Made by a program: the position numbers and the translations under genes
Shown: in pieces, positions 1 through 64,000 of the stretch
Layout of the letters: every line of letters starts with the position of its first letter
Position numbering within the stretch: position 1 is the stretch's first letter
Source of the DNA: Prasinococcaceae sp. CCMP 1430
Taxonomy: Eukaryota > Prasinodermophyta > Palmophyllophyceae > Prasinococcales > Prasinococcaceae
Direction: 5' to 3'
Length of the DNA stretch: 64,000 bases
Assembly: GCA_013416795.1 (NCBI GenBank)
Contig: RQSC01000002.1
Location: 66,942 to 130,941 of the forward strand
The notes under the pieces: model-generated
Database searches by the model: none
What the model was told of the DNA's origin: nothing
What the model saw: the letters and a program-made list of their open reading frames with translations, nothing else

Positions 1-21
1 GGCGAGTGCACCGCTCAGCCC

Positions 22-1290
22 ATGGCGCGGACGGACACGCCCCCCGCAGCCTCTCCCGCCTCTCCCGCCTCCCCCGCGGGCGCCCTGTTCGCCGCCCGCG
101 GAGCTGCTCGAGCTCTCGCCGCTCTGAGGCGCTCCTCCGAGCCTCCGCTGGCACCTGTCGAGCGAGCCTCGCCCGCGGCATCCCCCGCCAGTTGTCCTCC
201 GTGCCTGGCGACGGGAGAGGCCACAGCCGCCGCCGCCATCGCTGCTGACGACGCGGAGGCCGCCGGGGCCGACGCCGGCGACGTCGTTGCTGCTGCAGAC
301 GTTGCTGAAGCTGGCGGTGTTGAGGCTGACGAAGCAGTCAATGCTGCCGGCGCTGATGAAGCCGGTGCCGACGTCGTTGTTGGTGCTGGCCGTGCCGGGT
401 CCGAGCGCGATGCGGCAATGCCCGAGGCTGTTACGCCGCGCGCCATCGCTGCCGCTGGGCGCACTCAAGCCGACGCTGACAAGGCCGTCGCCGCTGCCGG
501 CTGCGCCCCAGCCGAGCAGCGTGCCGCGCCGCGCGTCGGCGCGGCAGTGCCCGAGGCTGTGACGCTCAACGCGTCGTTCGCGTCGCACACCCGCTGCCGC
601 ACCCTCTTGCCCGCGCGAGAGTCGGCCAAGGGCACGATCGTTTGGCAGATCGAGGGGGTGGACGAGAGCACCCTGCGCGACTGGCCCTTCAATGTCAGCC
701 TCGAAAGCGCGGCTTTCAGCGTCGCGGGCATCAGCTGGCGCGTGCATGCGTACCTGAACGGCGTCATTGACCCGGAGGCGAGGACGGGGTGGGACAAGGG
801 AGCCGTCGTCGCCTTCGTGGGCATTGAGACGCCCGGTCTGTGTGCCGAAGCATCGTACTCCATCGCCGTCGCGGAGGGATCGCCCAAGGGGCCTGACAAC
901 AAGATCAAGTTTGGCATTGCTCCAGACGGCGGTCACCTCAAAGGGTGCAGCCGGCGCCGGGGCGGATCCTCACGCTCCTGGAGGCACGCCGCCCTGGTGA
1001 GGAGCGGGGCGATCGACGACGGCGTGCTCACCATTCAGGCTGAGATAGTGGACCAAGTGATTCACGCCGTCGCACCTCCGGAGAGCCTTCCCACCACGCT
1101 GGTGGACACCCCCGAGACAGCCGCGCAGTCCAAGGCGCTGTGCGCGCCGAAAGGTTGCGCGGAGGCCTGCCCCGTGCAGCCCGTAGCCACAACTGGAGCT
1201 GTCGCCGAGGGCGACGACCCTGTTGAGTGTGTCCCGCCGCGAAAGCGCACGCGTACAAATGGGCACTCGATACACACCTGTCCGCTGTGA
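22..1290 (+). CDS. MATH (TRAF-like) domain protein, copy 1
   Basis: The product is 422 aa. Residues 1 to about 185 are Ala/Pro-rich low complexity with internal repeats (PEAVT occurs twice). Residues about 200-350 look like a MATH/TRAF-C domain: a VWQI strand, then SAAFSVAGISWRVHAYLNG, a VVAFVGIE strand, and a closing DGVLTIQAEIVD strand. MATH domains usually bind peptides in ubiquitin-ligase adaptors or TRAF-like scaffolds; no BTB, RING or protease domain is attached here, so the role is unknown. The segment after GGHLKGC is less MATH-like and could hide a frameshift or an unspliced intron. The start is the ATG at 22, in the same sequence context as the ATG of the downstream copy (1849). The gene lies at the window edge, so its promoter is outside. 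Confidence 0.6.
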   Translation: MARTDTPPAASPASPASPAGALFAARGAARALAALRRSSEPPLAPVERASPAASPASCPPCLATGEATAAAAIAADDAEAAGADAGDVVAAADVAEAGGVEADEAVNAAGADEAGADVVVGAGRAGSERDAAMPEAVTPRAIAAAGRTQADADKAVAAAGCAPAEQRAAPRVGAAVPEAVTLNASFASHTRCRTLLPARESAKGTIVWQIEGVDESTLRDWPFNVSLESAAFSVAGISWRVHAYLNGVIDPEARTGWDKGAVVAFVGIETPGLCAEASYSIAVAEGSPKGPDNKIKFGIAPDGGHLKGCSRRRGGSSRSWRHAALVRSGAIDDGVLTIQAEIVDQVIHAVAPPESLPTTLVDTPETAAQSKALCAPKGCAEACPVQPVATTGAVAEGDDPVECVPPRKRTRTNGHSIHTCPL

Positions 1291-1429
1291 GCCTTCCAGC
1301 GCCGCCTCGTGAGCATTCACACGCGGCACAGGCTGTCCATGCGGCCTCGATTCTGCAATGCCGCAACACAACATCGCTCTACGATACTCTACCCTGCTCT
1401 ACAATGCCCTACACGACCCAACGAGGCAA

Positions 1430-1735
1430 TTCTACGACACGCTGCATTACTGCACCACAAGACAGCCTCCTGCAACACAACCTACGCTACGCATGCGTGC
1501 CCCTACAACACACAAACGCGACGATGCTGAGACCATCCCCACTACCTGCACGGGCGCAGACAGGCCCGCTCGCTCGCGCGTGCGCCCGCCGCCTGGCGTG
1601 CCGCCGCTGCGCGCGAGCTTCAGCGTCGCGCCGCCTGTGCGCGCGCGTGGCCCCTCCTCGCGTCGGTGGCGCCTGCCTCTTTTAAACAAACAATTTCTTC
1701 GTCACTTTCAGTTTGGATCGAACATTTGAAAAATT
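1430..1735 (+). repeat. Tandem-duplicated flank, unit A (3' flank of copy 1 and promoter of copy 2)
   Basis: This segment is repeated with divergence at 2400-2700. Shared landmarks are a CTACGACAC...TGCAC stretch, GACGATGCTG, TACCTGCACGGGCGCAGACA, GCCGCCTGGC, GGCGCCTGCCTCTTT and an AT-rich ACAATTTC...TCACTTTCAGTT stretch. It lies directly upstream of the second gene copy, so the AT-rich end (about 1680-1735) probably belongs to that gene's promoter or 5' UTR. Confidence 0.75.
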
Positions 1736-1848
1736 CGCCAGCGACGGCAGTTTTGCGCGTGCGCGCGTGCGGCCTGCGCGAGTGCGCCACAGCGCGCGCG
1801 TCGCGCGGCGCCCCGTCGAGCCCGCGTGGAAGGTGTACACCTCAGCCC

Positions 1849-2262
1849 ATGGCGCAGCCGGACACGACCCCCGCCGCCTCTCCCGCCTCTCCCGCGGGCG
1901 CCTTGTTTGCCAACCGCGGAGCTGCTCGAGCTCATGCTGCAGACGTCGCTGACGCTTGCGGTGTTGAGGCTGACAAAGCAGTCAATGCTGCCGGCACTGA
2001 TGACGCCGGTGCCGACGTCGTTGTTGCCGCTGGCTGTGCCGAGGCCGAGCGCGATGCGGCGGTGCCCGAGGCTGTTACGCCGCGCGCCATCGCTGCCGCT
2101 GGGCACGCCGACGCCGGCGCTGACAGGGCCGTCGCCGCTGCGCGTGAGCCCGCCGCCTGTGGTGTCGCCGCTGAGCTCGAGGACCAGCGGCGCCGCCTGG
2201 CGCGCGCGCGTGAGATTTTGACCGCGCTGGAAAGCGTGTACGCGTGGCACGTGAATGAATAA
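1849..2262 (+). CDS. Truncated paralogue of the MATH protein, MATH domain lost (copy 2)
   Basis: The 137-aa product shares its N-terminal half with copy 1: a similar start context (TCAGCCCATGGCGC), a TPAASPASP-type opening, the VNAAG-D-AGADVVV stretch and PEAVTPRAIAAAG. It then ends in a short basic helix (LEDQRRRLARAREIL) instead of a MATH domain. Copy 2 is therefore about 0.85 kb shorter. It may be a real small protein or a decaying duplicate; the open frame is uninterrupted. No function can be assigned. Confidence 0.45.
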   Translation: MAQPDTTPAASPASPAGALFANRGAARAHAADVADACGVEADKAVNAAGTDDAGADVVVAAGCAEAERDAAVPEAVTPRAIAAAGHADAGADRAVAAAREPAACGVAAELEDQRRRLARAREILTALESVYAWHVNE

Positions 2263-2399
2263 GCCCTCCAGGCGCATGCTTCCGACTTGAGCCGGCCGGC
2301 GTGAGTGCCTGAGCACGCGCGCGCGGTCCACGCTACAAACGCAGTGGCCACTCTACGATGCTGAGTTCCCTCCGCAGTCCTCACGACATGAAGTCGGGA

Positions 2400-2700
2400 C
2401 TTCTACGACACTGCGATACTGCTGCACTCTCAATTACAACCTACACAACGTTTTCAACTCCAACGTGAGTTTTACGTGACGATGCTGGGGGCGCCCCCAC
2501 TACCTGCACGGGCGCAGACAGGCCCGCGCGCTTGCGCGTGTGTCCGCCGCCTGGCATGCCGTTGCTGCCGCGTGCGCGAGCCAGCGGCGCCGCCTGTGTG
2601 CGCGCGTGGCACCGCCTCGCGTCGGCGGCGCCTGCCTCTTTCAAACAATTTCGTCATCACTTTCAGTTCAGTTCAGTTCGGTTCACACATTTGAATTTGG
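2400..2700 (+). repeat. Tandem-duplicated flank, unit B
   Basis: Second copy of unit A (1430-1735), carrying the same landmarks in the same order, with CAGTTCAGTTCAGTTCGGTT near its end. No third gene copy follows it, so either the third copy has been lost or the duplication ended here. Confidence 0.7.
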
Positions 2701-4834
2701 TCGGAAAAATCTGTGCTGCATGCGATCGACGGCCTCTGCTCGGGCGCCACACCACGCGCGCTCTGCGCCGCCCCCGCACGCACGCCCATCCTCCCGTCTA
2801 TCTTTGCCTCCCCCCTGCGCGTCTCCTCCGACGAGGACACGCGCCCCCCACGCGTTGCGCGCGCGCGCGCGCCCTTCTTCTTCCCGAGCAGCACCGCTGC
2901 ACACGCGGACATCGCTGTCGCAGCGTACGAGCGCGCCAGGGCAGGCCTTCCAGTTGGGCCGCGCGTCCTGCCGCGGCAGAGGTCTCGTTCGTCTCTACCC
3001 GGCGTAGCCGCCGCAGGTGCCGCAGCAGTTGACGCGGTTCTTTGCCCTCGCCCACCCACACAACAAGCTGCGCGAGTCGCGCGCGGTGCCGCGACGCCTG
3101 CGCTGCGGTCATCCGCGGGTGTTGAGGTGCACACAAGCAGCGTCGCGTGTCTTACCTGCGCACGCGCCGTAACGCTGTCAAAGCTGTGGCGCGCCCGCCT
3201 CGGCGATGGCGCCGCGCCGGCGCGCGCCCACGCCATCGCTCGAGCCCGACGCCCGACCTCGGCGCAGCCCCCTTCCCTGCCCACCACCACCACCACACAC
3301 ACCACCCCACACCACCTCACCCCTCGACCGCCGGCGAGCAACCCCCTACCCCCAACGCCCAACGCCCCGCCCCGAGCGCGCGGCGTGTGGCGCGCGCGCG
3401 CGCACACCCGAGCGCATCATTCGCTCCCGCCGCCGCGCCCGCGAGCGCGCGCTCCCCCATCACCTCCAGCCAGGCTCCCAGCACACCCTGTTCAGCGCGC
3501 GGTTTGTTTGAGGTTTCACCGGGTTGGCTGTGGGTTCAGTTCCGGTCTAATCGGGTTCACTTTTTTTAGTCCGATTCCGGTACAAAAGCGACCGTACGAG
3601 GTCCTCATCAGCCAGCCAGTGCCGAGCCAGGGTGCTGTGCAGTGTTTTTTTTCTGCGTCGACCGGCCACCAATCTCGGGTCGTCGGCGGGGTCCGCGCGC
3701 GCGCCTGCCGCAGCCGCGCGTCGCCCGAGGGGTCGTCCGGACGGGTGTTCGCGCAGCTATCTCGCGGCGGCGCCGCCCCCGCCCAACCCCGCCCGCTCGC
3801 CGCCGCCGCGGCTCCCTCCCCTCGCACTCTGCTGGAAGCTCCATCAAAGCTCATGTGAAAAAGTGATTGAAAACTCGGAATTGTTTGGGTGAAATTGCGG
3901 GCGAAATTGCGGCGCCGCGCATCCGAATTGATATGAGATCCAGCGAGCCACCGGGAAAAAACGCGCGCTTTTAGTAGTTTTTTGCGCGCGCGCGGCGGCG
4001 GCGGGGTCCCACCGCCGCACACACGCTTCGGCGTGGGGCTCAGTCGCCCCTGCCTTTCAGGCAACCCAAAGCCGTATTTGGGGTCCGTGTAGATTTTAGA
4101 AGCCGTAATTTAAGCTCATAACACCAATACTGAGTGTTGTTATCACGGAATAAATCTATTTCATTCCGGTAATGTGATCGTAGGGTTCTGCGACCCGCGG
4201 CCGGGTCTGCGGTTTCGGGATTGCGCCCGCGCGCGCCGTGGGCCCGAACGCGCGCGAAATTCCGCGTTCGGCCGAGTTTCGCGCTGTTTTCCGTGCGCGC
4301 GCTCCGCCGCGGTCCCTCTTTTTTTTTTTTTGCGGTGCGGCGCGGCGCGTTTTCGCCGCTCCGACCGGCGGGGCGTGGGGTCAATCAAAGCGCGCGCCTC
4401 TCTCTCGCGGGCGGGCGGCCGCGCCGCGCGTTCGTTCCGCGAAAAGCGCGCGGCGGGAAAAAAAAAAAACGGGAGCGCGGAACGCGAAGGGGCCCTCGGC
4501 GCGCGGCGCGTCGATGAATCGGAACGCCGGCCGAGCTCAGCCACTCGCTTTTCAGGTCTTATCGGGAAAGAGGGTTTGTATTCTTGCAGGGAATGAGTGT
4601 GTTTTGATGGGGTGAGGCGCGGTGGGAGGAGGTTGGGGTTCGCCGCGCGCGCGCGCGCGCGCCGGGCGGGAAGCCGCCTTCGCGAGGGCTCGCGCGCGCG
4701 CGCGAGTGGTGGAGGTGCCGAGGGGGGTGGTAGGGAGGGGGGTTCTGCGGCGCCACAGCGCGCGCGGGGTGTGGCGGTGTGCCCGCCTGCCACCGACTTG
4801 CCGGCTCTGCCTGCGGGGCGGTATCGCGGGGGCG
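2701..4834. other. Long GC-rich intergenic region, no supported gene
   Basis: The open frames here (for example 2713-3858) translate to Arg/Ala/Pro low complexity with no domain, as expected for GC-rich non-coding DNA. AT-richer islands occur at about 3490-3600, 3840-3970 and 4040-4190. There is a T11 tract near 4319, an A11 tract near 4458, and TAGGGTT at 4181-4187. It presumably holds the promoter and 5' UTR of the E1 gene. Confidence 0.6.
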
Positions 4835-7433
4835 ATGGCGTGCACGGCCGCGGCCGCGTCGCCGCGGCGCGCGGCCGCGCGCTCGGTGCTGCAGCGGGCG
4901 GACGCCGACACCGAGCGCGAGCGCTTCCCGGGCAAGTTCGTCGGCGAGGCGCCGCCCGAGGACCTGCCGCGCCACCTGCAGGAGCGTGGGCGCATCAACA
5001 CGCCGTGGGATGCCGCCAAGGTGGAACTCGCGGAGAGGTTCGGCGCCTCGCCCGAGGCGCTCAAAAAGGCGGGCACCATCTCCGATGAGGAGATGACCAA
5101 GGCCTACACCATGATGCAGGTGCGCAGCCGCGCGACGGCGCGGAGCAGCGGAGGGCGCGAGGACGACCGAGCGCGGCGGAGCTCGGAGCGATGCGCGAGG
5201 CCGAAATCGACGCCACAGTTGGCGCCGGCCAGCCCAGGGCGCGCGCTCTCGCTTGTGCCGCGCGGCCGCCGCGAGCGTGCGCGCTGACTCCCCCTCCCTC
5301 CCCGGCGCTTGGCCCGTGCTGTCGCAGATTTGCCGCGAGTTCGAGAATGAGTGCGGCCAGGCGTACATGCAGGGCAAGATCCGCGGCTTCATGCACCTCG
5401 ACAACGGCCAGGAGTCCATTCCCGCACTGCTCGCCGATTCGATCCGCAAGGACGACCTCAAGCACTCGTACTACCGCGATCACTGCCACGCGATCGCCTC
5501 GGGCGTGGACCCGGGCGCGGTGATGGCCGAGCTGTACGGCAAGGATGATGGCACGTGCCGCGGCACGGGCGGTAGCATGCACATCTACGATCAGGCCACC
5601 AACTTCCAGGGCGGCTGGGCGCTCGTCGCCGAGCAGCTGCCATACGCCGTGGGCGCCGCGCGCTCCATCCACATGGACCGCAACCTTGGCTACCCGGGCA
5701 AGCAGCACCGCCTGCACCAGTTCGACAAGATGGAGAAGGATGACCGCATCTGCGTGGTCTTCGTGGGTGAGGGCGGCGCTCAGAACGGCCGCATGGCCGA
5801 GTGCCTCAACGCGGCGGCCAAGGAGAACCTGCCGATTCTCTTCCTGGTCATCGACAACGGGCGCGCCATCAACACCTTCACTCAGGACGTGGCGACCAAC
5901 CAGGCTGTGTACCGCATGGGCGAGCACTATGGTGTCCCGGGCGCGCTGGTGGACGGCCAGAGCATGGAGGACACGCTCAAGGTGGGCCGCGTGGTCATCG
6001 ACCACGTGCGCAACAAGGGCCCGGCCATTCTGCAGGTGCACACCTTCCGCTTCAACGGCCACTCGCCCGCCGACCCCGAGCACGAGCGCAACCGCAAGGA
6101 CGAGAAGCGCTGGGCGCGTAAGGAGGCCGACCCCATCAAGATTTTCAAGGCGAGCGAGGCCGCCGCGCGCATCAATGTCGAGGAGTGCGACGCCGAGGCC
6201 GCGAAGATTGCCAAGGCCGCCGTCGAGTTCGCCGACGCGTCGCCCGACCCGCCGGCGACGCTCGCGCGCGACCTCGAGTACCCCGACCCGGTGACCACCG
6301 ACTACGCCGCGCGCGAGCCTGTCAACGGCCTGGCGACCGCCGAGTCGCTCACCACGCGTGCCAACCCCGCACACGCGCTCGACGCCTTGCGTGCGACCAT
6401 CGACCAGCTGCGCGCGCAGGCGGCGGACAAGGGGCCCAAGGGCGGCCTGTCGATCGGCGACGCCGTCAACCTGGCCATCCTCGAGGAGATGCTGCGCGAC
6501 CCGACGACCACCATCCACGCAGAGGACCTCCAGGCCGGCTCGTCGTACAACGTGCCCGCGCACACGCAGCAGGCCTTCGGCCGCATCCGCGCGTGCGATG
6601 AGATCATCGACGAGGGTCACTTCATCGGCAAAGCCATCGGCGAGGCGATGAACGGCTACCGGCCCATCGTGGAGATGATGAACATGAACTTCGCCATCTA
6701 CGGCATGGCGGAGCTCTCGTCTGCGGGAAACACGTACGCGACCACCGGCGGCCAGTTCCTCATGCCGTTCACCATGATCGGCGCGGGCGGCACGGCCCCC
6801 AACCAGTCGCTGGGCGCAGAGCACTCGCAGCCGTTCCACGCGTACATCATGGGCATCCCTGGCCTGAAGATCGTGACGGCGGCGAGCCCCGACGCGGCCT
6901 ATGGCTTGGTGAAGAGCGCCATTCGCGACAACGGTCCCTGCGTGGTGCTGCTGCCCGTCAAGATGATGAAGATCAAGGGTGAATGCGACGTCGACGTCTT
7001 CTACCCGCTGCACAAGGCGCGCTACCTGCTGCGGGGTTCTGACGCCGCGATCGCCGCTGGCAAGGGTGTGACGCTGCTCACGTACCTCCACGGTGTTAAG
7101 GAGGCGCGCAACGCCGTGGCCGAGCTCGGCGATGATGGGGCCGGCGTCGATCTCATCGAACTGACCAGCCTCAAGCCGCTCGATATGGATACCATCCGTG
7201 AGTCGCTCTCGCGCACGCACCGTTTGGTCATCCTCGACGAGTCGACGCGCTCTGGCGGTGTGGGCGCGACCATCTCCGCGCGCGTCTCGGAGGAGTGCTT
7301 CGACGAGCTCGACGCACCGGTCATGCGGCTGTGCATGGAGGACGCGCCGGTGCCGTACTCGACGGCCATTGAGAAGACCGTGGTCAAGCGTGGCTCGGAC
7401 GTCGTGGAGGGCATTCGGAGCCTGTTCCAGTAG
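4835..7433 (+). CDS. Pyruvate dehydrogenase-type E1, alpha and beta subunits fused in one polypeptide
   Basis: Two exons, 4835-5119 and 5328-7433 (intron 208 nt, GTGCGC...CGCAG, phase 0), give about 796 aa. The N-terminal half is E1 alpha: FMHLDNGQESIPA, YRDHCHAIASGV, GTCRGTGGSMHIYD, and a thiamine-diphosphate motif starting GEGG near residue 242 and closing with the DNGRAINT block. From about residue 467 the chain is E1 beta: AILEEMLRDP, PIVEMMNMNFAIYGM, TTGGQFLMP, SLGAEHSQPFHAY, SLKPLDMDTI and LDAPVMRLCMEDAPVPYS. These are normally separate proteins of the alpha2beta2 tetramer that decarboxylates pyruvate and reductively acetylates E2. The beta half looks most like the plastid/cyanobacterial form. 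The Ala/Arg-rich leader (MACTAAAASPRRAAARS) resembles an organelle transit peptide but shows no clear signal peptide, so plastid versus mitochondrial targeting is open. No stop or splice junction separates the halves. Confidence 0.9.
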
Positions 7434-7611
7434 CTCTAGAAGAAAGCACACCCCATGGTCGCGCAATTCGCGACGTGCGGTTCGGTTTAGTAGAGCGCGC
7501 GGAAGCTTGGCAAAGTGGACATTTATATAACCATTTACGCACGGTGCACCAACGGCCGCCGCGGCCCTCCATATCTCAGGCATGAGCGCGGGCATCGCCA
7601 TCATTAGAATG

Positions 7612-8700
7612 TCACCCCACCTTGGCCAGCTTGCGAGCTAGTCTCGTGTGGCCGATGGTCTTGTCCGATACGCGGTCCGCTGGCGCAATCTCTTCCTCCC
7701 CCACCCACACCAGCAAGTACAGCGCCACCAGCAGCACGCCCGCGACCAGCACGGCCGCGCGGTAGGCTATCCAGCGCCCTGCAGTGCCCTTGCAACGCTG
7801 GGCAGCATGTAAAAGGCCCGCGGGCGATAGTGGATGCACCGCCTTCACGTCGATGTCCGTGATGGACTGCAGGCCATTTGGCACGGTCGGCGACGACGAC
7901 GAAGGCACCGACGAGCTGGGGCCGGGGCCGTCGTCTTTGAGAACGCCCATCTCCGCTCGGGTGCTGTCAGCGCCACGAGTGGCACTCTCTTTGGGCATGG
8001 GCGGGAAAAGCTTGCGCTCGAGCGCGATCAACAGGTCCGAAGCGGCGGTCTTGACGCCAGCAGAGCGCGAGCGCTGCGAGCGCGCTGCGGCCATGCGACG
8101 TGAGCGCTCCGCCTCGAGACGCCCCCGCTCCGCGCGGTCCGCGTGCTCACGTCGGCGCACCTCCTCGCGCGTTCGCTCGCCTTCTGTCCATGTCTCGAGC
8201 GCGGCGAGTGCCTGGCGCTCAGAAGCGGACGCGCTGTCGGGCTTGGGTTGCTGCTGCTGCTGCTGCTGCTGCTGTGTCTCGTCCTCAACCTGCTGTTGTC
8301 GGTCCGCTGCCCCCTCATTTTCATCCCCCTGCTGCTGCTGCCGCCACGCGGCCCCGCCTGTAGGACCCACACCGCCCTCGTCGCCCCCGTCTCCGGCGCT
8401 GGCGCCGTCGAGCATCCAGTCGAGCCCGCGGTCATACCTTTCGCGCGCGCGCTCCTCCTCGCGCCGCCGCTCGGCCTCGCGCTCGGCCGCTCGCGCCTCG
8501 CGCTCGCGCCTCTCGCGCTCCTCCCCCTCGCGGCCCACCGACAGCAGCAGCGCGCTCGGATCGAGCATCTCCGCAGCGGGGGTCCCCTCCGCGGCTGTGG
8601 CGTGGAGGGCGGAGCCGTGGCCGGGGCGCCGCCGCCCTGCACCCACCGCTGCGGCCGCGCCCTGTGGCGCACCGCGCAGCGCGGCGCGCGCAACATACAT
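7612..8700 (-). CDS. Unknown charged coiled-coil protein with a C-terminal membrane segment
   Basis: The product is about 362 aa from the first ATG (8700). A long Glu/Arg-rich helix (EREAERRREEERARERY) is followed by poly-Gln runs (a CTG/CAG microsatellite near 8252-8280), a second charged helix, a Ser/Pro linker, and one hydrophobic segment (AAVLVAGVLLVALYLLVWV) about 45 residues from the C-terminus. This is the layout of a tail-anchored-like ER or vesicle protein with a long cytosolic coiled coil. I recognise no family. It converges with the E1 gene (178 bp between stops) and diverges from IFT38. Confidence 0.55.
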   Translation of the reverse strand: MYVARAALRGAPQGAAAAVGAGRRRPGHGSALHATAAEGTPAAEMLDPSALLLSVGREGEERERREREARAAEREAERRREEERARERYDRGLDWMLDGASAGDGGDEGGVGPTGGAAWRQQQQGDENEGAADRQQQVEDETQQQQQQQQQPKPDSASASERQALAALETWTEGERTREEVRRREHADRAERGRLEAERSRRMAAARSQRSRSAGVKTAASDLLIALERKLFPPMPKESATRGADSTRAEMGVLKDDGPGPSSSVPSSSSPTVPNGLQSITDIDVKAVHPLSPAGLLHAAQRCKGTAGRWIAYRAAVLVAGVLLVALYLLVWVGEEEIAPADRVSDKTIGHTRLARKLAKVG

Positions 8701-9288
8701 CCGCCGCCGCTCGCCCACTTTTTTTCCACCTTTGGGTTGCAATTGGCGTCAGGGGCCAGAGTACCAACAGAGGTCATCGCAATTTTCGTGTCCCCTTCCC
8801 AGGCCCAATTGGCGCCCGCCTGCTGTGGCCTTCACCACTCGCGTCCTTGCTTCCTTTCGGCGGACGAGTGATTGGGATTTATTGTAGGGTTTATTCATGT
8901 GTTTTGCACTGTACATGTACATGAGTGCGGTGCGGGGCGTTCTCACACTCCTGACCTGATTTTGAATGCGCGGCGGCCCGCGCGGCGAGGCCGGGCCCGC
9001 GCGCACTATGGAATCCCTACTAAGGAATCCTTGAATGTTTATGTGCAATGGAATCCATATAAGTATTAAGAGATATATGGTATGTGTGTGGGGATACGCG
9101 CGCGGCGAGGCGCGCGCTCGCGCCGCTTTCCGAGTGCTTGACCGGCGCGACGCCGACGCTCTCGGGGCGCGCGTGCGCTCGCGCCCCTGTGCCCGCGCCG
9201 GCGCGGCGCGGCGTGGGACGAGGGCCCGGGGGGCAGGGGGGGGGGAAGGGCCGCGCCGCGCCGCACCGCCGAGGCGGCGGCGGTAGCC
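8701..9288. other. Divergent intergenic region upstream of IFT38
   Basis: 588 bp between two divergent starts. An AT-rich centre (about 8870-8925 and 9010-9080) includes TAGGGTTTA at 8885-8893. It probably contains both promoters. No gene is visible. Confidence 0.5.
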
Positions 9289-10557
9289 ATGAGCTACCGC
9301 GAGCTTCGCAACTTCAGCGAGACGATGCGGAGCTTGGGCTACCCGCGGCCGGTGTCGGTGGAGTCCTTCCGCTCCCCGAACTTCGAGCTTGCAGCCGACT
9401 GCCTGAGCTGGCTCGTCGAGCGCTACGAGCCGGGCGAAAGCGTGCCAGAGGACCTTGCGACGGTCAAGGACCGCGTGTACTTCCTGCGGCGCTGTGCGGA
9501 GATCATGCTCAGCCGCGCGCGCATCAAGCTCAATCTCAAGCGGCTGTACCAGGCGGACGGCTTCGCGGTGCGTGAGTTGCTTAAGATCGCCTCGGTGCTC
9601 TACAAAGCGAGTATGGCAGATGCGCTCCACGAGGACGGCGCCGGCGGTGACGTCGGCGGCGAGCTTGGCGACGGCGCGATGGCGGCGGGCGACAGCACCG
9701 AAGTCAACCTCGGCGCGGCGGCCAACGTGGACGTGTCGGTCGCGCGTGCGCTCGCCTCTGAAATTACGCAGCTGGGCGTCTCGCTCTTCGACTCACTCGA
9801 GCGCGAGGGCGAGATCCGCGCCGAGCGCGAGCGCGCGGTCTCGCGCAACACCAACATGGGCGCAATCGAGCGGTCGGTGAAGGAGGCCATCGCTGCAGTG
9901 CGCGAGCAGACGACGTCGCTGGAGGGCCTGCAGGGCGGGCTGACCAAGGACGAGTCGACGCTCGAGAGCAAGATCGTGAAGCGGCGCGGCGAGCTCGAGC
10001 GCTCGGAGAAGCGCCTGGGCACGCTGCAGGCCGTTCGGCCGGCGTACATGGACGAGCTCGAGCGGCTGCAGGCTGAGCTGCAGAACCTCTACGTGGTGTA
10101 CCTCGAGCGCTTCCGCAATTTGGAGTACCTCGAGGCCGCCGTGGAGAAGCATCAGGTCGCCGAGCAGCAGAAGGCTGAAAGAAGTGAGCAGAAGCTGCGC
10201 AAGATGCAGCGCCGCCTCGAAAACGAAGAAATGGCCATCCTGCGCGGCCTCTCCGAACTCGACGAGGAGCAGCTCGACCGCAGCATGTTGGACGATGAGG
10301 ACGAGGATGACTTCGACGACCAGTACTCGAGCGCGCCCGGCAGCCGGGCGGCGTCGCGCGGCGTGGGTGGCCGCACGGGCATGCTCTCACCGGGACGTGG
10401 GGGTAGCGGGGGTCGCATGCAGGGCACGCTCGACACCACGGAGCTGGACGACAGCGACGAGAGCTCGGTCGAGATTGACGATAGCAGTGAGGACGAGCAT
10501 GTGGAGCTCGCTGGCGCGGAGGACGACTCTGGAGATCCGCTCATCGGTACGGCATAG
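9289..10557 (+). CDS. CLUAP1: Intraflagellar transport protein IFT38 (CLUAP1/DYF-3/qilin)
   Basis: A single exon gives 422 aa, the usual length for this family. The opening MSYRELRNFSETMRSLGYPR and the following FRSPNFELAADCLSWLVERYEP are diagnostic of CLUAP1. A calponin-homology-like N-terminal domain (about 1-140) is followed by a coiled coil (about 170-340) and an acidic tail rich in D/E/S (LDDEDEDDFDDQ onward). IFT38 is a peripheral subunit of the IFT-B complex and is needed to build cilia. The start ATG coincides with the conserved family N-terminus. Its stop faces that of the Mis12-like gene 422 bp away. Confidence 0.95.
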   Translation: MSYRELRNFSETMRSLGYPRPVSVESFRSPNFELAADCLSWLVERYEPGESVPEDLATVKDRVYFLRRCAEIMLSRARIKLNLKRLYQADGFAVRELLKIASVLYKASMADALHEDGAGGDVGGELGDGAMAAGDSTEVNLGAAANVDVSVARALASEITQLGVSLFDSLEREGEIRAERERAVSRNTNMGAIERSVKEAIAAVREQTTSLEGLQGGLTKDESTLESKIVKRRGELERSEKRLGTLQAVRPAYMDELERLQAELQNLYVVYLERFRNLEYLEAAVEKHQVAEQQKAERSEQKLRKMQRRLENEEMAILRGLSELDEEQLDRSMLDDEDEDDFDDQYSSAPGSRAASRGVGGRTGMLSPGRGGSGGRMQGTLDTTELDDSDESSVEIDDSSEDEHVELAGAEDDSGDPLIGTA

Positions 10558-10979
10558 CTAGCGCGAGAGCGAGCGCCCCACAGCGAGCGCCCCACAGTTG
10601 GCTTTTGTGGCGCGTGCGCCAGGACACGTGCGGAGTGCTGACGCGCGCCTCCCGCGTTGCGCTCTTGGGGCCCGCTGGAACAGACGAGGACGACGGGGGC
10701 GGCAGCCAGTTCGATAGCGATGACAGCTTCTGATCGCTTTTGCGCGTGCGCTGGAGGGCGCATGCACAATCAAGTTGTAAATCTACCTACACACACGACG
10801 CGCGTCTTCCGTTCGAGCAATCGCGACGGCGAACAACGCGTGTCGACACGCGTTTGTTGCGCGCCCGCCGTCATGAGGCCACGCCGACACGCATCCTTTG
10901 TGGTCAACTCTACAATGTTAGGGACGCGGCGCTCCGCGCCTACGCGCCGCAGCTCGCCTCGTGCCCCGCGCCATGGCAC

Positions 10980-11738
10980 TCAGTGCTCTTCGGAGGCCGG
11001 CGCACCCTCGCCGCCCTGCCGCAGCACGGCATTGATGGCCTCCAGGCTCTTCGCGGAGGCGCCGTCCAGCTCCTTCTGTCGCCGCGCGAAGTCGTGCTCC
11101 AGGGAGGCGCCCACATTGGAATTGCGCGCCGAAAGCCCACGCGGTGGCAGCGTGCGCCCCGCCTTGCCCGCTTTGCCTACCTTGCCCACCTTGTCCGTGG
11201 CACCGAGCTCACACGAGCGCTCGAGTAGCGGTATGAGCTTGTCGGCCGCTTGCACCACCGCGCTGGTGTCCTCCTGCAGCTGCGCGAAATTCTCCTTGCC
11301 GGCTCCCGCAACCGCGTGCAGCGATGCCCCCTTGTCGGCATAAGCCGCCAGCTCCGCCTCGACGCGCTCTGCCTTGCGCTGCTTGGCGGCGCACGCGCCG
11401 TGCACGGCTGCGATGCGCTGGCGCAGCGTCGCGAGCTCCGCCTGGAGCTCGGCCTCGCTCTGCGCGCTGTAAACCTCCCTCTTCGCCCCCTCGCCTTCCC
11501 CCGACCCGCTCGCCGCCGCTGCGTCGCCACCCTCCGCCTCTGTCACGCTGGGAGGGAGCGAGAAGCACTCACTGACGGCGGCGCGCTCGAATCCCGCGAG
11601 GCTCTCGTGTGCGGCCCGCTCGAGCCGGCTGAAGAGCGCGTCCACGCCCAACGCGACCAGCGGAACCTTGTCTGCGGGCAGCTCGCGTTTCAAGCACTCC
11701 TCTAGCGCATCGAAGCCATCCGCGCAGTAGTCCAGAAC
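10980..11738 (-). CDS. MIS12: Mis12-like kinetochore protein, 3' exon (5' end not found)
   Basis: The exon begins after a CTGCAG acceptor (11739-11744) and encodes about 252 aa. Its start, LDYCADGFDALEECLKREL, then LVALGVDALFSRLERAAHESLAGFERAAVSECFSLP, follows the Mis12 pattern (dimerisation helices, a hydrophobic FERA-V motif, then F-[SI]-[VL]-P). A coiled coil and a basic tail follow. Mis12 anchors the KMN network to inner-kinetochore chromatin. The missing first about 25 residues (the LGFTPxxFIDDV region in the family) must lie upstream, in 11750-13400, much of which is an assembly gap. Assignment is by family pattern only. Confidence 0.6.
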   Translation of the reverse strand, partial: VLDYCADGFDALEECLKRELPADKVPLVALGVDALFSRLERAAHESLAGFERAAVSECFSLPPSVTEAEGGDAAAASGSGEGEGAKREVYSAQSEAELQAELATLRQRIAAVHGACAAKQRKAERVEAELAAYADKGASLHAVAGAGKENFAQLQEDTSAVVQAADKLIPLLERSCELGATDKVGKVGKAGKAGRTLPPRGLSARNSNVGASLEHDFARRQKELDGASAKSLEAINAVLRQGGEGAPASEEH

Positions 11739-13496
11739 CTGCAGGTCCGCGAGCGCGCCGCGCCGTGTGTGGGTGGGCGGGTGGGGTGGGATGGGGTGGG
11801 GTGGGGCACGGCCGCGCGCGGGCGGGCGCGCGGGTGGTGTCCCAAGCGCATGGCCGGAATTTTTGGCAGTTTGCAGTTGTGCGGAAATCGTCGCGAGCGC
11901 GCGCGCGCGCGCGCGCGCGCGCGCCACCGGGAAGAGAGCAAGGCAGCCGTCAGCGTACGTTGCGAGCGGCGCAGGCGCGGATGGCAGACATCGGCCTCTT
12001 GCGATCCACGCCACTCCAAGACACGCTCGCGCACGCTCTCGCGCTGCGCACGCCCCTGCGCACGTCCGCACCGCGCGCGCGCGCGCGCCTGCGCATTTTT
12101 TTTTTTCACGAGGCGCGCCCATGCAGGCAGGGGCGCTGCCGCGCTGCGCGCCGCGCGCGGCCAGCCACGCACCGCGTTGGCCGCGTCCGCGCAGAGAGCC
12201 CTGGCGTCGACATCCTTCGAGGCGGTCTGCATGGTCGCACGAGTGACCGCCGCCGCCGTCGCCGCGCGCGCGCGCTCTGGCACGCCACGCCCCCCCGGCC
12301 GCCCTCCCCCCCCCTGCGCGCGCGCGCCAACGCTNNNNNNNNNNNNNNNNNNNNNNNNNNNNNNNNNNNNNNNNNNNNNNNNNNNNNNNNNNNNNNNNNN
12401 NNNNNNNNNNNNNNNNNNNNNNNNNNNNNNNNNNNNNNNNNNNNNNNNNNNNNNNNNNNNNNNNNNNNNNNNNNNNNNNNNNNNNNNNNNNNNNNNNNNN
12501 NNNNNNNNNNNNNNNNNNNNNNNNNNNNNNNNNNNNNNNNNNNNNNNNNNNNNNNNNNNNNNNNNNNNNNNNNNNNNNNNNNNNNNNNNNNNNNNNNNNN
12601 NNNNNNNNNNNNNNNNNNNNNNNNNNNNNNNNNNNNNNNNNNNNNNNNNNNNNNNNNNNNNNNNNNNNNNNNNNNNNNNNNNNNNNNNNNNNNNNNNNNN
12701 NNNNNNNNNNNNNNNNNNNNNNNNNNNNNNNNNNNNNNNNNNNNNNNNNNNNNNNNNNNNNNNNNNNNNNNNNNNNNNNNNNNNNNNNNNNNNNNNNNNN
12801 NNNNNNNNNNNNNNNNNNNNNNNNNNNNNNNNNNNNNNNNNNNNNNNNNNNNNNNNNNNNNNNNNNNNNNNNNNNNNNNNNNNNNNNNNNNNNNNNNNNN
12901 NNNNNNNNNNNNNNNNNNNNNNNNNNNNNNNNNNNNNNNNNNNNNNNNNNNNNNNNNNNNNNNNNNNNNNNNNNNNNNNNNNNNNNNNNNNNNNNNNNNN
13001 NNNNNNNNNNNNNNNNNNNNNNNNNNNNNNNNNNNNNNNNNNNNNNNNNNNNNNNNNNNNNNNNNNNNNNNNNNNNNNNNNNNNNNNNNNNNNNNNNNGA
13101 CGGCCGTGGCTCGGCGCCGCCGCGTCCGCGAGCCGTGCACGCGGGCGGAGCGCGCGCGTGCGTGCGCCACGGGCATGCGCGAAGGGGGAGGGGGCAACGT
13201 GAGGGCGAGAGATGCGGAAGCTGTTGGGACCCGCGGCGTGCACCGAGTTTCCTCGATCTGCTGCCCGACACCGCTGCCCTTCCCCGTGCTCGCTTTAGCT
13301 CGCTGCGCCTTTTTTTTCGCGCGCCTTTTGTCTGACGCCGCCTGCCCTCAATGCGCGATGCCACGCTCGCATCCCTCACGCACACGCGCCGCACACGCTC
13401 GCGCACACCGTGCCCGTGCATGCGTTCGGTCACCTCGCGAACCCACGCAGGTTGCCGCGCGCCAGCGGCCGCCACCAGCATGTGAACGCATACTTC
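11739..13496. other. Intergenic region with a 764-bp assembly gap (12335-13098)
   Basis: This holds the presumed 5' exon(s) of the Mis12-like gene (minus strand) and possibly a 5' exon of the AMBRA1-like gene (plus strand). Around the gap the sequence is GC microsatellite: a long (CG)n run at about 11900-11924, more at 12070-12090, and a T10 tract near 12098. Low complexity probably caused the gap. Nothing codes recognisably. Confidence 0.6.
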
Positions 13497-15596
13497 ATGC
13501 TCCGCGCTCGAGAGGTGAGCTGCGGCGGGCTTGCGCACCGCGCGGGACGCCGCTCGGCGACGTCGCACGAGGTCACGTCGCGGCTGCAGTCGTGGCTCGA
13601 GGATGACTCGTTGCGGAATTGTACGGCCATGTACTGCCCGCTGCTGCCGCCGCCGCGCTCGACAATCGCTGCGTGCTTCAGGCCGGACGGCGCCGTGCTC
13701 GCATCCACGCACGGGGATCACACCGTGAAACTCATCGATGCGAGTACAGGCGCGTGCGTGTGCACGCTCTCTGGCCACAGGCGCACGCCGTGGGTGGTGC
13801 GCTTCCACCCGAACAACCCCAACGTCCTCGCGTCCGGCAGCCTCGACGAGAATGTGCGCGTTTGGGATGCGCGCACGGGCGATTGCATGTACTCGCACGA
13901 CTTTAGGCGCGCCATCGCGAGCCTCGCATGGCACGCCAGTGGGGATGTCATCGCCGTGGCGGCGGGGCACAGATTGTACGTGTGGGACGGAGATGTCAGC
14001 AAGGCGCCTACCGGTGGCACGAAGATGGCGGCCCCGGTCGTTGTCCTACACACGAAGCGCTCGCTGCGAGCCGTGCACTTTCACCCACTCGGCGCCCCAC
14101 TGCTGCTGACGGCCGAGGTCAATGCAGCCAAGACCGAGCAGGACCCGCCGGCGTCGGCCGATTGGTCGAGGTGGGGGCAAACTTGGACGCGGGGCGGCGA
14201 GGGCAGCGGCAGCGGCGCGGCACACGCGCACGCGCACGCGCAGCAAGCGCCGAGCGCCGCGGCGGCCGCAGCGGCGTCTGCAGCCGCCGCTGCCGTGCGC
14301 CAGCCCGAGGTGGCCGGCCGCATGGACGCACGCGGGGTCATGCAGGCCGCAGTCGCCGGCCAGATGCTGCAGCAGCAGGGCGGGGTGGGCACTGCCGCAG
14401 AGGGAGGCGGCAGCGGCGGGGTCGGTGGCTCGCAATCGCCAGCGGTCTCGATGGACGTCGATGGGGATGCCGGCGGCGATATGCGATCCGCCGCCGAGCA
14501 TGGTGGCGCGAGCTCGCTGAACTCGGTGTACGAGGCCATGAGCGCCGCTGCCATGGCGGCCGAGCGGTACACCGACATCGACCAGACCCTGTCCGGCCCC
14601 GAGCGGCAGGCCCTGATCGCGGCGGCCGCGGCTGCGGCAGCGGCCCAGGCTGCGCACAGCGAGGGGGGCGGCGACGGCGATCAGCCCATGCCGGACAGCA
14701 CAACGCACGGCGGGGGATCGCAGCAGCAAGGATTTACAGCCAGCGCCGCGGGCACTGCGGCGCCCTCGGACGGCGGCGACGCATCGCATTCGATGTGGGA
14801 GGCACCACCGGACCTCACACTGTTGCAGACGGTCGGCGGTGAGGCATCAGCAGCGACGGCGGCCGCCGCCGCCGCCGCCTCGACGGCTGCCGCCGCCGTC
14901 GCGGCGGCGGCGACAGCGAAGGAAACGCCGTGCACTGTGATGCTCAAACTCTGGCCCTTTGACAAGGACCGACCCACCAGAAACCTGAATGGCGTCTCCC
15001 CGCGCTTGACCATCCCGCACGCGGTACTGTGCTCGGAGATGGGCGCGCACCTCAGCCCTTGTGGGCACTACATGGCCGCGTGCGTGGCCTGCAGGGCTCC
15101 CGAGGCTGAGGCGGCGCGGCCCGACGCGGCGACGGGCGACGCACCGCTGCAGGCAGGTGTCGTCTATGAGCTGAGGATATATTCGCTGCGCGAGGCAAGC
15201 TTCGGCCAGGTGCTCGCGGCACGCCCCGTCCGCGCTGCCCACTGCCTGACCTCGATCCAATTCAGCCCCACAAGCAAGCACGTGCTGCTCGCGTACGGCA
15301 GGAGGCACATCTCACTCCTACGCTCGCTCGTCGCGCACCGAGGAAGCATCATGCCAGTGCACACAATCTTGGAGGTATACCGCGTGAGCGATATGTCGCT
15401 CGTGCGCATGCTACCGAGTGCAGAGGACGAGGTCAACGTGGCAACGTTTCATCCGCGCTGTGGCGGTGGCCTCGTGTACGGCACCAAGGAAGGGCGGCTG
15501 CGCATTCTGCAGCACGGCCGACTGCCGCCTGGCGCCAAAGCTGAGGGAAACGCTGGGCAGGCGAATGCCCTAGAGGACTCCCTCATCGGCTCGTAG
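13497..15596 (+). CDS. AMBRA1-type WD40 protein
   Basis: At least 699 aa from the first in-frame ATG. The N-terminal WD40 repeats carry the family blocks PPPRSTIAACFRPDG, LASTHGDHTVKLIDA, SGHRRTPWVVRFHP and SGSLDENVRVWDARTG. The C-terminal block CLTSIQFSPTSKHVLLAYGR, then VYRVSDMSLVRMLPSAEDEV and LVYGTKEGRLRILQ, matches the plant/animal AMBRA1 type. Between them lie about 300 residues of Ala, Gly and Gln low complexity. AMBRA1 is a DCAF substrate receptor for CUL4-DDB1 ligase and acts in autophagy and cell-cycle control. Conserved residues just before the ATG (VNAYF, then MLRAREVS) suggest the true start is in an upstream exon, with a possible acceptor ACGCAG ending at 13450. Confidence 0.85.
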   Translation: MLRAREVSCGGLAHRAGRRSATSHEVTSRLQSWLEDDSLRNCTAMYCPLLPPPRSTIAACFRPDGAVLASTHGDHTVKLIDASTGACVCTLSGHRRTPWVVRFHPNNPNVLASGSLDENVRVWDARTGDCMYSHDFRRAIASLAWHASGDVIAVAAGHRLYVWDGDVSKAPTGGTKMAAPVVVLHTKRSLRAVHFHPLGAPLLLTAEVNAAKTEQDPPASADWSRWGQTWTRGGEGSGSGAAHAHAHAQQAPSAAAAAAASAAAAAVRQPEVAGRMDARGVMQAAVAGQMLQQQGGVGTAAEGGGSGGVGGSQSPAVSMDVDGDAGGDMRSAAEHGGASSLNSVYEAMSAAAMAAERYTDIDQTLSGPERQALIAAAAAAAAAQAAHSEGGGDGDQPMPDSTTHGGGSQQQGFTASAAGTAAPSDGGDASHSMWEAPPDLTLLQTVGGEASAATAAAAAAASTAAAAVAAAATAKETPCTVMLKLWPFDKDRPTRNLNGVSPRLTIPHAVLCSEMGAHLSPCGHYMAACVACRAPEAEAARPDAATGDAPLQAGVVYELRIYSLREASFGQVLAARPVRAAHCLTSIQFSPTSKHVLLAYGRRHISLLRSLVAHRGSIMPVHTILEVYRVSDMSLVRMLPSAEDEVNVATFHPRCGGGLVYGTKEGRLRILQHGRLPPGAKAEGNAGQANALEDSLIGS

Positions 15597-15911
15597 CATG
15601 CCCCCCCCCCCCGGGACGCCGCTCTAGTTGCGGTAATTGCCTCACGAATGAAACACAGGCGAACCAGCGCCGCTCGCTGGCAACGCACACATTTCGCTGA
15701 GATTACATACGCGGTATGATACAGTGGAGTGGGGGCGCACCACGCCGGGCTTGCGTCGGGTCCGCCCCTGTCTGCAGCAGACACTTGGCGTGCGGCGGAG
15801 CGGAGAGCGCTCAGGACCCATGGCGCATGCTCAACGCATGTCGAAGTCGCCATCGCTGCTGTCCGAGCACCGCAATGGCGAGAGCCCCCCAGCGCGTGAC
15901 AGCGGCGGGCG

Positions 15912-18263
15912 CTAGCGCGAGACCCCCGATTCGGAGCGCCGTCTGTCGATGCTGCTCCGGGCCGGTTTCGTTGAGGACCTGCTCGTATGGCTCCGCCGTG
16001 CCCTCGCGGGGGCGTCCCCGCCAGCCCCTCGTCCATGCTGCTGAGGCGGAACCTTCGCCGCATCCTTTTCCTCCCATGGCGCGTGGTCCTCGTATGCGGC
16101 CGCGCTGGCGCCGGCGCGCCTCCTCTCAGCGACTTTCCCCCAGCTGAGGCAGAGGCAGCCGCGCCGCTGCGCCGCTGCGTCAAGCTTATCCTCAGCCCAC
16201 GCAGCCGCGGGCAAAGGCGGCGCGACAGCGGCAAGCTGCTGTCGAGCGCTCTGAACCCGCTGCAGACGCGACGCCGCGCGCTTTCTCCCCTGCTCCGCGC
16301 GCTGCTCGGTCGAGAGTGCCAGGGCGGGCAACCTGACCGCGGTCCCCTCGCCAGTGTCCACCTCCGCCATCTTCGGGTCGAGGGGAGGGTTGGGCGTGAC
16401 TTCGTGGTCGCGCATGTAACCAAGAAACTGTCTTGGGACCTCCTCAAGCACAGCTGCGGCGAGCTCGGCCTCGGGGCGTCCCGCAAACTCGCGTAGCTCA
16501 ACGAACTGCACAATATCTCGCGACGCGTACTTTCCATCCTGCTCGAGCAAAGCATCGTCCGAGTCGAGCAATTTCATGGTCTCGAAGCTTTTCGCACCTA
16601 CGCCGGCAATGATGATCGACATGGGCAGCTCCGACGCGGCCACGATGGCGCGCTTCGTTTCGGCCATGTCTTGGATGTTGACGTTTCCGTCAGTCAGAAT
16701 GAGCAGGATGTGGTATATCTGCCGGTCTTGCGTGGCGTGCTCGCTGGCAGCCTTGGACGCCTGCCGTATGACGGGCGAGAGATATGTTGGACCAGCGAGC
16801 ACCACGCGCGGCAGAGCCGCCTTGTAGGCCTCGAGCACGCCTTCAATGTCGTCCACCTCCACCTCCCGCGAAAAAGTCAGCGGAAAGCAGTGGCTGACGG
16901 CCTTGTAGTTCGGCGGCACCTTCGCACCGTAGCCATACAGAGGAACCATGCGGTCGCTGTCGTAGTTCAGAAGGAGACCAGCAACCGCCTGCAGTGCCCG
17001 CACGTACTCGTTGGGGGCCTAACGGAGGAGCACATGGCGCGGCGACCGGTCAGACGCGCGCATGCGGGCGAGCGGTCGGGCCGGTGCATGCGCATGCGCG
17101 CTTTGCATGACGCCAACGCACCTTTGGATCCCAGAAATGCAGACTGCGCGGGTCGGCGGGGCTCTTGTTGCTCGCCGTGAAGTCGATGGCCGCCGAAAGG
17201 CATATCTCGCAGCCACCGCGCACGTATTGCAGAAATGTGTTGGCCTCGTAGAGGGCTACGCGCGAAAGTGCCAGGCTCCCCGCCTGCCCGCCGCTGTCAT
17301 TCCGAAGCGGGAGGTCGTGAGCGCCGTCGCCTACCAGCAGCGCTGCCATGGTGGTGGTGGCGGAGCCCAGCCGCACGTGCTGCCCGTTGCCGCGGTACCG
17401 GTGCACCTCGATCACGATGGGCCGGTCGTCTTCGCAGCGGCACAAGCGTTCAGCCTGGAGGTCAGCGCGTCGCCAGCCCTTGCGGCCAGCGTCTGAGGCT
17501 TTGATGCTCTCCGAGCGGAAGACGGGCGTCGTTTGCTGCACGCCCTTGTCGTCACCCTCGCCCCTGCGAGCACATCGAGGCGGCGAGGGCCGGCGCGAGC
17601 GCGTTGCGCAAGCTCGCGTCAGCTCTCCAGAAGAGGCAAGAGGGGGAGCGTAGATGCGCGAGCGCGTGCGCATGCCGCACGCGCGTGCAGCTCGACATAC
17701 CCGCAAGTGTTCCGGGCGAGCGTGCGCAGGACGGTGAAAAATACCTTCCCATTGGCACGCAATCGAGTGCCACGCACGACGAAGCTCAGCGTGTCCGCGG
17801 CTTTTTCAGTGTGCCACTCCTCCGCGGATAGCGTGAGATAACCGCGGCGGCGCTGCAAGAGCTGCGGCCGGCGGTACTTGAGCTCCTTGGTGAGCGCCCC
17901 GCCGCGTGCGGTCACTACCTCTGAGAGCAAGACGTCGACCTCGCCGATGAAGTCCTGTTCGTTGAGCGTGTACTTGTTGTCCATATCGTAGAGCTCGATG
18001 CGCAGCGGCTGCGTCTCATGAAAGATGTACGGCAGGAGGAATGTGCGCACGAAGCGTGGGTTCAGCGTATCCTTGATGCACTCGGTTCGGCCGACCTCTC
18101 GGAAGTTGCCGCGCGAGTCGCCGGCGTAGCACACAGCGAGCGGGTCAGACTTGGAGAACCAGTCCAGATTCACCAAGCCACTCGCGCTGAGGGAAAGCTC
18201 CACTTTGCAGCCTGTGAGGCGGCGCCCACTTTCGCCATAATATCGCGGGCCTGGCGCCGCCAT
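15912..18263 (-). CDS. Copine (two C2 domains plus vWA/copine domain)
   Basis: Three exons join in frame: 18263-17701, 17563-17122 and 17018-15912, giving about 703 aa. Introns are 137 nt (GTATGT) and 103 nt (GTGCGT). Exon 1 encodes C2A (LVNLDWFSKSDPLAVCY, RTECIKDTLNPRF) and the start of C2B. Exon 2 completes C2B (TTPVFRSESIKAS) and begins the copine domain (GGCEICLSAAIDFTASNKSP). Exon 3 holds the vWA-like domain (NEYVRALQAVAGLLLNYD, YHILLILTDG, SIIIAGVG) and a long basic, Ser-rich tail. Copines bind acidic phospholipids in response to calcium and recruit partners to membranes. The tail of about 140 residues is longer than usual and is not conserved in anything I know. The start is the ATG at 18263, since no ATG occurs earlier in frame. 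Confidence 0.92.
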
Positions 18264-18784
18264 CCCGATCCCGGGCGCTGGTGCGGCAGGCAGCAGGCGC
18301 ACCGCCCCTGCGCAACAGCGCCGCCCCGCGCGGCGCGCGTTGCTGCGCCCCCTCGCCGCTCTGGAGGAGCTGGCGGCCGCGCGAGGCCGCGCGGCCGCGC
18401 GGCCACGCGCGCACCGCGTGTGGCGAGTGGCGCTTGCGGCCGTGCGCCTTTCGAGCCCAAGAGAGGGGGGGGAAGGGGGGCAGAGGGCTCGCGCAGGCCG
18501 GCAACGCCACGCGTGCGCTCACCTGACCCGAATGCGCCACCAAAAGCGGCGGAACACGAATTGGTTTGACGTTTGGTATCGCGTCGGATCTGGAGAACGG
18601 GCGCCCGCGGCCGGCGGCAGGGCGGCGGCTGCCAAGGCGGGCCGGGCGCGAGCGCGGCGCGCGGCAGCCCGCGAAAGGGCTTGGGCGCCTGCAAGCGCGC
18701 GCGAAGGGACGGACCAGGACACGCCGGCGGCGGCGGCGACAGCGGGGGGGACGCGGATGCGCGAGGTTTGCGGAGGCAAGCTTT
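18264..18784. other. Intergenic region between copine and the lipid-transfer gene
   Basis: 521 bp, very GC-rich, with open frames of Arg/Ala/Gly low complexity only. Both flanking genes are on the minus strand. Presumed copine promoter and lipid-transfer 3' flank. No specific site recognised. Confidence 0.5.
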
Positions 18785-19688
18785 TTACCACTCCGTGCCA
18801 AGGGCGCGCGCACCGGTGAAGAGCGCTCGCAGCGCGTCGACACTCGTCTTGATGTTGGCAACGACTCCGGGCCCGACCTCCTGGCCCTTTTCCTCGCTCA
18901 GACCCCAGGCCTCGAGGGTCGCGCTTCGGTATGGCACCATGTACACTCCCGCCTTGACAGTCTGCTGCAGCACCCACGGGTGATAGGGCGCAAGCTCCTT
19001 CTCGTACGCCGCCCATATCGGGTCAACCATCGACTCCTCGGACGGATCCGCCTTGATGAGCTGCTCAATGAAATTGCAAATGAAAGCCAGCCCACGCGTG
19101 AGGCGCAGCAGGTCGCGCGTGACGCTGCCCTTGTTCTTCACAGTGCCAGCGGCTATGTCGGCGTCGATGGCCGAGTCGAGCGTCGACTCCGACGCGCGCT
19201 CAACAAGAGCAGTCGCCTTGGATGTGAAGTCGTCGCCCGCAAACTTCAAGGACGGGATCCATAGGCGCCGGCAGTGTCAGTAGAGGCACCAACGTCTGGA
19301 GCGCATGACGAGCCCTGGGGACCGCGACGCGCATGTTCGCACCCAGGCGTGGCGCGGCATTTCTTTTGCGCATTGGACAGCTGTAGAGCGCGCGGCAACT
19401 GAGCGTGCGCGTGCGCACGCGCGCATTGGCGCAATGGTTGAGGCGCGAGCCGACAGACAGGAAGGAGAGGCGGACTGGGACCTGAGACCGTGCGCTTGAG
19501 CCGTCCGCCGCAGTTGCACGCACCTTGAGCGCCATGCCCAACGAGCAGAACAACGGGGTGATCGTGTCGCACGCCTCGCCGACGGTGCGACCGCTGAGCT
19601 TGCCGGCGTCGCCGCCGGCGGCGGCGACCGCGGCGGCGAGCGAGGCCATGCCTTCGCATGCGTGAACGAAGATCCCCTCGGACGCCAT
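18785..19688 (-). CDS. Glycolipid-transfer-fold protein, ACD11/ceramide-1-phosphate transfer type
   Basis: Two exons, 19688-19524 and 19243-18785 (intron 280 nt, GTGCGT...TTGAAG, phase 0), give 207 aa, the normal size for the GLTP fold. The order of blocks fits ACD11: LFCSLGMALK then FAGDDFTSKATAL, IDADIAAGTVKNKGSVTRDL, LRLTRGLAFICNFIEQL, APYHPWVLQQTVKAGVYMVP, ending LGTEW (ACD11 ends LGIDW). The DxD-type acid, the TR pair and the HPW histidine that contact the lipid head group are present. Members carry ceramide-1-phosphate or sphingolipids between membranes. The ATG at 19688 opens the conserved N-terminal helix. Confidence 0.88.
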
Positions 19689-19950
19689 GCCTGACCTCCG
19701 CGGCCCTCCGCGCGGCGGAACAGGGCGGGGAAGGGCGGCCGGGATGCGCGGCGCGCGCGCGGCGTGTGGCCCGCGCGGGGGGCCACGCCACCCAGAGCCG
19801 GAGAATGAACACCTTTTCTCACCATGAGAGTGATCCTGCGGCACAGAGACCACGCTGCGACGCAACGGCTGTCCACGCTCGAGAAATCGAAACCGCTCAA
19901 ACAAAAGGTGTAAAACCTAACCCGAATTTTTCCGATTCAACGCGGTTTTT

Positions 19951-20026
19951 ACCATCACGATGACACCATCACGATGGCACCATCACGATGGCACCATCAC
20001 GATGGCACCATCACGATGGCACCATC
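19951..20026 (+). repeat. 14-bp tandem repeat
   Basis: Five full copies and a partial sixth of the unit ACCATCACGATGGC; the first copy ends in GATGAC. It lies in the divergent intergenic region between the lipid-transfer gene and SF1. AT-richer sequence (19905-19950) precedes it. Confidence 0.95.
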
Positions 20027-20333
20027 TGATTGCACTTTGACGGAAAACGCAACCCAAACCCAACCCCGACTGGACGCACATGCACGTACAGTACTGCACG
20101 TGCTTTTTGATGGAGCGCGTCCGGCACGCGCGCGTTTTGGTACGGGGTGGCCGCGGCGGCTGGGGCGGCGGCTGCGCGAAGCGGCGCGTGCGGGGTGGGG
20201 TGGGAGGGGGGCAAGGGACTCTGGGGTCGTGCTGAGGTGGGAGTGTGGGGGGTGCCACAAGGCGCGGCGCGGCGGCGCGGGGAACGGCGTGCGGCACGGT
20301 CGGCGGCGGGGGGAGGGGGCAGAGGGGGACACC

Positions 20334-21929
20334 ATGGACGGCGGTGGCGGCACGCGCCGCTCGCGGTGGGAGCCGGCGGATGAGCCCCAGGGCGATGCTA
20401 AGCGCCAGCGCAAATCGCGCTGGGAGCCGGCGCCCGCCGCCCCCGACCCAGCGGCGCTTGCCGCGGCGGCTGCGGCGGCGCTCGCCCCGCGTGGCGCCAT
20501 CGTTCGCCCGCCTGGCGCGCCCATGCCAAAGAACGCCGTGCCGATCATCGCCGTGACGGGTGAGCCGCCGCCGACCGCGCCGCAGGCGATCCGTGACACC
20601 CACTACAAGCTCATGGACGTGCAGGAGAAGCTGCTCGACGGCACGCTGGGCATCGACCCTGACCCAGCGCGCCGCTCGCCGTCGCCCCCGCCGGTGTACG
20701 ACCGCAACGGCCAGCGCATGAACACGCGCGAAGCGCGCGCCAAGGAGCGACTGCTTGGCCAGCGCTCGGACCTCATCGGCGAGCTCATGAAGATCTGCCC
20801 GGGCTTCCGCCCGCCGGCGGACTACAAGCCGTCGAAGAAGATCGCCAGGATCCCTGTGCCCGTCAAGGAGTTCCCCGGCTACAACTTCATCGGCCTCATC
20901 ATCGGGCCGCGTGGCAACACGCAGAAGCGCATGGAGCGCGAGACGGGCGCCAAGATCGCGCTGCGCGGCAAGGGGTCCGTCAAGGAAGGGCGGTCGTCCA
21001 CGCGGCGCGACATGAAGCCCGACCCCTCGGAGAACGAGCCGCTGCACGTGCTGGTGACCGCCGACACACAAGAGCAGCTCGACAAGGCGAAGGAGATGGT
21101 GAAGCAGCTGCTGACGCCCGTCGAAGAGGGGCGCAACGAGCACAAGCGCGCGCAGCTGCGCGAGCTGGCGGCGCTCAACGGCACCCTGCGTGACGACGAG
21201 TACTGGCTCATGCGCAAGCAGGAGGAGTCGCGCGGCGACATCTTCCAGATGCCGTCGGCGGTCAAGCAGCAGATGAACGAGCAGTACAAGCGCGACGCGG
21301 CGCGGATGGGTCACGACGCCAGCAACCTCGACGACGAGTACGACTCATTCCTCAAGGAGCTTGGCGGCGGCGGACCAGCGGGGCCGTCGCATGCGGGGGG
21401 CGGCGGGCGCGCGGTGCCGCAGCCGCACCCGTCGCAGCAGCAACAACAGCAGCACGCGCCGCCTATGCATGCGCAACGTCCGCCCGCGCGGGCGGCGCCC
21501 GCAGGACCGCCTCCGGACCCGACCATGGTGTACGTTGGCTTCCTGCAGGCTTCGTACGGCGAGGCGGAGGTCAAGGCCCTCTTCGAGTCGCAGGGCACGG
21601 TGGAGAGCGTGCAGGTCATCCGTGACGCCGCAGGCAAGAGCAGGATGTTCGGCTTCGTCAAGTACGCCGATGCCGCGCAGGCCTCCATGGCTGTGTCGGT
21701 GTTCGACACTCTGGTCATCGAGGGCAAGCCGCTGAAGGTGAAGATCGCGGGGAGCGCAGGAGCGCCGCTGCCGCCCGGCATGGGCGGAGGCAGCGCGGCA
21801 GCGCGGCCGCCTCAAGGCGTGGCAGGTGGACCGTCCGGCTGGGGCGCGCCACCCCTGGGCAGTGCGCGTGCGCCCGCGCCTGGCGCGGGCGCGTGGCCGG
21901 GTGCGTCCTCCAATGGAGCGCCAAAGTAA
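20334..21929 (+). CDS. SF1: Splicing factor 1 / branchpoint-binding protein, without zinc knuckle, with C-terminal RRM
   Basis: A single exon gives 531 aa. In order: an N-terminal RSRWEP segment (U2AF-ligand-like), the SF1 helix-hairpin (about 70-165), a KH-QUA2 domain (about 171-300: [53 protein letters not shown]), a spacer ending [14 protein letters not shown], a Gln/Pro-rich stretch, and an RRM (about 395-475: [32 protein letters not shown]). SF1 binds the branchpoint during early spliceosome assembly; the RRM is typical of plant SF1. The CCHC zinc knuckle expected between QUA2 and the DDEY motif is missing, and the protein has only one Cys. ATG 20334 has a good context (CACCATGG). Its last 17 nt overlap the presumed MPP10 start. 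Confidence 0.92.
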
Positions 21930-22520
21930 ACACCAAAGCGACCCCTGGCCACCCTGCGAGCTCTACGCTGCGGCCGCTCCTCTCGTGCCGGCGCCACAGG
22001 CGCGAAAGGGCGGGGCTCGCGATCCTGACGCGCCGCTACCGCTCATCCACGTCGACGGGTTCGACGCCGAGCAGGTGTGGATGCAGCTCGAGCGCCAGAC
22101 TGCGCCCGTCTTACGTGCCGTCAAGAAGCGTTTCTCGCGCGCGGCCGCGGCGGTCGAACGTGGCGGTGCCGAGGCGATGCTCCGCGCACCTGCCACCACC
22201 TCAAATTCGGCCTCCAAGCGCCGGCGAAACAAGCAGGCGAGCCGCCAGGTGGGGCGTGCGGAGAAGGGCGCTGCGGCTTTCGACGACAGCAACGGCGATG
22301 TCTCCGATGAAGAAGACGGAGGAGAAGGCGACGGTGAGCCCGGGGGGGGGGACAGCGCAGGCGACGAGGGCGACGAGGGCGAGGGCCTGGAGCTCAAGCC
22401 ATCAAAGAAGCGCCATGCGATGGAGACGGACGACTTCTTCCGTCTGAATGACCTCGAGAAATTCCTCAACGACGCCGAAGCTGACGAATTTGAGCGCGGC
22501 AGTGACGACGAGGACGTCGA

Positions 22521-22565
<45 letters not shown>

Positions 22566-24093
22566 TGCTGATGACGACAGCGATGGCGGCCTCGACGACG
22601 ACTACGACGGTGACTACGACGACGAGGACCTGCGTGACGCCTTCGCAGCGACGGCGGCAGCCTCGGGCGCAAAGATCCTCGGTGGCGCTACCCGAAGCAG
22701 ACGTGGCAACGACAGTGAGAAGGGGCGCAGCGACTACACGTACGAGGAGTTCTACGGCAAGCGCAGGACGGCAGGGCGGGCTGGGCCATCCGAGGCCATG
22801 CTGAACGATCGGGCATTGCTGGACGGTGACTACGATGACGAGGGCGGCGAGAGTGAAGAGGACGGAGAGGCGGGCGCGCGGAGCGGCTCAGACTCGGAGG
22901 GCGAGCCGGAAGGGGGCAGGGACAGCGATGATGGCAGCGATCACAGCGACAGCGATAGCAGCGATAGCGACAGCGACAGCGACGAGGACGCGCGCGAGAT
23001 GGAGCTCGAGGCTGCGGCCGCGGCGGAGGATGGCGAGGTTCCCGCAGATGCCGCTGCACAGGAGGCGCTCGAGACCGCCCACGAGCGGCGCGCGGCGCGC
23101 ATGGCCAAGCGCATCAGTGAGATGGAAGACAAGGCCATGGAGAGCGCACACTGGTCGATGGTGGGCGAGGTCAATGCCAAGGTGCGCCCCAAGAACTCGC
23201 TATTGGAGGCCGAGCTAGACTACGACCGCGGCGCGGGGCCGGCGCCCGCGCCCACTGAGGAGGCGGCGGCGGAGCTCGAAGAAATGGTCAAGCGGCGCAT
23301 CGGTGCGCGCGAGTGGGACGACGTCAAGTGGAAGGCAAAGGAGGACGGCGGGCGGGTCGCGCGTGCGGAGATGGAGCTCAATGACGAGCGCAGCGGCGCA
23401 GGCTTAGGCGAGCTCTACGCGCAGGACTTCGAACGCAAGTCTTCTGGCCTTGGCTCGGCCGCGGCAACGGGCGAGGAGGAGGCACGCGCGGAGGCGGAGC
23501 GCCTCTTCGCGGCGCTCTGTGACCGGCTGGATCGCCTGTCGCGCACGCACTACACGCCAAAGATGGTGAGCGAGGAGATGCAGGTGAAGGCGGCGGTGCC
23601 CGCGATGCAGCTCGAGGAGGCGGTGCCCGAGGTGATGACCACAGCGGGCATGCTCGCGCCGCAGGACGTGTACAAGGGCGAGGGCGGCCACGGTGCGGCG
23701 GGCGCGCAGGTTGCCGAGGCGGAGCTCACGCACGACGACCGCCGCCGCCGCCGCGCGGCCAACAAGCGCAAGCACCGGGCAGAGCACGGGCCCAGCGCGG
23801 AGGACGAGGGCCAGCGCCTCGACGCGGCGGTGCGCGTCACGCGCCTGAACGCCGCCGGCAAGGAGATGGCCGGCGGCGGCAAGAAAGCGAGGCGCAAGGC
23901 GGACGACGCGGCCGCCGCCGTGGCCGCCGCCGCCAAGGGGGCGCGCTCGGAGCTCACCAAGTCGGACGCATTCTTTTCGCACTTGCAGGACGTCGTCGAC
24001 ACCGACAGGGCCGGTGGAGACACCGCGCGGCGCGCAAAGAAGGCGCAGGAGGCCATGGACAGCCGCCCCAAGACCGCCACCTACCGCCTGTGA
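21913..24093 (+). CDS. MPP10: U3 snoRNP protein MPP10
   Basis: About 726 aa, single exon. Family blocks: [21 protein letters not shown] near the N-terminus, [63 protein letters not shown], and [12 protein letters not shown]... [13 protein letters not shown], followed by the basic [19 protein letters not shown]10 organises IMP3 and IMP4 on the U3 snoRNA for 18S rRNA processing in the nucleolus. Very acidic low-complexity stretches include nine Asp-Ala pairs encoded by a GACGCC run (about 22520-22566). The start given (21913) is the only in-frame ATG before the conserved FDAEQVW block and lies inside SF1. A spliced upstream exon joining near 22000 (GCCACAG acceptor) is the alternative. Confidence 0.9.
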
Positions 24094-25033
24094 ACGCGAG
24101 GCAGCGGGCCTGGGTTCGCCGCGCCCGGCTGTTGCGCGGGACGGGGAGCGCGCGCAGCCCCCTGAATCCACTAATAATCGTGGCGAGCGCCGTGCGCGCT
24201 CGACACACTTTACCAACTGCCCCGCCGGCTCGTCCGCCGCCGCCCTGCGCCGCTCGCCTCGCGTCCCCTCGGCTCGACTCGACTCGCCTAGCGGCCACGA
24301 TGTGCTTCGCGCAGCGTGCGGGCCTTGCCCCTCGCGCGCCCCGCCCGGCCCCGCGCGGCGCCGCCCACCGGCTCCGCGCGGCCGCGCTGACGTGTCGCGC
24401 CGCGCGCGCCGGCCGGGGCCGGCTGGGGTCCCCTCTCTTCCTCGCTCTCTCGCCCTCGCCTCCTCCCCCCCCGCCCCGGACGCGCGGGCGCCTGCGCGGT
24501 GACTGGTCGCGGCAGGTCTCCCCTCTGTCTCTCGGTCGAGCGAGCGAGCGAGCGAGCGAGCGAGGGCTCCCGCCACACCCCACCCACCCACCGCCCTTCT
24601 CCACTGCGCGCCCCTTCCCATGCTGCGCCCACGCCCATACCTCACACTCCACACACACGCACACACCACGCCCCGGCCGGTCCCCCGACCGAACCACCCC
24701 ACACCCACCTCACACCCACCGCACCACCCACCTCACACCCACCGCACCACCCACCTCACCACTCATCCCCGCTGCTGCAGCGCCCTAAATCGCGCGGCTG
24801 CGCACACGCGCGCGATTGCACCCATCAAAACGAACGCGCGCGCCCGACACCGCAGCCACACGGGCACTGCAATGCTTTGTGACCATACGTGTGCGTGTGC
24901 GTGTGTGCACGGTGTCAGGGTTGGGTGTTTCAGGTTAGAAATTTGAGATAGGGTTAAAAATCATGCGCCGGTCAACATGGCGCGCGCGCGGGGGTGCGTG
25001 CGCCACAGGGCGCGCGGGCGGGCGCGGGGCGCC
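24094..25033. other. Intergenic region with microsatellites
   Basis: It contains a (GAGC)n run at about 24537-24565, a long CA/CCA-rich stretch (24640-24780), and an AT-rich end with TAGGGTT at 24949-24955, 79 bp before the CFAP298 ATG. No coding sequence is supported. Confidence 0.55.
24707..24768 (+). repeat. 23-bp tandem repeat, C/A-rich
   Basis: A 23-bp unit beginning ACCACCCACCTCACACCC is present as a partial copy at 24707-24722, a full copy at 24723-24745, and a further partial copy from 24746. The strand is strongly C/A versus G/T skewed. Confidence 0.85.
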
Positions 25034-25096
25034 ATGGTGCTCCTGCACGTGAAGGCGGGCGAGAAGCAGGAGTTCATACACGAGGCCACGGTCGCG
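25034..25096 (+). CDS. CFAP298: CFAP298 (C21orf59/Kurly), first exon only
   Basis: The 21 codons start MVLLHVKAGEKQEF, the hallmark N-terminus of CFAP298 (MVLLHVKRG in animals and algae), and end at a GTGAGG donor (25097). CFAP298 is a cytoplasmic factor needed for axonemal dynein assembly and cilia polarity. Nothing else of this roughly 290-aa protein is visible: 47 bp downstream is an assembly gap (25144-25252), and what follows is a different protein. The rest of CFAP298 was probably lost in the gap, whose real size may be far more than 109 bp, or the scaffold is misjoined here. Confidence 0.7.
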
Positions 25097-25143
25097 GTGA
25101 GGGGCGCGGCGCGGGGCGGCGCCGCGGCGCGCGCGGGGCGGCG

Positions 25144-25252
25144 NNNNNNNNNNNNNNNNNNNNNNNNNNNNNNNNNNNNNNNNNNNNNNNNNNNNNNNNN
25201 NNNNNNNNNNNNNNNNNNNNNNNNNNNNNNNNNNNNNNNNNNNNNNNNNNNN
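25144..25252. other. Assembly gap interrupting a gene
   Basis: 109 N. Left flank: the first intron of CFAP298. Right flank: the N-terminal region of the START-domain protein. The two flanks belong to different families, so the gap length should not be trusted. Confidence 0.8.
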
Positions 25253-27778
25253 GCACTGCCGCTATGGCGCCGCTGGCATCGACGCGGCGCCTTTGGCCCG
25301 CGAACGAGCGCGCCACCGACCGTGTCCGCGCTCGGGTTCGTGGCGCAGCTGCTCGGCGACAAGGGCGATGCAGCCCACGCGTGGCTGCCGCAGCACGGCG
25401 ACGCCGCGCTGGACCTCATGGGTCACGCGGCGCGCGCGCTGGGGTCGGTCGAGCTCATGTACACGCTTGCGGCGTCGCTGCTGGCGCTCACCGCCGCGCG
25501 GCACTACTCGAGGCACGGCACGACCTACGTAGCGCTGCTCGCGGCGGGCGCCGTCGCGGAGGCGGCACGCGCGCTCGGAGCGGTGAACGGGATCGAGGCG
25601 GCAAAGGTACGCACGGCGCGGACGCGCCGCCCTCGAATGCTGCGCGCCCAGTGGAAAATCGTGCTGACGCGCGTTCCCCTCCCCTGCGCCCGGACGCACG
25701 CGGGCAAGGCGGGCCTGGCGGCCCCTTGCTGCGCGCAGGACGCGACCGGCGACGCGAAGATGACGCGCCTGCAAGGCGACAGCGCGGGGCTCGGCGCGAT
25801 GCTCGCGGCGACGCTGGCGGGCATGGCCGCCAGTCCTGTCAAGGCTACGGCAGGAGGCAAAATTGAGCCTCGTCCTGCTGCTGCTGCGCCGGTGGAGCAA
25901 CCCCGTGCCAGCGCGGGACCAGCTGCCGCCAAAGCTGCCGCCACAGCTGCCGCCAAGGGGGGGGCAGCTGCGGCCGTCGTCGACAGCACCGGACACCGAC
26001 GCAGCCGGCCGCGCAGCTCCAGTGGTGGCCGTGGTCACCGCCGGAGCCGAAGCGACAGCTGCAGCCGCAGCCGTGGCAGGCCCTCCAGCGCTTGTGGCGG
26101 ACAGGGAGGCGAGGCGGCGGTCGGGGGCGGCGTGGTGCTCGCGGATGCGCCGGCCATGGAGGGCACCGAGATGCCCCCGCGTGCGGGCGTGCGGGCGGCG
26201 GTGAGGCAGCAGCAGCAGCAGCAGCAGCAGCAGCGGCGGCGGCGGCAGCAGGAGCAGCAGCAGGAGGGGCAGGAGCGGCAGCGGCCGCTGGGGTGCTCTC
26301 GGCCCCTAGGCAAGGACGGCGGCGCCATGCCGCGCGTGCCGTCGGCCGAGTCACTGGAGCGCATGCACGCCTTCAGGGCACGGCTCACGCCGTCGCCCTT
26401 CGACCTGCTAGATGAGCAGGAGAAGCGCAAGGGTGCGCGCGAAGGCCGCCAGCAGGAGTGCAGGGACAGCAGAAACACAAAGGACAAAGTATACGCAGGT
26501 GAGTGGGAGCGCATCTGCAACAAACACACTGCCAGGCTTGGCATCACCTCCTTCCAGCGGTCGGTCGAGGGCAAGGCGCACATGCAGTACTGGACGCGCC
26601 TTGAGTACCGCGCTTTGCCCGGCGGGGCGCGCGCAGCGTTGCGCTACTACAAGGACAACCAGGCGCAAGCGGATGTCGACACCACCACGGAGTCGTTCAA
26701 GCCCCTGCTCGAGCGGCCGGAGCGCGACTACGAGCTGCTCTACTGGGCCGTGCGCTATCCCTGGCCCATGGCGAACCGAGAGTACATCTTTGAGCGCACT
26801 ATCGACACCGACGAGGACGCCGGCGCGTTCTACATTCGCTCACAGCTTCCCACGGAGGAGAGCGCGCGGATACATGAGGCTTGCGGGCGCTGGCCCGCGC
26901 CACGCCGCGGCTACTGCCGTGTCAAGGAGTACGATTCGCTGGCTCGCATTGCCGAGCGGGTTGAGCCGGACGGCAGTGTGACCGTCGTAGAGGACCGCCT
27001 GTACTCCGAGAACAACGGCGTGGGCAATCAGGCTATGGTGAAGCGCATGGTGAAACACAAGATACCTAGCTTCTACACCGACCTGGACACCAACATGCGC
27101 GAGCATATTGCAACGACGCAGGCTGGGATGGCAGAGCAAGACGAGGAGGGCGTATTCCCAGTGTGCGGCGCGGCTGCGACCGCTGTGAAAGCGTCCCGTA
27201 CCAGGGCGCGCTCGTCGCCGGTCGAGCCGCTCGCCAAAGCCGGTGAGGCCAAGGCGGGTGCGCTCGTGAGCCCGGCGGCAGCTCCGGCGGCCACGACAGC
27301 TGCGAAGGTGAAAGAGAGTGCGCACCCGCTCTTGGTGACGCGCCGGCGCGCTCGTACGCTGAACATGGAGAGCTCGTCGAGCGATGCGAGCGACGTGGAC
27401 GCAGATGCTGAGTGCCACAACGCGGCGGTCTTCGACGCGCACTACATCGGTCCTGGTGACGGTGAAGCGATATCCCGCGCGACCGCGCGCGCGCACGCTG
27501 TCGCTGCTCGAGAGGCCGACTTGGATGCGGGCGGGCGCCGTGTGAGCCTCATCATGTCGCACGCGACACGCAAAGTGCGCCTGCAGCACCAGCAGCGGCA
27601 GCAGCAGCAGCAGCAGCGGCGGCCGCGGCAGGTGGGCAAGGACTGGCTGCGGCGCAGCGTGCCCGCCCTCGTCAACCGCACGATACCCGTAGTCATGGGG
27701 CTCGCCATGGCGATGCGCACCACGGGGAGCGCCGGCGTGGTGCGCCCCGCGCCGGCGACCTTCCGCTTCCTGCGGTGA
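25253..27778 (+). CDS. START-domain lipid-binding protein, 5' end lost in gap
   Basis: Open from the gap to TGA at 27778, with a likely 132-nt intron at 25607-25738 (GTACGC...GCGCAG) that is a multiple of three and so stays open. The N-terminal part (ALGFVAQLLGDKGDAAHAW, then LMYTLAASLLALTAARHY) has two hydrophobic helices. A poly-Gln/Ala/Arg low-complexity region follows (about 25850-26300). The START domain spans about 26495-27130: YAGEWERICNKH, LEYRALPGGA, RDYELLYWAVRYPWPMANRE, YCRVKEYD, and the closing MVKRMVKHKIPSFYTDL, resembling PCTP-type phosphatidylcholine-binding START proteins. Another Gln run (27587-27620) and a weak hydrophobic segment end the chain. The ligand and the true start are unknown. 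Confidence 0.8.
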   Translation, partial: ALPLWRRWHRRGAFGPRTSAPPTVSALGFVAQLLGDKGDAAHAWLPQHGDAALDLMGHAARALGSVELMYTLAASLLALTAARHYSRHGTTYVALLAAGAVAEAARALGAVNGIEAAKVRTARTRRPRMLRAQWKIVLTRVPLPCARTHAGKAGLAAPCCAQDATGDAKMTRLQGDSAGLGAMLAATLAGMAASPVKATAGGKIEPRPAAAAPVEQPRASAGPAAAKAAATAAAKGGAAAAVVDSTGHRRSRPRSSSGGRGHRRSRSDSCSRSRGRPSSACGGQGGEAAVGGGVVLADAPAMEGTEMPPRAGVRAAVRQQQQQQQQQRRRRQQEQQQEGQERQRPLGCSRPLGKDGGAMPRVPSAESLERMHAFRARLTPSPFDLLDEQEKRKGAREGRQQECRDSRNTKDKVYAGEWERICNKHTARLGITSFQRSVEGKAHMQYWTRLEYRALPGGARAALRYYKDNQAQADVDTTTESFKPLLERPERDYELLYWAVRYPWPMANREYIFERTIDTDEDAGAFYIRSQLPTEESARIHEACGRWPAPRRGYCRVKEYDSLARIAERVEPDGSVTVVEDRLYSENNGVGNQAMVKRMVKHKIPSFYTDLDTNMREHIATTQAGMAEQDEEGVFPVCGAAATAVKASRTRARSSPVEPLAKAGEAKAGALVSPAAAPAATTAAKVKESAHPLLVTRRRARTLNMESSSSDASDVDADAECHNAAVFDAHYIGPGDGEAISRATARAHAVAAREADLDAGGRRVSLIMSHATRKVRLQHQQRQQQQQQRRPRQVGKDWLRRSVPALVNRTIPVVMGLAMAMRTTGSAGVVRPAPATFRFLR

Positions 27779-27829
27779 GGTATCTGGTACTATTCATGAA
27801 CATAAAATACATGGTATTGAGCGATGCGC

Positions 27830-28492
27830 TCACGCGCTCTTGCACTCGTACCGCAGGCTCTTGAGGTAGGCGAGCTCGCGTGCAGTATGCGCGAGCTCGC
27901 CTCTTAAGTACGCGACCACGCCGCAGGCACACGCTGGCGCTGCTGGGAGCCACGCCAGACTCCATGGGGATGGCAGGCCATACGTGTGCTCCTGCCAAAG
28001 CAGCGCACCCCAGAACAGGCTGACAACACCTGCTAGCACGCCCGCGACGAGGACGAGGGTCCTACTTGGCGGCCTTGCCTCGTTGCGTGCCAGAGCACAC
28101 GCGGCGGCAGCGCAGAGGAGGCACGCAGCCGTGCACACGTCGGCGGCCACAAACGTCGCGGCGCTCGCGCCGCTGTGCACGCCGAGCCGCGCATCGCGTG
28201 CGCGTTCAAGCGGCCTCAACGTGCTCGCCACTGCGCTGAGAGCGTACGCCCCTGCTCCAATCGCCAGCACGGCTGCCGCGGTCACCATCGAGACGCGCCG
28301 CTGCGCCGCGGCGTTCGCCTCAAGCTCGAAGATCACCGCGTCCTGCTCCTCCTCGTCGAGCACCGCCTCCTCGGCCTCGCCCCCGCTCCTGCGCGCCGTC
28401 GCCGCGGCCGCCGCCGCGGGACAGATGGCCGCCGCGCAGGCCGCGTGCTGAAGAGCACGCCGACTTGCGCGGCGACGGACGGGCTGGTGCAT
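27830..28492 (-). CDS. Unknown small membrane protein with about four membrane segments
   Basis: 220 aa from the ATG at 28492. A basic, Ala-rich N-terminus (possible signal or transit peptide) and an acidic linker (GGEAEEAVLDEEEQDAV) precede about four hydrophobic segments (VSMVTAAAVLAIGAGAYAL; AADVCTAACLLCAAAACAL; LVLVAGVLAGVVSLFWGALL; LAWLPAAPACACGVVAYL). The C-terminus is short and polar (LRGELAHTARELAYLKSLRY). No family is recognised. It converges with the START gene (51 bp between stops). Confidence 0.55.
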   Translation of the reverse strand: MHQPVRRRASRRALQHAACAAAICPAAAAAATARRSGGEAEEAVLDEEEQDAVIFELEANAAAQRRVSMVTAAAVLAIGAGAYALSAVASTLRPLERARDARLGVHSGASAATFVAADVCTAACLLCAAAACALARNEARPPSRTLVLVAGVLAGVVSLFWGALLWQEHTYGLPSPWSLAWLPAAPACACGVVAYLRGELAHTARELAYLKSLRYECKSA

Positions 28493-29659
28493 CTGTACAC
28501 TACACAACGACCAGGCACAGAGTTGGGAGACGCCCGCGCAGGGGAGGAGCGAGAACTGCGGGCTTCTCCGTGACCCACTGTTGTATCAACACCATTATTT
28601 TTTGTTTGGCGCTTACGGCTTCGACACAGACAAGACTACTTTAAGCAAGAGGGCCAGCCATGCGAGCTGAGCGGGCGGCCCGCCCCGGGACCCTCCGGAG
28701 TGCCAGGCGGGCGAGCAAGATCGAGCGACGCAGCACACGGCCGCCGACAGGCCGGCCGCCCAGGCGGCACGTGTATACTCTCAGCGCCGACGAGCTCAGC
28801 AGCACGTATTAGGGTAGCGACATGAGAGCGGGCGCCTCTCGCTCGTGAGAGCGAAGAGCGGGGCGTCCGTCACCTTGTAACATTTTGAGTGCACACCCCG
28901 CCCCACGGCAGCGCCCTCGCGCGCGCGCGCGCGCGCGTGGCGGTGTGCCACGAAGGAGGCACGCGCGCAGCGAGGAGTGGAAGGCGGGGTGGGGGTGAGG
29001 GCGTGGGAGAGCTCGCGGCTCCCGCAGCTCACAGCAGCGCGGCGCGAGATTGTAAACCCTACCTCCTTCTCTTGTCACCACAAATACTGCCTTTGGGAGT
29101 TACGGTCCTTCGGATTCGGGACTCCCCAGTCCTGCACTCTGCCAAAACTCGGATGCACCGAGGCCCAGGCCGCCGCGCCCACGCCCGCTTTCTCGCCTGC
29201 GCTCCGACGTCCTCCGCGCGAGGGTGCGTTTTGACCGCGCGCGCGCGTCTCGCATTCCTTTTGACATGCTTTCCAAAGGCGTTCCCCGTGACGTGGGCGT
29301 GGGGCGCTCCGTGCGATTTGACACTTTGACCGGAACGGCGCACCGCCTCGGGCGCGCGCGCGCCCCGCCGGCGCCGGCCCCCGATCAGGGGCGCGCGTTT
29401 CTTTCGCGCCGGTTCCGTCGTTTCCGCGGGGAAAACGCCAGCCGAGGAGACCTCGCCGCGGGCGGGTGAGCCGGCGCGAATTCGCGCGGCGGAAAGTCGG
29501 GGCGCCGGCCGGGCCGGCCGATCGCTGCGAGGACGGGTGGCGAAGGGGCGCGGCGGCGCGCCACACGCACGCCGCGCGCCGCGCGGGCGGTGCGCGCCGT
29601 GTGGTGGTGGTGGTGGGGGGGGGGGAGCTGGGGGAACGTGAGAAAGGAGCGACGTAAGG
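28493..29659. other. Divergent intergenic region upstream of the ABC transporter
   Basis: 1.17 kb with no supported gene. It contains a (CG)n run near 28919-28936, TAAACCCTA at 29053-29061, and a GT/G-rich stretch just before the ABCC start. Likely promoters of both flanking genes. Confidence 0.5.
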
Positions 29660-32600
29660 ATGGGTTCCGGCCGGGGCGGGGGCGGCCGCGCGGCGGCGAG
29701 GACCAAGCTGGATGCCATGGAGCGCGGCGGCGCGGTCGCCTCGGACCGCGCCTCGTACGAGTGGACGGCCGCGAACAAGTTCTCCCACCTGTTCCTCCTG
29801 TACATGGGCTCGTTCATCTCCTTCGGCAAAAAGCACACGCTCGAGCAGCAGGACACCGTCAAGCCCGCGGGCTATCGGGAAGGGGAGGGGACAGACGAGG
29901 TGTCCGAGCGCTTCGCCGCCGCATGGGAGGCTCGCCGCAAGCACAAGGCAGCGGCTGGCCAGCCGCTCACAAAGTACGACTTCTTGAAGGCGCTCGTCGT
30001 CGGCTCGGAGATGAACCTGCTCGTCTCGGGCGTGCTCTACCTGCTGTTTCAGATGAGCCAGGTCGCGGGGCCTATCCTCATGGAGAGGATTATCAAGCTC
30101 ATCATCAAAAAGGACATTTTCTTCGACGGCGAGCTGTCGGACGAGGACAAATTCGACCTGTACCTGTACGCGTGCCTGCTCTTCGTTGTGCCTGTGATCG
30201 GCGCGTTGTGCCAGCACAACTCCACGCTGCTGTCGCAGAAGTGGGGGCTGCGCGCGCGCGCGGCGTCGATGGGCGCGCTCTACCGCAAGTGCCTCACGCT
30301 GGCGTCGGGCGCGACGCGCGAACAATCGACCGGGATGATTGTGACGATGATGTCCTCAGATGCGCAGAAGATGCTTGAGTTCACGCAGCCCATGCACAAC
30401 CTGTGGACCGGCCCGCTGTACATCGCGGTCATTTTCTATCTGCTGTACCAGCAGGTGGGCGTGGTTTTCCTCGTTGGCCTGGGCATCACCTTGGGGACGG
30501 GCCCGCTGACGGCCGTGGTGGCCAAAAAGCTCTTCTCGTACCGCCGCGAGGTGCTGCCCTTTACCGATGAGCGGACGAAGCTCACCGCGGAGGTCCTCGC
30601 CGGAGTGCGCGTGATCAAGTTCTACGGCTGGGAGGACTCTTTCATTGGGCGCATCACCCTCATGCGCGCACGCGAGCTCGCCGTCTTCGTCAAGGTGGCG
30701 ATCTGCCAGGGCGTCTTTGGCATGGTGCTCTTCGGCATCCCGCTCATCCAGAACGTGGTGGTGCTCGTCGTGTACTGGTCCACGGGGGGCGACCTCACGG
30801 CCTCCAAGGTCTTCACCACAATTACGCTTTTCAACATGATGAAGCTCCCGCTGGCGTTCGTGCCCATGCTGGCCTCGCAGGCAGCGCAGGTGCTCGTGAG
30901 CCTCGAGCGCTTCACGGCCTTCCTATCCACGGAGCAGGCCGACGCGCGCGATGAGGACTGCGCGCATGGGGCGGTGTCTTACAAGAATGCCACGCTCGAC
31001 TGGCAGGCGGGCGTCAAGGAGGGTGAGGAGGACAGCGAGGGTCCCACGCTCACCGGCGTTAACCTCGAAGTGCCGTCTGGCCAGCTCGCGATGGTGGTGG
31101 GCGCTGTGGGCTCCGGAAAGTCCAGCTTGTTGCAGGCGGCCATCAAGTCGATCAAGTGCGTCGAGGGCAGCGTGAGCGCCAACGGAAAGATCGCCTACGT
31201 CGCGCAGAGCGCATGGATTGTCAACGACACTCTGCGCAACAATGTGATCTTCGGGCGGCCCTTCAACCAGGAGCGCTACGACGCTGTGCTGGAGGCGTGC
31301 GAGCTGCGCGCCGACGTTGCCGTGCTCCCCGGCGGCGATCAGACGGAAATCGGCGAGCGTGGCATCAACCTCAGCGGTGGCCAGAAGCAGCGTGTCTCGC
31401 TCGCTCGTGCAGTGTACTCCGACGCCGACATCTACCTGCTCGACGACCCTCTGTCGGCGGTCGACGCGCACGTCGGGAAGGCGCTGCTCAAGAAGTGCGT
31501 GCTTGGGGTGCTGGCCTCGAAGACTGTCGTGCTGGCGACGAACGCCTTGCACGCGCTGCCGCAGGCCGAGTACGTGTACGTGCTGGGGCGCGGAACGGTG
31601 CTCGAGCAGGGCACCTACGAGGAGGTCTCCTCGGCGAAGGGTGAGTTTTCCGCGCTGATGGACAAGTACAACGTCGGCGAGGACGACGACGCACACCAAG
31701 ACGAGGCAGGGGCTGTTGGTGCCTCCGATGTCAAGGTGGAGGAGAAGGGCAAGTCTGCCGCCCCCGCCGGCGGTGTGGACAAGCTCGGTCGCAAAATGAC
31801 GCGGGAGCTGACCACAAAGGAGACGCGCGAGAAGGGTGACCTCAAGCTGAGCTACGTGTGGGCGTGGTTTGCCGCGGGCGGCGGCGCGGCCGTGTGGGTG
31901 CCGATCGTGCTCATGTTTTGCGCCGAACAGGCGACGCGCGCGCTGGCCAATCTGTACGCCGGCGAGTGGTCGGATGAGCTCACGGCGGCGAAGATCGCCA
32001 ACGATGCTGCCGACGATCTGGTGGGCTTTGAAGAGGTCAAGGTCAACTCCAACTGGTACATGGGTGTGTACGTCGGCTTCGTGGTCGCCAATGTTGTGGC
32101 GGTCGGTGCACGCTCGATGAGTGCCGCACTGGCGGCGGTGCGGGCGAGCCGCGGTTTGCAGAACGATCTGCTGAAGCACGTCCTGGTTCTACCCATGTCC
32201 TTCTTTGACACCACTCCACTGGGCCGTGTGCTCAACCGCTTCTCGAAGGACGTAGACATCATTGACTCGCAGCTGTCCATGATCCTCGGCCAAGCGGCTG
32301 GCTGCATGTTCAACATTCTGGCCGTCTTCGTGGTGGTGTCTTACGCGACGCCGCCCTTCCTCATCGGCTGTGTTGTGGTCGGCCTACTGTACGTGCAACT
32401 GCAGCGCTTCTACATCCCTGCTGCCCGTGAGCTCCAGCGCATGGAGAGCGTTAGTCGCTCGCCCATCTACTCGCTGTTCTCGGAGAGTCTGAACGGTGTG
32501 GCCACCATCCGCGCGTACGGTGAGCAGGACCGCTTCATCGCGAGATTCGACGGCGCGGCCGACGCGAACTCGTCGATGTTCTACCTGCAGCAGGCCGCCA

Positions 32601-33676
32601 ACGCTTGGCTGGGCATGCGCCTCGACGTGATGGGCAGCGTAGTGGTGCTGCTGGCGGCGGTGCTGTCAATCGCTCTCGATGTGGGGGCCGCCACCGCTGG
32701 CCTCTCGCTGAGCTACGCTTTGGAGCTGACCGCGTACCTCAAGTTCGGCACGCAGATGATTTCCAAGCTCGAGACGCAGTTCAATGCTGTGGAGCGCGTG
32801 GTTGGCTATCGCTCTGAGAAGGCTGAGCCGCCGCATGAGACCTCGCCCGAGGTGGAGAGGGCGCTGGTCGCCGCCGCGCCCAAGTGGCCCAGCCGTGGCC
32901 AGCTCGAGTTCGAAGACGTCACGCTCGCGTATCGCCCGGGCCTCGAGCCCGTGCTGCGTGGCGTCAGCTTCACCATCCAGGGTGGTGAGAAGGTGGGCAT
33001 CTGCGGTCGCACAGGAAGCGGCAAGAGCACGCTCTTTCTGGCGCTCTTCCGCCTCATCGAGGCAGATGCTGGCCGCATCTTGGTTGACGGACAGGATATT
33101 GCGCGCGTGGGTTTGGCGAGGCTGCGGCGGTCGCTCGCCATGATCCCGCAGGAGCCCTTCCTGTTTGCTGGAACGGTTCGCCTCAACGTCGACCCCTTCG
33201 GAGAAGCGAGCGATCACGACGTCTGGCGCGCGCTGGAGGCTGTGGAGCTGAAGGGCGCCGTGAATGAGCTCAAGGGTGGGCTTGACGCGCGCGTTGACGA
33301 GAGTGGCTCGAACTTCTCGCAGGGTCAGCAGCAGCTCTTCTGCATGGCGCGCGCTCTGCTGCGCAACGCGCCGCTGCTTTGCATGGATGAGGCGACCGCC
33401 TCGGTGGACATGGAGACGGACGACCTCATTCAACGTACGGTGCGCACGGCCTTCGCTGACTGCACGGTCATCACCATCGCGCACCGCCTCAACACCATCA
33501 TGGACTCCTCGCGCGTGCTGATGATGAGCGGAGGAGAGGTTGCGGAGATGGACAAGCCGTCCGTGCTGCTCGAGAGGCCCAACTCTAGCTTCAAGTCACT
33601 GGTGATGGCAACAGGCAGCAAGTCATTTGCCAGGCTTAAGAAGATCGCCTCGGACGCGGACATCGCCGAGGCCTAG
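29660..33676 (+). CDS. ABCC/MRP-type full ABC transporter
   Basis: A single exon gives 1338 aa with the layout TMD1-NBD1-TMD2-NBD2 and no TMD0. NBD1: Walker A GAVGSGKSS (about residue 481), signature LSGGQKQR (about 571), Walker B IYLLDDPLSAVD, where Asp replaces the catalytic Glu as is usual in ABCC proteins. NBD2: Walker A GRTGSGKST (about 1116), signature FSQGQQQL (about 1218), Walker B LLCMDEATASVD with the catalytic Glu, and the switch His in ITIAHRLNTI. So one canonical and one degenerate ATP site are expected. TMD2 holds the ABCC block PMSFFDTTPLGRVLNRFSKD. Members export glutathione conjugates and other organic anions at the plasma membrane or vacuole; substrate unknown. The ATG at 29660 is the first in frame; M20 is an alternative. 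Confidence 0.95.
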   Translation: MGSGRGGGGRAAARTKLDAMERGGAVASDRASYEWTAANKFSHLFLLYMGSFISFGKKHTLEQQDTVKPAGYREGEGTDEVSERFAAAWEARRKHKAAAGQPLTKYDFLKALVVGSEMNLLVSGVLYLLFQMSQVAGPILMERIIKLIIKKDIFFDGELSDEDKFDLYLYACLLFVVPVIGALCQHNSTLLSQKWGLRARAASMGALYRKCLTLASGATREQSTGMIVTMMSSDAQKMLEFTQPMHNLWTGPLYIAVIFYLLYQQVGVVFLVGLGITLGTGPLTAVVAKKLFSYRREVLPFTDERTKLTAEVLAGVRVIKFYGWEDSFIGRITLMRARELAVFVKVAICQGVFGMVLFGIPLIQNVVVLVVYWSTGGDLTASKVFTTITLFNMMKLPLAFVPMLASQAAQVLVSLERFTAFLSTEQADARDEDCAHGAVSYKNATLDWQAGVKEGEEDSEGPTLTGVNLEVPSGQLAMVVGAVGSGKSSLLQAAIKSIKCVEGSVSANGKIAYVAQSAWIVNDTLRNNVIFGRPFNQERYDAVLEACELRADVAVLPGGDQTEIGERGINLSGGQKQRVSLARAVYSDADIYLLDDPLSAVDAHVGKALLKKCVLGVLASKTVVLATNALHALPQAEYVYVLGRGTVLEQGTYEEVSSAKGEFSALMDKYNVGEDDDAHQDEAGAVGASDVKVEEKGKSAAPAGGVDKLGRKMTRELTTKETREKGDLKLSYVWAWFAAGGGAAVWVPIVLMFCAEQATRALANLYAGEWSDELTAAKIANDAADDLVGFEEVKVNSNWYMGVYVGFVVANVVAVGARSMSAALAAVRASRGLQNDLLKHVLVLPMSFFDTTPLGRVLNRFSKDVDIIDSQLSMILGQAAGCMFNILAVFVVVSYATPPFLIGCVVVGLLYVQLQRFYIPAARELQRMESVSRSPIYSLFSESLNGVATIRAYGEQDRFIARFDGAADANSSMFYLQQAANAWLGMRLDVMGSVVVLLAAVLSIALDVGAATAGLSLSYALELTAYLKFGTQMISKLETQFNAVERVVGYRSEKAEPPHETSPEVERALVAAAPKWPSRGQLEFEDVTLAYRPGLEPVLRGVSFTIQGGEKVGICGRTGSGKSTLFLALFRLIEADAGRILVDGQDIARVGLARLRRSLAMIPQEPFLFAGTVRLNVDPFGEASDHDVWRALEAVELKGAVNELKGGLDARVDESGSNFSQGQQQLFCMARALLRNAPLLCMDEATASVDMETDDLIQRTVRTAFADCTVITIAHRLNTIMDSSRVLMMSGGEVAEMDKPSVLLERPNSSFKSLVMATGSKSFARLKKIASDADIAEA

Positions 33677-33849
33677 GCGCAGCACACGCGCGACCACTTG
33701 TAATAGTCCTCATTTATTTGCATAATATTGGTGTGCGTCAGTGCGCTGGGATTAAGGGCTGGCACTGTAACGACCTTCGGCTCGGTTGCGTCCGAACGCC
33801 GCTAGTAGGCTTCGGGAGGGGCTAGGGAGGAGCATGCATTCGCGTGCAA

Positions 33850-35746
33850 TCAAAAATGCATGAGTGACTTCATGCTGTTCGAGCGCTCCATGCCAAAGTC
33901 CGCGCGATTGCCATCGCGCATGAGCGCGCAAAACTCGGCGTAGTTGACGTAACCTGATTTCACCCGTGCCAAAAGACGGCGGCGCGGCCAGCTCGTGTCA
34001 GAACGCTGCAGCTCCCCGAGCACGACAACCTGCGCGGCACCGCACGCACACCGCGGGCGTCTTCAGACCGCTGATGGCACGTACCGTCACCGTTCTTGTC
34101 CACCTGCTTCATGATGTCAGACACCTCTTCCGATGAGATGCTCATGTCGGAAGCCTTGAGGCCCTCGTGTATCTCGTCGTGAGTGATGAAGCCGTCGCCG
34201 TTCTTATCAAAGAACTCGAACGCGCGTACCATGTTCGAGTGCTTCTCCAGCTTGGAGAAGTGAATAGTGGCGGCGATAAACTCCTGGTAATCGATTGAGC
34301 CATTCTGGTCGTAGTCCATCTCCTCCATGAACTTCCTGACCTCCCTGTCGTCGGGACGAGACTTGGACATCTTGCCCAGGCCCTCGCGCAGCTCCTCGAA
34401 GGTGATTGAGCCACTCTTGTCGGTGTCCATGGTGATGAACATCTGACGTAGGCCCTCGATCTCCTCCGGGCTCAGCCCCTGGGCAACGACCTGCAGCGCG
34501 CGCTTCTTCATGCGGTTGATGCGCGAGAAGTGGCGCATGCGCTTGACGATCTCTGGCGCGAGCGGCTCGTCGGACACCGAGTTCTCGTCAGCGACCCACG
34601 GCATCTGGAGCACGTCCGCCGCCGTTGGACGCTCCTTGGCATCATACACCAGCATACGCTTCACGGTGTCCTTGGCAGCCTGCGACACGCTCGGCCACGG
34701 CGCGTGCGAGAAGTCTACTTTGCCCTTGAGGATCGACGCGAAGATGCCCTGCTCTGTCTCGGGGTACGACCAGAAGGGGGGCGAGCCGCTTAGCATGATG
34801 AAAAGGATCACGCCCGCCGACCAGATGTCCGCCTTCTCATCGTAGTCCTTCTTGAGTACCTCAGGGGCAACGTAGTACGCCGAGCCCACTAGGTCCTTGA
34901 AGCGGTCGCCGGCTTTGTAGAAAGTGCTCAGGCCAAAGTCCGTGGCTTTGAGCCTAGCCTTGCCCTTCTTGGATTCGAGTAGGAAGTTTTCCGGTTTCAG
35001 GTCGCGGTGCATCACGCCAAGCTCGTGGCAGTGCCTGATGACCTCGAGGACGGTCTTGATGGACCTGCTCGCGTCCCTCTCGCTGTAATGGCCCTTCGCG
35101 ACGATGGAGTCGAACAGCTCGCCGCCCGAGCACCACTCCTCCACCAGGTGGATGGCCTTGTGGTCCTCGAACGTGTCGATCAGACCGACGATGTTGTCGT
35201 GTCCGGTCAGGTGATGCATGATCTGAACCTCGCGTTGCGCGTCCTTAATGTCGCTCGGGTTGTACAGCTTTCCCTTTGAGATGGTCTTCACCGCCACCTT
35301 GGCACCCGTGGCCCGATTTGTGGCGAGCGCACATATGCCAAACTGGCCGCGGCCAAGCTCCTTGCCGAGCTCGTACTGTGCACGGGTCGCGGCGGCCCAC
35401 GGGCGACACGGCGGGGCGCAGGCGGCGAGGCAGAGCGCGGGTGATGTGGCAGCCAGCCGCAGGCAGGGTCGACCGCGCGGACGAGGACGGGCAGGCAACG
35501 GAGCAACGCGGGCGAGTGTGCAAGCACGCGATGGTGCATCGCGTCAGCACGGGGGGGTGAGAGGGGGGGAGGGGAGGGGGGGTCGCGCGGTTCATGTGAG
35601 CGGCCGAGCGAGCGAGCGAAAGTGTTGACCGCGGGCGTGTATGAACGGCGCACGCGACCGGGCACGTGGCGACTCACCACATCCTTGATTCTGCGCATCT
35701 TCTTGCCCGCCAGAATGACACAGTCTTGGTCCTCCAACTTCCCCAT
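33850..35746 (-). CDS. Calcium-dependent protein kinase 1 (CDPK)
   Basis: Three exons: 35746-35678, 35375-34085 and 33953-33850 (introns 302 and 131 nt; donors GTGAGT and GTACGT). They join in frame to 487 aa. The kinase domain has ELGRGQFG, VAVKTISKGKL, HRDLKPENFLL, TDFGLSTF and GSAYYVAPEVL. A junction/autoinhibitory segment (RINRMKKRALQVVAQGL) follows, then four EF-hands, including DTDKSGSITFEE, DYDQNGSIDYQE and DKNGDGFITHDE. The fourth loop is split by the last intron and completed by GYVNYAEF. The chain ends NSMKSLMHF. CDPKs couple calcium directly to phosphorylation. The N-terminus MGKLED has Gly2 but no Ser/Thr at position 6, so myristoylation is doubtful. Exon 1 ends at IKDV just before the kinase domain, as in CDPK 2. 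Confidence 0.95.
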
Positions 35747-36719
35747 GGCGTCCTTGCCGTCTGTGTCTGCAGAGTCTTCTGCGTCGGGGAAGGGCCTCTT
35801 GCCGAGCGCGCTCGTGATCGCGCTCCGGCACGCGCGCGCTGCGCGCGCGCGCGGCCGTCCACGTCACGAGACTGCGGCGAAGAAAAAGGGGGGGGGGGGG
35901 GAGGCGCAACGGCGCGCGGTTCTCCCCTTCACGCGCACAGAGGTGAAGGGGGCGAGGCTCGGTGCGCAGCGCGCTCTGTGGCGCGCACGCGCTCGAGGCC
36001 GAGGGCGCGCTGGCCGGTCGCGCGGTGCAGGCACACAGACTCCAAAAGCGGCCATGCACGAAAGAAGCATCTGCTCCGCCTGGTTGGAAACGGAGGCAAG
36101 CCGGGGAACGCCCATGGACGGGGAACGCGCACCCCAACTCAAAAACTCTCCTTGTTTGGGGGGCAGGGAGGGGGGAGGCGGCGCGCGCGCGCGCGCGCCG
36201 ACAACCGCCCTGCCCACGCTCGCATCCTCCCCGTTCGAACCCCGACCGGACGACTGAACCACCAACCGACGGGCTGCGCGCGTTTGCCTGCCAGAGATAT
36301 GTTCGGTGGGGGTTGGTCACAGTCAGTCCGGCCGCGCTTTCCCCCGCCCCTGTCTGTTGTCCGTCCGCAGGGTTGCGTTGCTCAACCGGGGCTCTCCGCG
36401 CGCGCGCCTTGCTTGGGGAACAGCCGCCTCGGCCGGCGGCGCGACGACGAAACGCGAACATTTCCGCAGTGTCCACAGCTGTCCGTCGTTGCGTTGCTTC
36501 GTCCAGGCCCGTGTCCTCTCTCATGGAGGCGTAGCAGCACGAGCACAGTGCACCCCACCGACCTGACAACCGACCCCCTCCCCCCTGCGCTCGTCGCACG
36601 CGCGCGCGCCCAGGCACCAGGTGGGGGCCTCGAAGGGGAAAGGGACAGGGCGAACGGGGCGTGTGTGTCACAAAGACGTGTGTTTATTTATCTAGCCAAA
36701 CTTCTCTGCCCTCAGCGCC
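35747..36719. other. Intergenic region between CDPK 1 and Sec61 alpha
   Basis: 973 bp holding the CDPK 1 promoter (minus strand) and the Sec61 alpha 3' flank. A G12 tract (35890-35901) and a (CG)n run (about 36181-36198) are present. The frames are low-complexity; no gene is supported. Confidence 0.5.
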
Positions 36720-38106
36720 TCACATCCCAAACATGCCGAAGTCGCCGCTCTGCGCCTCCTTCTCGAAGGTCTCGAAGTATTGGTAGATGATGGTCGAGGC
36801 GAGGAGGATGCCCGTGCCCGACCCAATCGCACCCATCATGTCGGCGACCACGGTGAGCGCGCCGATGCACACGCCGCCGAAAGCCGCGGCGGTGGGGATG
36901 TACCTGTTGAGGGCGTGCTGGAGGCTCTGCTCGCGGTGGCCCTGCAGGAACATCTGCTGCTCGCGCAGCTGCTTGGCGACGTCGCGCGAGGACGTGCCGC
37001 TGACGTCCACCCACGTCCTCGAGAAGAACGCGCACGCCGAAAGCATGAACACGATGTAGAAGAAGGCGTGGAAGGGATTGGTCGCAACGTCCGTCAGGCT
37101 CTGCGGCGGGGTGAGATAGTACACCAGGCCGCCCACGGGGATGAGCTGGCTGCCGGAGTGCTCGCTCTCGCGCCACTTGCCGAGCAGCTGCACCAGCAGG
37201 TTGCCACCGTAGCGCTTGTATAGCAGCTGCGAGATGAAGTACAAGTTGCTCGTGAGCGCCGACTGCAGGATGATCGGCATGTTGCTGGTGTAGAACAGCT
37301 TGATCGGGTAGTTGCCCTGCTGGCCGCGCGCGCGCTTGGAGCGAATGGGGAGGTCCACGCGGAAGCCCTGGAAATAGATGACGATCAGGAAGACGACCAC
37401 GGTCGCAAGCAGGTTGGTGACGTTGGGCAGGTTCTGGCGGTAGAAGGCCTCCTTGAGCGCGCGGACCTTGTCCGAGCGCGTGATCAGCAGGTGGAAGAGC
37501 GCGATGATGGCACCCTCGAACTCGGGACCACGGCCGGCGTTGACAGTGGTCGGCGAGAACGACTTCCAGATGATGGACTCGCACAGGTTGGTCGCGATGA
37601 AGAGCGAGATGCCCGAGCCCATACCATAGCCCTTCTTGAGCATGTCATCGAGGCACAGCACGATGACGCCCGCGAAGAAGAGCTGCAAGATGATCAGCAG
37701 CGCGTTGAAGGCGCCCAGGTCGCGCACGTCGCCGTACATGCCGCTGAGCACGTACGCCACCGCCTCGCCGATCGTGATCAGGATGCCCAGCAGCTTCTCC
37801 GCGCCATCGAGGAGCTTGCGGTCCTCCTTGACCGAGGGGTCCACCTCGATAATGCGCGAGCCAGAGAGCAGCTGCATCACCAGGCCCGACGTGACGATCG
37901 GCGAGATGCCCAGCTCCATGCACGTGCCGCGATTCGACGCGAGGATCTGGCGAAGCCAATACAGGGGGTCAGAGCCCGCGGCCTTGTGGATGCCATAGAG
38001 CGGGAGCTGCGAGCAAACCAGGAAGATGAACAGGCAGATCACCGAGTAGAGGGCGCGCTCGCGAAGAGGGATACGGCGGTTTGGCGCCTCGACCTCGGGC
38101 AGCACG
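36720..38106 (-). CDS. SEC61A: Sec61 alpha, ER protein-conducting channel (first exon not found)
   Basis: The main exon starts after an ACAG acceptor (38107-38110) and encodes about 461 residues; the family has about 475. It opens [16 protein letters not shown], which matches residue about 16 of other Sec61 alpha proteins, so only a short first exon (family MGxKFLxxIKPF) is missing. Ten transmembrane helices are predicted from the hydrophobicity pattern. Family blocks include [20 protein letters not shown] (plug region), [39 protein letters not shown] (ribosome-binding loop), [19 protein letters not shown] and the C-terminal [12 protein letters not shown]. It forms the translocon pore with Sec61 beta and gamma. 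TRAP beta and RAMP4, two of its partners, are encoded 8.5-10.7 kb away. Confidence 0.96.
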
Positions 38107-39401
38107 CTGTGTACACGTGCGGATGCATTTGGGTGGGCGGGTGGACGCAGGCGTGGGTGTCAGGTGCCGGGGGGCGGAGAGGGGGGGGGGGGGCAGAATG
38201 TCGATGGCGGCGGGATGGGGCGCGCGATCGGCGGGCGGGCGCACGTGAGGGTGCGCAGCGCGCGTGGCAGCGGTGCCGAGGCGCAACAGCGACAGCGCAG
38301 GCGCAAGCGGCACGCGACGAGCTGGCTGTCGGCGCGGCAAAGCCGTGCACAGATCGCGCGGGCGCGCCCGCGCCCGCGCGATCCGAACTCGTCTCTCGCA
38401 GATCGCATCGTCACTCGCGCCCGCGCGCGCGCCCGCGCCCCCCCGCCCTTCTCGGCCAGAGACGAAGGGTCGTCGTACCACCACTGCGTCACCGTCGGAG
38501 CGCCGGGCGCGACCCCCCCCATCACAACGCATGCGTCGCGCGCCGCGCGGCCCCGCGCGCGCTCGGGGAACTCTCGCCAACTTGAAATTCGCAATTTGAG
38601 TTAACCCTACATCCTCACAACCTTTATTCCGACTTTTTTGGTTTGGGTTCTGGCTTCGGCCGAATTCCTTCAAACACTAACCCACGGGAAAGTCTATCAT
38701 ACGTCAAGTTAAATTTAGCCCGGCGGGAGCGGGAGCGGGAGCGGCGCGCGTTCGCTTTCGCGCGAAAAATTCGAAAGTCGCGGCGGCGGCGGGGCCGGCG
38801 AGAGGTCAAAACGCACGCGATCCGCGCGGCGGGCGCGCGCGTTCGTCGGAGACGAAGCGCTCCCGCGGCGGCGGCGCGGGAGAGAAAAAAAAACAAATTT
38901 TCGGTTCGAACGCGGGGCTCGGCGCGCGCGCGCGAAGACGCCCCAACAGCCACCCCGCCGCGCGCGAGGGTTGAGGTTTGACCATCCAATCTGCCACGAA
39001 AACGCACGCCAACCTCCAAAAACGCTCGCGTCACATCACACCAAAGGCGGGCTTTGAGGGTCGAACCGTCCACGTAGGGTCTGCGTCCGCCCGCTTTCCC
39101 ACTCCTTTTGCCCTTGGCACCACAAAAAAAAAAAAAAAAAAAAAAACGCGGAAGGGGGAATTTGGCGCGGCGGCCGCCGCGCGGGAGATCGGCGGCCGCC
39201 GGGCGCCGGGGGTGGGCGGGGTGGCGGGTGCAGGGGCGCCGTCGGGACGTGGGAGGAGGAAGGGGACGCACAAAGGGGGCGGGGGAGGGGGGGAGGGGCG
39301 CCAGAGAGCGTGCGCTGCGAGCGCCTCTCCGAACCGCGGCCCTCCTTTCCGCCTTCCCCCGGACGCGCACGCGGCGTGCGCGCGCGCCCCGCCCGGCCGC
39401 G
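38107..39401. other. Divergent intergenic region between Sec61 alpha and SerRS
   Basis: It should hold the short first exon of Sec61 alpha (minus strand), which I could not identify. It contains a G11 tract (about 38180-38190), an AT-rich island with AACCCTA at 38603-38609 and runs of T (38598-38700), an A9 tract (38885), and an A24-length tract near 39123-39146. Confidence 0.5.
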
Positions 39402-41552
39402 ATGCTCGACATCAACCTGTTCCGCGAGGACCGCGGCGGCAACCCCGACCTCGTGCGCGAGTCGCAGCTGCGGCGGTACGCCGACGCGGGGCTCGTCGAC
39501 CGCGTGTGCGAGGCGGACGCCGCGTGGCGCGAGGCGCGACATGCCCTCGACATGCTGAACGGCGACTTCAACGCCGCCAACAAGCGCGTCGCCGCCAAGA
39601 AGAAGGCCAAGGAGAACGCCGACGAGGAGATCACCGCCGTCAAAGCCATCGCCGCCAAGATCGCCGCGGCCAAGGCCGCGGAGGCCGAGGCTGCCGAGGC
39701 CGCGCAGAAGAGCGTGGCGCCCATTGGCAACCTGGTTCACCACAGCGTGCCCGTGCACGATGACGAGGACAACAACGTCGTCGAGCGCACGTGGGGCGTG
39801 GCGAGCAGCGAGGGCAAGCCGCACAACCACGTCGACCTCATGTACATGGCGGGCCTCACGGACCTGGAGAAGGGCCAGCAGGTTGCGGGCAACCGCGGGT
39901 ACTTCCTCAAGGGCTGCGGCGTGCTGCTCAACCAGGCGCTGATCAACTACGCCACGGGCTTCCTCGCGCGCCGCCAGTACACCCCGCTGCAGACGCCCTT
40001 CTTCATGAAGAAGGACATGATGGCCAAGTGCGCGCAGCTGAGCGAGTTCGACGAGGCTCTCTACCACTGCACCGGCGACGGCGACGAGAAGTACATGATC
40101 GCCACGTCGGAGCAGCCGATCTGCTGCATGCACGCTGGCGACTGGATTGACCCCAAGTCGCTGCCGATCCGCTACGCGGGCCTCTCGACGTGCTTCCGCA
40201 AGGAGGCCGGCTCCCATGGCCGCGACACGGCGGGCATCTTCCGCGTGCACCAGTTCGAGAAGGTGGAGCAGTTCGTCATCACCTCCCCCGACGGCGACGA
40301 CTCGTGGCGCGCGCACGAGGAGATGATCGGCATCTCGGAGGAGTTCTACCAGTCGCTGGGCCTGCCCTACCAGGTGATCAACATTGTGTCGGGCGCCCTC
40401 AACGATGCCGCCGCCAAGAAGTACGACCTCGAGGCGTGGTTCCCTGCGTCCAAGACCTTCCGCGAGCTCGTGTCGGCGTCGAACTGCACCGACTACCAGA
40501 GCCGGCGCCTCGAGGTGCGTTACGGCTTCAAGAAGGCCGGTGAGACCAAGAAGCAGTACGTACACATGCTCAACTCGACGCTTACTGCGACCGAGCGCAC
40601 GCTGTGCTGCATCGTCGAGAATTATCAGACGGACAAGGGCATCGTCGTGCCCGAGGTGCTGCGCCCGTTCATGATGGGCGTTGAGTTCATCCCCTTCGTG
40701 CGCGACGCACCCGAGCAGCCGGCCCCCAAGAAGTCTAAGGGCGGCGGCGGCAAGGGCGGCAAGGGCGGCGACGGCGGCGCCAAGAAGGGTGGCGACGGCG
40801 GCGCCAAGAAGGGTGGCGACTCGAAGACCGGTGAGAAGGGCGCGAGCGGCGGCGCCGCCGGGGGCAAAGGCAAGGGCAAGGGCGGGGATGCGCAGCCCAA
40901 GGGTGGCAAGGGTAGCGATGCGGGCAAGGGCAAGCAGCAGCAGGCCGCCGGTGGCGGCAAGAAGGACAAGAAAAAGGCGGCGCCGCAGGAGCCTCCGGTG
41001 GAGCTCGTGGTGCCGTCCAAGAGCGGTGCGACCGCCCCCTTCTCGAAGTCTGACGCGCGCGCCCTTCGCATGTTCTGCACGGAGGCGCAGGTCAACCATA
41101 ACGTTGTCGAGGCCGACAGCGCAGCTGGGGCCGCCGCCGGTGTGGGCGCTGCCGCGGTGCCGCTGCTGGTGGACCTCGACGGCACTCTGATCACGCAGCC
41201 CGTCAGCATCATGCGCCACCTGGCCGCCAAGAAGGGCAACCCCATGTTCCCAAATGGCGCTGATGCCGCTGCTATCCGCGTGGAGCAGCTGCTGGAGTGG
41301 CAGGCGACCACGCTGCGGCCGTCGCTGACTGGCGCGGCCGGTTCGGGCGCTGCTCCTGGCTGCCTCGCGTCCCTGGAGGGCTGGCTGAAGGAGAGCGCGG
41401 GCAAGTACATCACGGGGAAGGGCTTCACCGCGGCTGACATCGCCATTGCGATGGACCTCGCAGATGCCAGCGTGGAGGGCTATGCGAAGGTCGGCAGCTG
41501 GCTGGAGACCATGCGCGCGCGCCCCAGCTACGCTGTGGCCGTCGAGGCCTGA
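39402..41552 (+). CDS. Seryl-tRNA synthetase fused to a C-terminal GST-like domain
   Basis: A single exon gives 716 aa; a usual cytosolic SerRS is about 450-510. Residues 1-120 form the tRNA-binding coiled-coil arm (MLDINLFREDRGGNPDLVRE). The class II catalytic domain follows (about 130-440): LTDLEKGQQVAGNRGYFLKG, TPFFMKKDMM, TSEQPICCMHAGDWI, motif 2 FRKEAGSHGRDTAGIFRVHQ, and motif 3 region NYQTDKGIVVPEVLRPFM. Residues about 443-528 are a Gly/Lys-rich linker. Residues about 531-716 resemble a GST fold of the tRNA-synthetase type (EF1-gamma/AIMP-like): PFSKSDARALRMFC, VPLLVDLDGTLITQPVSIMR and FTAADIAIAMDLADASVEGY. Such domains usually mediate multi-synthetase assembly. The ATG at 39402 matches the conserved start. 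Confidence 0.93.
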   Translation: MLDINLFREDRGGNPDLVRESQLRRYADAGLVDRVCEADAAWREARHALDMLNGDFNAANKRVAAKKKAKENADEEITAVKAIAAKIAAAKAAEAEAAEAAQKSVAPIGNLVHHSVPVHDDEDNNVVERTWGVASSEGKPHNHVDLMYMAGLTDLEKGQQVAGNRGYFLKGCGVLLNQALINYATGFLARRQYTPLQTPFFMKKDMMAKCAQLSEFDEALYHCTGDGDEKYMIATSEQPICCMHAGDWIDPKSLPIRYAGLSTCFRKEAGSHGRDTAGIFRVHQFEKVEQFVITSPDGDDSWRAHEEMIGISEEFYQSLGLPYQVINIVSGALNDAAAKKYDLEAWFPASKTFRELVSASNCTDYQSRRLEVRYGFKKAGETKKQYVHMLNSTLTATERTLCCIVENYQTDKGIVVPEVLRPFMMGVEFIPFVRDAPEQPAPKKSKGGGGKGGKGGDGGAKKGGDGGAKKGGDSKTGEKGASGGAAGGKGKGKGGDAQPKGGKGSDAGKGKQQQAAGGGKKDKKKAAPQEPPVELVVPSKSGATAPFSKSDARALRMFCTEAQVNHNVVEADSAAGAAAGVGAAAVPLLVDLDGTLITQPVSIMRHLAAKKGNPMFPNGADAAAIRVEQLLEWQATTLRPSLTGAAGSGAAPGCLASLEGWLKESAGKYITGKGFTAADIAIAMDLADASVEGYAKVGSWLETMRARPSYAVAVEA

Positions 41553-41665
41553 GCAGCGCCTCCGCATGTAAGCGTCTTTCTCGCTAGACAAACACGCAAC
41601 GGAGGGCTGGCGCGCCAGACAGAGGGATGTGTGTTCAATACAGTCGCGTGCGTCTCAGATTGTGC

Positions 41666-42925
41666 TCATGCGGAAGGGCGCCTGGAGCGCGCACTGACTT
41701 CGGCAGCGCGCACCGAGCCCTCCTGAGCGTAGATTGCTAGGCTAGCGAGCGATGTAGCGGTCATGCCGTAGCCCAGCGCGTCCACGGCGAACGCAGGCGG
41801 GAAGTCCAATGCCTTTTCCGTCATTGCCGCGAGCACGAGCGCCAGCTGTAGCACCGTGTTCACCTTGGACACGAAGTGCGGCTCCAGCGGCTTGGCGGCG
41901 GTGCCATCGCTGGTGTCAACGTTGAAAAAGTGCGAGACGGAGCGCACCGCGCGCACGCCGCCGAGTTCGTGTGCGCGCAGCGCAAATGCGCCGCCGAGAA
42001 GCGCAGCATCGCGCCCCATCGACACAGCCACCAGCCACGCCGGGAGGTAGCCTGCGTACCCCATCGCGCCCACCGCGCACAACAGGAAAACTTTGTCTGC
42101 GAGCGGGTCGAGATAGGTGCCGAGCACCGACTGCTGGTTGTACTTCTTCGCGTAGTAGCCGTCAGCCCAGTCGCTCCAGCCTGCAGCAATCAGGAGGGCG
42201 AGTGCGGTGCTGTCATGGCCAGCGAGAAGCAAAGACACGAAGGCAGGCCCGCCTAGCAGCCTCGCGAAGCTCAACGCGTTTGACACAGTCAGAGGATTCG
42301 ACGTCGCCCACCAATGCGCCACATCATATGTCACGTCATGGCGCCCCCTCGGCCCGTGCGCGTGCTGCTGCTGCTGCCCTTGCTGTTGCTGCCGCGGTGG
42401 TGGCGGCGGCAGGGGCGGTCGAGGCCGCTGGTCCCGGCGCGGCTGCTGCGTCCTGGCTCCTGCGCTTGCGCCATGCCGGGCGTGCTGCTGTGCATAGCCT
42501 CGATCGCACCAATGCTGCTGCTGGTAGTGCGGTGGCCGTGATGCAGACGCCGGGCTCATAGAGCCGCGCGCGAGCGCGTTGCTACAGGCAGACGTGGCCG
42601 CTGCCGCGAATCCTCGCAGGGTGCTCGCGCGCCAGCGCCCTGGGATGCCATCCCACGATGCGACGCCCAGTGGAAGCCATGCTGCAGGCGCGGACGGTTG
42701 TGACCGCGTACTCGCGCTGCGCGAGCACGCTCGCAGCGCTCCAGCGCACTGATCCCATCGCCGCGCCCGTCCAGCGCTGCCGTTGTACTGAGCCGCTGCA
42801 TTCGTCCCCATGCCACCACTGCCACCAACGCACGCCACCGCCTCAGCAACTGCCGCAGCAACACGCACTTGGCGTCCGTCCGCGCGCCGGCGTGCGAGCA
42901 GGAGCGGCGATGCCGCAGGCGTCAT
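41666..42925 (-). CDS. Cardiolipin synthase, CDP-alcohol phosphatidyltransferase type
   Basis: About 419 aa from the ATG at 42925. The C-terminal about 220 residues carry NPLTVSNALSFARLLGGPAF and the catalytic motif SDWADGYYAKKYNQQSVLG followed by TYLDPLADK. This is the D-x2-DG-x2-A-x8-G-x3-D-x3-D signature, with Lys where Arg is usual after the Ala. Four to five membrane helices follow. The enzyme condenses phosphatidylglycerol with CDP-diacylglycerol in the mitochondrial inner membrane. The N-terminal about 200 residues are Arg/Ala-rich (possible mitochondrial presequence MTPAASPLLLARRR) and then Gln/Pro-rich low complexity. It is tail to tail with SerRS (113 bp) and diverges from CNOT3. 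Confidence 0.9.
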   Translation of the reverse strand: MTPAASPLLLARRRADGRQVRVAAAVAEAVACVGGSGGMGTNAAAQYNGSAGRARRWDQCAGALRACSRSASTRSQPSAPAAWLPLGVASWDGIPGRWRASTLRGFAAAATSACSNALARGSMSPASASRPPHYQQQHWCDRGYAQQHARHGASAGARTQQPRRDQRPRPPLPPPPPRQQQQGQQQQHAHGPRGRHDVTYDVAHWWATSNPLTVSNALSFARLLGGPAFVSLLLAGHDSTALALLIAAGWSDWADGYYAKKYNQQSVLGTYLDPLADKVFLLCAVGAMGYAGYLPAWLVAVSMGRDAALLGGAFALRAHELGGVRAVRSVSHFFNVDTSDGTAAKPLEPHFVSKVNTVLQLALVLAAMTEKALDFPPAFAVDALGYGMTATSLASLAIYAQEGSVRAAEVSARSRRPSA

Positions 42926-43651
42926 CGCCGCGTGGGGGACGGTGGTCGGAGCGCCCCTAGCGCGCCGCAGCGGCCACTCTCCCACCTTTCCCCCACTCTG
43001 TACGCCCTACTCCCGCGAGGCGCGCCCCCGCGCCCCAGCGGCGGACACCGCGGGGGCGCTCAGAGCTGCGCGCGGCACACTGCGCGCCGCACTCTGACTT
43101 GAGGTTGCGGCGGCGCTGGCTGCAGAAGGAGCTGTAGCCGAGGCGGTGGTGTCCGTGCGCGATACGCGCGTGCCTGCGTGCCTCGTGCCTGCGCCCCAGC
43201 GCGCCTGCGTGCGGTGTGACACGTGTGCATGTGTCGGTAGCCCCCGCGCTGCGCACCCGGTGGGGCAACTGCGACCGCGCACTTTTTCGCCGGCGCAAGC
43301 AGTGCCCCAAAGCGCGCGTGCGGCGCGGCGCCACACCGTGCGCGCGGCGGAAAACGCACACGGGACACGCTGCGGGCTGTCGGGGAGGAAGATCGGCGTG
43401 GGGGCAGGCGAGGAGGAGCAGGTCTCTTTCGCACGTGGGTGGGTGGGGAGGGGAGGGGGGGGGGAGCTGCGCGCTTGTCGGCCCCCGCGGGGCTGTTTGG
43501 CCATTTGGCGTGCAGCCCTTTTTTTGGCTCGCGGTTGCATCACCGACTCACCAGCAACAGTCGCGACTGCCGTACAGCACGTGGCCGTCCAGCTGCTACT
43601 GCGTGCAAGAGCGTGTCACACGACTGGACCGCGGCGCAGGGCTCGTACGCG
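42926..43651. other. Divergent intergenic region between cardiolipin synthase and CNOT3
   Basis: 726 bp. Frames on both strands are low-complexity only. A G-rich tract (about 43439-43466) and a T7 tract (43519-43525) are present. Presumed promoters of both genes. Confidence 0.45.
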
Positions 43652-46006
43652 ATGAGTACGACGAGGAAGCTCCAGTTGGAGATCGACAAGACGCTGCGCA
43701 AGCTGCAGGATGGCCTGCGCGAGTTTCAGGTGTTGTGGGACAAGTTGGAGGCCGTTAAGTCGGACGCGCACATGCGCGACCGTGCCGAGGAGACGTTGAA
43801 AAAAGAGCTCAAGAAGCTCCAGCGCGTGCGCGAGCAAGTTCGCGGCTGGATCGCCAACCCGGACGTCAAGGAGCGTCAGGACGACCTGCAGCGCGCGCGG
43901 CGCCAGATCGAAGAAGAGATGGAGCGCTTCCGAGCCTTCGAGCGTGAGAGCAAGACCAAGGCCTTCTCGAAGGAGGGGCTGAAGAAGAAGACAGAGGTAG
44001 ACCCCGAGGAGGAGAAGCGCAACGACGCAACTGCATCTCTGAACGCCATTATCGAGCGCCTCCGCGAAAAAATCGATGAGTACGAAGCAAACGCAGAGCG
44101 CTCACAGCCAGAAAGAAAGCACTCCAAGGGTAAGAAGAAGCACAACAAGGCCGAAGAGACCACGTCTGGAGAGCTCATGGCGCACGTCGGACACGGGGCG
44201 GGCTATGCGGCGCTCTCGGAGGCGGACAAGGAGCGCGTCTGCAGCCACGAGGAGCACATCGCCAAGATCGAGCTCTGCAATCGCCTCATCGATAATCGTT
44301 CGATAGAACCCGGTGTGGTTCCCGAGCTCGTCGAGCAGCTTGACATGTATCTCGACACGTGCGATGACGAGGACACTGCTTTCTTGTCAGATTTTTACAT
44401 GTACGACGACATAGGCTTGGATCAGCACGCCGCCACCGCAGCTGCGGCTGCCCTCACACCTACGGTCGCAGCTGCGATCATGCACCACGGCCAGGCCACC
44501 GAGGACAAGGAAGATTCCTCAGAGACGCATCTTGATGCGGCTGAAAGTAGCTCTGCGCCCGCGACAAAGACGAAGGCCGAGCTTCGGGCCGAGAAGAAGA
44601 AGGCCAAGCTCGAGGCCAAAAGGGCTGAGAAAGTGGAAAAGAAGGAAAGGGAGAAGGCGGAGAGAGAGAGGGAGAAGGCCAGAGATGGGAAAGAAGAGGA
44701 GAAGGCGGATACGGGGGAGGCTGGTACGGCAGACAGCGCCACGAAACACACAGCGCAGCCCACCTCCCCGACGACGGCAAAAGCTGTGACTACCCATCAA
44801 GCAGCCGGCAGCACCGATCCGATGTCTAGATCTACGGTGTCGCAGTCTACCGATGGGCCCGCAACGGACGCTCAAGCAGCAGCGCAAAAGGCACAGCCAA
44901 CACCGGTAGCGGACGTGGGCTCTGTGCAAGCACTGGCGTCCAGGACGCACGGCCCCACCGACGCACAGCGCTCACGCTCTTCTGCGTCGGTGCCAGGCTC
45001 CCCCACGCAGTCCCCGATGGGCACTGTCACGTCAGCCATGTCGGCGAGTGTTCCGAGCATGGATGCACAGATGTCTTCGCTGTCTCTATCGACTCCGTCG
45101 CTGCCACCTTCTCGCGACAGCAGCGGCGCGCAGCAGGGGCCGCCATCACATCCCGCGGTGAAGGGAGTGGGCCTCGATGGACAGGCTAAAACCGCGCCCG
45201 CGCAGAGCACACGGGGAGAGGCAGCTCCGAGGGGCTTGACAATTGCAATGTCCACGGCGCCGGCAACGCCTCCACCGCCACAGCGGCCACAGGGCAGCGC
45301 GCACCCGCACGTTTCTCCGGTACCACAAATGCCCCCCCCAACCGCGCAACCTCCGCTGCCTCCTCCTGGCCTTGCGCTCCTCCTCCGACAGCAGGGACCG
45401 ATGACGACGCCCGGCGAGCCTGGCGCAAGGAAGGGAAGCGAGAGCCTCTTCGGCTCGACGGTCGAGTCCCCCACTCTCTCTCCCGGGGGGGCGATATCGA
45501 AGGGCCGGCTCAAGCAACTCCTGGACGCGTCCTTCCAAAGCAAGCCTCGCCCCGAGGATCGTGAGGGCGTCTCTCCAGGCCTCGAAAACCTGGACGCGTT
45601 TGCGACGCGCGGGTCACAGCCGACGCCCGCCGTCGACGATCTCCCTGCGATCGGCTTCGGACGGCGCTTTCCAGCAGCACCGCAGCATGCACACGTTCTC
45701 ACCTCGTACCCATGGACAGAACAGCAGCGTACGCCTGGGCACGCCAGCGCCGCAGCCGAGCTCTTTTACGTTGTGGACAATGAGCAATTGCTTTTTGCGT
45801 TCCACTTTCAACAAGGTGGATACCTCCAGCTCGCAGCAGCGAAGGAACTTTGCCGCCGCGGATGGCGCTTCGACATGAAACAGCGCGCGTGGTTCACGCG
45901 AGCACAGGAGCCCCAGGAGGTCAATAGTGCCTACGAACGGGGCGCGTACGTGTACTTTGACTCGCAATCGTGGAGGCAGGTGAGCATTGATGACCTTACT
46001 TATTAG
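43652..46006 (+). CDS. CNOT3: CCR4-NOT complex subunit 3 (NOT3/CNOT3)
   Basis: A single exon gives 784 aa. The N-terminal Not3 domain (about 1-250) opens STTRKLQLEIDKTLRKLQDG and contains KELKKLQRVREQVRGWIANP, MERFRAFERESKTKAFSKEG and LLDTYLD-like FLYDD equivalents (SDFYMYDDIGLD). A long disordered middle is rich in Lys/Glu, then Pro/Ser/Thr. The NOT box lies at about 698-784 (ELFYVVDNEQLLFAFHFQQG, GWRFDMKQRAWFTRA, YVYFDSQSWRQ). CNOT3 holds CNOT2 and CNOT1 in the deadenylase and links it to slow codons. ATG 43652 coincides with the conserved first residues. Confidence 0.95.
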   Translation: MSTTRKLQLEIDKTLRKLQDGLREFQVLWDKLEAVKSDAHMRDRAEETLKKELKKLQRVREQVRGWIANPDVKERQDDLQRARRQIEEEMERFRAFERESKTKAFSKEGLKKKTEVDPEEEKRNDATASLNAIIERLREKIDEYEANAERSQPERKHSKGKKKHNKAEETTSGELMAHVGHGAGYAALSEADKERVCSHEEHIAKIELCNRLIDNRSIEPGVVPELVEQLDMYLDTCDDEDTAFLSDFYMYDDIGLDQHAATAAAAALTPTVAAAIMHHGQATEDKEDSSETHLDAAESSSAPATKTKAELRAEKKKAKLEAKRAEKVEKKEREKAEREREKARDGKEEEKADTGEAGTADSATKHTAQPTSPTTAKAVTTHQAAGSTDPMSRSTVSQSTDGPATDAQAAAQKAQPTPVADVGSVQALASRTHGPTDAQRSRSSASVPGSPTQSPMGTVTSAMSASVPSMDAQMSSLSLSTPSLPPSRDSSGAQQGPPSHPAVKGVGLDGQAKTAPAQSTRGEAAPRGLTIAMSTAPATPPPPQRPQGSAHPHVSPVPQMPPPTAQPPLPPPGLALLLRQQGPMTTPGEPGARKGSESLFGSTVESPTLSPGGAISKGRLKQLLDASFQSKPRPEDREGVSPGLENLDAFATRGSQPTPAVDDLPAIGFGRRFPAAPQHAHVLTSYPWTEQQRTPGHASAAAELFYVVDNEQLLFAFHFQQGGYLQLAAAKELCRRGWRFDMKQRAWFTRAQEPQEVNSAYERGAYVYFDSQSWRQVSIDDLTY

Positions 46007-46574
46007 CTGGGATGACACGGCCGCGCGTCTACTCTCCAGGGTCCACTGGCGGTTGTCGCGAGGCAAGGCTGACCCTCCTGCCCGCCCTCGCCCGCGCCCC
46101 CGCCAACGCCCGTCGCCCACGCGCTGATGCACAACACGCGCAGGTGCCCGTGATGAATGCACAAGTGCACTACTGTGCGTAGCCGCTGAGTGTGTGGCGG
46201 CGAGAGCGCACGCACACCATGACGTTCAAATGCGCCAGCGAGCGAATACGCGCAACGCCTCGAGCTGACTCTTGTCGGGCTTTGCCCCCACTCTCGCTCC
46301 TCCCAGCCGATGTCCTGCACATGCCTGTGGCATAGAATCGGGCGAAAGGCGTCGGGTGAGCGATGTCATCCCAAGTCGAGCTGTGCTATCCAGTGCTCGC
46401 CACCCATATCAGTGGCCGCAAGCGATCGCTTCCCATCGCGCCGATGATGCGCGCGCCGCGCGGACGCTGCTCTCGTGCACTCTGCGCTCGTAAGTGCCCC
46501 ATCTGAAGCATGGCTTGTCTTATGCACAGCCGGCAGCGCCGGGTGTAGCGCACATCGCCACCTCGCTGCGCTGC
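46007..46574. other. Convergent intergenic region, nothing recognised
   Basis: 568 bp between the CNOT3 and TRAP beta stops. Only short low-complexity frames; no RNA gene or repeat seen. Confidence 0.4.
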
Positions 46575-47407
46575 CTATCCCTGCAGTTCCTTGAGGGCCG
46601 CCTCGCGCTTCCGCCTCTGGCTGGCCGCCCTGCCCGCGCTCACCGCCGCGTTCACGAAAAAGAGCGACGTGATGGCGACCACGGCGACGAACACCGTCAG
46701 CCAGTCGCGCACCGTCTGGCAGTACCCAAGAGACGCGTACTTGCCAAACTCGACAGCCTGGTTCACGCGCAGCTCGAGCGGCGAGATGACAACAAGACCA
46801 CTGATGATGGTCGACACGCCGCTCTGCACCTCCCCGTCGGGGTATGGCGTATATGAGACGGTCGCCGCGGCGGTCTCAAGCGCGCCCACGAGCTTGGGCT
46901 TCAGCACAAACGTGTGCGTGAAGGACGCGCCGCTCGCGATCGAGTCCACCGTCGCTGCGGGCTGGCCCTCGACGAACTCGAACGCGTCTGGGCTCCATGT
47001 GGTGTCGCTAATCGACACCTGCGCCGCCGCACTGCACAAGCAGACGCCCAAGCGCGGGCACACAAGATGCGTCAGCCGACTGGGCGCCGCAAGTGCCGCC
47101 TGCCGCGGACCCGTGGCGCGGCAACACGAGCGCGTCCAGCTGCCGCAGCAGACATCGCGCGGTTTGCGCAGTCACCGATATGCGCTCACACGCGCGCGCC
47201 CCCGCCACTGCTGCCGCCGTCGCAACCGACGCACCCTGCGCCCGTGTTGTACGCGGTAAGCGCGACGGTCATGTTCATGCCCTGCACCGCGCTGCTCTCC
47301 ACGATGGCCTTCTCCAGGATGATGTGCGCCGCATCCGCGTCGCCCGCCGCCCCCGCGCTCGCGCCGGCCGCGATCGCGAGCGCGAGCAGCGCCCCGGCGG
47401 ATCGCAT
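46575..47407 (-). CDS. SSR2: Translocon-associated protein beta subunit (TRAP beta/SSR2)
   Basis: Two exons, 47407-47235 and 47031-46575 (intron 203 nt, GTGCGT...TGTGCAG), join in frame to 209 aa, near the family size of about 185. Exon 1 encodes a cleavable signal peptide (MRSAGALLALAIAAGASAGA) and the start of the lumenal beta sandwich (AHIILEKAIVES, GMNMTVALTAYNTG). Exon 2 completes it (VSISDTTWSPDAFEFVEG, SFTHTFVLKPKLVGALET, ATVSYTPYPDGEVQSGVST) and then gives one membrane helix (WLTVFVAVVAITSLFFVNAA) and a basic cytosolic tail. TRAP beta sits next to Sec61 in the ER membrane. It is head to head with RAMP4, 696 bp apart. Confidence 0.88.
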
Positions 47408-47532
47408 CCTCTCCCGCCGCGCGCGCGCGATCCCTCCCCTCCTCCCTCCCGCGGGCCCGACCAGTCCTCCCGATCGCCCTCGCCCTCGGCGCGCGCCACC
47501 CCCAAGCGCTGCGGGCGCGGAGTGGCGCCCCT

Positions 47533-47563
<31 letters not shown>

Positions 47564-48103
47564 GCTCGAGGGCCCGATCGCAGGCGCCCCGCAGCGCCAC
47601 ATTTAAAAAAAAAAATAAAAAAGCCCACTCCACTGGCGATTCGGGACGGCCTCAAAATGATCCCATCACTGACAATCAACGCTAGCCAGATCTGGCTGGC
47701 GTCGCATCCGTTCGGATGCGCTGGCAGCGCTGCTGCGACAGGCACACGACCGACAGAGCCGGCTTTTTTTTTTTTTCTGGACCGCGCGGAGTCACCGGGC
47801 TGGCTGGCTGGCGCCCACGCCGCGTCGTTTTTTTTTTTTGTTCCCGCTTGGCGCTGGTGTTTTTGCGGCCCGCACGCGCGCCGTCTCCGCGTTTTGTGAC
47901 AGCGGACGGGGTGCGCGTGCTCGAAATCTCGGCGTTCCTCGGCGTCGCGCGCAGCGGCGGCAGCGCTGCTGCCCGCGTGCCCGCGGCAAACAGCCGGCCT
48001 TGGTTTTGGGCGGGCGGCGGCGCTGCCGAGGAGGGCTGCCGCCGCCGCCCCGCGCGCCAGAGCGCGCGCGAGGGAGCCGGTCCCCGCCCCCCTGCAGGCA
48101 ACC
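47408..48103. promoter_or_regulatory. Shared divergent promoter region of TRAP beta and RAMP4
   Basis: 696 bp between two start codons of ER translocon genes. It contains an A11 tract inside ATTTAAAA...TAAAAAAG (47601-47622), a 14-bp perfect palindrome AGCCAGATCTGGCT (47684-47697), an 18-bp stem CGCATCCG-TT-CGGATGCG (47703-47720), a T13 tract (47764-47776) and a T12 tract (47828-47839). The function of these sites is inferred only from position. Confidence 0.6.
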
Positions 48104-48780
48104 ATGGTGCGCACCCCCCCTTCCCCCCCCGCCCCTCGCGTCGCCTTTCCCGCCCATCTCTCTCTCAGTGTGTGTGTGTGTGTGTGATTGAGTGCGTGTT
48201 GGGGAGCGTGAGGGGCGCCAGGGGCCGCAGCGGGTGCTGCGAATTGCTGCTGGCGCGCCCACCGGACTCCCCGAGGGGGGCGGCGGGCGGGGCCATCCCG
48301 TGTGGCGCTGCACCCGCGCGCGTGCGCCGCGCGGCGAGGCGCTGCCGTGCTGACCCGGCGCCTGCTTGCGTCGCTGCGGCCGCGCACCACCGGGAATGCT
48401 CGGCGCAGACCAAGTCCAAGCGCTGCATGGCCGCGAAGAACGACCGCTTCGCGGCAAACATCCTCAAGCGCGGGGAGGTGCCCGCGAGCTTGTCGGCGGT
48501 GCGTGCGCGCTGGTAGGGACCGCGCCGAGACGACCGCGGCCTATTCGGGCGTGCGCGCGCGTGGTGGCGCTGCGCGAGCCGAGACTTTCCGCGCAGCTGA
48601 CCGCCGCGCCGCAATTTGTTGCCTGTGTCTGCTCCTGCGCCGCGCTCCGAGTAGAAGAAGCAGTCGCCTTTCACAGTGGGCCCGGTGCTGCTGGCGTTCT
48701 TCCTGTTCGTCGTCGTGGGATCGTCTCTGTTGCAGATCATCCGCACGGCCACGAGCGGCGGCATTGCTTCCGAGATGTAA
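48104..48780 (+). CDS. SERP1: RAMP4/SERP, ribosome-associated membrane protein of the translocon
   Basis: Three exons: 48104-48106 (only the ATG), 48409-48498 and 48664-48780. Introns are 302 and 165 nt, donors GTGCGC and GTGCGT, acceptors GCGCAG and AAGCAG, all phase 0. The product is 69 aa: MTKSKRCMAAKNDRFAANIL then KRGEVPASL, and a tail-anchor helix VGPVLLAFFLFVVVGSSLLQ followed by IIRTATSGG. It matches the plant RAMP4 pattern in length and order (M-T-x-SKR, RF-x-KNI-x-KRG, VGPxLLxFFxFVVxGSSxxQIIRTATSGG). RAMP4 binds Sec61 and stabilises nascent membrane proteins. The family start MTxSKR is reproduced only if the ATG-only exon is used; it sits in a good context (GCAACCATGG). An internal ATG at 48427 is the alternative. 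Confidence 0.88.
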
Positions 48781-49089
48781 GCGCGGGCTCACGCAAGCCT
48801 CTCTCGCGCCCGCGCGCGAGGAGGGAAGGAAGCACCCCTTGCTCCTCCGGAGCTGTACCACTACAGACTTCCTCTGCCATCGGCGCACCGCGCACACGCT
48901 TGTCACCATAGCCACCACAGTAACTAAGACGAGCCGTCCGGCGAGGATTGACAAGGCGGAGCCAGCGCACGATGGCGGGGCCAGCGCGCGATGGCGCGCC
49001 CGCGTCGCCGGGGGTCCAGCGCGGCGGACGTTGCTGCAAATCGACTCTTGACTCAGACTGACTGGTTGGGGAAATTACACGCTACGCAC

Positions 49090-50345
49090 CTAGCGCACCT
49101 CGACGCACTCGACGTCGAAGATGAGCGTGGCATTGCCCGGGATGGTGGGCGGGGCCCCCTTCGCCCCGTAGCCGAGTTTGGGCGGCACAGTGAGGCGCCT
49201 CTTCTCGCCGACCTTCATGCCCTGCACGCCCGCGTCCCAGCCCTTGATCACCTCGCCCACGCCCAGCCTGAAGGTAAAGGTGCGCTTGCCGCTGGCGTCA
49301 AATTGCTTGCCGTTGGTAAGCTTGCCGACATAGCGCATGCCGACGCGCCGGCCGGCGGTCGCTACCTTGCCGTTTGGCTTGCCTGCCTTGAGGTATTTGA
49401 TCTCGAGGCCCGACTCGAAGCGGCGCGTGCGAACGCCAGCCTCCTCGGGCGCCTCGGCTGCCGCCTTGCCCTTCTTGGCCGCAGGCTCAGCCGCGGTAGC
49501 CTCCGACGCCGCGCGCTTCTTGGCGGCCTTCTTCTCCTTCTCTGCAGCCGCCTTTGCCTCCTTCTCCGCCTGCGCCTTCTTGGCCTTCTTCGCCTTGGCC
49601 TCCTTGGCCTCCATCTCGGCCGCCGCCGCCTCCATGGCCTTCCGCACCTCGTCTTCGTCGGGCTCTTCGTCGTCGTCCTCGTCATCCTCCTCGTCCTCCT
49701 ACGAGGCGACGAGTGCGGACCGGTGGCGTGCACACAGCGAGCCGCACGCGCGAGCAGTGGTGTCAGCAAGTCGCACACACGCGGTGCGTAGAGCAGCGCA
49801 CCAACAAGCGCACGTCGCCGTCGCCGTCGCCACGCACGCACCTCATCGATCTCCTCAATCTTCACGCCGCTGGCAGGCTTAGGCTCGTCGTCCTCCGAGT
49901 CATAGTCGTCACCGTCGTAGTCGTCCTCCGAGTCGTCGCCGTCGCCTTCGTCATCGTCGCCGTCGAAGAAGCCCCACGGCGACACGAGGCCCGCCTCGTC
50001 GTCGGAGTCGTCCTCGTCTTCCGAGTCAGTGTCGAACTCGTCGGAGTCGATGTCCTCGTCGTCGGGAAGCATGTAGCCGCTGATATGGACGGTTCCCTTC
50101 CCCTTGACGCTGAACGTGGCCTCGTTCTGCAGCATGATGTCCAGTGACGCGTTCTCGCTGGCGCCGACGGTGAGCACGCACAGGTTGGCGCTCGTGCCCT
50201 CGCTCTCGCATACCAGAGCGACGCGGGCACCCACCTTTGCATCGACGTCGCACGACGCCTGCGAGACATGCAGGATCACGGGCTCGCCCGGCGGCGGCGT
50301 GTACGTGTACGGCTTGCCCGGCGCGACCGCCGCACCCCAGAACAT
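49090..50345 (-). CDS. Nucleoplasmin-like nuclear FKBP (FKBP39/46, Fpr3/4 type)
   Basis: Two exons, 50345-49842 and 49698-49090 (intron 143 nt, GTGCGT...CTCGTAG), give 370 aa. Exon 1 carries the nucleoplasmin-like domain (MFWGAAVAPGKPYTY, ASLDIMLQNEATFSVKGKG, VHISGYMLPDDEDI) and a long Asp/Glu tract. Exon 2 continues the acidic tract, then a Lys/Ala helix (nuclear localisation, nucleic-acid binding), and the FKBP prolyl isomerase domain (about 265-370). Active-site residues are kept: RYVG, QFDASG, EVIKGWDAGVQGM, GYGAKG and IPGN. These proteins are histone chaperones that isomerise proline in histone tails and act on rDNA chromatin. Confidence 0.93.
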
Positions 50346-50429
50346 GGCTGCCGCCGCGCTCACTGCCGAACCCGCCACTGCCGCCGCCGCCGCCCACCCC
50401 GCACGGGCGCTGCAGCCGTCCTCCCCCCC

Positions 50430-51202
50430 CCTAACACGCACACCTTCCCCGAGGACGCCGTGTGGCGTGGACCTGCCGTGATAGCCCACGCATTCCCCTC
50501 ACCCCCCCCTCTTCATCCCCCCCTCCGCCCCCACCCGTACATCTGCCCCGCAGGCGCGCAGCCGCTGCGCGGGAGCGAGCGTGCGCGCGCGCGCGCGCGC
50601 GTGCGTACACAGGTGCGCGCGCGCGAGCGAGCGCCACACGCGAGCGTACGCAAACGCGCACATTTGCGAAGACTCGCAAGAGCTCGTGCTGACGCGCACG
50701 CACGCGCGCACGCACACACACACACACACACACACACATGCGCGGGCGCGCAGGCACGCACGGGGGACGGCGCAGAGGGCGCAGCGTTCCTCATGGACGG
50801 CGGCGCCATCAACGTGGGCAGCGGCTGCGCGCGCTCCGTGCTGAGCCTCGCGCGCGCCATCGCGGGTGCGGGCGACGCGGGGGACGACGCGGGGGCCATC
50901 AAGGTATGCGCGTGCGTGCGCGTGTGTGTGCTGGTGCGCGTCTGTCGCCTTGGTCACCTCCGTCCGGACCGGCGCGTGCGTGCGTATGTGAATTTGGCAG
51001 CCATTGACACGCGCAAGTACGCACACACGCACACACACACGCGCGCACGCAGGTCGAGCACGCCCCCCCTCGCGCGCTCGACCTCAACGCGACGTGCGCG
51101 GACACGTGCGCCGCGCGCGCGCGCCTCGGCTGGGCGCCGGCGGTCGACTTCGACGCCGCGCTCGCCGAGGACGCGAGGCGCGCGGGCGTGCCGGGCTTCT
51201 AG
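50430..51202 (+). pseudogene. Broken NAD-dependent sugar-nucleotide epimerase, C-terminal exons only
   Basis: About 50790-50903 and 51053-51202 encode, in frame across a GTATGC...CGCAG intron, AINVGSGCARSVLSLARAI and ALDLNATCADTCAARARLGW then APAVDFDAALAED, ending TAG. This is the C-terminus of an extended SDR epimerase (UDP-glucuronate or UDP-glucose 4-epimerase type: NxGSGxxxSVLEL ... ADTxxARxxLGWxPxVxFxxGL). A small piece in the same frame at about 50440-50479 (TFPEDAVWRGPA) resembles the E-x-x-x-WxGP segment before the catalytic Tyr. The Rossmann GxxGxxG and YxxxK are absent, and only about 85 bp separate this piece from the opposite-strand FKBP start, so a full gene cannot fit. The stretches between are CG and CA microsatellite. 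It is probably a decaying gene. Confidence 0.45.
50580..50738 (+). repeat. Microsatellite stretch, (CG)n and (CA)n
   Basis: A (CG)n run at about 50583-50601 and a (CA)13 run at about 50713-50738, with purine-pyrimidine alternating sequence between. A similar CA stretch lies at 51021-51040. Confidence 0.9.
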
Positions 51203-51676
51203 CGCGCATGTGCGTGCGTGCGTGCGTGCATGTGCGCGCCGTGCGCGCGTGTGTGCACCTGCGCCTGCGCCTGTGCGCTGTGTACCAATAAGAATGTATC
51301 ACTCACACGCTCTGCTTGAAGCGCGAGACGTGTGAGAGCCGCGGCGCGCCCCTGCCGAGCTGCCGCGCGGCGGCCGCGCCGGCGGCTGCTTCGGCGGCTG
51401 CCGCTGCGCGCAGCACGCGCACGACGCAGCCATCACTTTCCATCTGACGACGCACCCACACGATACCATGAGAAAGACCAGTCTACAGCAAGCTGATGAC
51501 TACTAGAGAAACCCTAAAATAAAATGACCGAAACACTGTTGGGTGGCGGTTGCTTGTGCCTCGTGCGCTTGTGCACTGGATCGCCCCAAACTCGGTTGTT
51601 GCGCGCTGTGTACCCGCTGTGTACCCGAGGTGAAGTGAGCGTCGGGGTGTCCACGCGTGGCCACGCCGCAGGATAT
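51203..51676. other. Intergenic region 3' of SPEF2
   Basis: 474 bp with no supported gene. It contains AATAAG near 51287 and AAACCCTAAAATAAAATG at 51509-51526. Part is probably the SPEF2 3' UTR. Confidence 0.4.
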
Positions 51677-54600
51677 TTACAACAGGGCGCCGATGACTGG
51701 CGCGGCAGCGGCGGCGGCGCAGACGGCGGCGGCGTCGAACACGCCCGTCGCCGCGCCGTACGTCGCCCAGAGGACGCTGGCGCCCTCGGGGGACGACATG
51801 ACCGCCTTGAGCTCGAGCTCCTTGCGCGTGACCGCCGACAGGTTGGCAGCCCCACCGGGTGCCTCGAGGCGCGACTTGAGTTGCTCGGGATCGGCGTCGG
51901 GGCACGACTCACGCAGCAGACTGTAGATCACAGCGCGCCACTCGAGGTGACCGGTCGCGCACGGGTCGAAAGCACGCACCGCGGCGAGCGTAGTCGCTTG
52001 CGAAGCCGTCGCCCAGCGTTCGGGCAGCCCGCCTGAGGCCGCCAACCGCCGCAGGATCTCGGCACACTCGGTTACCTTCATGGTGGACGAGCCGCCCGAC
52101 GACTGCGTGAGCGCGGCCACCACCCGCTCGACCTGAGCAAACGACGGGGCCCCGTCGGGTACCGCGCGAGGCGGCGGGGGCGGCGGAGGCGGTCCGAATG
52201 TCGGCGGCATAGCAAGCAGCTGCTCTGATATGATCAGGTCCTCGCCCTCCAGGCGCAGATCGTGAGGCAGCGGCGTCTCCGCCTCGACAGCCCGCCTCAC
52301 TGTGTCGGCGAGCGCCGCCACAGCGCTACACTCGCCCGCATGACGCGCTGCTAGCCACTCAGCCAGGCGTTCGTGCGCGTTTGACGCGATCTCGTCCAGC
52401 TCCGCGAAGTACGCGCAGGCGCGTGCCCCGATCCGCTCGGCGCGCGCTGCCGTCGCCGACGCCTCACGGCGCAGCGTTGGGGCCATCACCGTCGACGGGC
52501 TCGGCCCCTCAGCTCCCTCATCATGGGCCGGGGTAGCATCCTCGTCCTGGGCGGCAGTCTCTGTGCTGCCCACCGCCTCCGCCAGCGCCACGAGCTTCGC
52601 AAGAGCGCTGGCAAGGGCGGGAGCCTTCTCGGCCACGGCCGCCAGCCACTCGGGAGGGCTTTCGGCCATCGCGGTGGCCGCGTCGGTAACATCAGGTGGG
52701 GAGAAGCCCTCCTGCGCAACTGGTGTGCCACACGAATTCATCGCATAGTCAACGACGATCGCCGCCGATCCGCTGACGCGATCAGTCTCGATATCAGCGA
52801 GGGCGCAGAAAAGCGCCGAGAGCGAGTCCCGGTGATCGGCTATGAAGGGGTCGGCAATAATCGACTCGCGCTCCGCGTCGGCTTCCTCGCGGCGGTCATC
52901 GCACATATCCCACAACCTGTCGCGCAGCTCGTCTGCACGCAGCTGAAGCTCCTCCTTGGCCTCGACGTTGCGGCGAAGGTCGGCGTCCACGGCATTAAAT
53001 GCGCTATGGAACTCGCTCACCGCGCGCATCTTGTCGTCAGGCCGCTGCAGGAACGCGACAAAATGCTTTTTTGTCGCGACGAAATGACGCATGCAAATCA
53101 TGCGCTCCGCGCGCAGCTGCCGCGCCACGCGCCGCAAGCCCTCGAGGTAAGTCGCCTCGAGCTCCTCCCACTGCGAGCCCAAAATCTCAGCGAAGGCCGG
53201 CTCGACATCGCCCGCCTCCACGGCGGCGTCTGATGCCGCCACCTCCTGGACGGGACCAGCTGCTTCCTCCGCGGCAGCATCCGCGGCGTCGACCTCGGCT
53301 TGGTCTGTGGCCTGCCCATCTGATGCAGCCTCCTCGGTCGTCTCGGTCCCCGCATCCTCCTCCGCAGCCTCGCCCTCGGCTTCATCGTCAGGCTTGCCCT
53401 CGGCATCCTTCAAAGCCGCGGCCGCGGCGCCCCTCGACGCCAGCGCGGCCTCAGCGGCAGCGCGTGCCTCGGCGGCGGTTGATGCAGCGGCCTCGGCCGC
53501 TGCCTGCGCGGCCTCAGCCTCGGAGGATCCGCTCGCCTGGTGAGCGAGCACTGCGGCCTCCTCGGCCTTCGCCTGTGTTTCCGAGGCCGCCGCAGCCGCC
53601 TCCTCAGCCTTCTCCGTGCACTCCCTGGCGCGCGTCTGCACATCGATGAGCGTCTTGGCAGCCTCCTCCGCGGCCTCCTTGGCGACGAGCTGTGCCGCCT
53701 CGCTGCTCTCACCGCCCTCTTGGTCCTCGACCGCGGCGGCTGCTTCGACCTCCGCGCGCTTGGTTGCGATGAGCAGCTTGGCAGCCTCGGCTGCAAGCGT
53801 GCTCGCCTCAGCGGCTGCCTCGCCAGCAGCGCGAGCATCCTCCGCGCTCTTGGCCGCTGCTTCTGCCGCCGCCTCTGCACCCTGCGCTGCCGCCTTTGCG
53901 GTGAGGATACCGCCAATGACCTCGTCGACCTTCTCGATGCCCACACTGATGCCTTCGTTGGTGCTCACCTGCCTCTTTACGCGCAATTTGTCAAGCCAGG
54001 CCTCGAGCGGCTCGAGTGTGGACAGACTCGCCTCGATGCGCGCCTGCACTTGCATGGCGTCGTTCGACGCGCCAGGGGCCTCAACAAGGCGCTCGAGCAG
54101 ACCCGTGTCGTCATCCTCAGGCGGGGGATCGTACTCGAGGTGGTAGGTCTTCCCCGTCTCGGGATCGAGACGGCCACCCAGCGCTCGCCGGAGCGCGACA
54201 GACTCGTCAGATACGCTCAGAAAGATCACCGCGTCGAGCCCGCTCACGAGCGTCCGGTCCTCGTCGGGAACACTCCGCGCGCCAGGAGGCGCGATCACAC
54301 TCTGCCTGCTGCGCATGGTTGCCTCTTCCTCGAGGTCGAGGTTGGTGAGCGCCTTCTCGAGCAGAACTGCCTGCGCCTCCGTGCGTGGAAAGTCCGACAA
54401 GACGAAGCCCTGCGGTACACTGCCGTCGGGGCTGGCCTTGGCCACATCGGCCATGGCTTCGACTACCAGGCCGACAACCACCATGTCACTTGCCTCCTCG
54501 CCGCGCAGCAGCGCCTCCTCCACCTGACCACCGAGTTCAACGACGGTAGCGGACGCCCCTGCCTCACCCGTGGCCTCGTCGTCGACGTCGTCCTCATCAT

Positions 54601-56575
54601 CCTCGTTAGCCGTCGCTGCGCCCTTTGCTGCCCTCGCCGCCTCCATGGCCTTGGCGACGAGCTGCTGAGGCTCGATCAGCACCATATTATTCTTCTCGGC
54701 AACAACTTTGCCAATTAGCTCGGCGCCAGCGAAGGGCGCACCCGTGACGGCGACCCTGCAGCGCAGCGAGCTCAGGTCAGGCACGGGAAGCTTGGGCGCT
54801 GGCGGCGCGATTGCCAACTTGAGATTGTACACGATGTCACCAAGCGGATCATTCTCGGGCACACCCGCGGGCCATTCCCACTCGCCACGCGATGACAGGT
54901 AGTCACAGACGGCCGCCTCGTCAAGTGTGGTCGCGACCAATTCGCTCTCGTCGCTCTCAGACAGCTCGACCGCCTGCGCGGGCGAGGCGCCCTCCTCCTT
55001 AACGAGCGGCGCAGCGGTCTCGAGCTCACCCGATAAGAACAGGGCCTTCCACTCGCGCCACTCTTTGCGCGGTACCAGCGCGTCCGTGCGCGCACGATAC
55101 TCTGCCGCGCGCTCAGCGAGCCCAGCCATCTGGCTGATGAGGTCCGTGCACATGCCAAGGACGGCCTGTTTGTCTGCTTGTCTGCGCTCCTCGGCCTCGG
55201 CTGCGAGACGCGCGGCCTCGTCCCTTGCCGCTGCTTCGAAAGCCTCCCTGTCGGCGCGACCAGCGGCGCGGTTTCGCTCGAGGGACTCCTCCAAGTCGCG
55301 CGCGCGGCGCTCAGCATACTGGCTCTCGCGGAACGCGCGGTTCTCACGCATCACCTCTTTCTCCTGCCTGAGCTGCCACAGCTCAGCTGCGAGGCGCTGC
55401 TCCTCAGCTGCGCCCGTGCGCAGGCTGTCGAGTAACTCGGCCTCGCGGCGGTGCTCCTCCATTGACGCCTGCGCAGCGCTCTCCTCCAGCACGGCCTTGC
55501 GGCGGCGGCGCTCGCGCTCCTTTCGCGCGGCCGTCTCCTCTGCGCGCTTTCCACGCATGCGGCCGAGGTACTCCATGCCCTCCTCACGCATGCGGCGAGC
55601 GTCGGGCAGCTTCGTCTTGATGTTCTGCAGGTGTTCGAGCGGTGTGATGTTTGAGTAGGTGGGCATGGTCTCCGCTTCGGTGCTGGCCAACGCGCCAGCG
55701 CTCGCCGTAGCATTTGCCCTCGACGACGGGAACTTGGGCCCATCGGCCACCGAGCGGAGGTTGCGCTCGAACTCAGCAATGCCATCTGCAAGCTCGACCG
55801 TCGCGTTGTACCTGGCCGCCTGCTTCTTCCTCTGCTTGCGCTCGCGCATTGCAAGCTCAATGCGCAGTTCGTCGCGCTCGAACTCGCGCTGGCGATCGCG
55901 GATAGCGAGGTGAGCCGCCAAATCGCGTTCCTTGCGCGCCTCGAGCTGCTCGCGGCGCTGGAGCGTTGCGGCGCGCATCTGGCTGTGCCGCGTGCGTGCG
56001 ATCATGTCTCTCGTGTCGAGCTCCTCCCGCCTGCTTGCCAACTTCTCGGCCTCCAAGTGTGCGGCCGTCTCAGAGAATTTTTGCAGCCTGAAGGCCATGT
56101 CCAGTTGGCTGGGGTTCTGCGCACGCGTCTTGAGCGTATCCTCAAAGACCTTCGAGATCACCGCGTCGTAGCGCTTGCGCTCGCCCTTGGCCTGGCGCGC
56201 CTCGAGCAAGCCGAGGCTTGGCTTGGTGCTCACGCCTAGCGTGCGACTGAGGTACGAGCCGCTCTCGTTGTTCGTGCCAAGCTCCTGGCGCAGCGTGTCG
56301 AGCCGCACTTTGATTTGGTACAGGAGTTCCGCAGCCACGCCGTTGACGCCCGCCATAATTTGGTTGGCCGTTTGCGAGGTAAGCTCAATGCCCATGCGCC
56401 CCAGCGTCTGTTGCAGACGCGAAAAGTTCGCGACCATGGCCTCAGGCGTGTGCTTCTGCTGAAACTCGTGGAAGTCAGGCTGCATTCCACAGCGCGACAA
56501 GAGCTCGCCTAGGCCATAGCCGCTCGCGAAGGCTTCCTCGAAGGTCTCGCCGGGCAGCGGGCGTGACAGGCCCAC
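51677..56575 (-). CDS. SPEF2: SPEF2/CPC1, central-pair apparatus protein (first exon not found)
   Basis: One very long exon, 1632 residues, starts after a CTGTAG acceptor at VGLSRPLPGETFEEAFASGY. The CH-like (DUF1042) domain follows: GYGLGELLSRCGMQPDFHEF, NFSRLQQTLGRMGIELTSQT. Next come coiled coils, an adenylate-kinase-like domain from about residue 600 (CRVAVTGAPFAGAELIGKVV), an Ala/Glu-rich helical region of about 250 residues (AEAAAKSAEDARAAGEAAAE and similar), more coiled coil, a proline run (GPPPPPPPP), and an EF-hand-like C-terminus. CPC1/SPEF2 builds the C1b projection of the axonemal central pair. The kinase P-loop reads GAPFAGAEL, lacking the GK[ST] of an active site. Only the first about 15 residues (family W-L-x-x-E) are missing, expected in 56576-57900. 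Confidence 0.92.
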   Translation of the reverse strand: MGLSRPLPGETFEEAFASGYGLGELLSRCGMQPDFHEFQQKHTPEAMVANFSRLQQTLGRMGIELTSQTANQIMAGVNGVAAELLYQIKVRLDTLRQELGTNNESGSYLSRTLGVSTKPSLGLLEARQAKGERKRYDAVISKVFEDTLKTRAQNPSQLDMAFRLQKFSETAAHLEAEKLASRREELDTRDMIARTRHSQMRAATLQRREQLEARKERDLAAHLAIRDRQREFERDELRIELAMRERKQRKKQAARYNATVELADGIAEFERNLRSVADGPKFPSSRANATASAGALASTEAETMPTYSNITPLEHLQNIKTKLPDARRMREEGMEYLGRMRGKRAEETAARKERERRRRKAVLEESAAQASMEEHRREAELLDSLRTGAAEEQRLAAELWQLRQEKEVMRENRAFRESQYAERRARDLEESLERNRAAGRADREAFEAAARDEAARLAAEAEERRQADKQAVLGMCTDLISQMAGLAERAAEYRARTDALVPRKEWREWKALFLSGELETAAPLVKEEGASPAQAVELSESDESELVATTLDEAAVCDYLSSRGEWEWPAGVPENDPLGDIVYNLKLAIAPPAPKLPVPDLSSLRCRVAVTGAPFAGAELIGKVVAEKNNMVLIEPQQLVAKAMEAARAAKGAATANEDDEDDVDDEATGEAGASATVVELGGQVEEALLRGEEASDMVVVGLVVEAMADVAKASPDGSVPQGFVLSDFPRTEAQAVLLEKALTNLDLEEEATMRSRQSVIAPPGARSVPDEDRTLVSGLDAVIFLSVSDESVALRRALGGRLDPETGKTYHLEYDPPPEDDDTGLLERLVEAPGASNDAMQVQARIEASLSTLEPLEAWLDKLRVKRQVSTNEGISVGIEKVDEVIGGILTAKAAAQGAEAAAEAAAKSAEDARAAGEAAAEASTLAAEAAKLLIATKRAEVEAAAAVEDQEGGESSEAAQLVAKEAAEEAAKTLIDVQTRARECTEKAEEAAAAASETQAKAEEAAVLAHQASGSSEAEAAQAAAEAAASTAAEARAAAEAALASRGAAAAALKDAEGKPDDEAEGEAAEEDAGTETTEEAASDGQATDQAEVDAADAAAEEAAGPVQEVAASDAAVEAGDVEPAFAEILGSQWEELEATYLEGLRRVARQLRAERMICMRHFVATKKHFVAFLQRPDDKMRAVSEFHSAFNAVDADLRRNVEAKEELQLRADELRDRLWDMCDDRREEADAERESIIADPFIADHRDSLSALFCALADIETDRVSGSAAIVVDYAMNSCGTPVAQEGFSPPDVTDAATAMAESPPEWLAAVAEKAPALASALAKLVALAEAVGSTETAAQDEDATPAHDEGAEGPSPSTVMAPTLRREASATAARAERIGARACAYFAELDEIASNAHERLAEWLAARHAGECSAVAALADTVRRAVEAETPLPHDLRLEGEDLIISEQLLAMPPTFGPPPPPPPPRAVPDGAPSFAQVERVVAALTQSSGGSSTMKVTECAEILRRLAASGGLPERWATASQATTLAAVRAFDPCATGHLEWRAVIYSLLRESCPDADPEQLKSRLEAPGGAANLSAVTRKELELKAVMSSPEGASVLWATYGAATGVFDAAAVCAAAAAAPVIGALL

Positions 56576-57907
56576 CTACAGAGGCGCGGGCACGCGGCAT
56601 AGCGCGTGCAACGCGCCAGATCGCAATGCACAGAGCAGCCCCTGGCGTTAGCACCGGTTGCGTCACAGCAAGTCACACTGACCACCGCTGCAATGCCCGA
56701 GGTCACAGCGGAACCCGCCTGACACGTAGGCACACTCGCGCCACCACCGCACTCGTGAGCATCGCGGTGCCAGTGCTCACGCAACCAGCTCGCAGCGCTC
56801 TGCGGCTCCCGCCCGTGCCGCACGCCGCACAACGCGCGCGAGCCGCCGCTGTGGCGAAGCCCCCCAACGCGCGCGAGCCGCCACCGAGCAAGCTGTGCAG
56901 CCCGCGGCGGAGCCGAGCGTTGCTGTCGGCCCACCGTGCGCTGCTCGCGCGGGAACGAAGCCGCTCCTGGCGCTCGATAGACAAGCGGAAAATGCGACGC
57001 TCTGGAACAAGCTCGAGCGCTCGAGCGCGCGCGGAGTCACCCCGTCTTCCTCCCCCCCACCCCCCCACCCCTCCCCCTCGCTCCGCGACGGGGCGGCATC
57101 TGCCGTCAAATTGCCCTTGTCCTCGCCGCCAGCCGCACGCGGAGCCCCGCCGCGCCGCATCCTGCCGCGGCCCCTCTCTCCCCCCCCCCCCACGCGCGCG
57201 CGTGCGGACGGGCGTCGCGCGCACGTCGTGAAGGGGGAAAAACTCCCCTCACGCGAAAAAAAAAAATGCACTGGTCCGGGTGCGGCGGCGCTGTGCTGCG
57301 CCGCACAGCGCCCTAGCCTTCCCTGTCGCTCTCCGCGCACACCCTCCCCGAGCGTGCTCGCACCTCGTCTCGCACCCATTGCGCCAGCAGCTCCGACATC
57401 GCACCACTGCCGCCGCGGCCGCCACCGCGCGGCGCGGCGCGGCGCGTCGCAGCGCGCGGCTGGCGCCGCCGCGGACCCAGTTCCGGACCCCCGCCGGCGC
57501 GCGCACCCCGCCGGCGCCGCTTTTGGTCGCGGGGGCGCCCTGATGCGTTTTCATAGCCAGCCGTTCCCCCACAAAGCGCGCGCGCCGCGCGCCGGTTCCG
57601 GCGTGAATTCCGCGTGCTTTTCGATGTACGTCAACTCGCGCGTGCGTGCCTGCACCGCATAGCACGGTGTGCCTGGGCGCGCGCGGCATGCGCGAGAGAG
57701 CCTCAGAAGCGGCAGTGTGCGCCGCTCCGTAGTGCCGAGTCGCGCGGGCGTGCGGCGGTTCCAAGAGCATAATGATGCCTTGTGGATTTCAGTCGCGCGG
57801 GCCGCGCAGGCGCACTGGCGCAGCGCCACTTCAATCGTGCCCGTCATTGCGGGACGTCTCGCTTCTAAAGGCTACCATGCAAGCGCCACTTCGAGAGTGC
57901 AGCTGCC
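56576..57907. other. Region upstream of SPEF2, first exon expected here
   Basis: 1.33 kb between SPEF2 and the CDPK 2 stop, both on the minus strand. The short SPEF2 first exon should lie here but was not identified. Frames are low-complexity. An A10 tract is at 57257-57266, and a C-rich tract at 57180-57191. Confidence 0.4.
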
Positions 57908-59778
57908 CTACTTCGCGCCCGGCGACTGCGCAGAGTTGTCCGCGCGCATCATAGCAGCGAACTCATTGTAGTCGATCCTCCCATCGCCGTCCTTGTCGAT
58001 GGTCGTGATGATTTCGTTGATGTGAGCGGGCGTACTGTTCATGCTCTTCAGCCCCTCGAGCAGCTCGTCATGCGTAATGTAGCCGCTGTTGTCTTTGTCG
58101 AAAAACTTGAACGCAGTCATAAGGTTCTCGTCCGACTCGAGACGCGACAGCGACACCGACGCGGCGATGAACTCCTCGTACTCAATTGCACCGCTGCCGT
58201 CCACGTCAAGCTGGTGCATCAGGGCTTTCATCGACTCAATGGTAGACTCCGAGGTGCCCTTCGCAAGCCCCTTCATTAGCTCGTCGTACGTGAGCGTGCC
58301 CGAGTTGTCTGTGTCCAGGCTCTTGAAGACCGCCTGCAGCCCCTCGATGTCGGAGGGCGCCAGCGATGTGGCGATGACTTTCAGGGCCATCTTCTTCATG
58401 CGGTTCATGTTCGAGAACTTGCGCAGGCGCTTAAGCACAGCGTTGTCCATGGCGCGGTCTGACACGCCAGAGCCACGGACCCACTTCATGCCAAGCAACT
58501 CCTCGGCCGTCGGACGCTTTGCCGGGTCACGCGTGAGCATCAGACGCACGCACTGCTTGGCCTCCTTGGACACCGCGGGCCACGGATCGGCGGAGAAATC
58601 GACATTGCCCTTGAGCACTTGTCTGAAGATCCCCTTCTCCGTCTCCGCCCAGAACGGTGGCACGCCGCTCAGCAAGATGTACAGAATGACGCCGCACGAC
58701 CACACATCCGCAGGGTACGAGTAATTGCGCTGCAGCACATCGGGGGCTACGTAGAACGCCGATCCAACGATGTCCTTGAACACGTCGCCGCGACGCGAAA
58801 AGATCGACAGGCCGAAGTCGGTCGCCTTGATGGGCGAGTTGTTCTTGTTGTTAAGCATGAGGAAATTCTCCGGCTTCAGGTCACGGTGGATGACGCCAAG
58901 ATCGTGGCAGTGCTTGACGACTTGCAGGATGGTGCGGATGACCTCGGCTGCGCCCTTCTCGGAATAGTGGCCCTTCATTACGATGCGATCGAACAGCTCG
59001 CCACCCTGGCACACCTCTTGGACCAGGTGCACGTCGTCTTTGTCTTCATACGCGCCCTTCAGCATCACGATGTTGCCGTGCCCATTGAGGTGGTGCATGA
59101 TGGCCACCTCGCGGCGCACATCCTCGACGTCGTCGGGTCTGTGCAGGTTCTTCTTCGAGATGGACTTGCATGCGAACTCCTTGCCGGTTCTCTTGCACAC
59201 GGCCACCTTGCAAATCCCAAACTGCCCACGGCCGAGCTCGCGACCAATGTCATACTGTGCAGGTGTCGGAGGCGCGGACGGCGGCGACCCGTCAGCAAAC
59301 GAGCACGCCCTGCGCGCCCGAGCGCACAGCGCGAGCGCTCACACGGCGAAGCGACCCATGTACACGGTCAAAACTAACAACGAAATCAAGCGAGGTCATT
59401 CCGGGCAATGCTCGCGAAAGACCGGGTAAATTCAGTGGACAGACCACGGTCTATCCGGAATCACCAGGTGTTTTTGCATCACGAAACTTTCCCGGGGTCG
59501 ACAGCGCAGGGGGCAGGGGCGCGCCCAACCGCAGCAGCTGGCGCGCAGCGCAGCGCAGCGGTACGGCGCGCGGCGGCGCGCGGCTGCGCGAGGGGCACGC
59601 GACGCACGTAGTCCTTGACGTTCTCATGCGGCCGATCAAGCACGTTGGCGACGAGCGACTTCCAGTCGACCTTGGGCCTGACGGTGCCGGACGGCGCGAC
59701 TGCCGCAGCGGACTGCTGCGCCGGCTCGTCAGCCCCGCCCTGCGCGGGGGGCGCGGGCTTGCTCTCGAAGCACCCCAT
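57908..59778 (-). CDS. Calcium-dependent protein kinase 2 (CDPK), likely acylated
   Basis: Two exons, 59778-59608 and 59254-57908 (intron 353 nt, GTGCGT...GCACAG, phase 0), give 505 aa. The start MGCFESKPAP has Gly2 and Cys3 with Ser6, a good signal for N-myristoylation and palmitoylation, so membrane attachment is likely. A variable region ends VKDY; the kinase domain then runs YDIGRELGRGQFGICK, FACKSISKKNL, HRDLKPENFLM, TDFGLSIF and GSAFYVAPDVL. A junction segment (NRMKKMALKVIATSLA) and four EF-hands follow: DTDNSGTLTYDE, DVDGSGAIEYEE, DKDNSGYITHDE, DKDGDGRIDYNE. All loops keep the calcium-coordinating positions. The intron sits at the same place as the first intron of CDPK 1, so the two are probably old paralogues. 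Confidence 0.95.
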
Positions 59779-60413
59779 CGCCACTCCCCGCCGCCGCCGC
59801 GCCGACGCCCCGCCCTCTTTGCCGCCGCTACGGCAGTCGCTGCCGCCGCAGGCGCCCCCGCCAGCGCGCGCGCCCCCGGGCTGGTGTGGCGCCCGCGCGC
59901 GCCCGTGCAAGCCGCTCACGCCAGCGCGCGGGGCGAGCATGAAACGCGCGGCAGCGCCCCCCGGCAGATCAGCAGCAGCGAAGGATCGTGGCTCCCATCA
60001 GTCAGCGCGCGCGCCGATGTGCCGATATTTTCCTGGAGGACGCAGATGCCAGACGCAACACGACATCTCGCCATGAGATGCCAGCCGGCGTTGTTGGTTG
60101 GCGCGCCACGGCCGCCACCGCCCGCCCATGCGCGCGCACGCGCGCTCGGGGAACCGCCATCAACCAGCATGCGGGATGTGGACTGCGTTGAATCGGTCTG
60201 CATATTGCAAATGGAGATCGCCCGTGTGTGAATATGCTATGAGTTGTGATTGATTGGTACAGTACGTTGTGTGCTCTCGCGAGATCTCGCACGTGTTGAG
60301 CGTGGTATCGGAGCTTTTCGCGCGCGCGCGCTCAGGTGCGCCCGCGATCCGCGCCGGCGCGCGGCGCAGGCTGGGCCGGCGGAGTCGCCGCGCCCCCGTG
60401 GAGGGGCGCGCGC
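59779..60413. other. Divergent intergenic region between CDPK 2 and the F-box gene
   Basis: 635 bp with no supported gene. An AT-richer island at about 60190-60300 (TATGAGTTGTGATTGATTGG) may hold promoter elements of the F-box gene. Confidence 0.4.
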
Positions 60414-62174
60414 ATGCTCGACCGCCTGGACAACGACAGCCTGGCGAGGGTGCTCACGCATCTCGGCGTGCGCGGCCTCGCGCATACTGCCGCGGCGCTG
60501 CCGCGCGTGTGCCGCGCGTGGCGCGACGCGGCGGCCGCGGATGGCGAGCTCTGGGGCAGGCTACTCGACAGGGACTTCGGGCCGCACGCGCGAATGCGAG
60601 CGCCTGGCGAGCACGCGAGATGCGCGTACAGGCGGCTCGAGGTCGCGAGGCGCGCGTGGGTTGAAGGTGAGCTCGAAGGCAGCACGCGTACCATACCGAG
60701 GGGGACGCCGGGCATCCCGGCGGGCAATGACGCCACCCACGCCCTGATGGTGTCGCTGCCCAAATGCCTCGCGCACGCAGGCGGCGACATGGTAGCCACC
60801 ACATTCGCTGGGAGACTACTCGTGTGCAGCGGCGCCGACGCAGGCGTGGAGCGCTGGACAGTCCTCATCAACACTCCTCGCACCCCTCTCTCGTCACTGT
60901 GCGCCTCTGAGGACCTGATATGTGTGCTGCGGGGGGCCAGCGGCGGGGGCGACGCCAGCGCCGAGCTGCTCGTTTTTGAGCGCTCGCGGCGATACGGCAG
61001 GTGCAAGGGCGAGCTGACAGCGGAGGACGGGCAGAGCGTATGGAAGCGCGTCGACTCGCCGCTTGCACTCGTGACAGGCGCAACCCCACAGCACGCGTCC
61101 GAATGGTGCACCGCTGCGTGCGCCGGCCATCTGGTACTCGCGCATGAGGCGCAACGACGCATCGTGGTGTGGAGCGCTCGGCGCCACGCAATTGTTTACG
61201 ATGAAAGCGGAGTAATTCCGTCAAGTGCATGGAGCAGTGGCGCTTCCACGAACGCCGAGCGTCGCTCTGCGATGGCGGTAGCGCTGCTTGGCGACGGGAG
61301 CGTGCACGACAGTGGGGAGGCATTGATGCTGACGATAGCAACGGAGGCCGGTATGTGGACAGCCATGTGCGGAGTCGATGTCGGCTGCAGGCGGGAAAGC
61401 AGCAGCGACGTTACGCGAGCGCACACGCGCACGCGCACTCTCGCGCGGCTATACGAGCTGTCTGAACCACACCTCTACCATCCCAACGCATCTCTCGTCT
61501 GCGTCGCTGCGAGCGACTGTGGGCAGAGCATCGCTGCGAGCGTGTGGGAACCCGCGCGAGCAGATGACGTCAGGGGTGCGATAGCAATCAACGCTGACCC
61601 GGGAGCTTCTGCCAGTGGTGGCACGGCCACCGGGTCCTCGACGGATACGAAGAGGCGCCGTGCGTTATACGTGAACGTGTGCATGAAGCAGCCCGAAAAA
61701 GCCGCGGACTTCGAGGTCAGGAACGGAGCGCGCACCTTCCTTGTGGCGCTCGATCCCACCGATGACGCACGCTCTGGCGCACATCCACCGACTGCTATCG
61801 GATTCGTTGGCTTCCGGACGCTCATTGCCTTTGGAAGGGTGAGATTTGTCTTGCAGATTCGCGGCGCGCCGCACCGCGCACTCATGAGCTCGCGTGCTGA
61901 CGGCTCGCGTGCGCACGCCCGCACGCGACCGAAGGATGGGTGCATTCACGTCGCCCACATCAGCGACTCGATGCTCTCCACCACGGGCGTGAGCGTCTTA
62001 CACTGCTGGCCGCGCTCGCTGCCTTTCGCAGTCAAGCTAGAATTGGGCATTCCCAAAGGCGTCTTCTCCGAGTCGGTAAGCTCCGGGTGGGCGGCGCGAG
62101 GACTCGCGGGCAGCGAGGTTGTCTTCGGACACGACGCGATGCCCAACGGGCAGATGGGTGTCCTCAGCATGTAA
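60414..62174 (+). CDS. F-box protein with a probable beta-propeller C-terminus
   Basis: 586 aa from the ATG at 60414. The N-terminal about 50 residues are an F-box (MLDRLDNDSLARVLTHLGVR, CRAWRDAAAADGELW). The rest has repeated strand-like segments (GRLLVCSGADAGVERWTVL, LICVLRGASGG, HLVLAHEAQRRIVVWSAR, VALLGDGSVHDSG, LLRFVLQIRGAP-like stretches), compatible with a degenerate propeller but without clear WD or Kelch motifs. F-box proteins are the substrate receptors of SCF ubiquitin ligases; the target is unknown. In-frame upstream codons lack an ATG, which fixes this start. No introns are evident. Confidence 0.75.
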   Translation: MLDRLDNDSLARVLTHLGVRGLAHTAAALPRVCRAWRDAAAADGELWGRLLDRDFGPHARMRAPGEHARCAYRRLEVARRAWVEGELEGSTRTIPRGTPGIPAGNDATHALMVSLPKCLAHAGGDMVATTFAGRLLVCSGADAGVERWTVLINTPRTPLSSLCASEDLICVLRGASGGGDASAELLVFERSRRYGRCKGELTAEDGQSVWKRVDSPLALVTGATPQHASEWCTAACAGHLVLAHEAQRRIVVWSARRHAIVYDESGVIPSSAWSSGASTNAERRSAMAVALLGDGSVHDSGEALMLTIATEAGMWTAMCGVDVGCRRESSSDVTRAHTRTRTLARLYELSEPHLYHPNASLVCVAASDCGQSIAASVWEPARADDVRGAIAINADPGASASGGTATGSSTDTKRRRALYVNVCMKQPEKAADFEVRNGARTFLVALDPTDDARSGAHPPTAIGFVGFRTLIAFGRVRFVLQIRGAPHRALMSSRADGSRAHARTRPKDGCIHVAHISDSMLSTTGVSVLHCWPRSLPFAVKLELGIPKGVFSESVSSGWAARGLAGSEVVFGHDAMPNGQMGVLSM

Positions 62175-62492
62175 GGACGCGCAGCTTCTCACGGTCTGGT
62201 CGAGCGGTGCTAAAAATAGCTGTCTGGTTACGAGTAGCAATCATCAATACCCCGCCCTACGCAAATATTGCGGCTTCAACGTCACGCGCTATCTACGCCC
62301 TGGTCATCCGCCCAAGGCTAAATCTCTGAAATGCTCCTGACCTATTCTTTGTCTAGCTTGTCTGGCCAGGCCTGCCGACGCTCGAAGGAGCACTCGGCTG
62401 GCCACGTGCATTATGTCGATATGTCTTGTCTGGTATCTGGTGTCTGGTCTGTCTGGTGCTAGGAAGAAGGGGAGGACACGCACGCCCTGCAC

Positions 62493-63148
62493 CTACATGA
62501 GCTCCTTCGGCCGTTCCCACTGGGACACGCCGGTGAACTCGTTGTAGTAATACAGCGTGCCGTCGGGGGCGGTGTGCACCGTCCAGCCGTGCTGCGGCGG
62601 GCCGCCCGCGCCCGGCGGTCCCGGCATGCCCATACCAGCGTCCATCATCGGCTGCTGCTGTTCTCCGTAGGCGCCGTAGGGCGCTCCGCCAAAGCCGACC
62701 TGCGGGCCACCGTAGGCCTGCTGCGGGCCACCAAAACCGCGGCCGCCCTGCGGGTAGCCGCCGTACGGGCCCGGCCCGCCGCGGCCATAGCCCGGGCCGG
62801 GGCCGTAGCCCGGGCCGGGGCCGTAGCCCGGGCCAGGGCCATAGCCTGGCCCGCCGTGTGGGCCGTGGCCGTGGCCGTGCCCGCCGTAACCGTTGCCGCG
62901 GAAGCCACCTCCGCGGCCGCCGCCAGCAGGTCCCTGCGCTAGGCTCTGATCGCCGCGCGGCACCGCGGGCTTTACCTCAACCTGCTTGCCGTCCAGGGAG
63001 TGGAAGCGGCTCACCATCACGCGGCCGACCGCATCCTCGCTCTCGAACGTGACGAAGCCGAAGCCGCGCGGCCGCTGCGTCGCCATATCGCGCATGACAA
63101 GCACCTCAGCGATCGGGCCGTACTGCTGGAAGTAGTTCTGCACATCGC
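62493..63148 (-). CDS. RNA-binding protein with RRM, Gly/Tyr-rich repeats and C-terminal WW domain (3' exon)
   Basis: The exon starts after a CTCCGCAG acceptor (63149-63156) inside an RRM: DVQNYFQQYGPIAEVLVMRD, RPRGFGFVTFESEDAV (RNP1 GFGFVTF) and LDGKQVEVKPAVPRGD, the hnRNP A/B, Musashi and DAZAP1 type. A Gly-rich region with four GPGYGPGP-type repeats and HGHGHGPHG follows. The last 30 residues are a WW domain (GWTVHTAPDGTLYYYNEFTG, then VSQWERPKELM). The N-terminal RNP2 strand (KLFVGGL in the family) must be in an upstream exon, near or beyond the tiny gap at 63593. It is probably a nuclear mRNA-binding or splicing protein. The unit repeats may promote condensate formation. Confidence 0.85.
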
Positions 63149-64000
63149 CTGCGGAGCACGAGGCGATCGCGCGATCGCGCGCACGTCCGGGGGTGGGGTC
63201 AGCGTGCGCACGCACGACAGCTCGGATCTATCGTTTCAGTAGGCGCGAGGGGCACACACCCCAGGAGTGGGAGCAATGGGGCGGTCGCACGCGCGCCGTG
63301 CGCTCGCCGGCGGGGGCAGTGGATGAGCGGGCGAGAGCCAGAGGGCGATGAGACGACCCGGGCCGGCGTGCTCGCCCCACTTGCCGCGGGGCGCCTCCGG
63401 GCGCCGCCTCGCCCCGCTTGCCGCGCACCCGGCCAGCGCGCGCGCGCATGTTTTCGTTTAGGGTTGATCAAAACGGCTGCGCCCCGCGCGCGCGCGGCGC
63501 TCCCGCCCTGCTCTGCCGTGCGCCCGAAAAAAGCGGGTGGCGCCGCCGCTCCGATTGCGGCGGGGGGCAGGGCTCGCCCCCCCCCCCCCCCCNNNTGCTC
63601 CATCGTGTAGAGCGCGGGCGCTCCCGCGTGCGCGCGCGCTCTGGCTGGTGCCGGGCGCGCAGCGAGCGCGCGCTCGGCACGCGCGCGCACGCGAGGGCGC
63701 GCGTTCCACATCGGGATGTTTCGCTCGGTATTTTCGTCTCTTCCGGGGCGCCTCATCTAATTCTTCCCCGGCGTCGATGCGGCGATTCGATCCGAAGAAT
63801 CCCCCGCGAAGAGGCGACGGAAGCGCGCGAGAGGCAGCGGATCGAGGGGCCACGTATGCTCGGGCACCAGAGGCGAGTCATCGCCTCAGAGGTGCGGGGC
63901 ACCGAGCATTTGATGGGGCAGTGATGGGCGGGCGTCCAACCAACCGACAGACTGCGGCCCGCGGCCATGCGCAGCGGTGCGCGGAGCGCCGCGGCGGCTG
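63149..64000. other. Window end, upstream of the RRM-WW gene, with a 3-bp gap
   Basis: It holds the presumed first exon of the RRM-WW gene (minus strand), not identified. It contains TTTAGGGTT at 63457-63465, a C15-length tract and NNN at 63593-63595. Frames past 63700 on either strand have no recognisable product. Confidence 0.4.

Follow-up and report, generated by a model that had tools for sequence, protein, structure and literature searches.

GST-like domains are the fasteners of eukaryotic multi-synthetase complexes, and seryl-tRNA synthetase (SerRS) is a homodimer. In the AARS Online catalogue of 2024, GST domains are recorded for CysRS, GluRS, MetRS, and ValRS only (PMC11580382), the same four enzymes that an earlier note on the DNA described here, made from the sequence alone, had named as their carriers. 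A survey of Arabidopsis lists a GST domain on GluRS only (PMC7564348). The 2024 review of SerRS describes basic extensions and UNE-S as the only extensions of the eukaryotic enzyme and mentions no GST domain (PMC10817482). The earlier statement that no standard SerRS was known to carry such a domain is in line with both the review and the catalogue (PMC10817482, PMC11580382); in the open-access literature, no description of a GST domain on SerRS or on AlaRS was found.

In the complexes of yeast, human, and apicomplexans, GST-like domains are joined either through interface 1, which is the classical GST-dimer face, or through interface 2 (PMC10813123, PMC6760448). Interface 2 requires an arginine residue in helix α7, which is present in ERS, the AIMPs, and the EF1 subunits and absent from MRS and QRS (PMC10813123, PMC6760448), so that its lack is normal for the latter two enzymes (PMC10813123). 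In the QRS-ERS-p43-MRS complex of Toxoplasma, two interface-2 domains are central and synthetases are joined by interface 1 (PMC10813123). The GST domain of deuterostome ValRS docks on the EF1B elongation-factor complex (PMC4394549).

The SerRS core and its C-terminal fusion

The window, i.e., the whole stretch of 64,000 nucleotides of Prasinococcaceae sp. CCMP 1430 that was analysed, contains on its forward strand one open frame of 716 amino acids (39402-41552), starting with an ATG at 39402 and ending with a stop codon at 41550-41552. It is free of introns and corresponds to the single uninterrupted exon that had been described for this locus. The core of the encoded protein, residues 1-443 (39402-40730), comprises the N-terminal tRNA-binding arm and the class II catalytic domain, both of which exceed the Pfam cut-off (PF02403, 82 bits; PF00587, 144 bits). 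The NCBIfam model serS (TIGR00414), whose cut-off is 302 bits, covers residues 1-424 with a score of 452 bits. Among solved chains, the closest is Arabidopsis cytosolic SerRS (6gir), which aligns over residues 1-446 without large gaps (587 bits, E 4.6e-175), compared with 496 bits for human SerRS. This alignment takes in the start MxDINLFRE and the terminal KKSK, and the residues C210 and C241 align with the cysteines of MAKCAQL and EQPLC, a pair that is conserved in green plants and implicated in redox resistance (PMC10817482). Judged by these matches, residues 1-446 make up a complete cytosolic SerRS of the plant type, in agreement with the complete class II enzyme that had been claimed. The likeness to the Arabidopsis enzyme embraces the whole core, the start, the lysine-rich end, and the cysteine pair, but that enzyme stops where the algal linker begins and is devoid of a GST domain. 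The second SerRS of the same genome, which is taken as organellar, is likewise without a GST-like domain.

The lysine-rich C-terminus of plant SerRS is prolonged in the alga by a linker rich in Gly, Lys, Asp, and Gln (residues about 444-530; 40731-40991), which is delimited by the sequence itself, its in-frame GC3, and the collinearity with 6gir up to KKSK. At 87 residues, it is close to the 85-residue Gly/Lys linker estimated before. The remaining 186 amino acids, residues 531-716 (40992-41549), constitute the GST-fold domain, with a thioredoxin-like half followed by a helical half. GC content at codon position 3 amounts to 0.95 in the core, 0.87 in the linker, and 0.85 in the domain and is at background level outside the ORF; all three portions therefore look coding.

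The fusion of SerRS and GST-fold domain is genuine at the DNA level. Between residues 425 and 557 no in-frame Met codon is found, and Met557 lies inside the predicted first helix of the domain, which for this reason cannot be a separate standard gene; an independent downstream gene, having no start Met of its own, was rejected. A convergent gene for a CDP-alcohol phosphatidyltransferase (41666-42985, opposite strand) is located 113 bp past the SerRS stop. An artefact would consist either of two genes joined in the assembly or gene model or of an undetected intron whose splicing takes the domain out of the transcript. Given the continuous frame, the strong third-position periodicity through the linker, the missing start codon for a domain gene, and the close convergent neighbour, such an artefact is hardly conceivable.

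A run of about 23 A residues is found at 39125-39147, roughly 255 bp before the start codon of SerRS, and the second SerRS gene is also closely preceded by a long poly-T run (reverse complement, locus L002). The low GC content at 12-14 kb of the window merely reflects a run of N.

The GST fold and its missing residues

When the domain alone was scanned against Pfam, it matched GST families only, the N-terminal type before the C-terminal type, all of them below their gathering scores (GST_C_3 as the best with E 0.0032, GST_C_2, GST_C, and GST_N_2). In a phmmer search of the PDB, GSTs lead (4iel, 2.3e-4; 3lsz, 4.4e-4), and human AIMP3/EEF1E1 is the nearest translation-linked solved chain (E 0.005). 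Against a profile built from 18 bacterial relatives of 4iel, hhalign returned a probability of 97.3% and a score of 73.6 over 128 columns. Among the controls, none of 200 shuffled versions of the domain exceeded 21.3, none of the 203 other ORFs in the six frames of the window exceeded 20.5, and the SerRS core scored 14. Chance similarity to GSTs was rejected on the strength of the shuffles and the other ORFs (at most 21.3 versus 73.6). The domain is 24-28% identical to 31 bacterial 4iel homologues.

Structure prediction from the single sequence gave a pLDDT of 37 and is not counted as evidence. With the 31 bacterial GSTs as alignment, AlphaFold produced a model with a pLDDT of 72.6, a pTM of 0.70, and its elements in GST order, although this model is biased by the alignment supplied and one of five models exceeded pLDDT 60. 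Compared with GST structures, the alignment-guided model yields Z values of 17-19 over about 173 residues and a Foldseek probability of 1.0. Both the thioredoxin-like half and the all-helical half are recognized, as read from the alignment-guided model and the sub-threshold Pfam matches. The sequence and profile evidence is independent of the AF2 model. The predicted GST fold of residues 531-716 is confirmed by these comparisons: the domain of about 185 residues postulated in the earlier note gave a GST-fold match when submitted to the profile search and the structure prediction proposed there, the good AF2 model being the alignment-guided one.

Before helix 3, where active GSTs have the Glu/Asp-Ser pair that binds glutathione, the alignment places Gln599-Pro600 (41196-41201). 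The cis-Pro (P57 in domain numbering) is retained, as are the N-cap box and core positions. Of the 64 columns that are near-invariant in the bacterial set, only 17 are kept. The N-capping box φ-S/T-x-x-D-φ of the core helix in the GST helical subdomain (described in PMC10813123) was detected by motif scan as FTAADI (residues 675-680; 41424-41441); it is common to GSTs generally. Because Glu-Ser is replaced by Gln-Pro, glutathione binding has presumably been lost, and the domain is likely no working transferase. In helix α7, Ser699-Trp700 (41496-41501) stands where GluRS- and AIMP-type domains have the interface-2 arginine ("RW"), as placed by motif and model rather than by direct alignment to EPRS, and the arginine is hence absent.

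The best sequence and profile matches are Nu-like and theta-like GSTs (4iel, 4kdu, and 2c3n), from which the SerRS domain differs by the lack of the Glu-Ser pair and by its fusion to a synthetase. With the domains of MetRS, GluRS/EPRS, ValRS, and CysRS (PMC11580382) it shares a GST fold without glutathione site and the attachment through a linker; unlike these, it is located C-terminally on a class II SerRS, an enzyme for which the catalogue records no GST domain. AIMP3/EEF1E1 (p18) and the N-domains of Arc1p/p43 have a GST-like fold as well, and AIMP3 matches the SerRS domain at the E value given above, but they are free-standing or EMAPII-linked adaptors, and the AIMPs possess the interface-2 Arg where SerRS has Ser.

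Other GST-like domains in the same genome

Comparisons within the genome refer to a 24.5 Mb assembly of 145 contigs, whose LHC proteins belong to the chlorophyll a/b type, as in a green alga. AlaRS (contig C84, about 147830-151156) carries an N-terminal extension, in frame with the catalytic domain, in which GST_C (PF00043) scores above the Pfam cut-off; like SerRS, it falls outside the AARS Online catalogue with such a domain (PMC11580382). The N-terminal domain of GluRS matches EPRS at 7e-12, and a GST domain on this enzyme is what would be expected in plants. In MetRS (contig C77), the C-terminal half of a GST-like domain is found upstream of the catalytic core (GST_C, sub-threshold at 20 bits), and the enzyme also has a Gly/Lys/Ala linker and, at the C-terminus, an EMAPII-type tRNA-binding domain; Arabidopsis MetRS has the EMAPII-type tail only, to which the algal enzyme adds the weak N-terminal match. 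The linkers of SerRS, GluRS, and MetRS are alike, with a GKGGKGG-like composition. No GST-like domain was seen in the frame read for GlnRS, and the CysRS matches are split over exons. The EF1B-gamma subunit of the alga (contig C89) carries a GST domain.

The α7 motifs of GluRS (ARWA) and AlaRS (ARWL) contain the arginine; those of SerRS (GSWL) and MetRS (AKWA) do not. The arginine rule is merely a guide, since algal EF1B-gamma has a Lys (TKYF) at the expected interface-2 position.

A separate GST-bearing AIMP or Arc1p was not found in the genome, PF21972 being matched at GluRS only, and the EMAPII-type protein on contig C15, when read through, has no GST upstream. Contig C45 ends within the coding region of either an EMAPII-type tRNA-binding protein or a MetRS-like C-terminus, and the N-terminal part, possibly an adaptor domain, would lie beyond this end. 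Contigs C69 and C108 have one and the same ORF with a weak match to GST_C_3, perhaps a case of a duplicated or haplotype contig, and several large ORFs (507-567 aa; L010, L026, and L033) combine GST_N and GST_C matches with a long extension.

With respect to descent, the SerRS domain scores above the GluRS, AlaRS, and MetRS domains on the bacterial GST profile, and for this reason it may derive from an ordinary GST and not from the docking family of the synthetases. AIMP3 is among its matches, but bacterial GSTs score higher. A paralogue search of the own genome with the domain returned one free GST only, theta-like by eye (43% over 47 residues, E 0.02), and no relatives of either the domain or the full-length protein were found when the IMG/VR contigs were searched.

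A putative docking module for tRNA-charging complexes

The GST-like domain, fused to the C-terminus of this cytosolic SerRS through a flexible basic linker, would most likely be a non-catalytic docking module by which the enzyme is tethered to a multi-synthetase complex assembled via such domains; a probability of about 0.7 is assigned to this reading. Docking onto another GST-like factor, as suggested in the earlier note, is made more plausible by the GST-like domains on AlaRS, GluRS, and, weakly, MetRS of the same genome and by the loss of the glutathione-binding pair.

Other roles have to be weighed against it. Docking of SerRS onto the EF1B complex instead of other synthetases, with channelling of Ser-tRNA to EF1A, would have its precedent in ValRS (PMC4394549) and a possible partner in the GST domain of the algal EF1B-gamma; three further synthetases with GST-like domains in the genome favour a complex among synthetases, and the EF1B route is considered unlikely. 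Still lower stands the idea that the domain, jointly with the basic linker, merely strengthens the dimer, stabilizes the enzyme, or adds to nonspecific tRNA binding. The homodimeric nature of SerRS, the use of interface 1 as a dimerization face, and the Lys-rich linker would fit such a role, but SerRS dimers elsewhere need no such aid, and in other synthetases of this genome comparable domains are attached to the opposite terminus. Least probable of the three functional alternatives, if by little, is that SerRS has been fused to a functional glutathione-dependent enzyme or to a redox sensor. It could draw on canonical bacterial GSTs being the best profile match and on the cysteine pair of plant redox resistance kept at 210 and 241 (PMC10817482); the Gln-Pro in place of Glu-Ser and the retention of just 17 of 64 near-invariant bacterial columns speak against it.

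For the docking module within a multi-synthetase complex, the absence of the α7 arginine needed for interface 2 suggests that the SerRS domain would pair through interface 1, the mode used by MetRS and GlnRS in other complexes. The central interface-2 pair could be formed by GluRS and AlaRS, both with the "RW" motif. As the arginine is present in these two and absent from SerRS and MetRS, the simplest hypothetical wiring would place the latter on the outer interface-1 faces of the GluRS-AlaRS pair, the AlaRS and MetRS domains being weakly scored. Being homodimeric, SerRS would bring two docking domains per dimer and could in this way link one complex to another. The arrangement would differ from the Toxoplasma complex in that SerRS would sit outside and AlaRS could replace an AIMP. 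That the complex indeed dispenses with a separate GST-bearing AIMP scaffold, AlaRS taking the adaptor's place beside GluRS and SerRS and MetRS joining via interface 1, is put forward as a tentative and rather doubtful proposal. If it were true, two class II enzymes, for Ser and Ala, would be joined by their own GST domains, a situation absent from the reviews consulted.

In published lists, GST domains reside on four synthetases; in this alga they are also found on SerRS and AlaRS, so the fastener has moved beyond that set. The fusion offers a concrete, testable case for a synthetase complex held together by GST domains in the green lineage, none being described in the reviews consulted, and it suggests that tRNA-charging complexes in algae may be differently composed.
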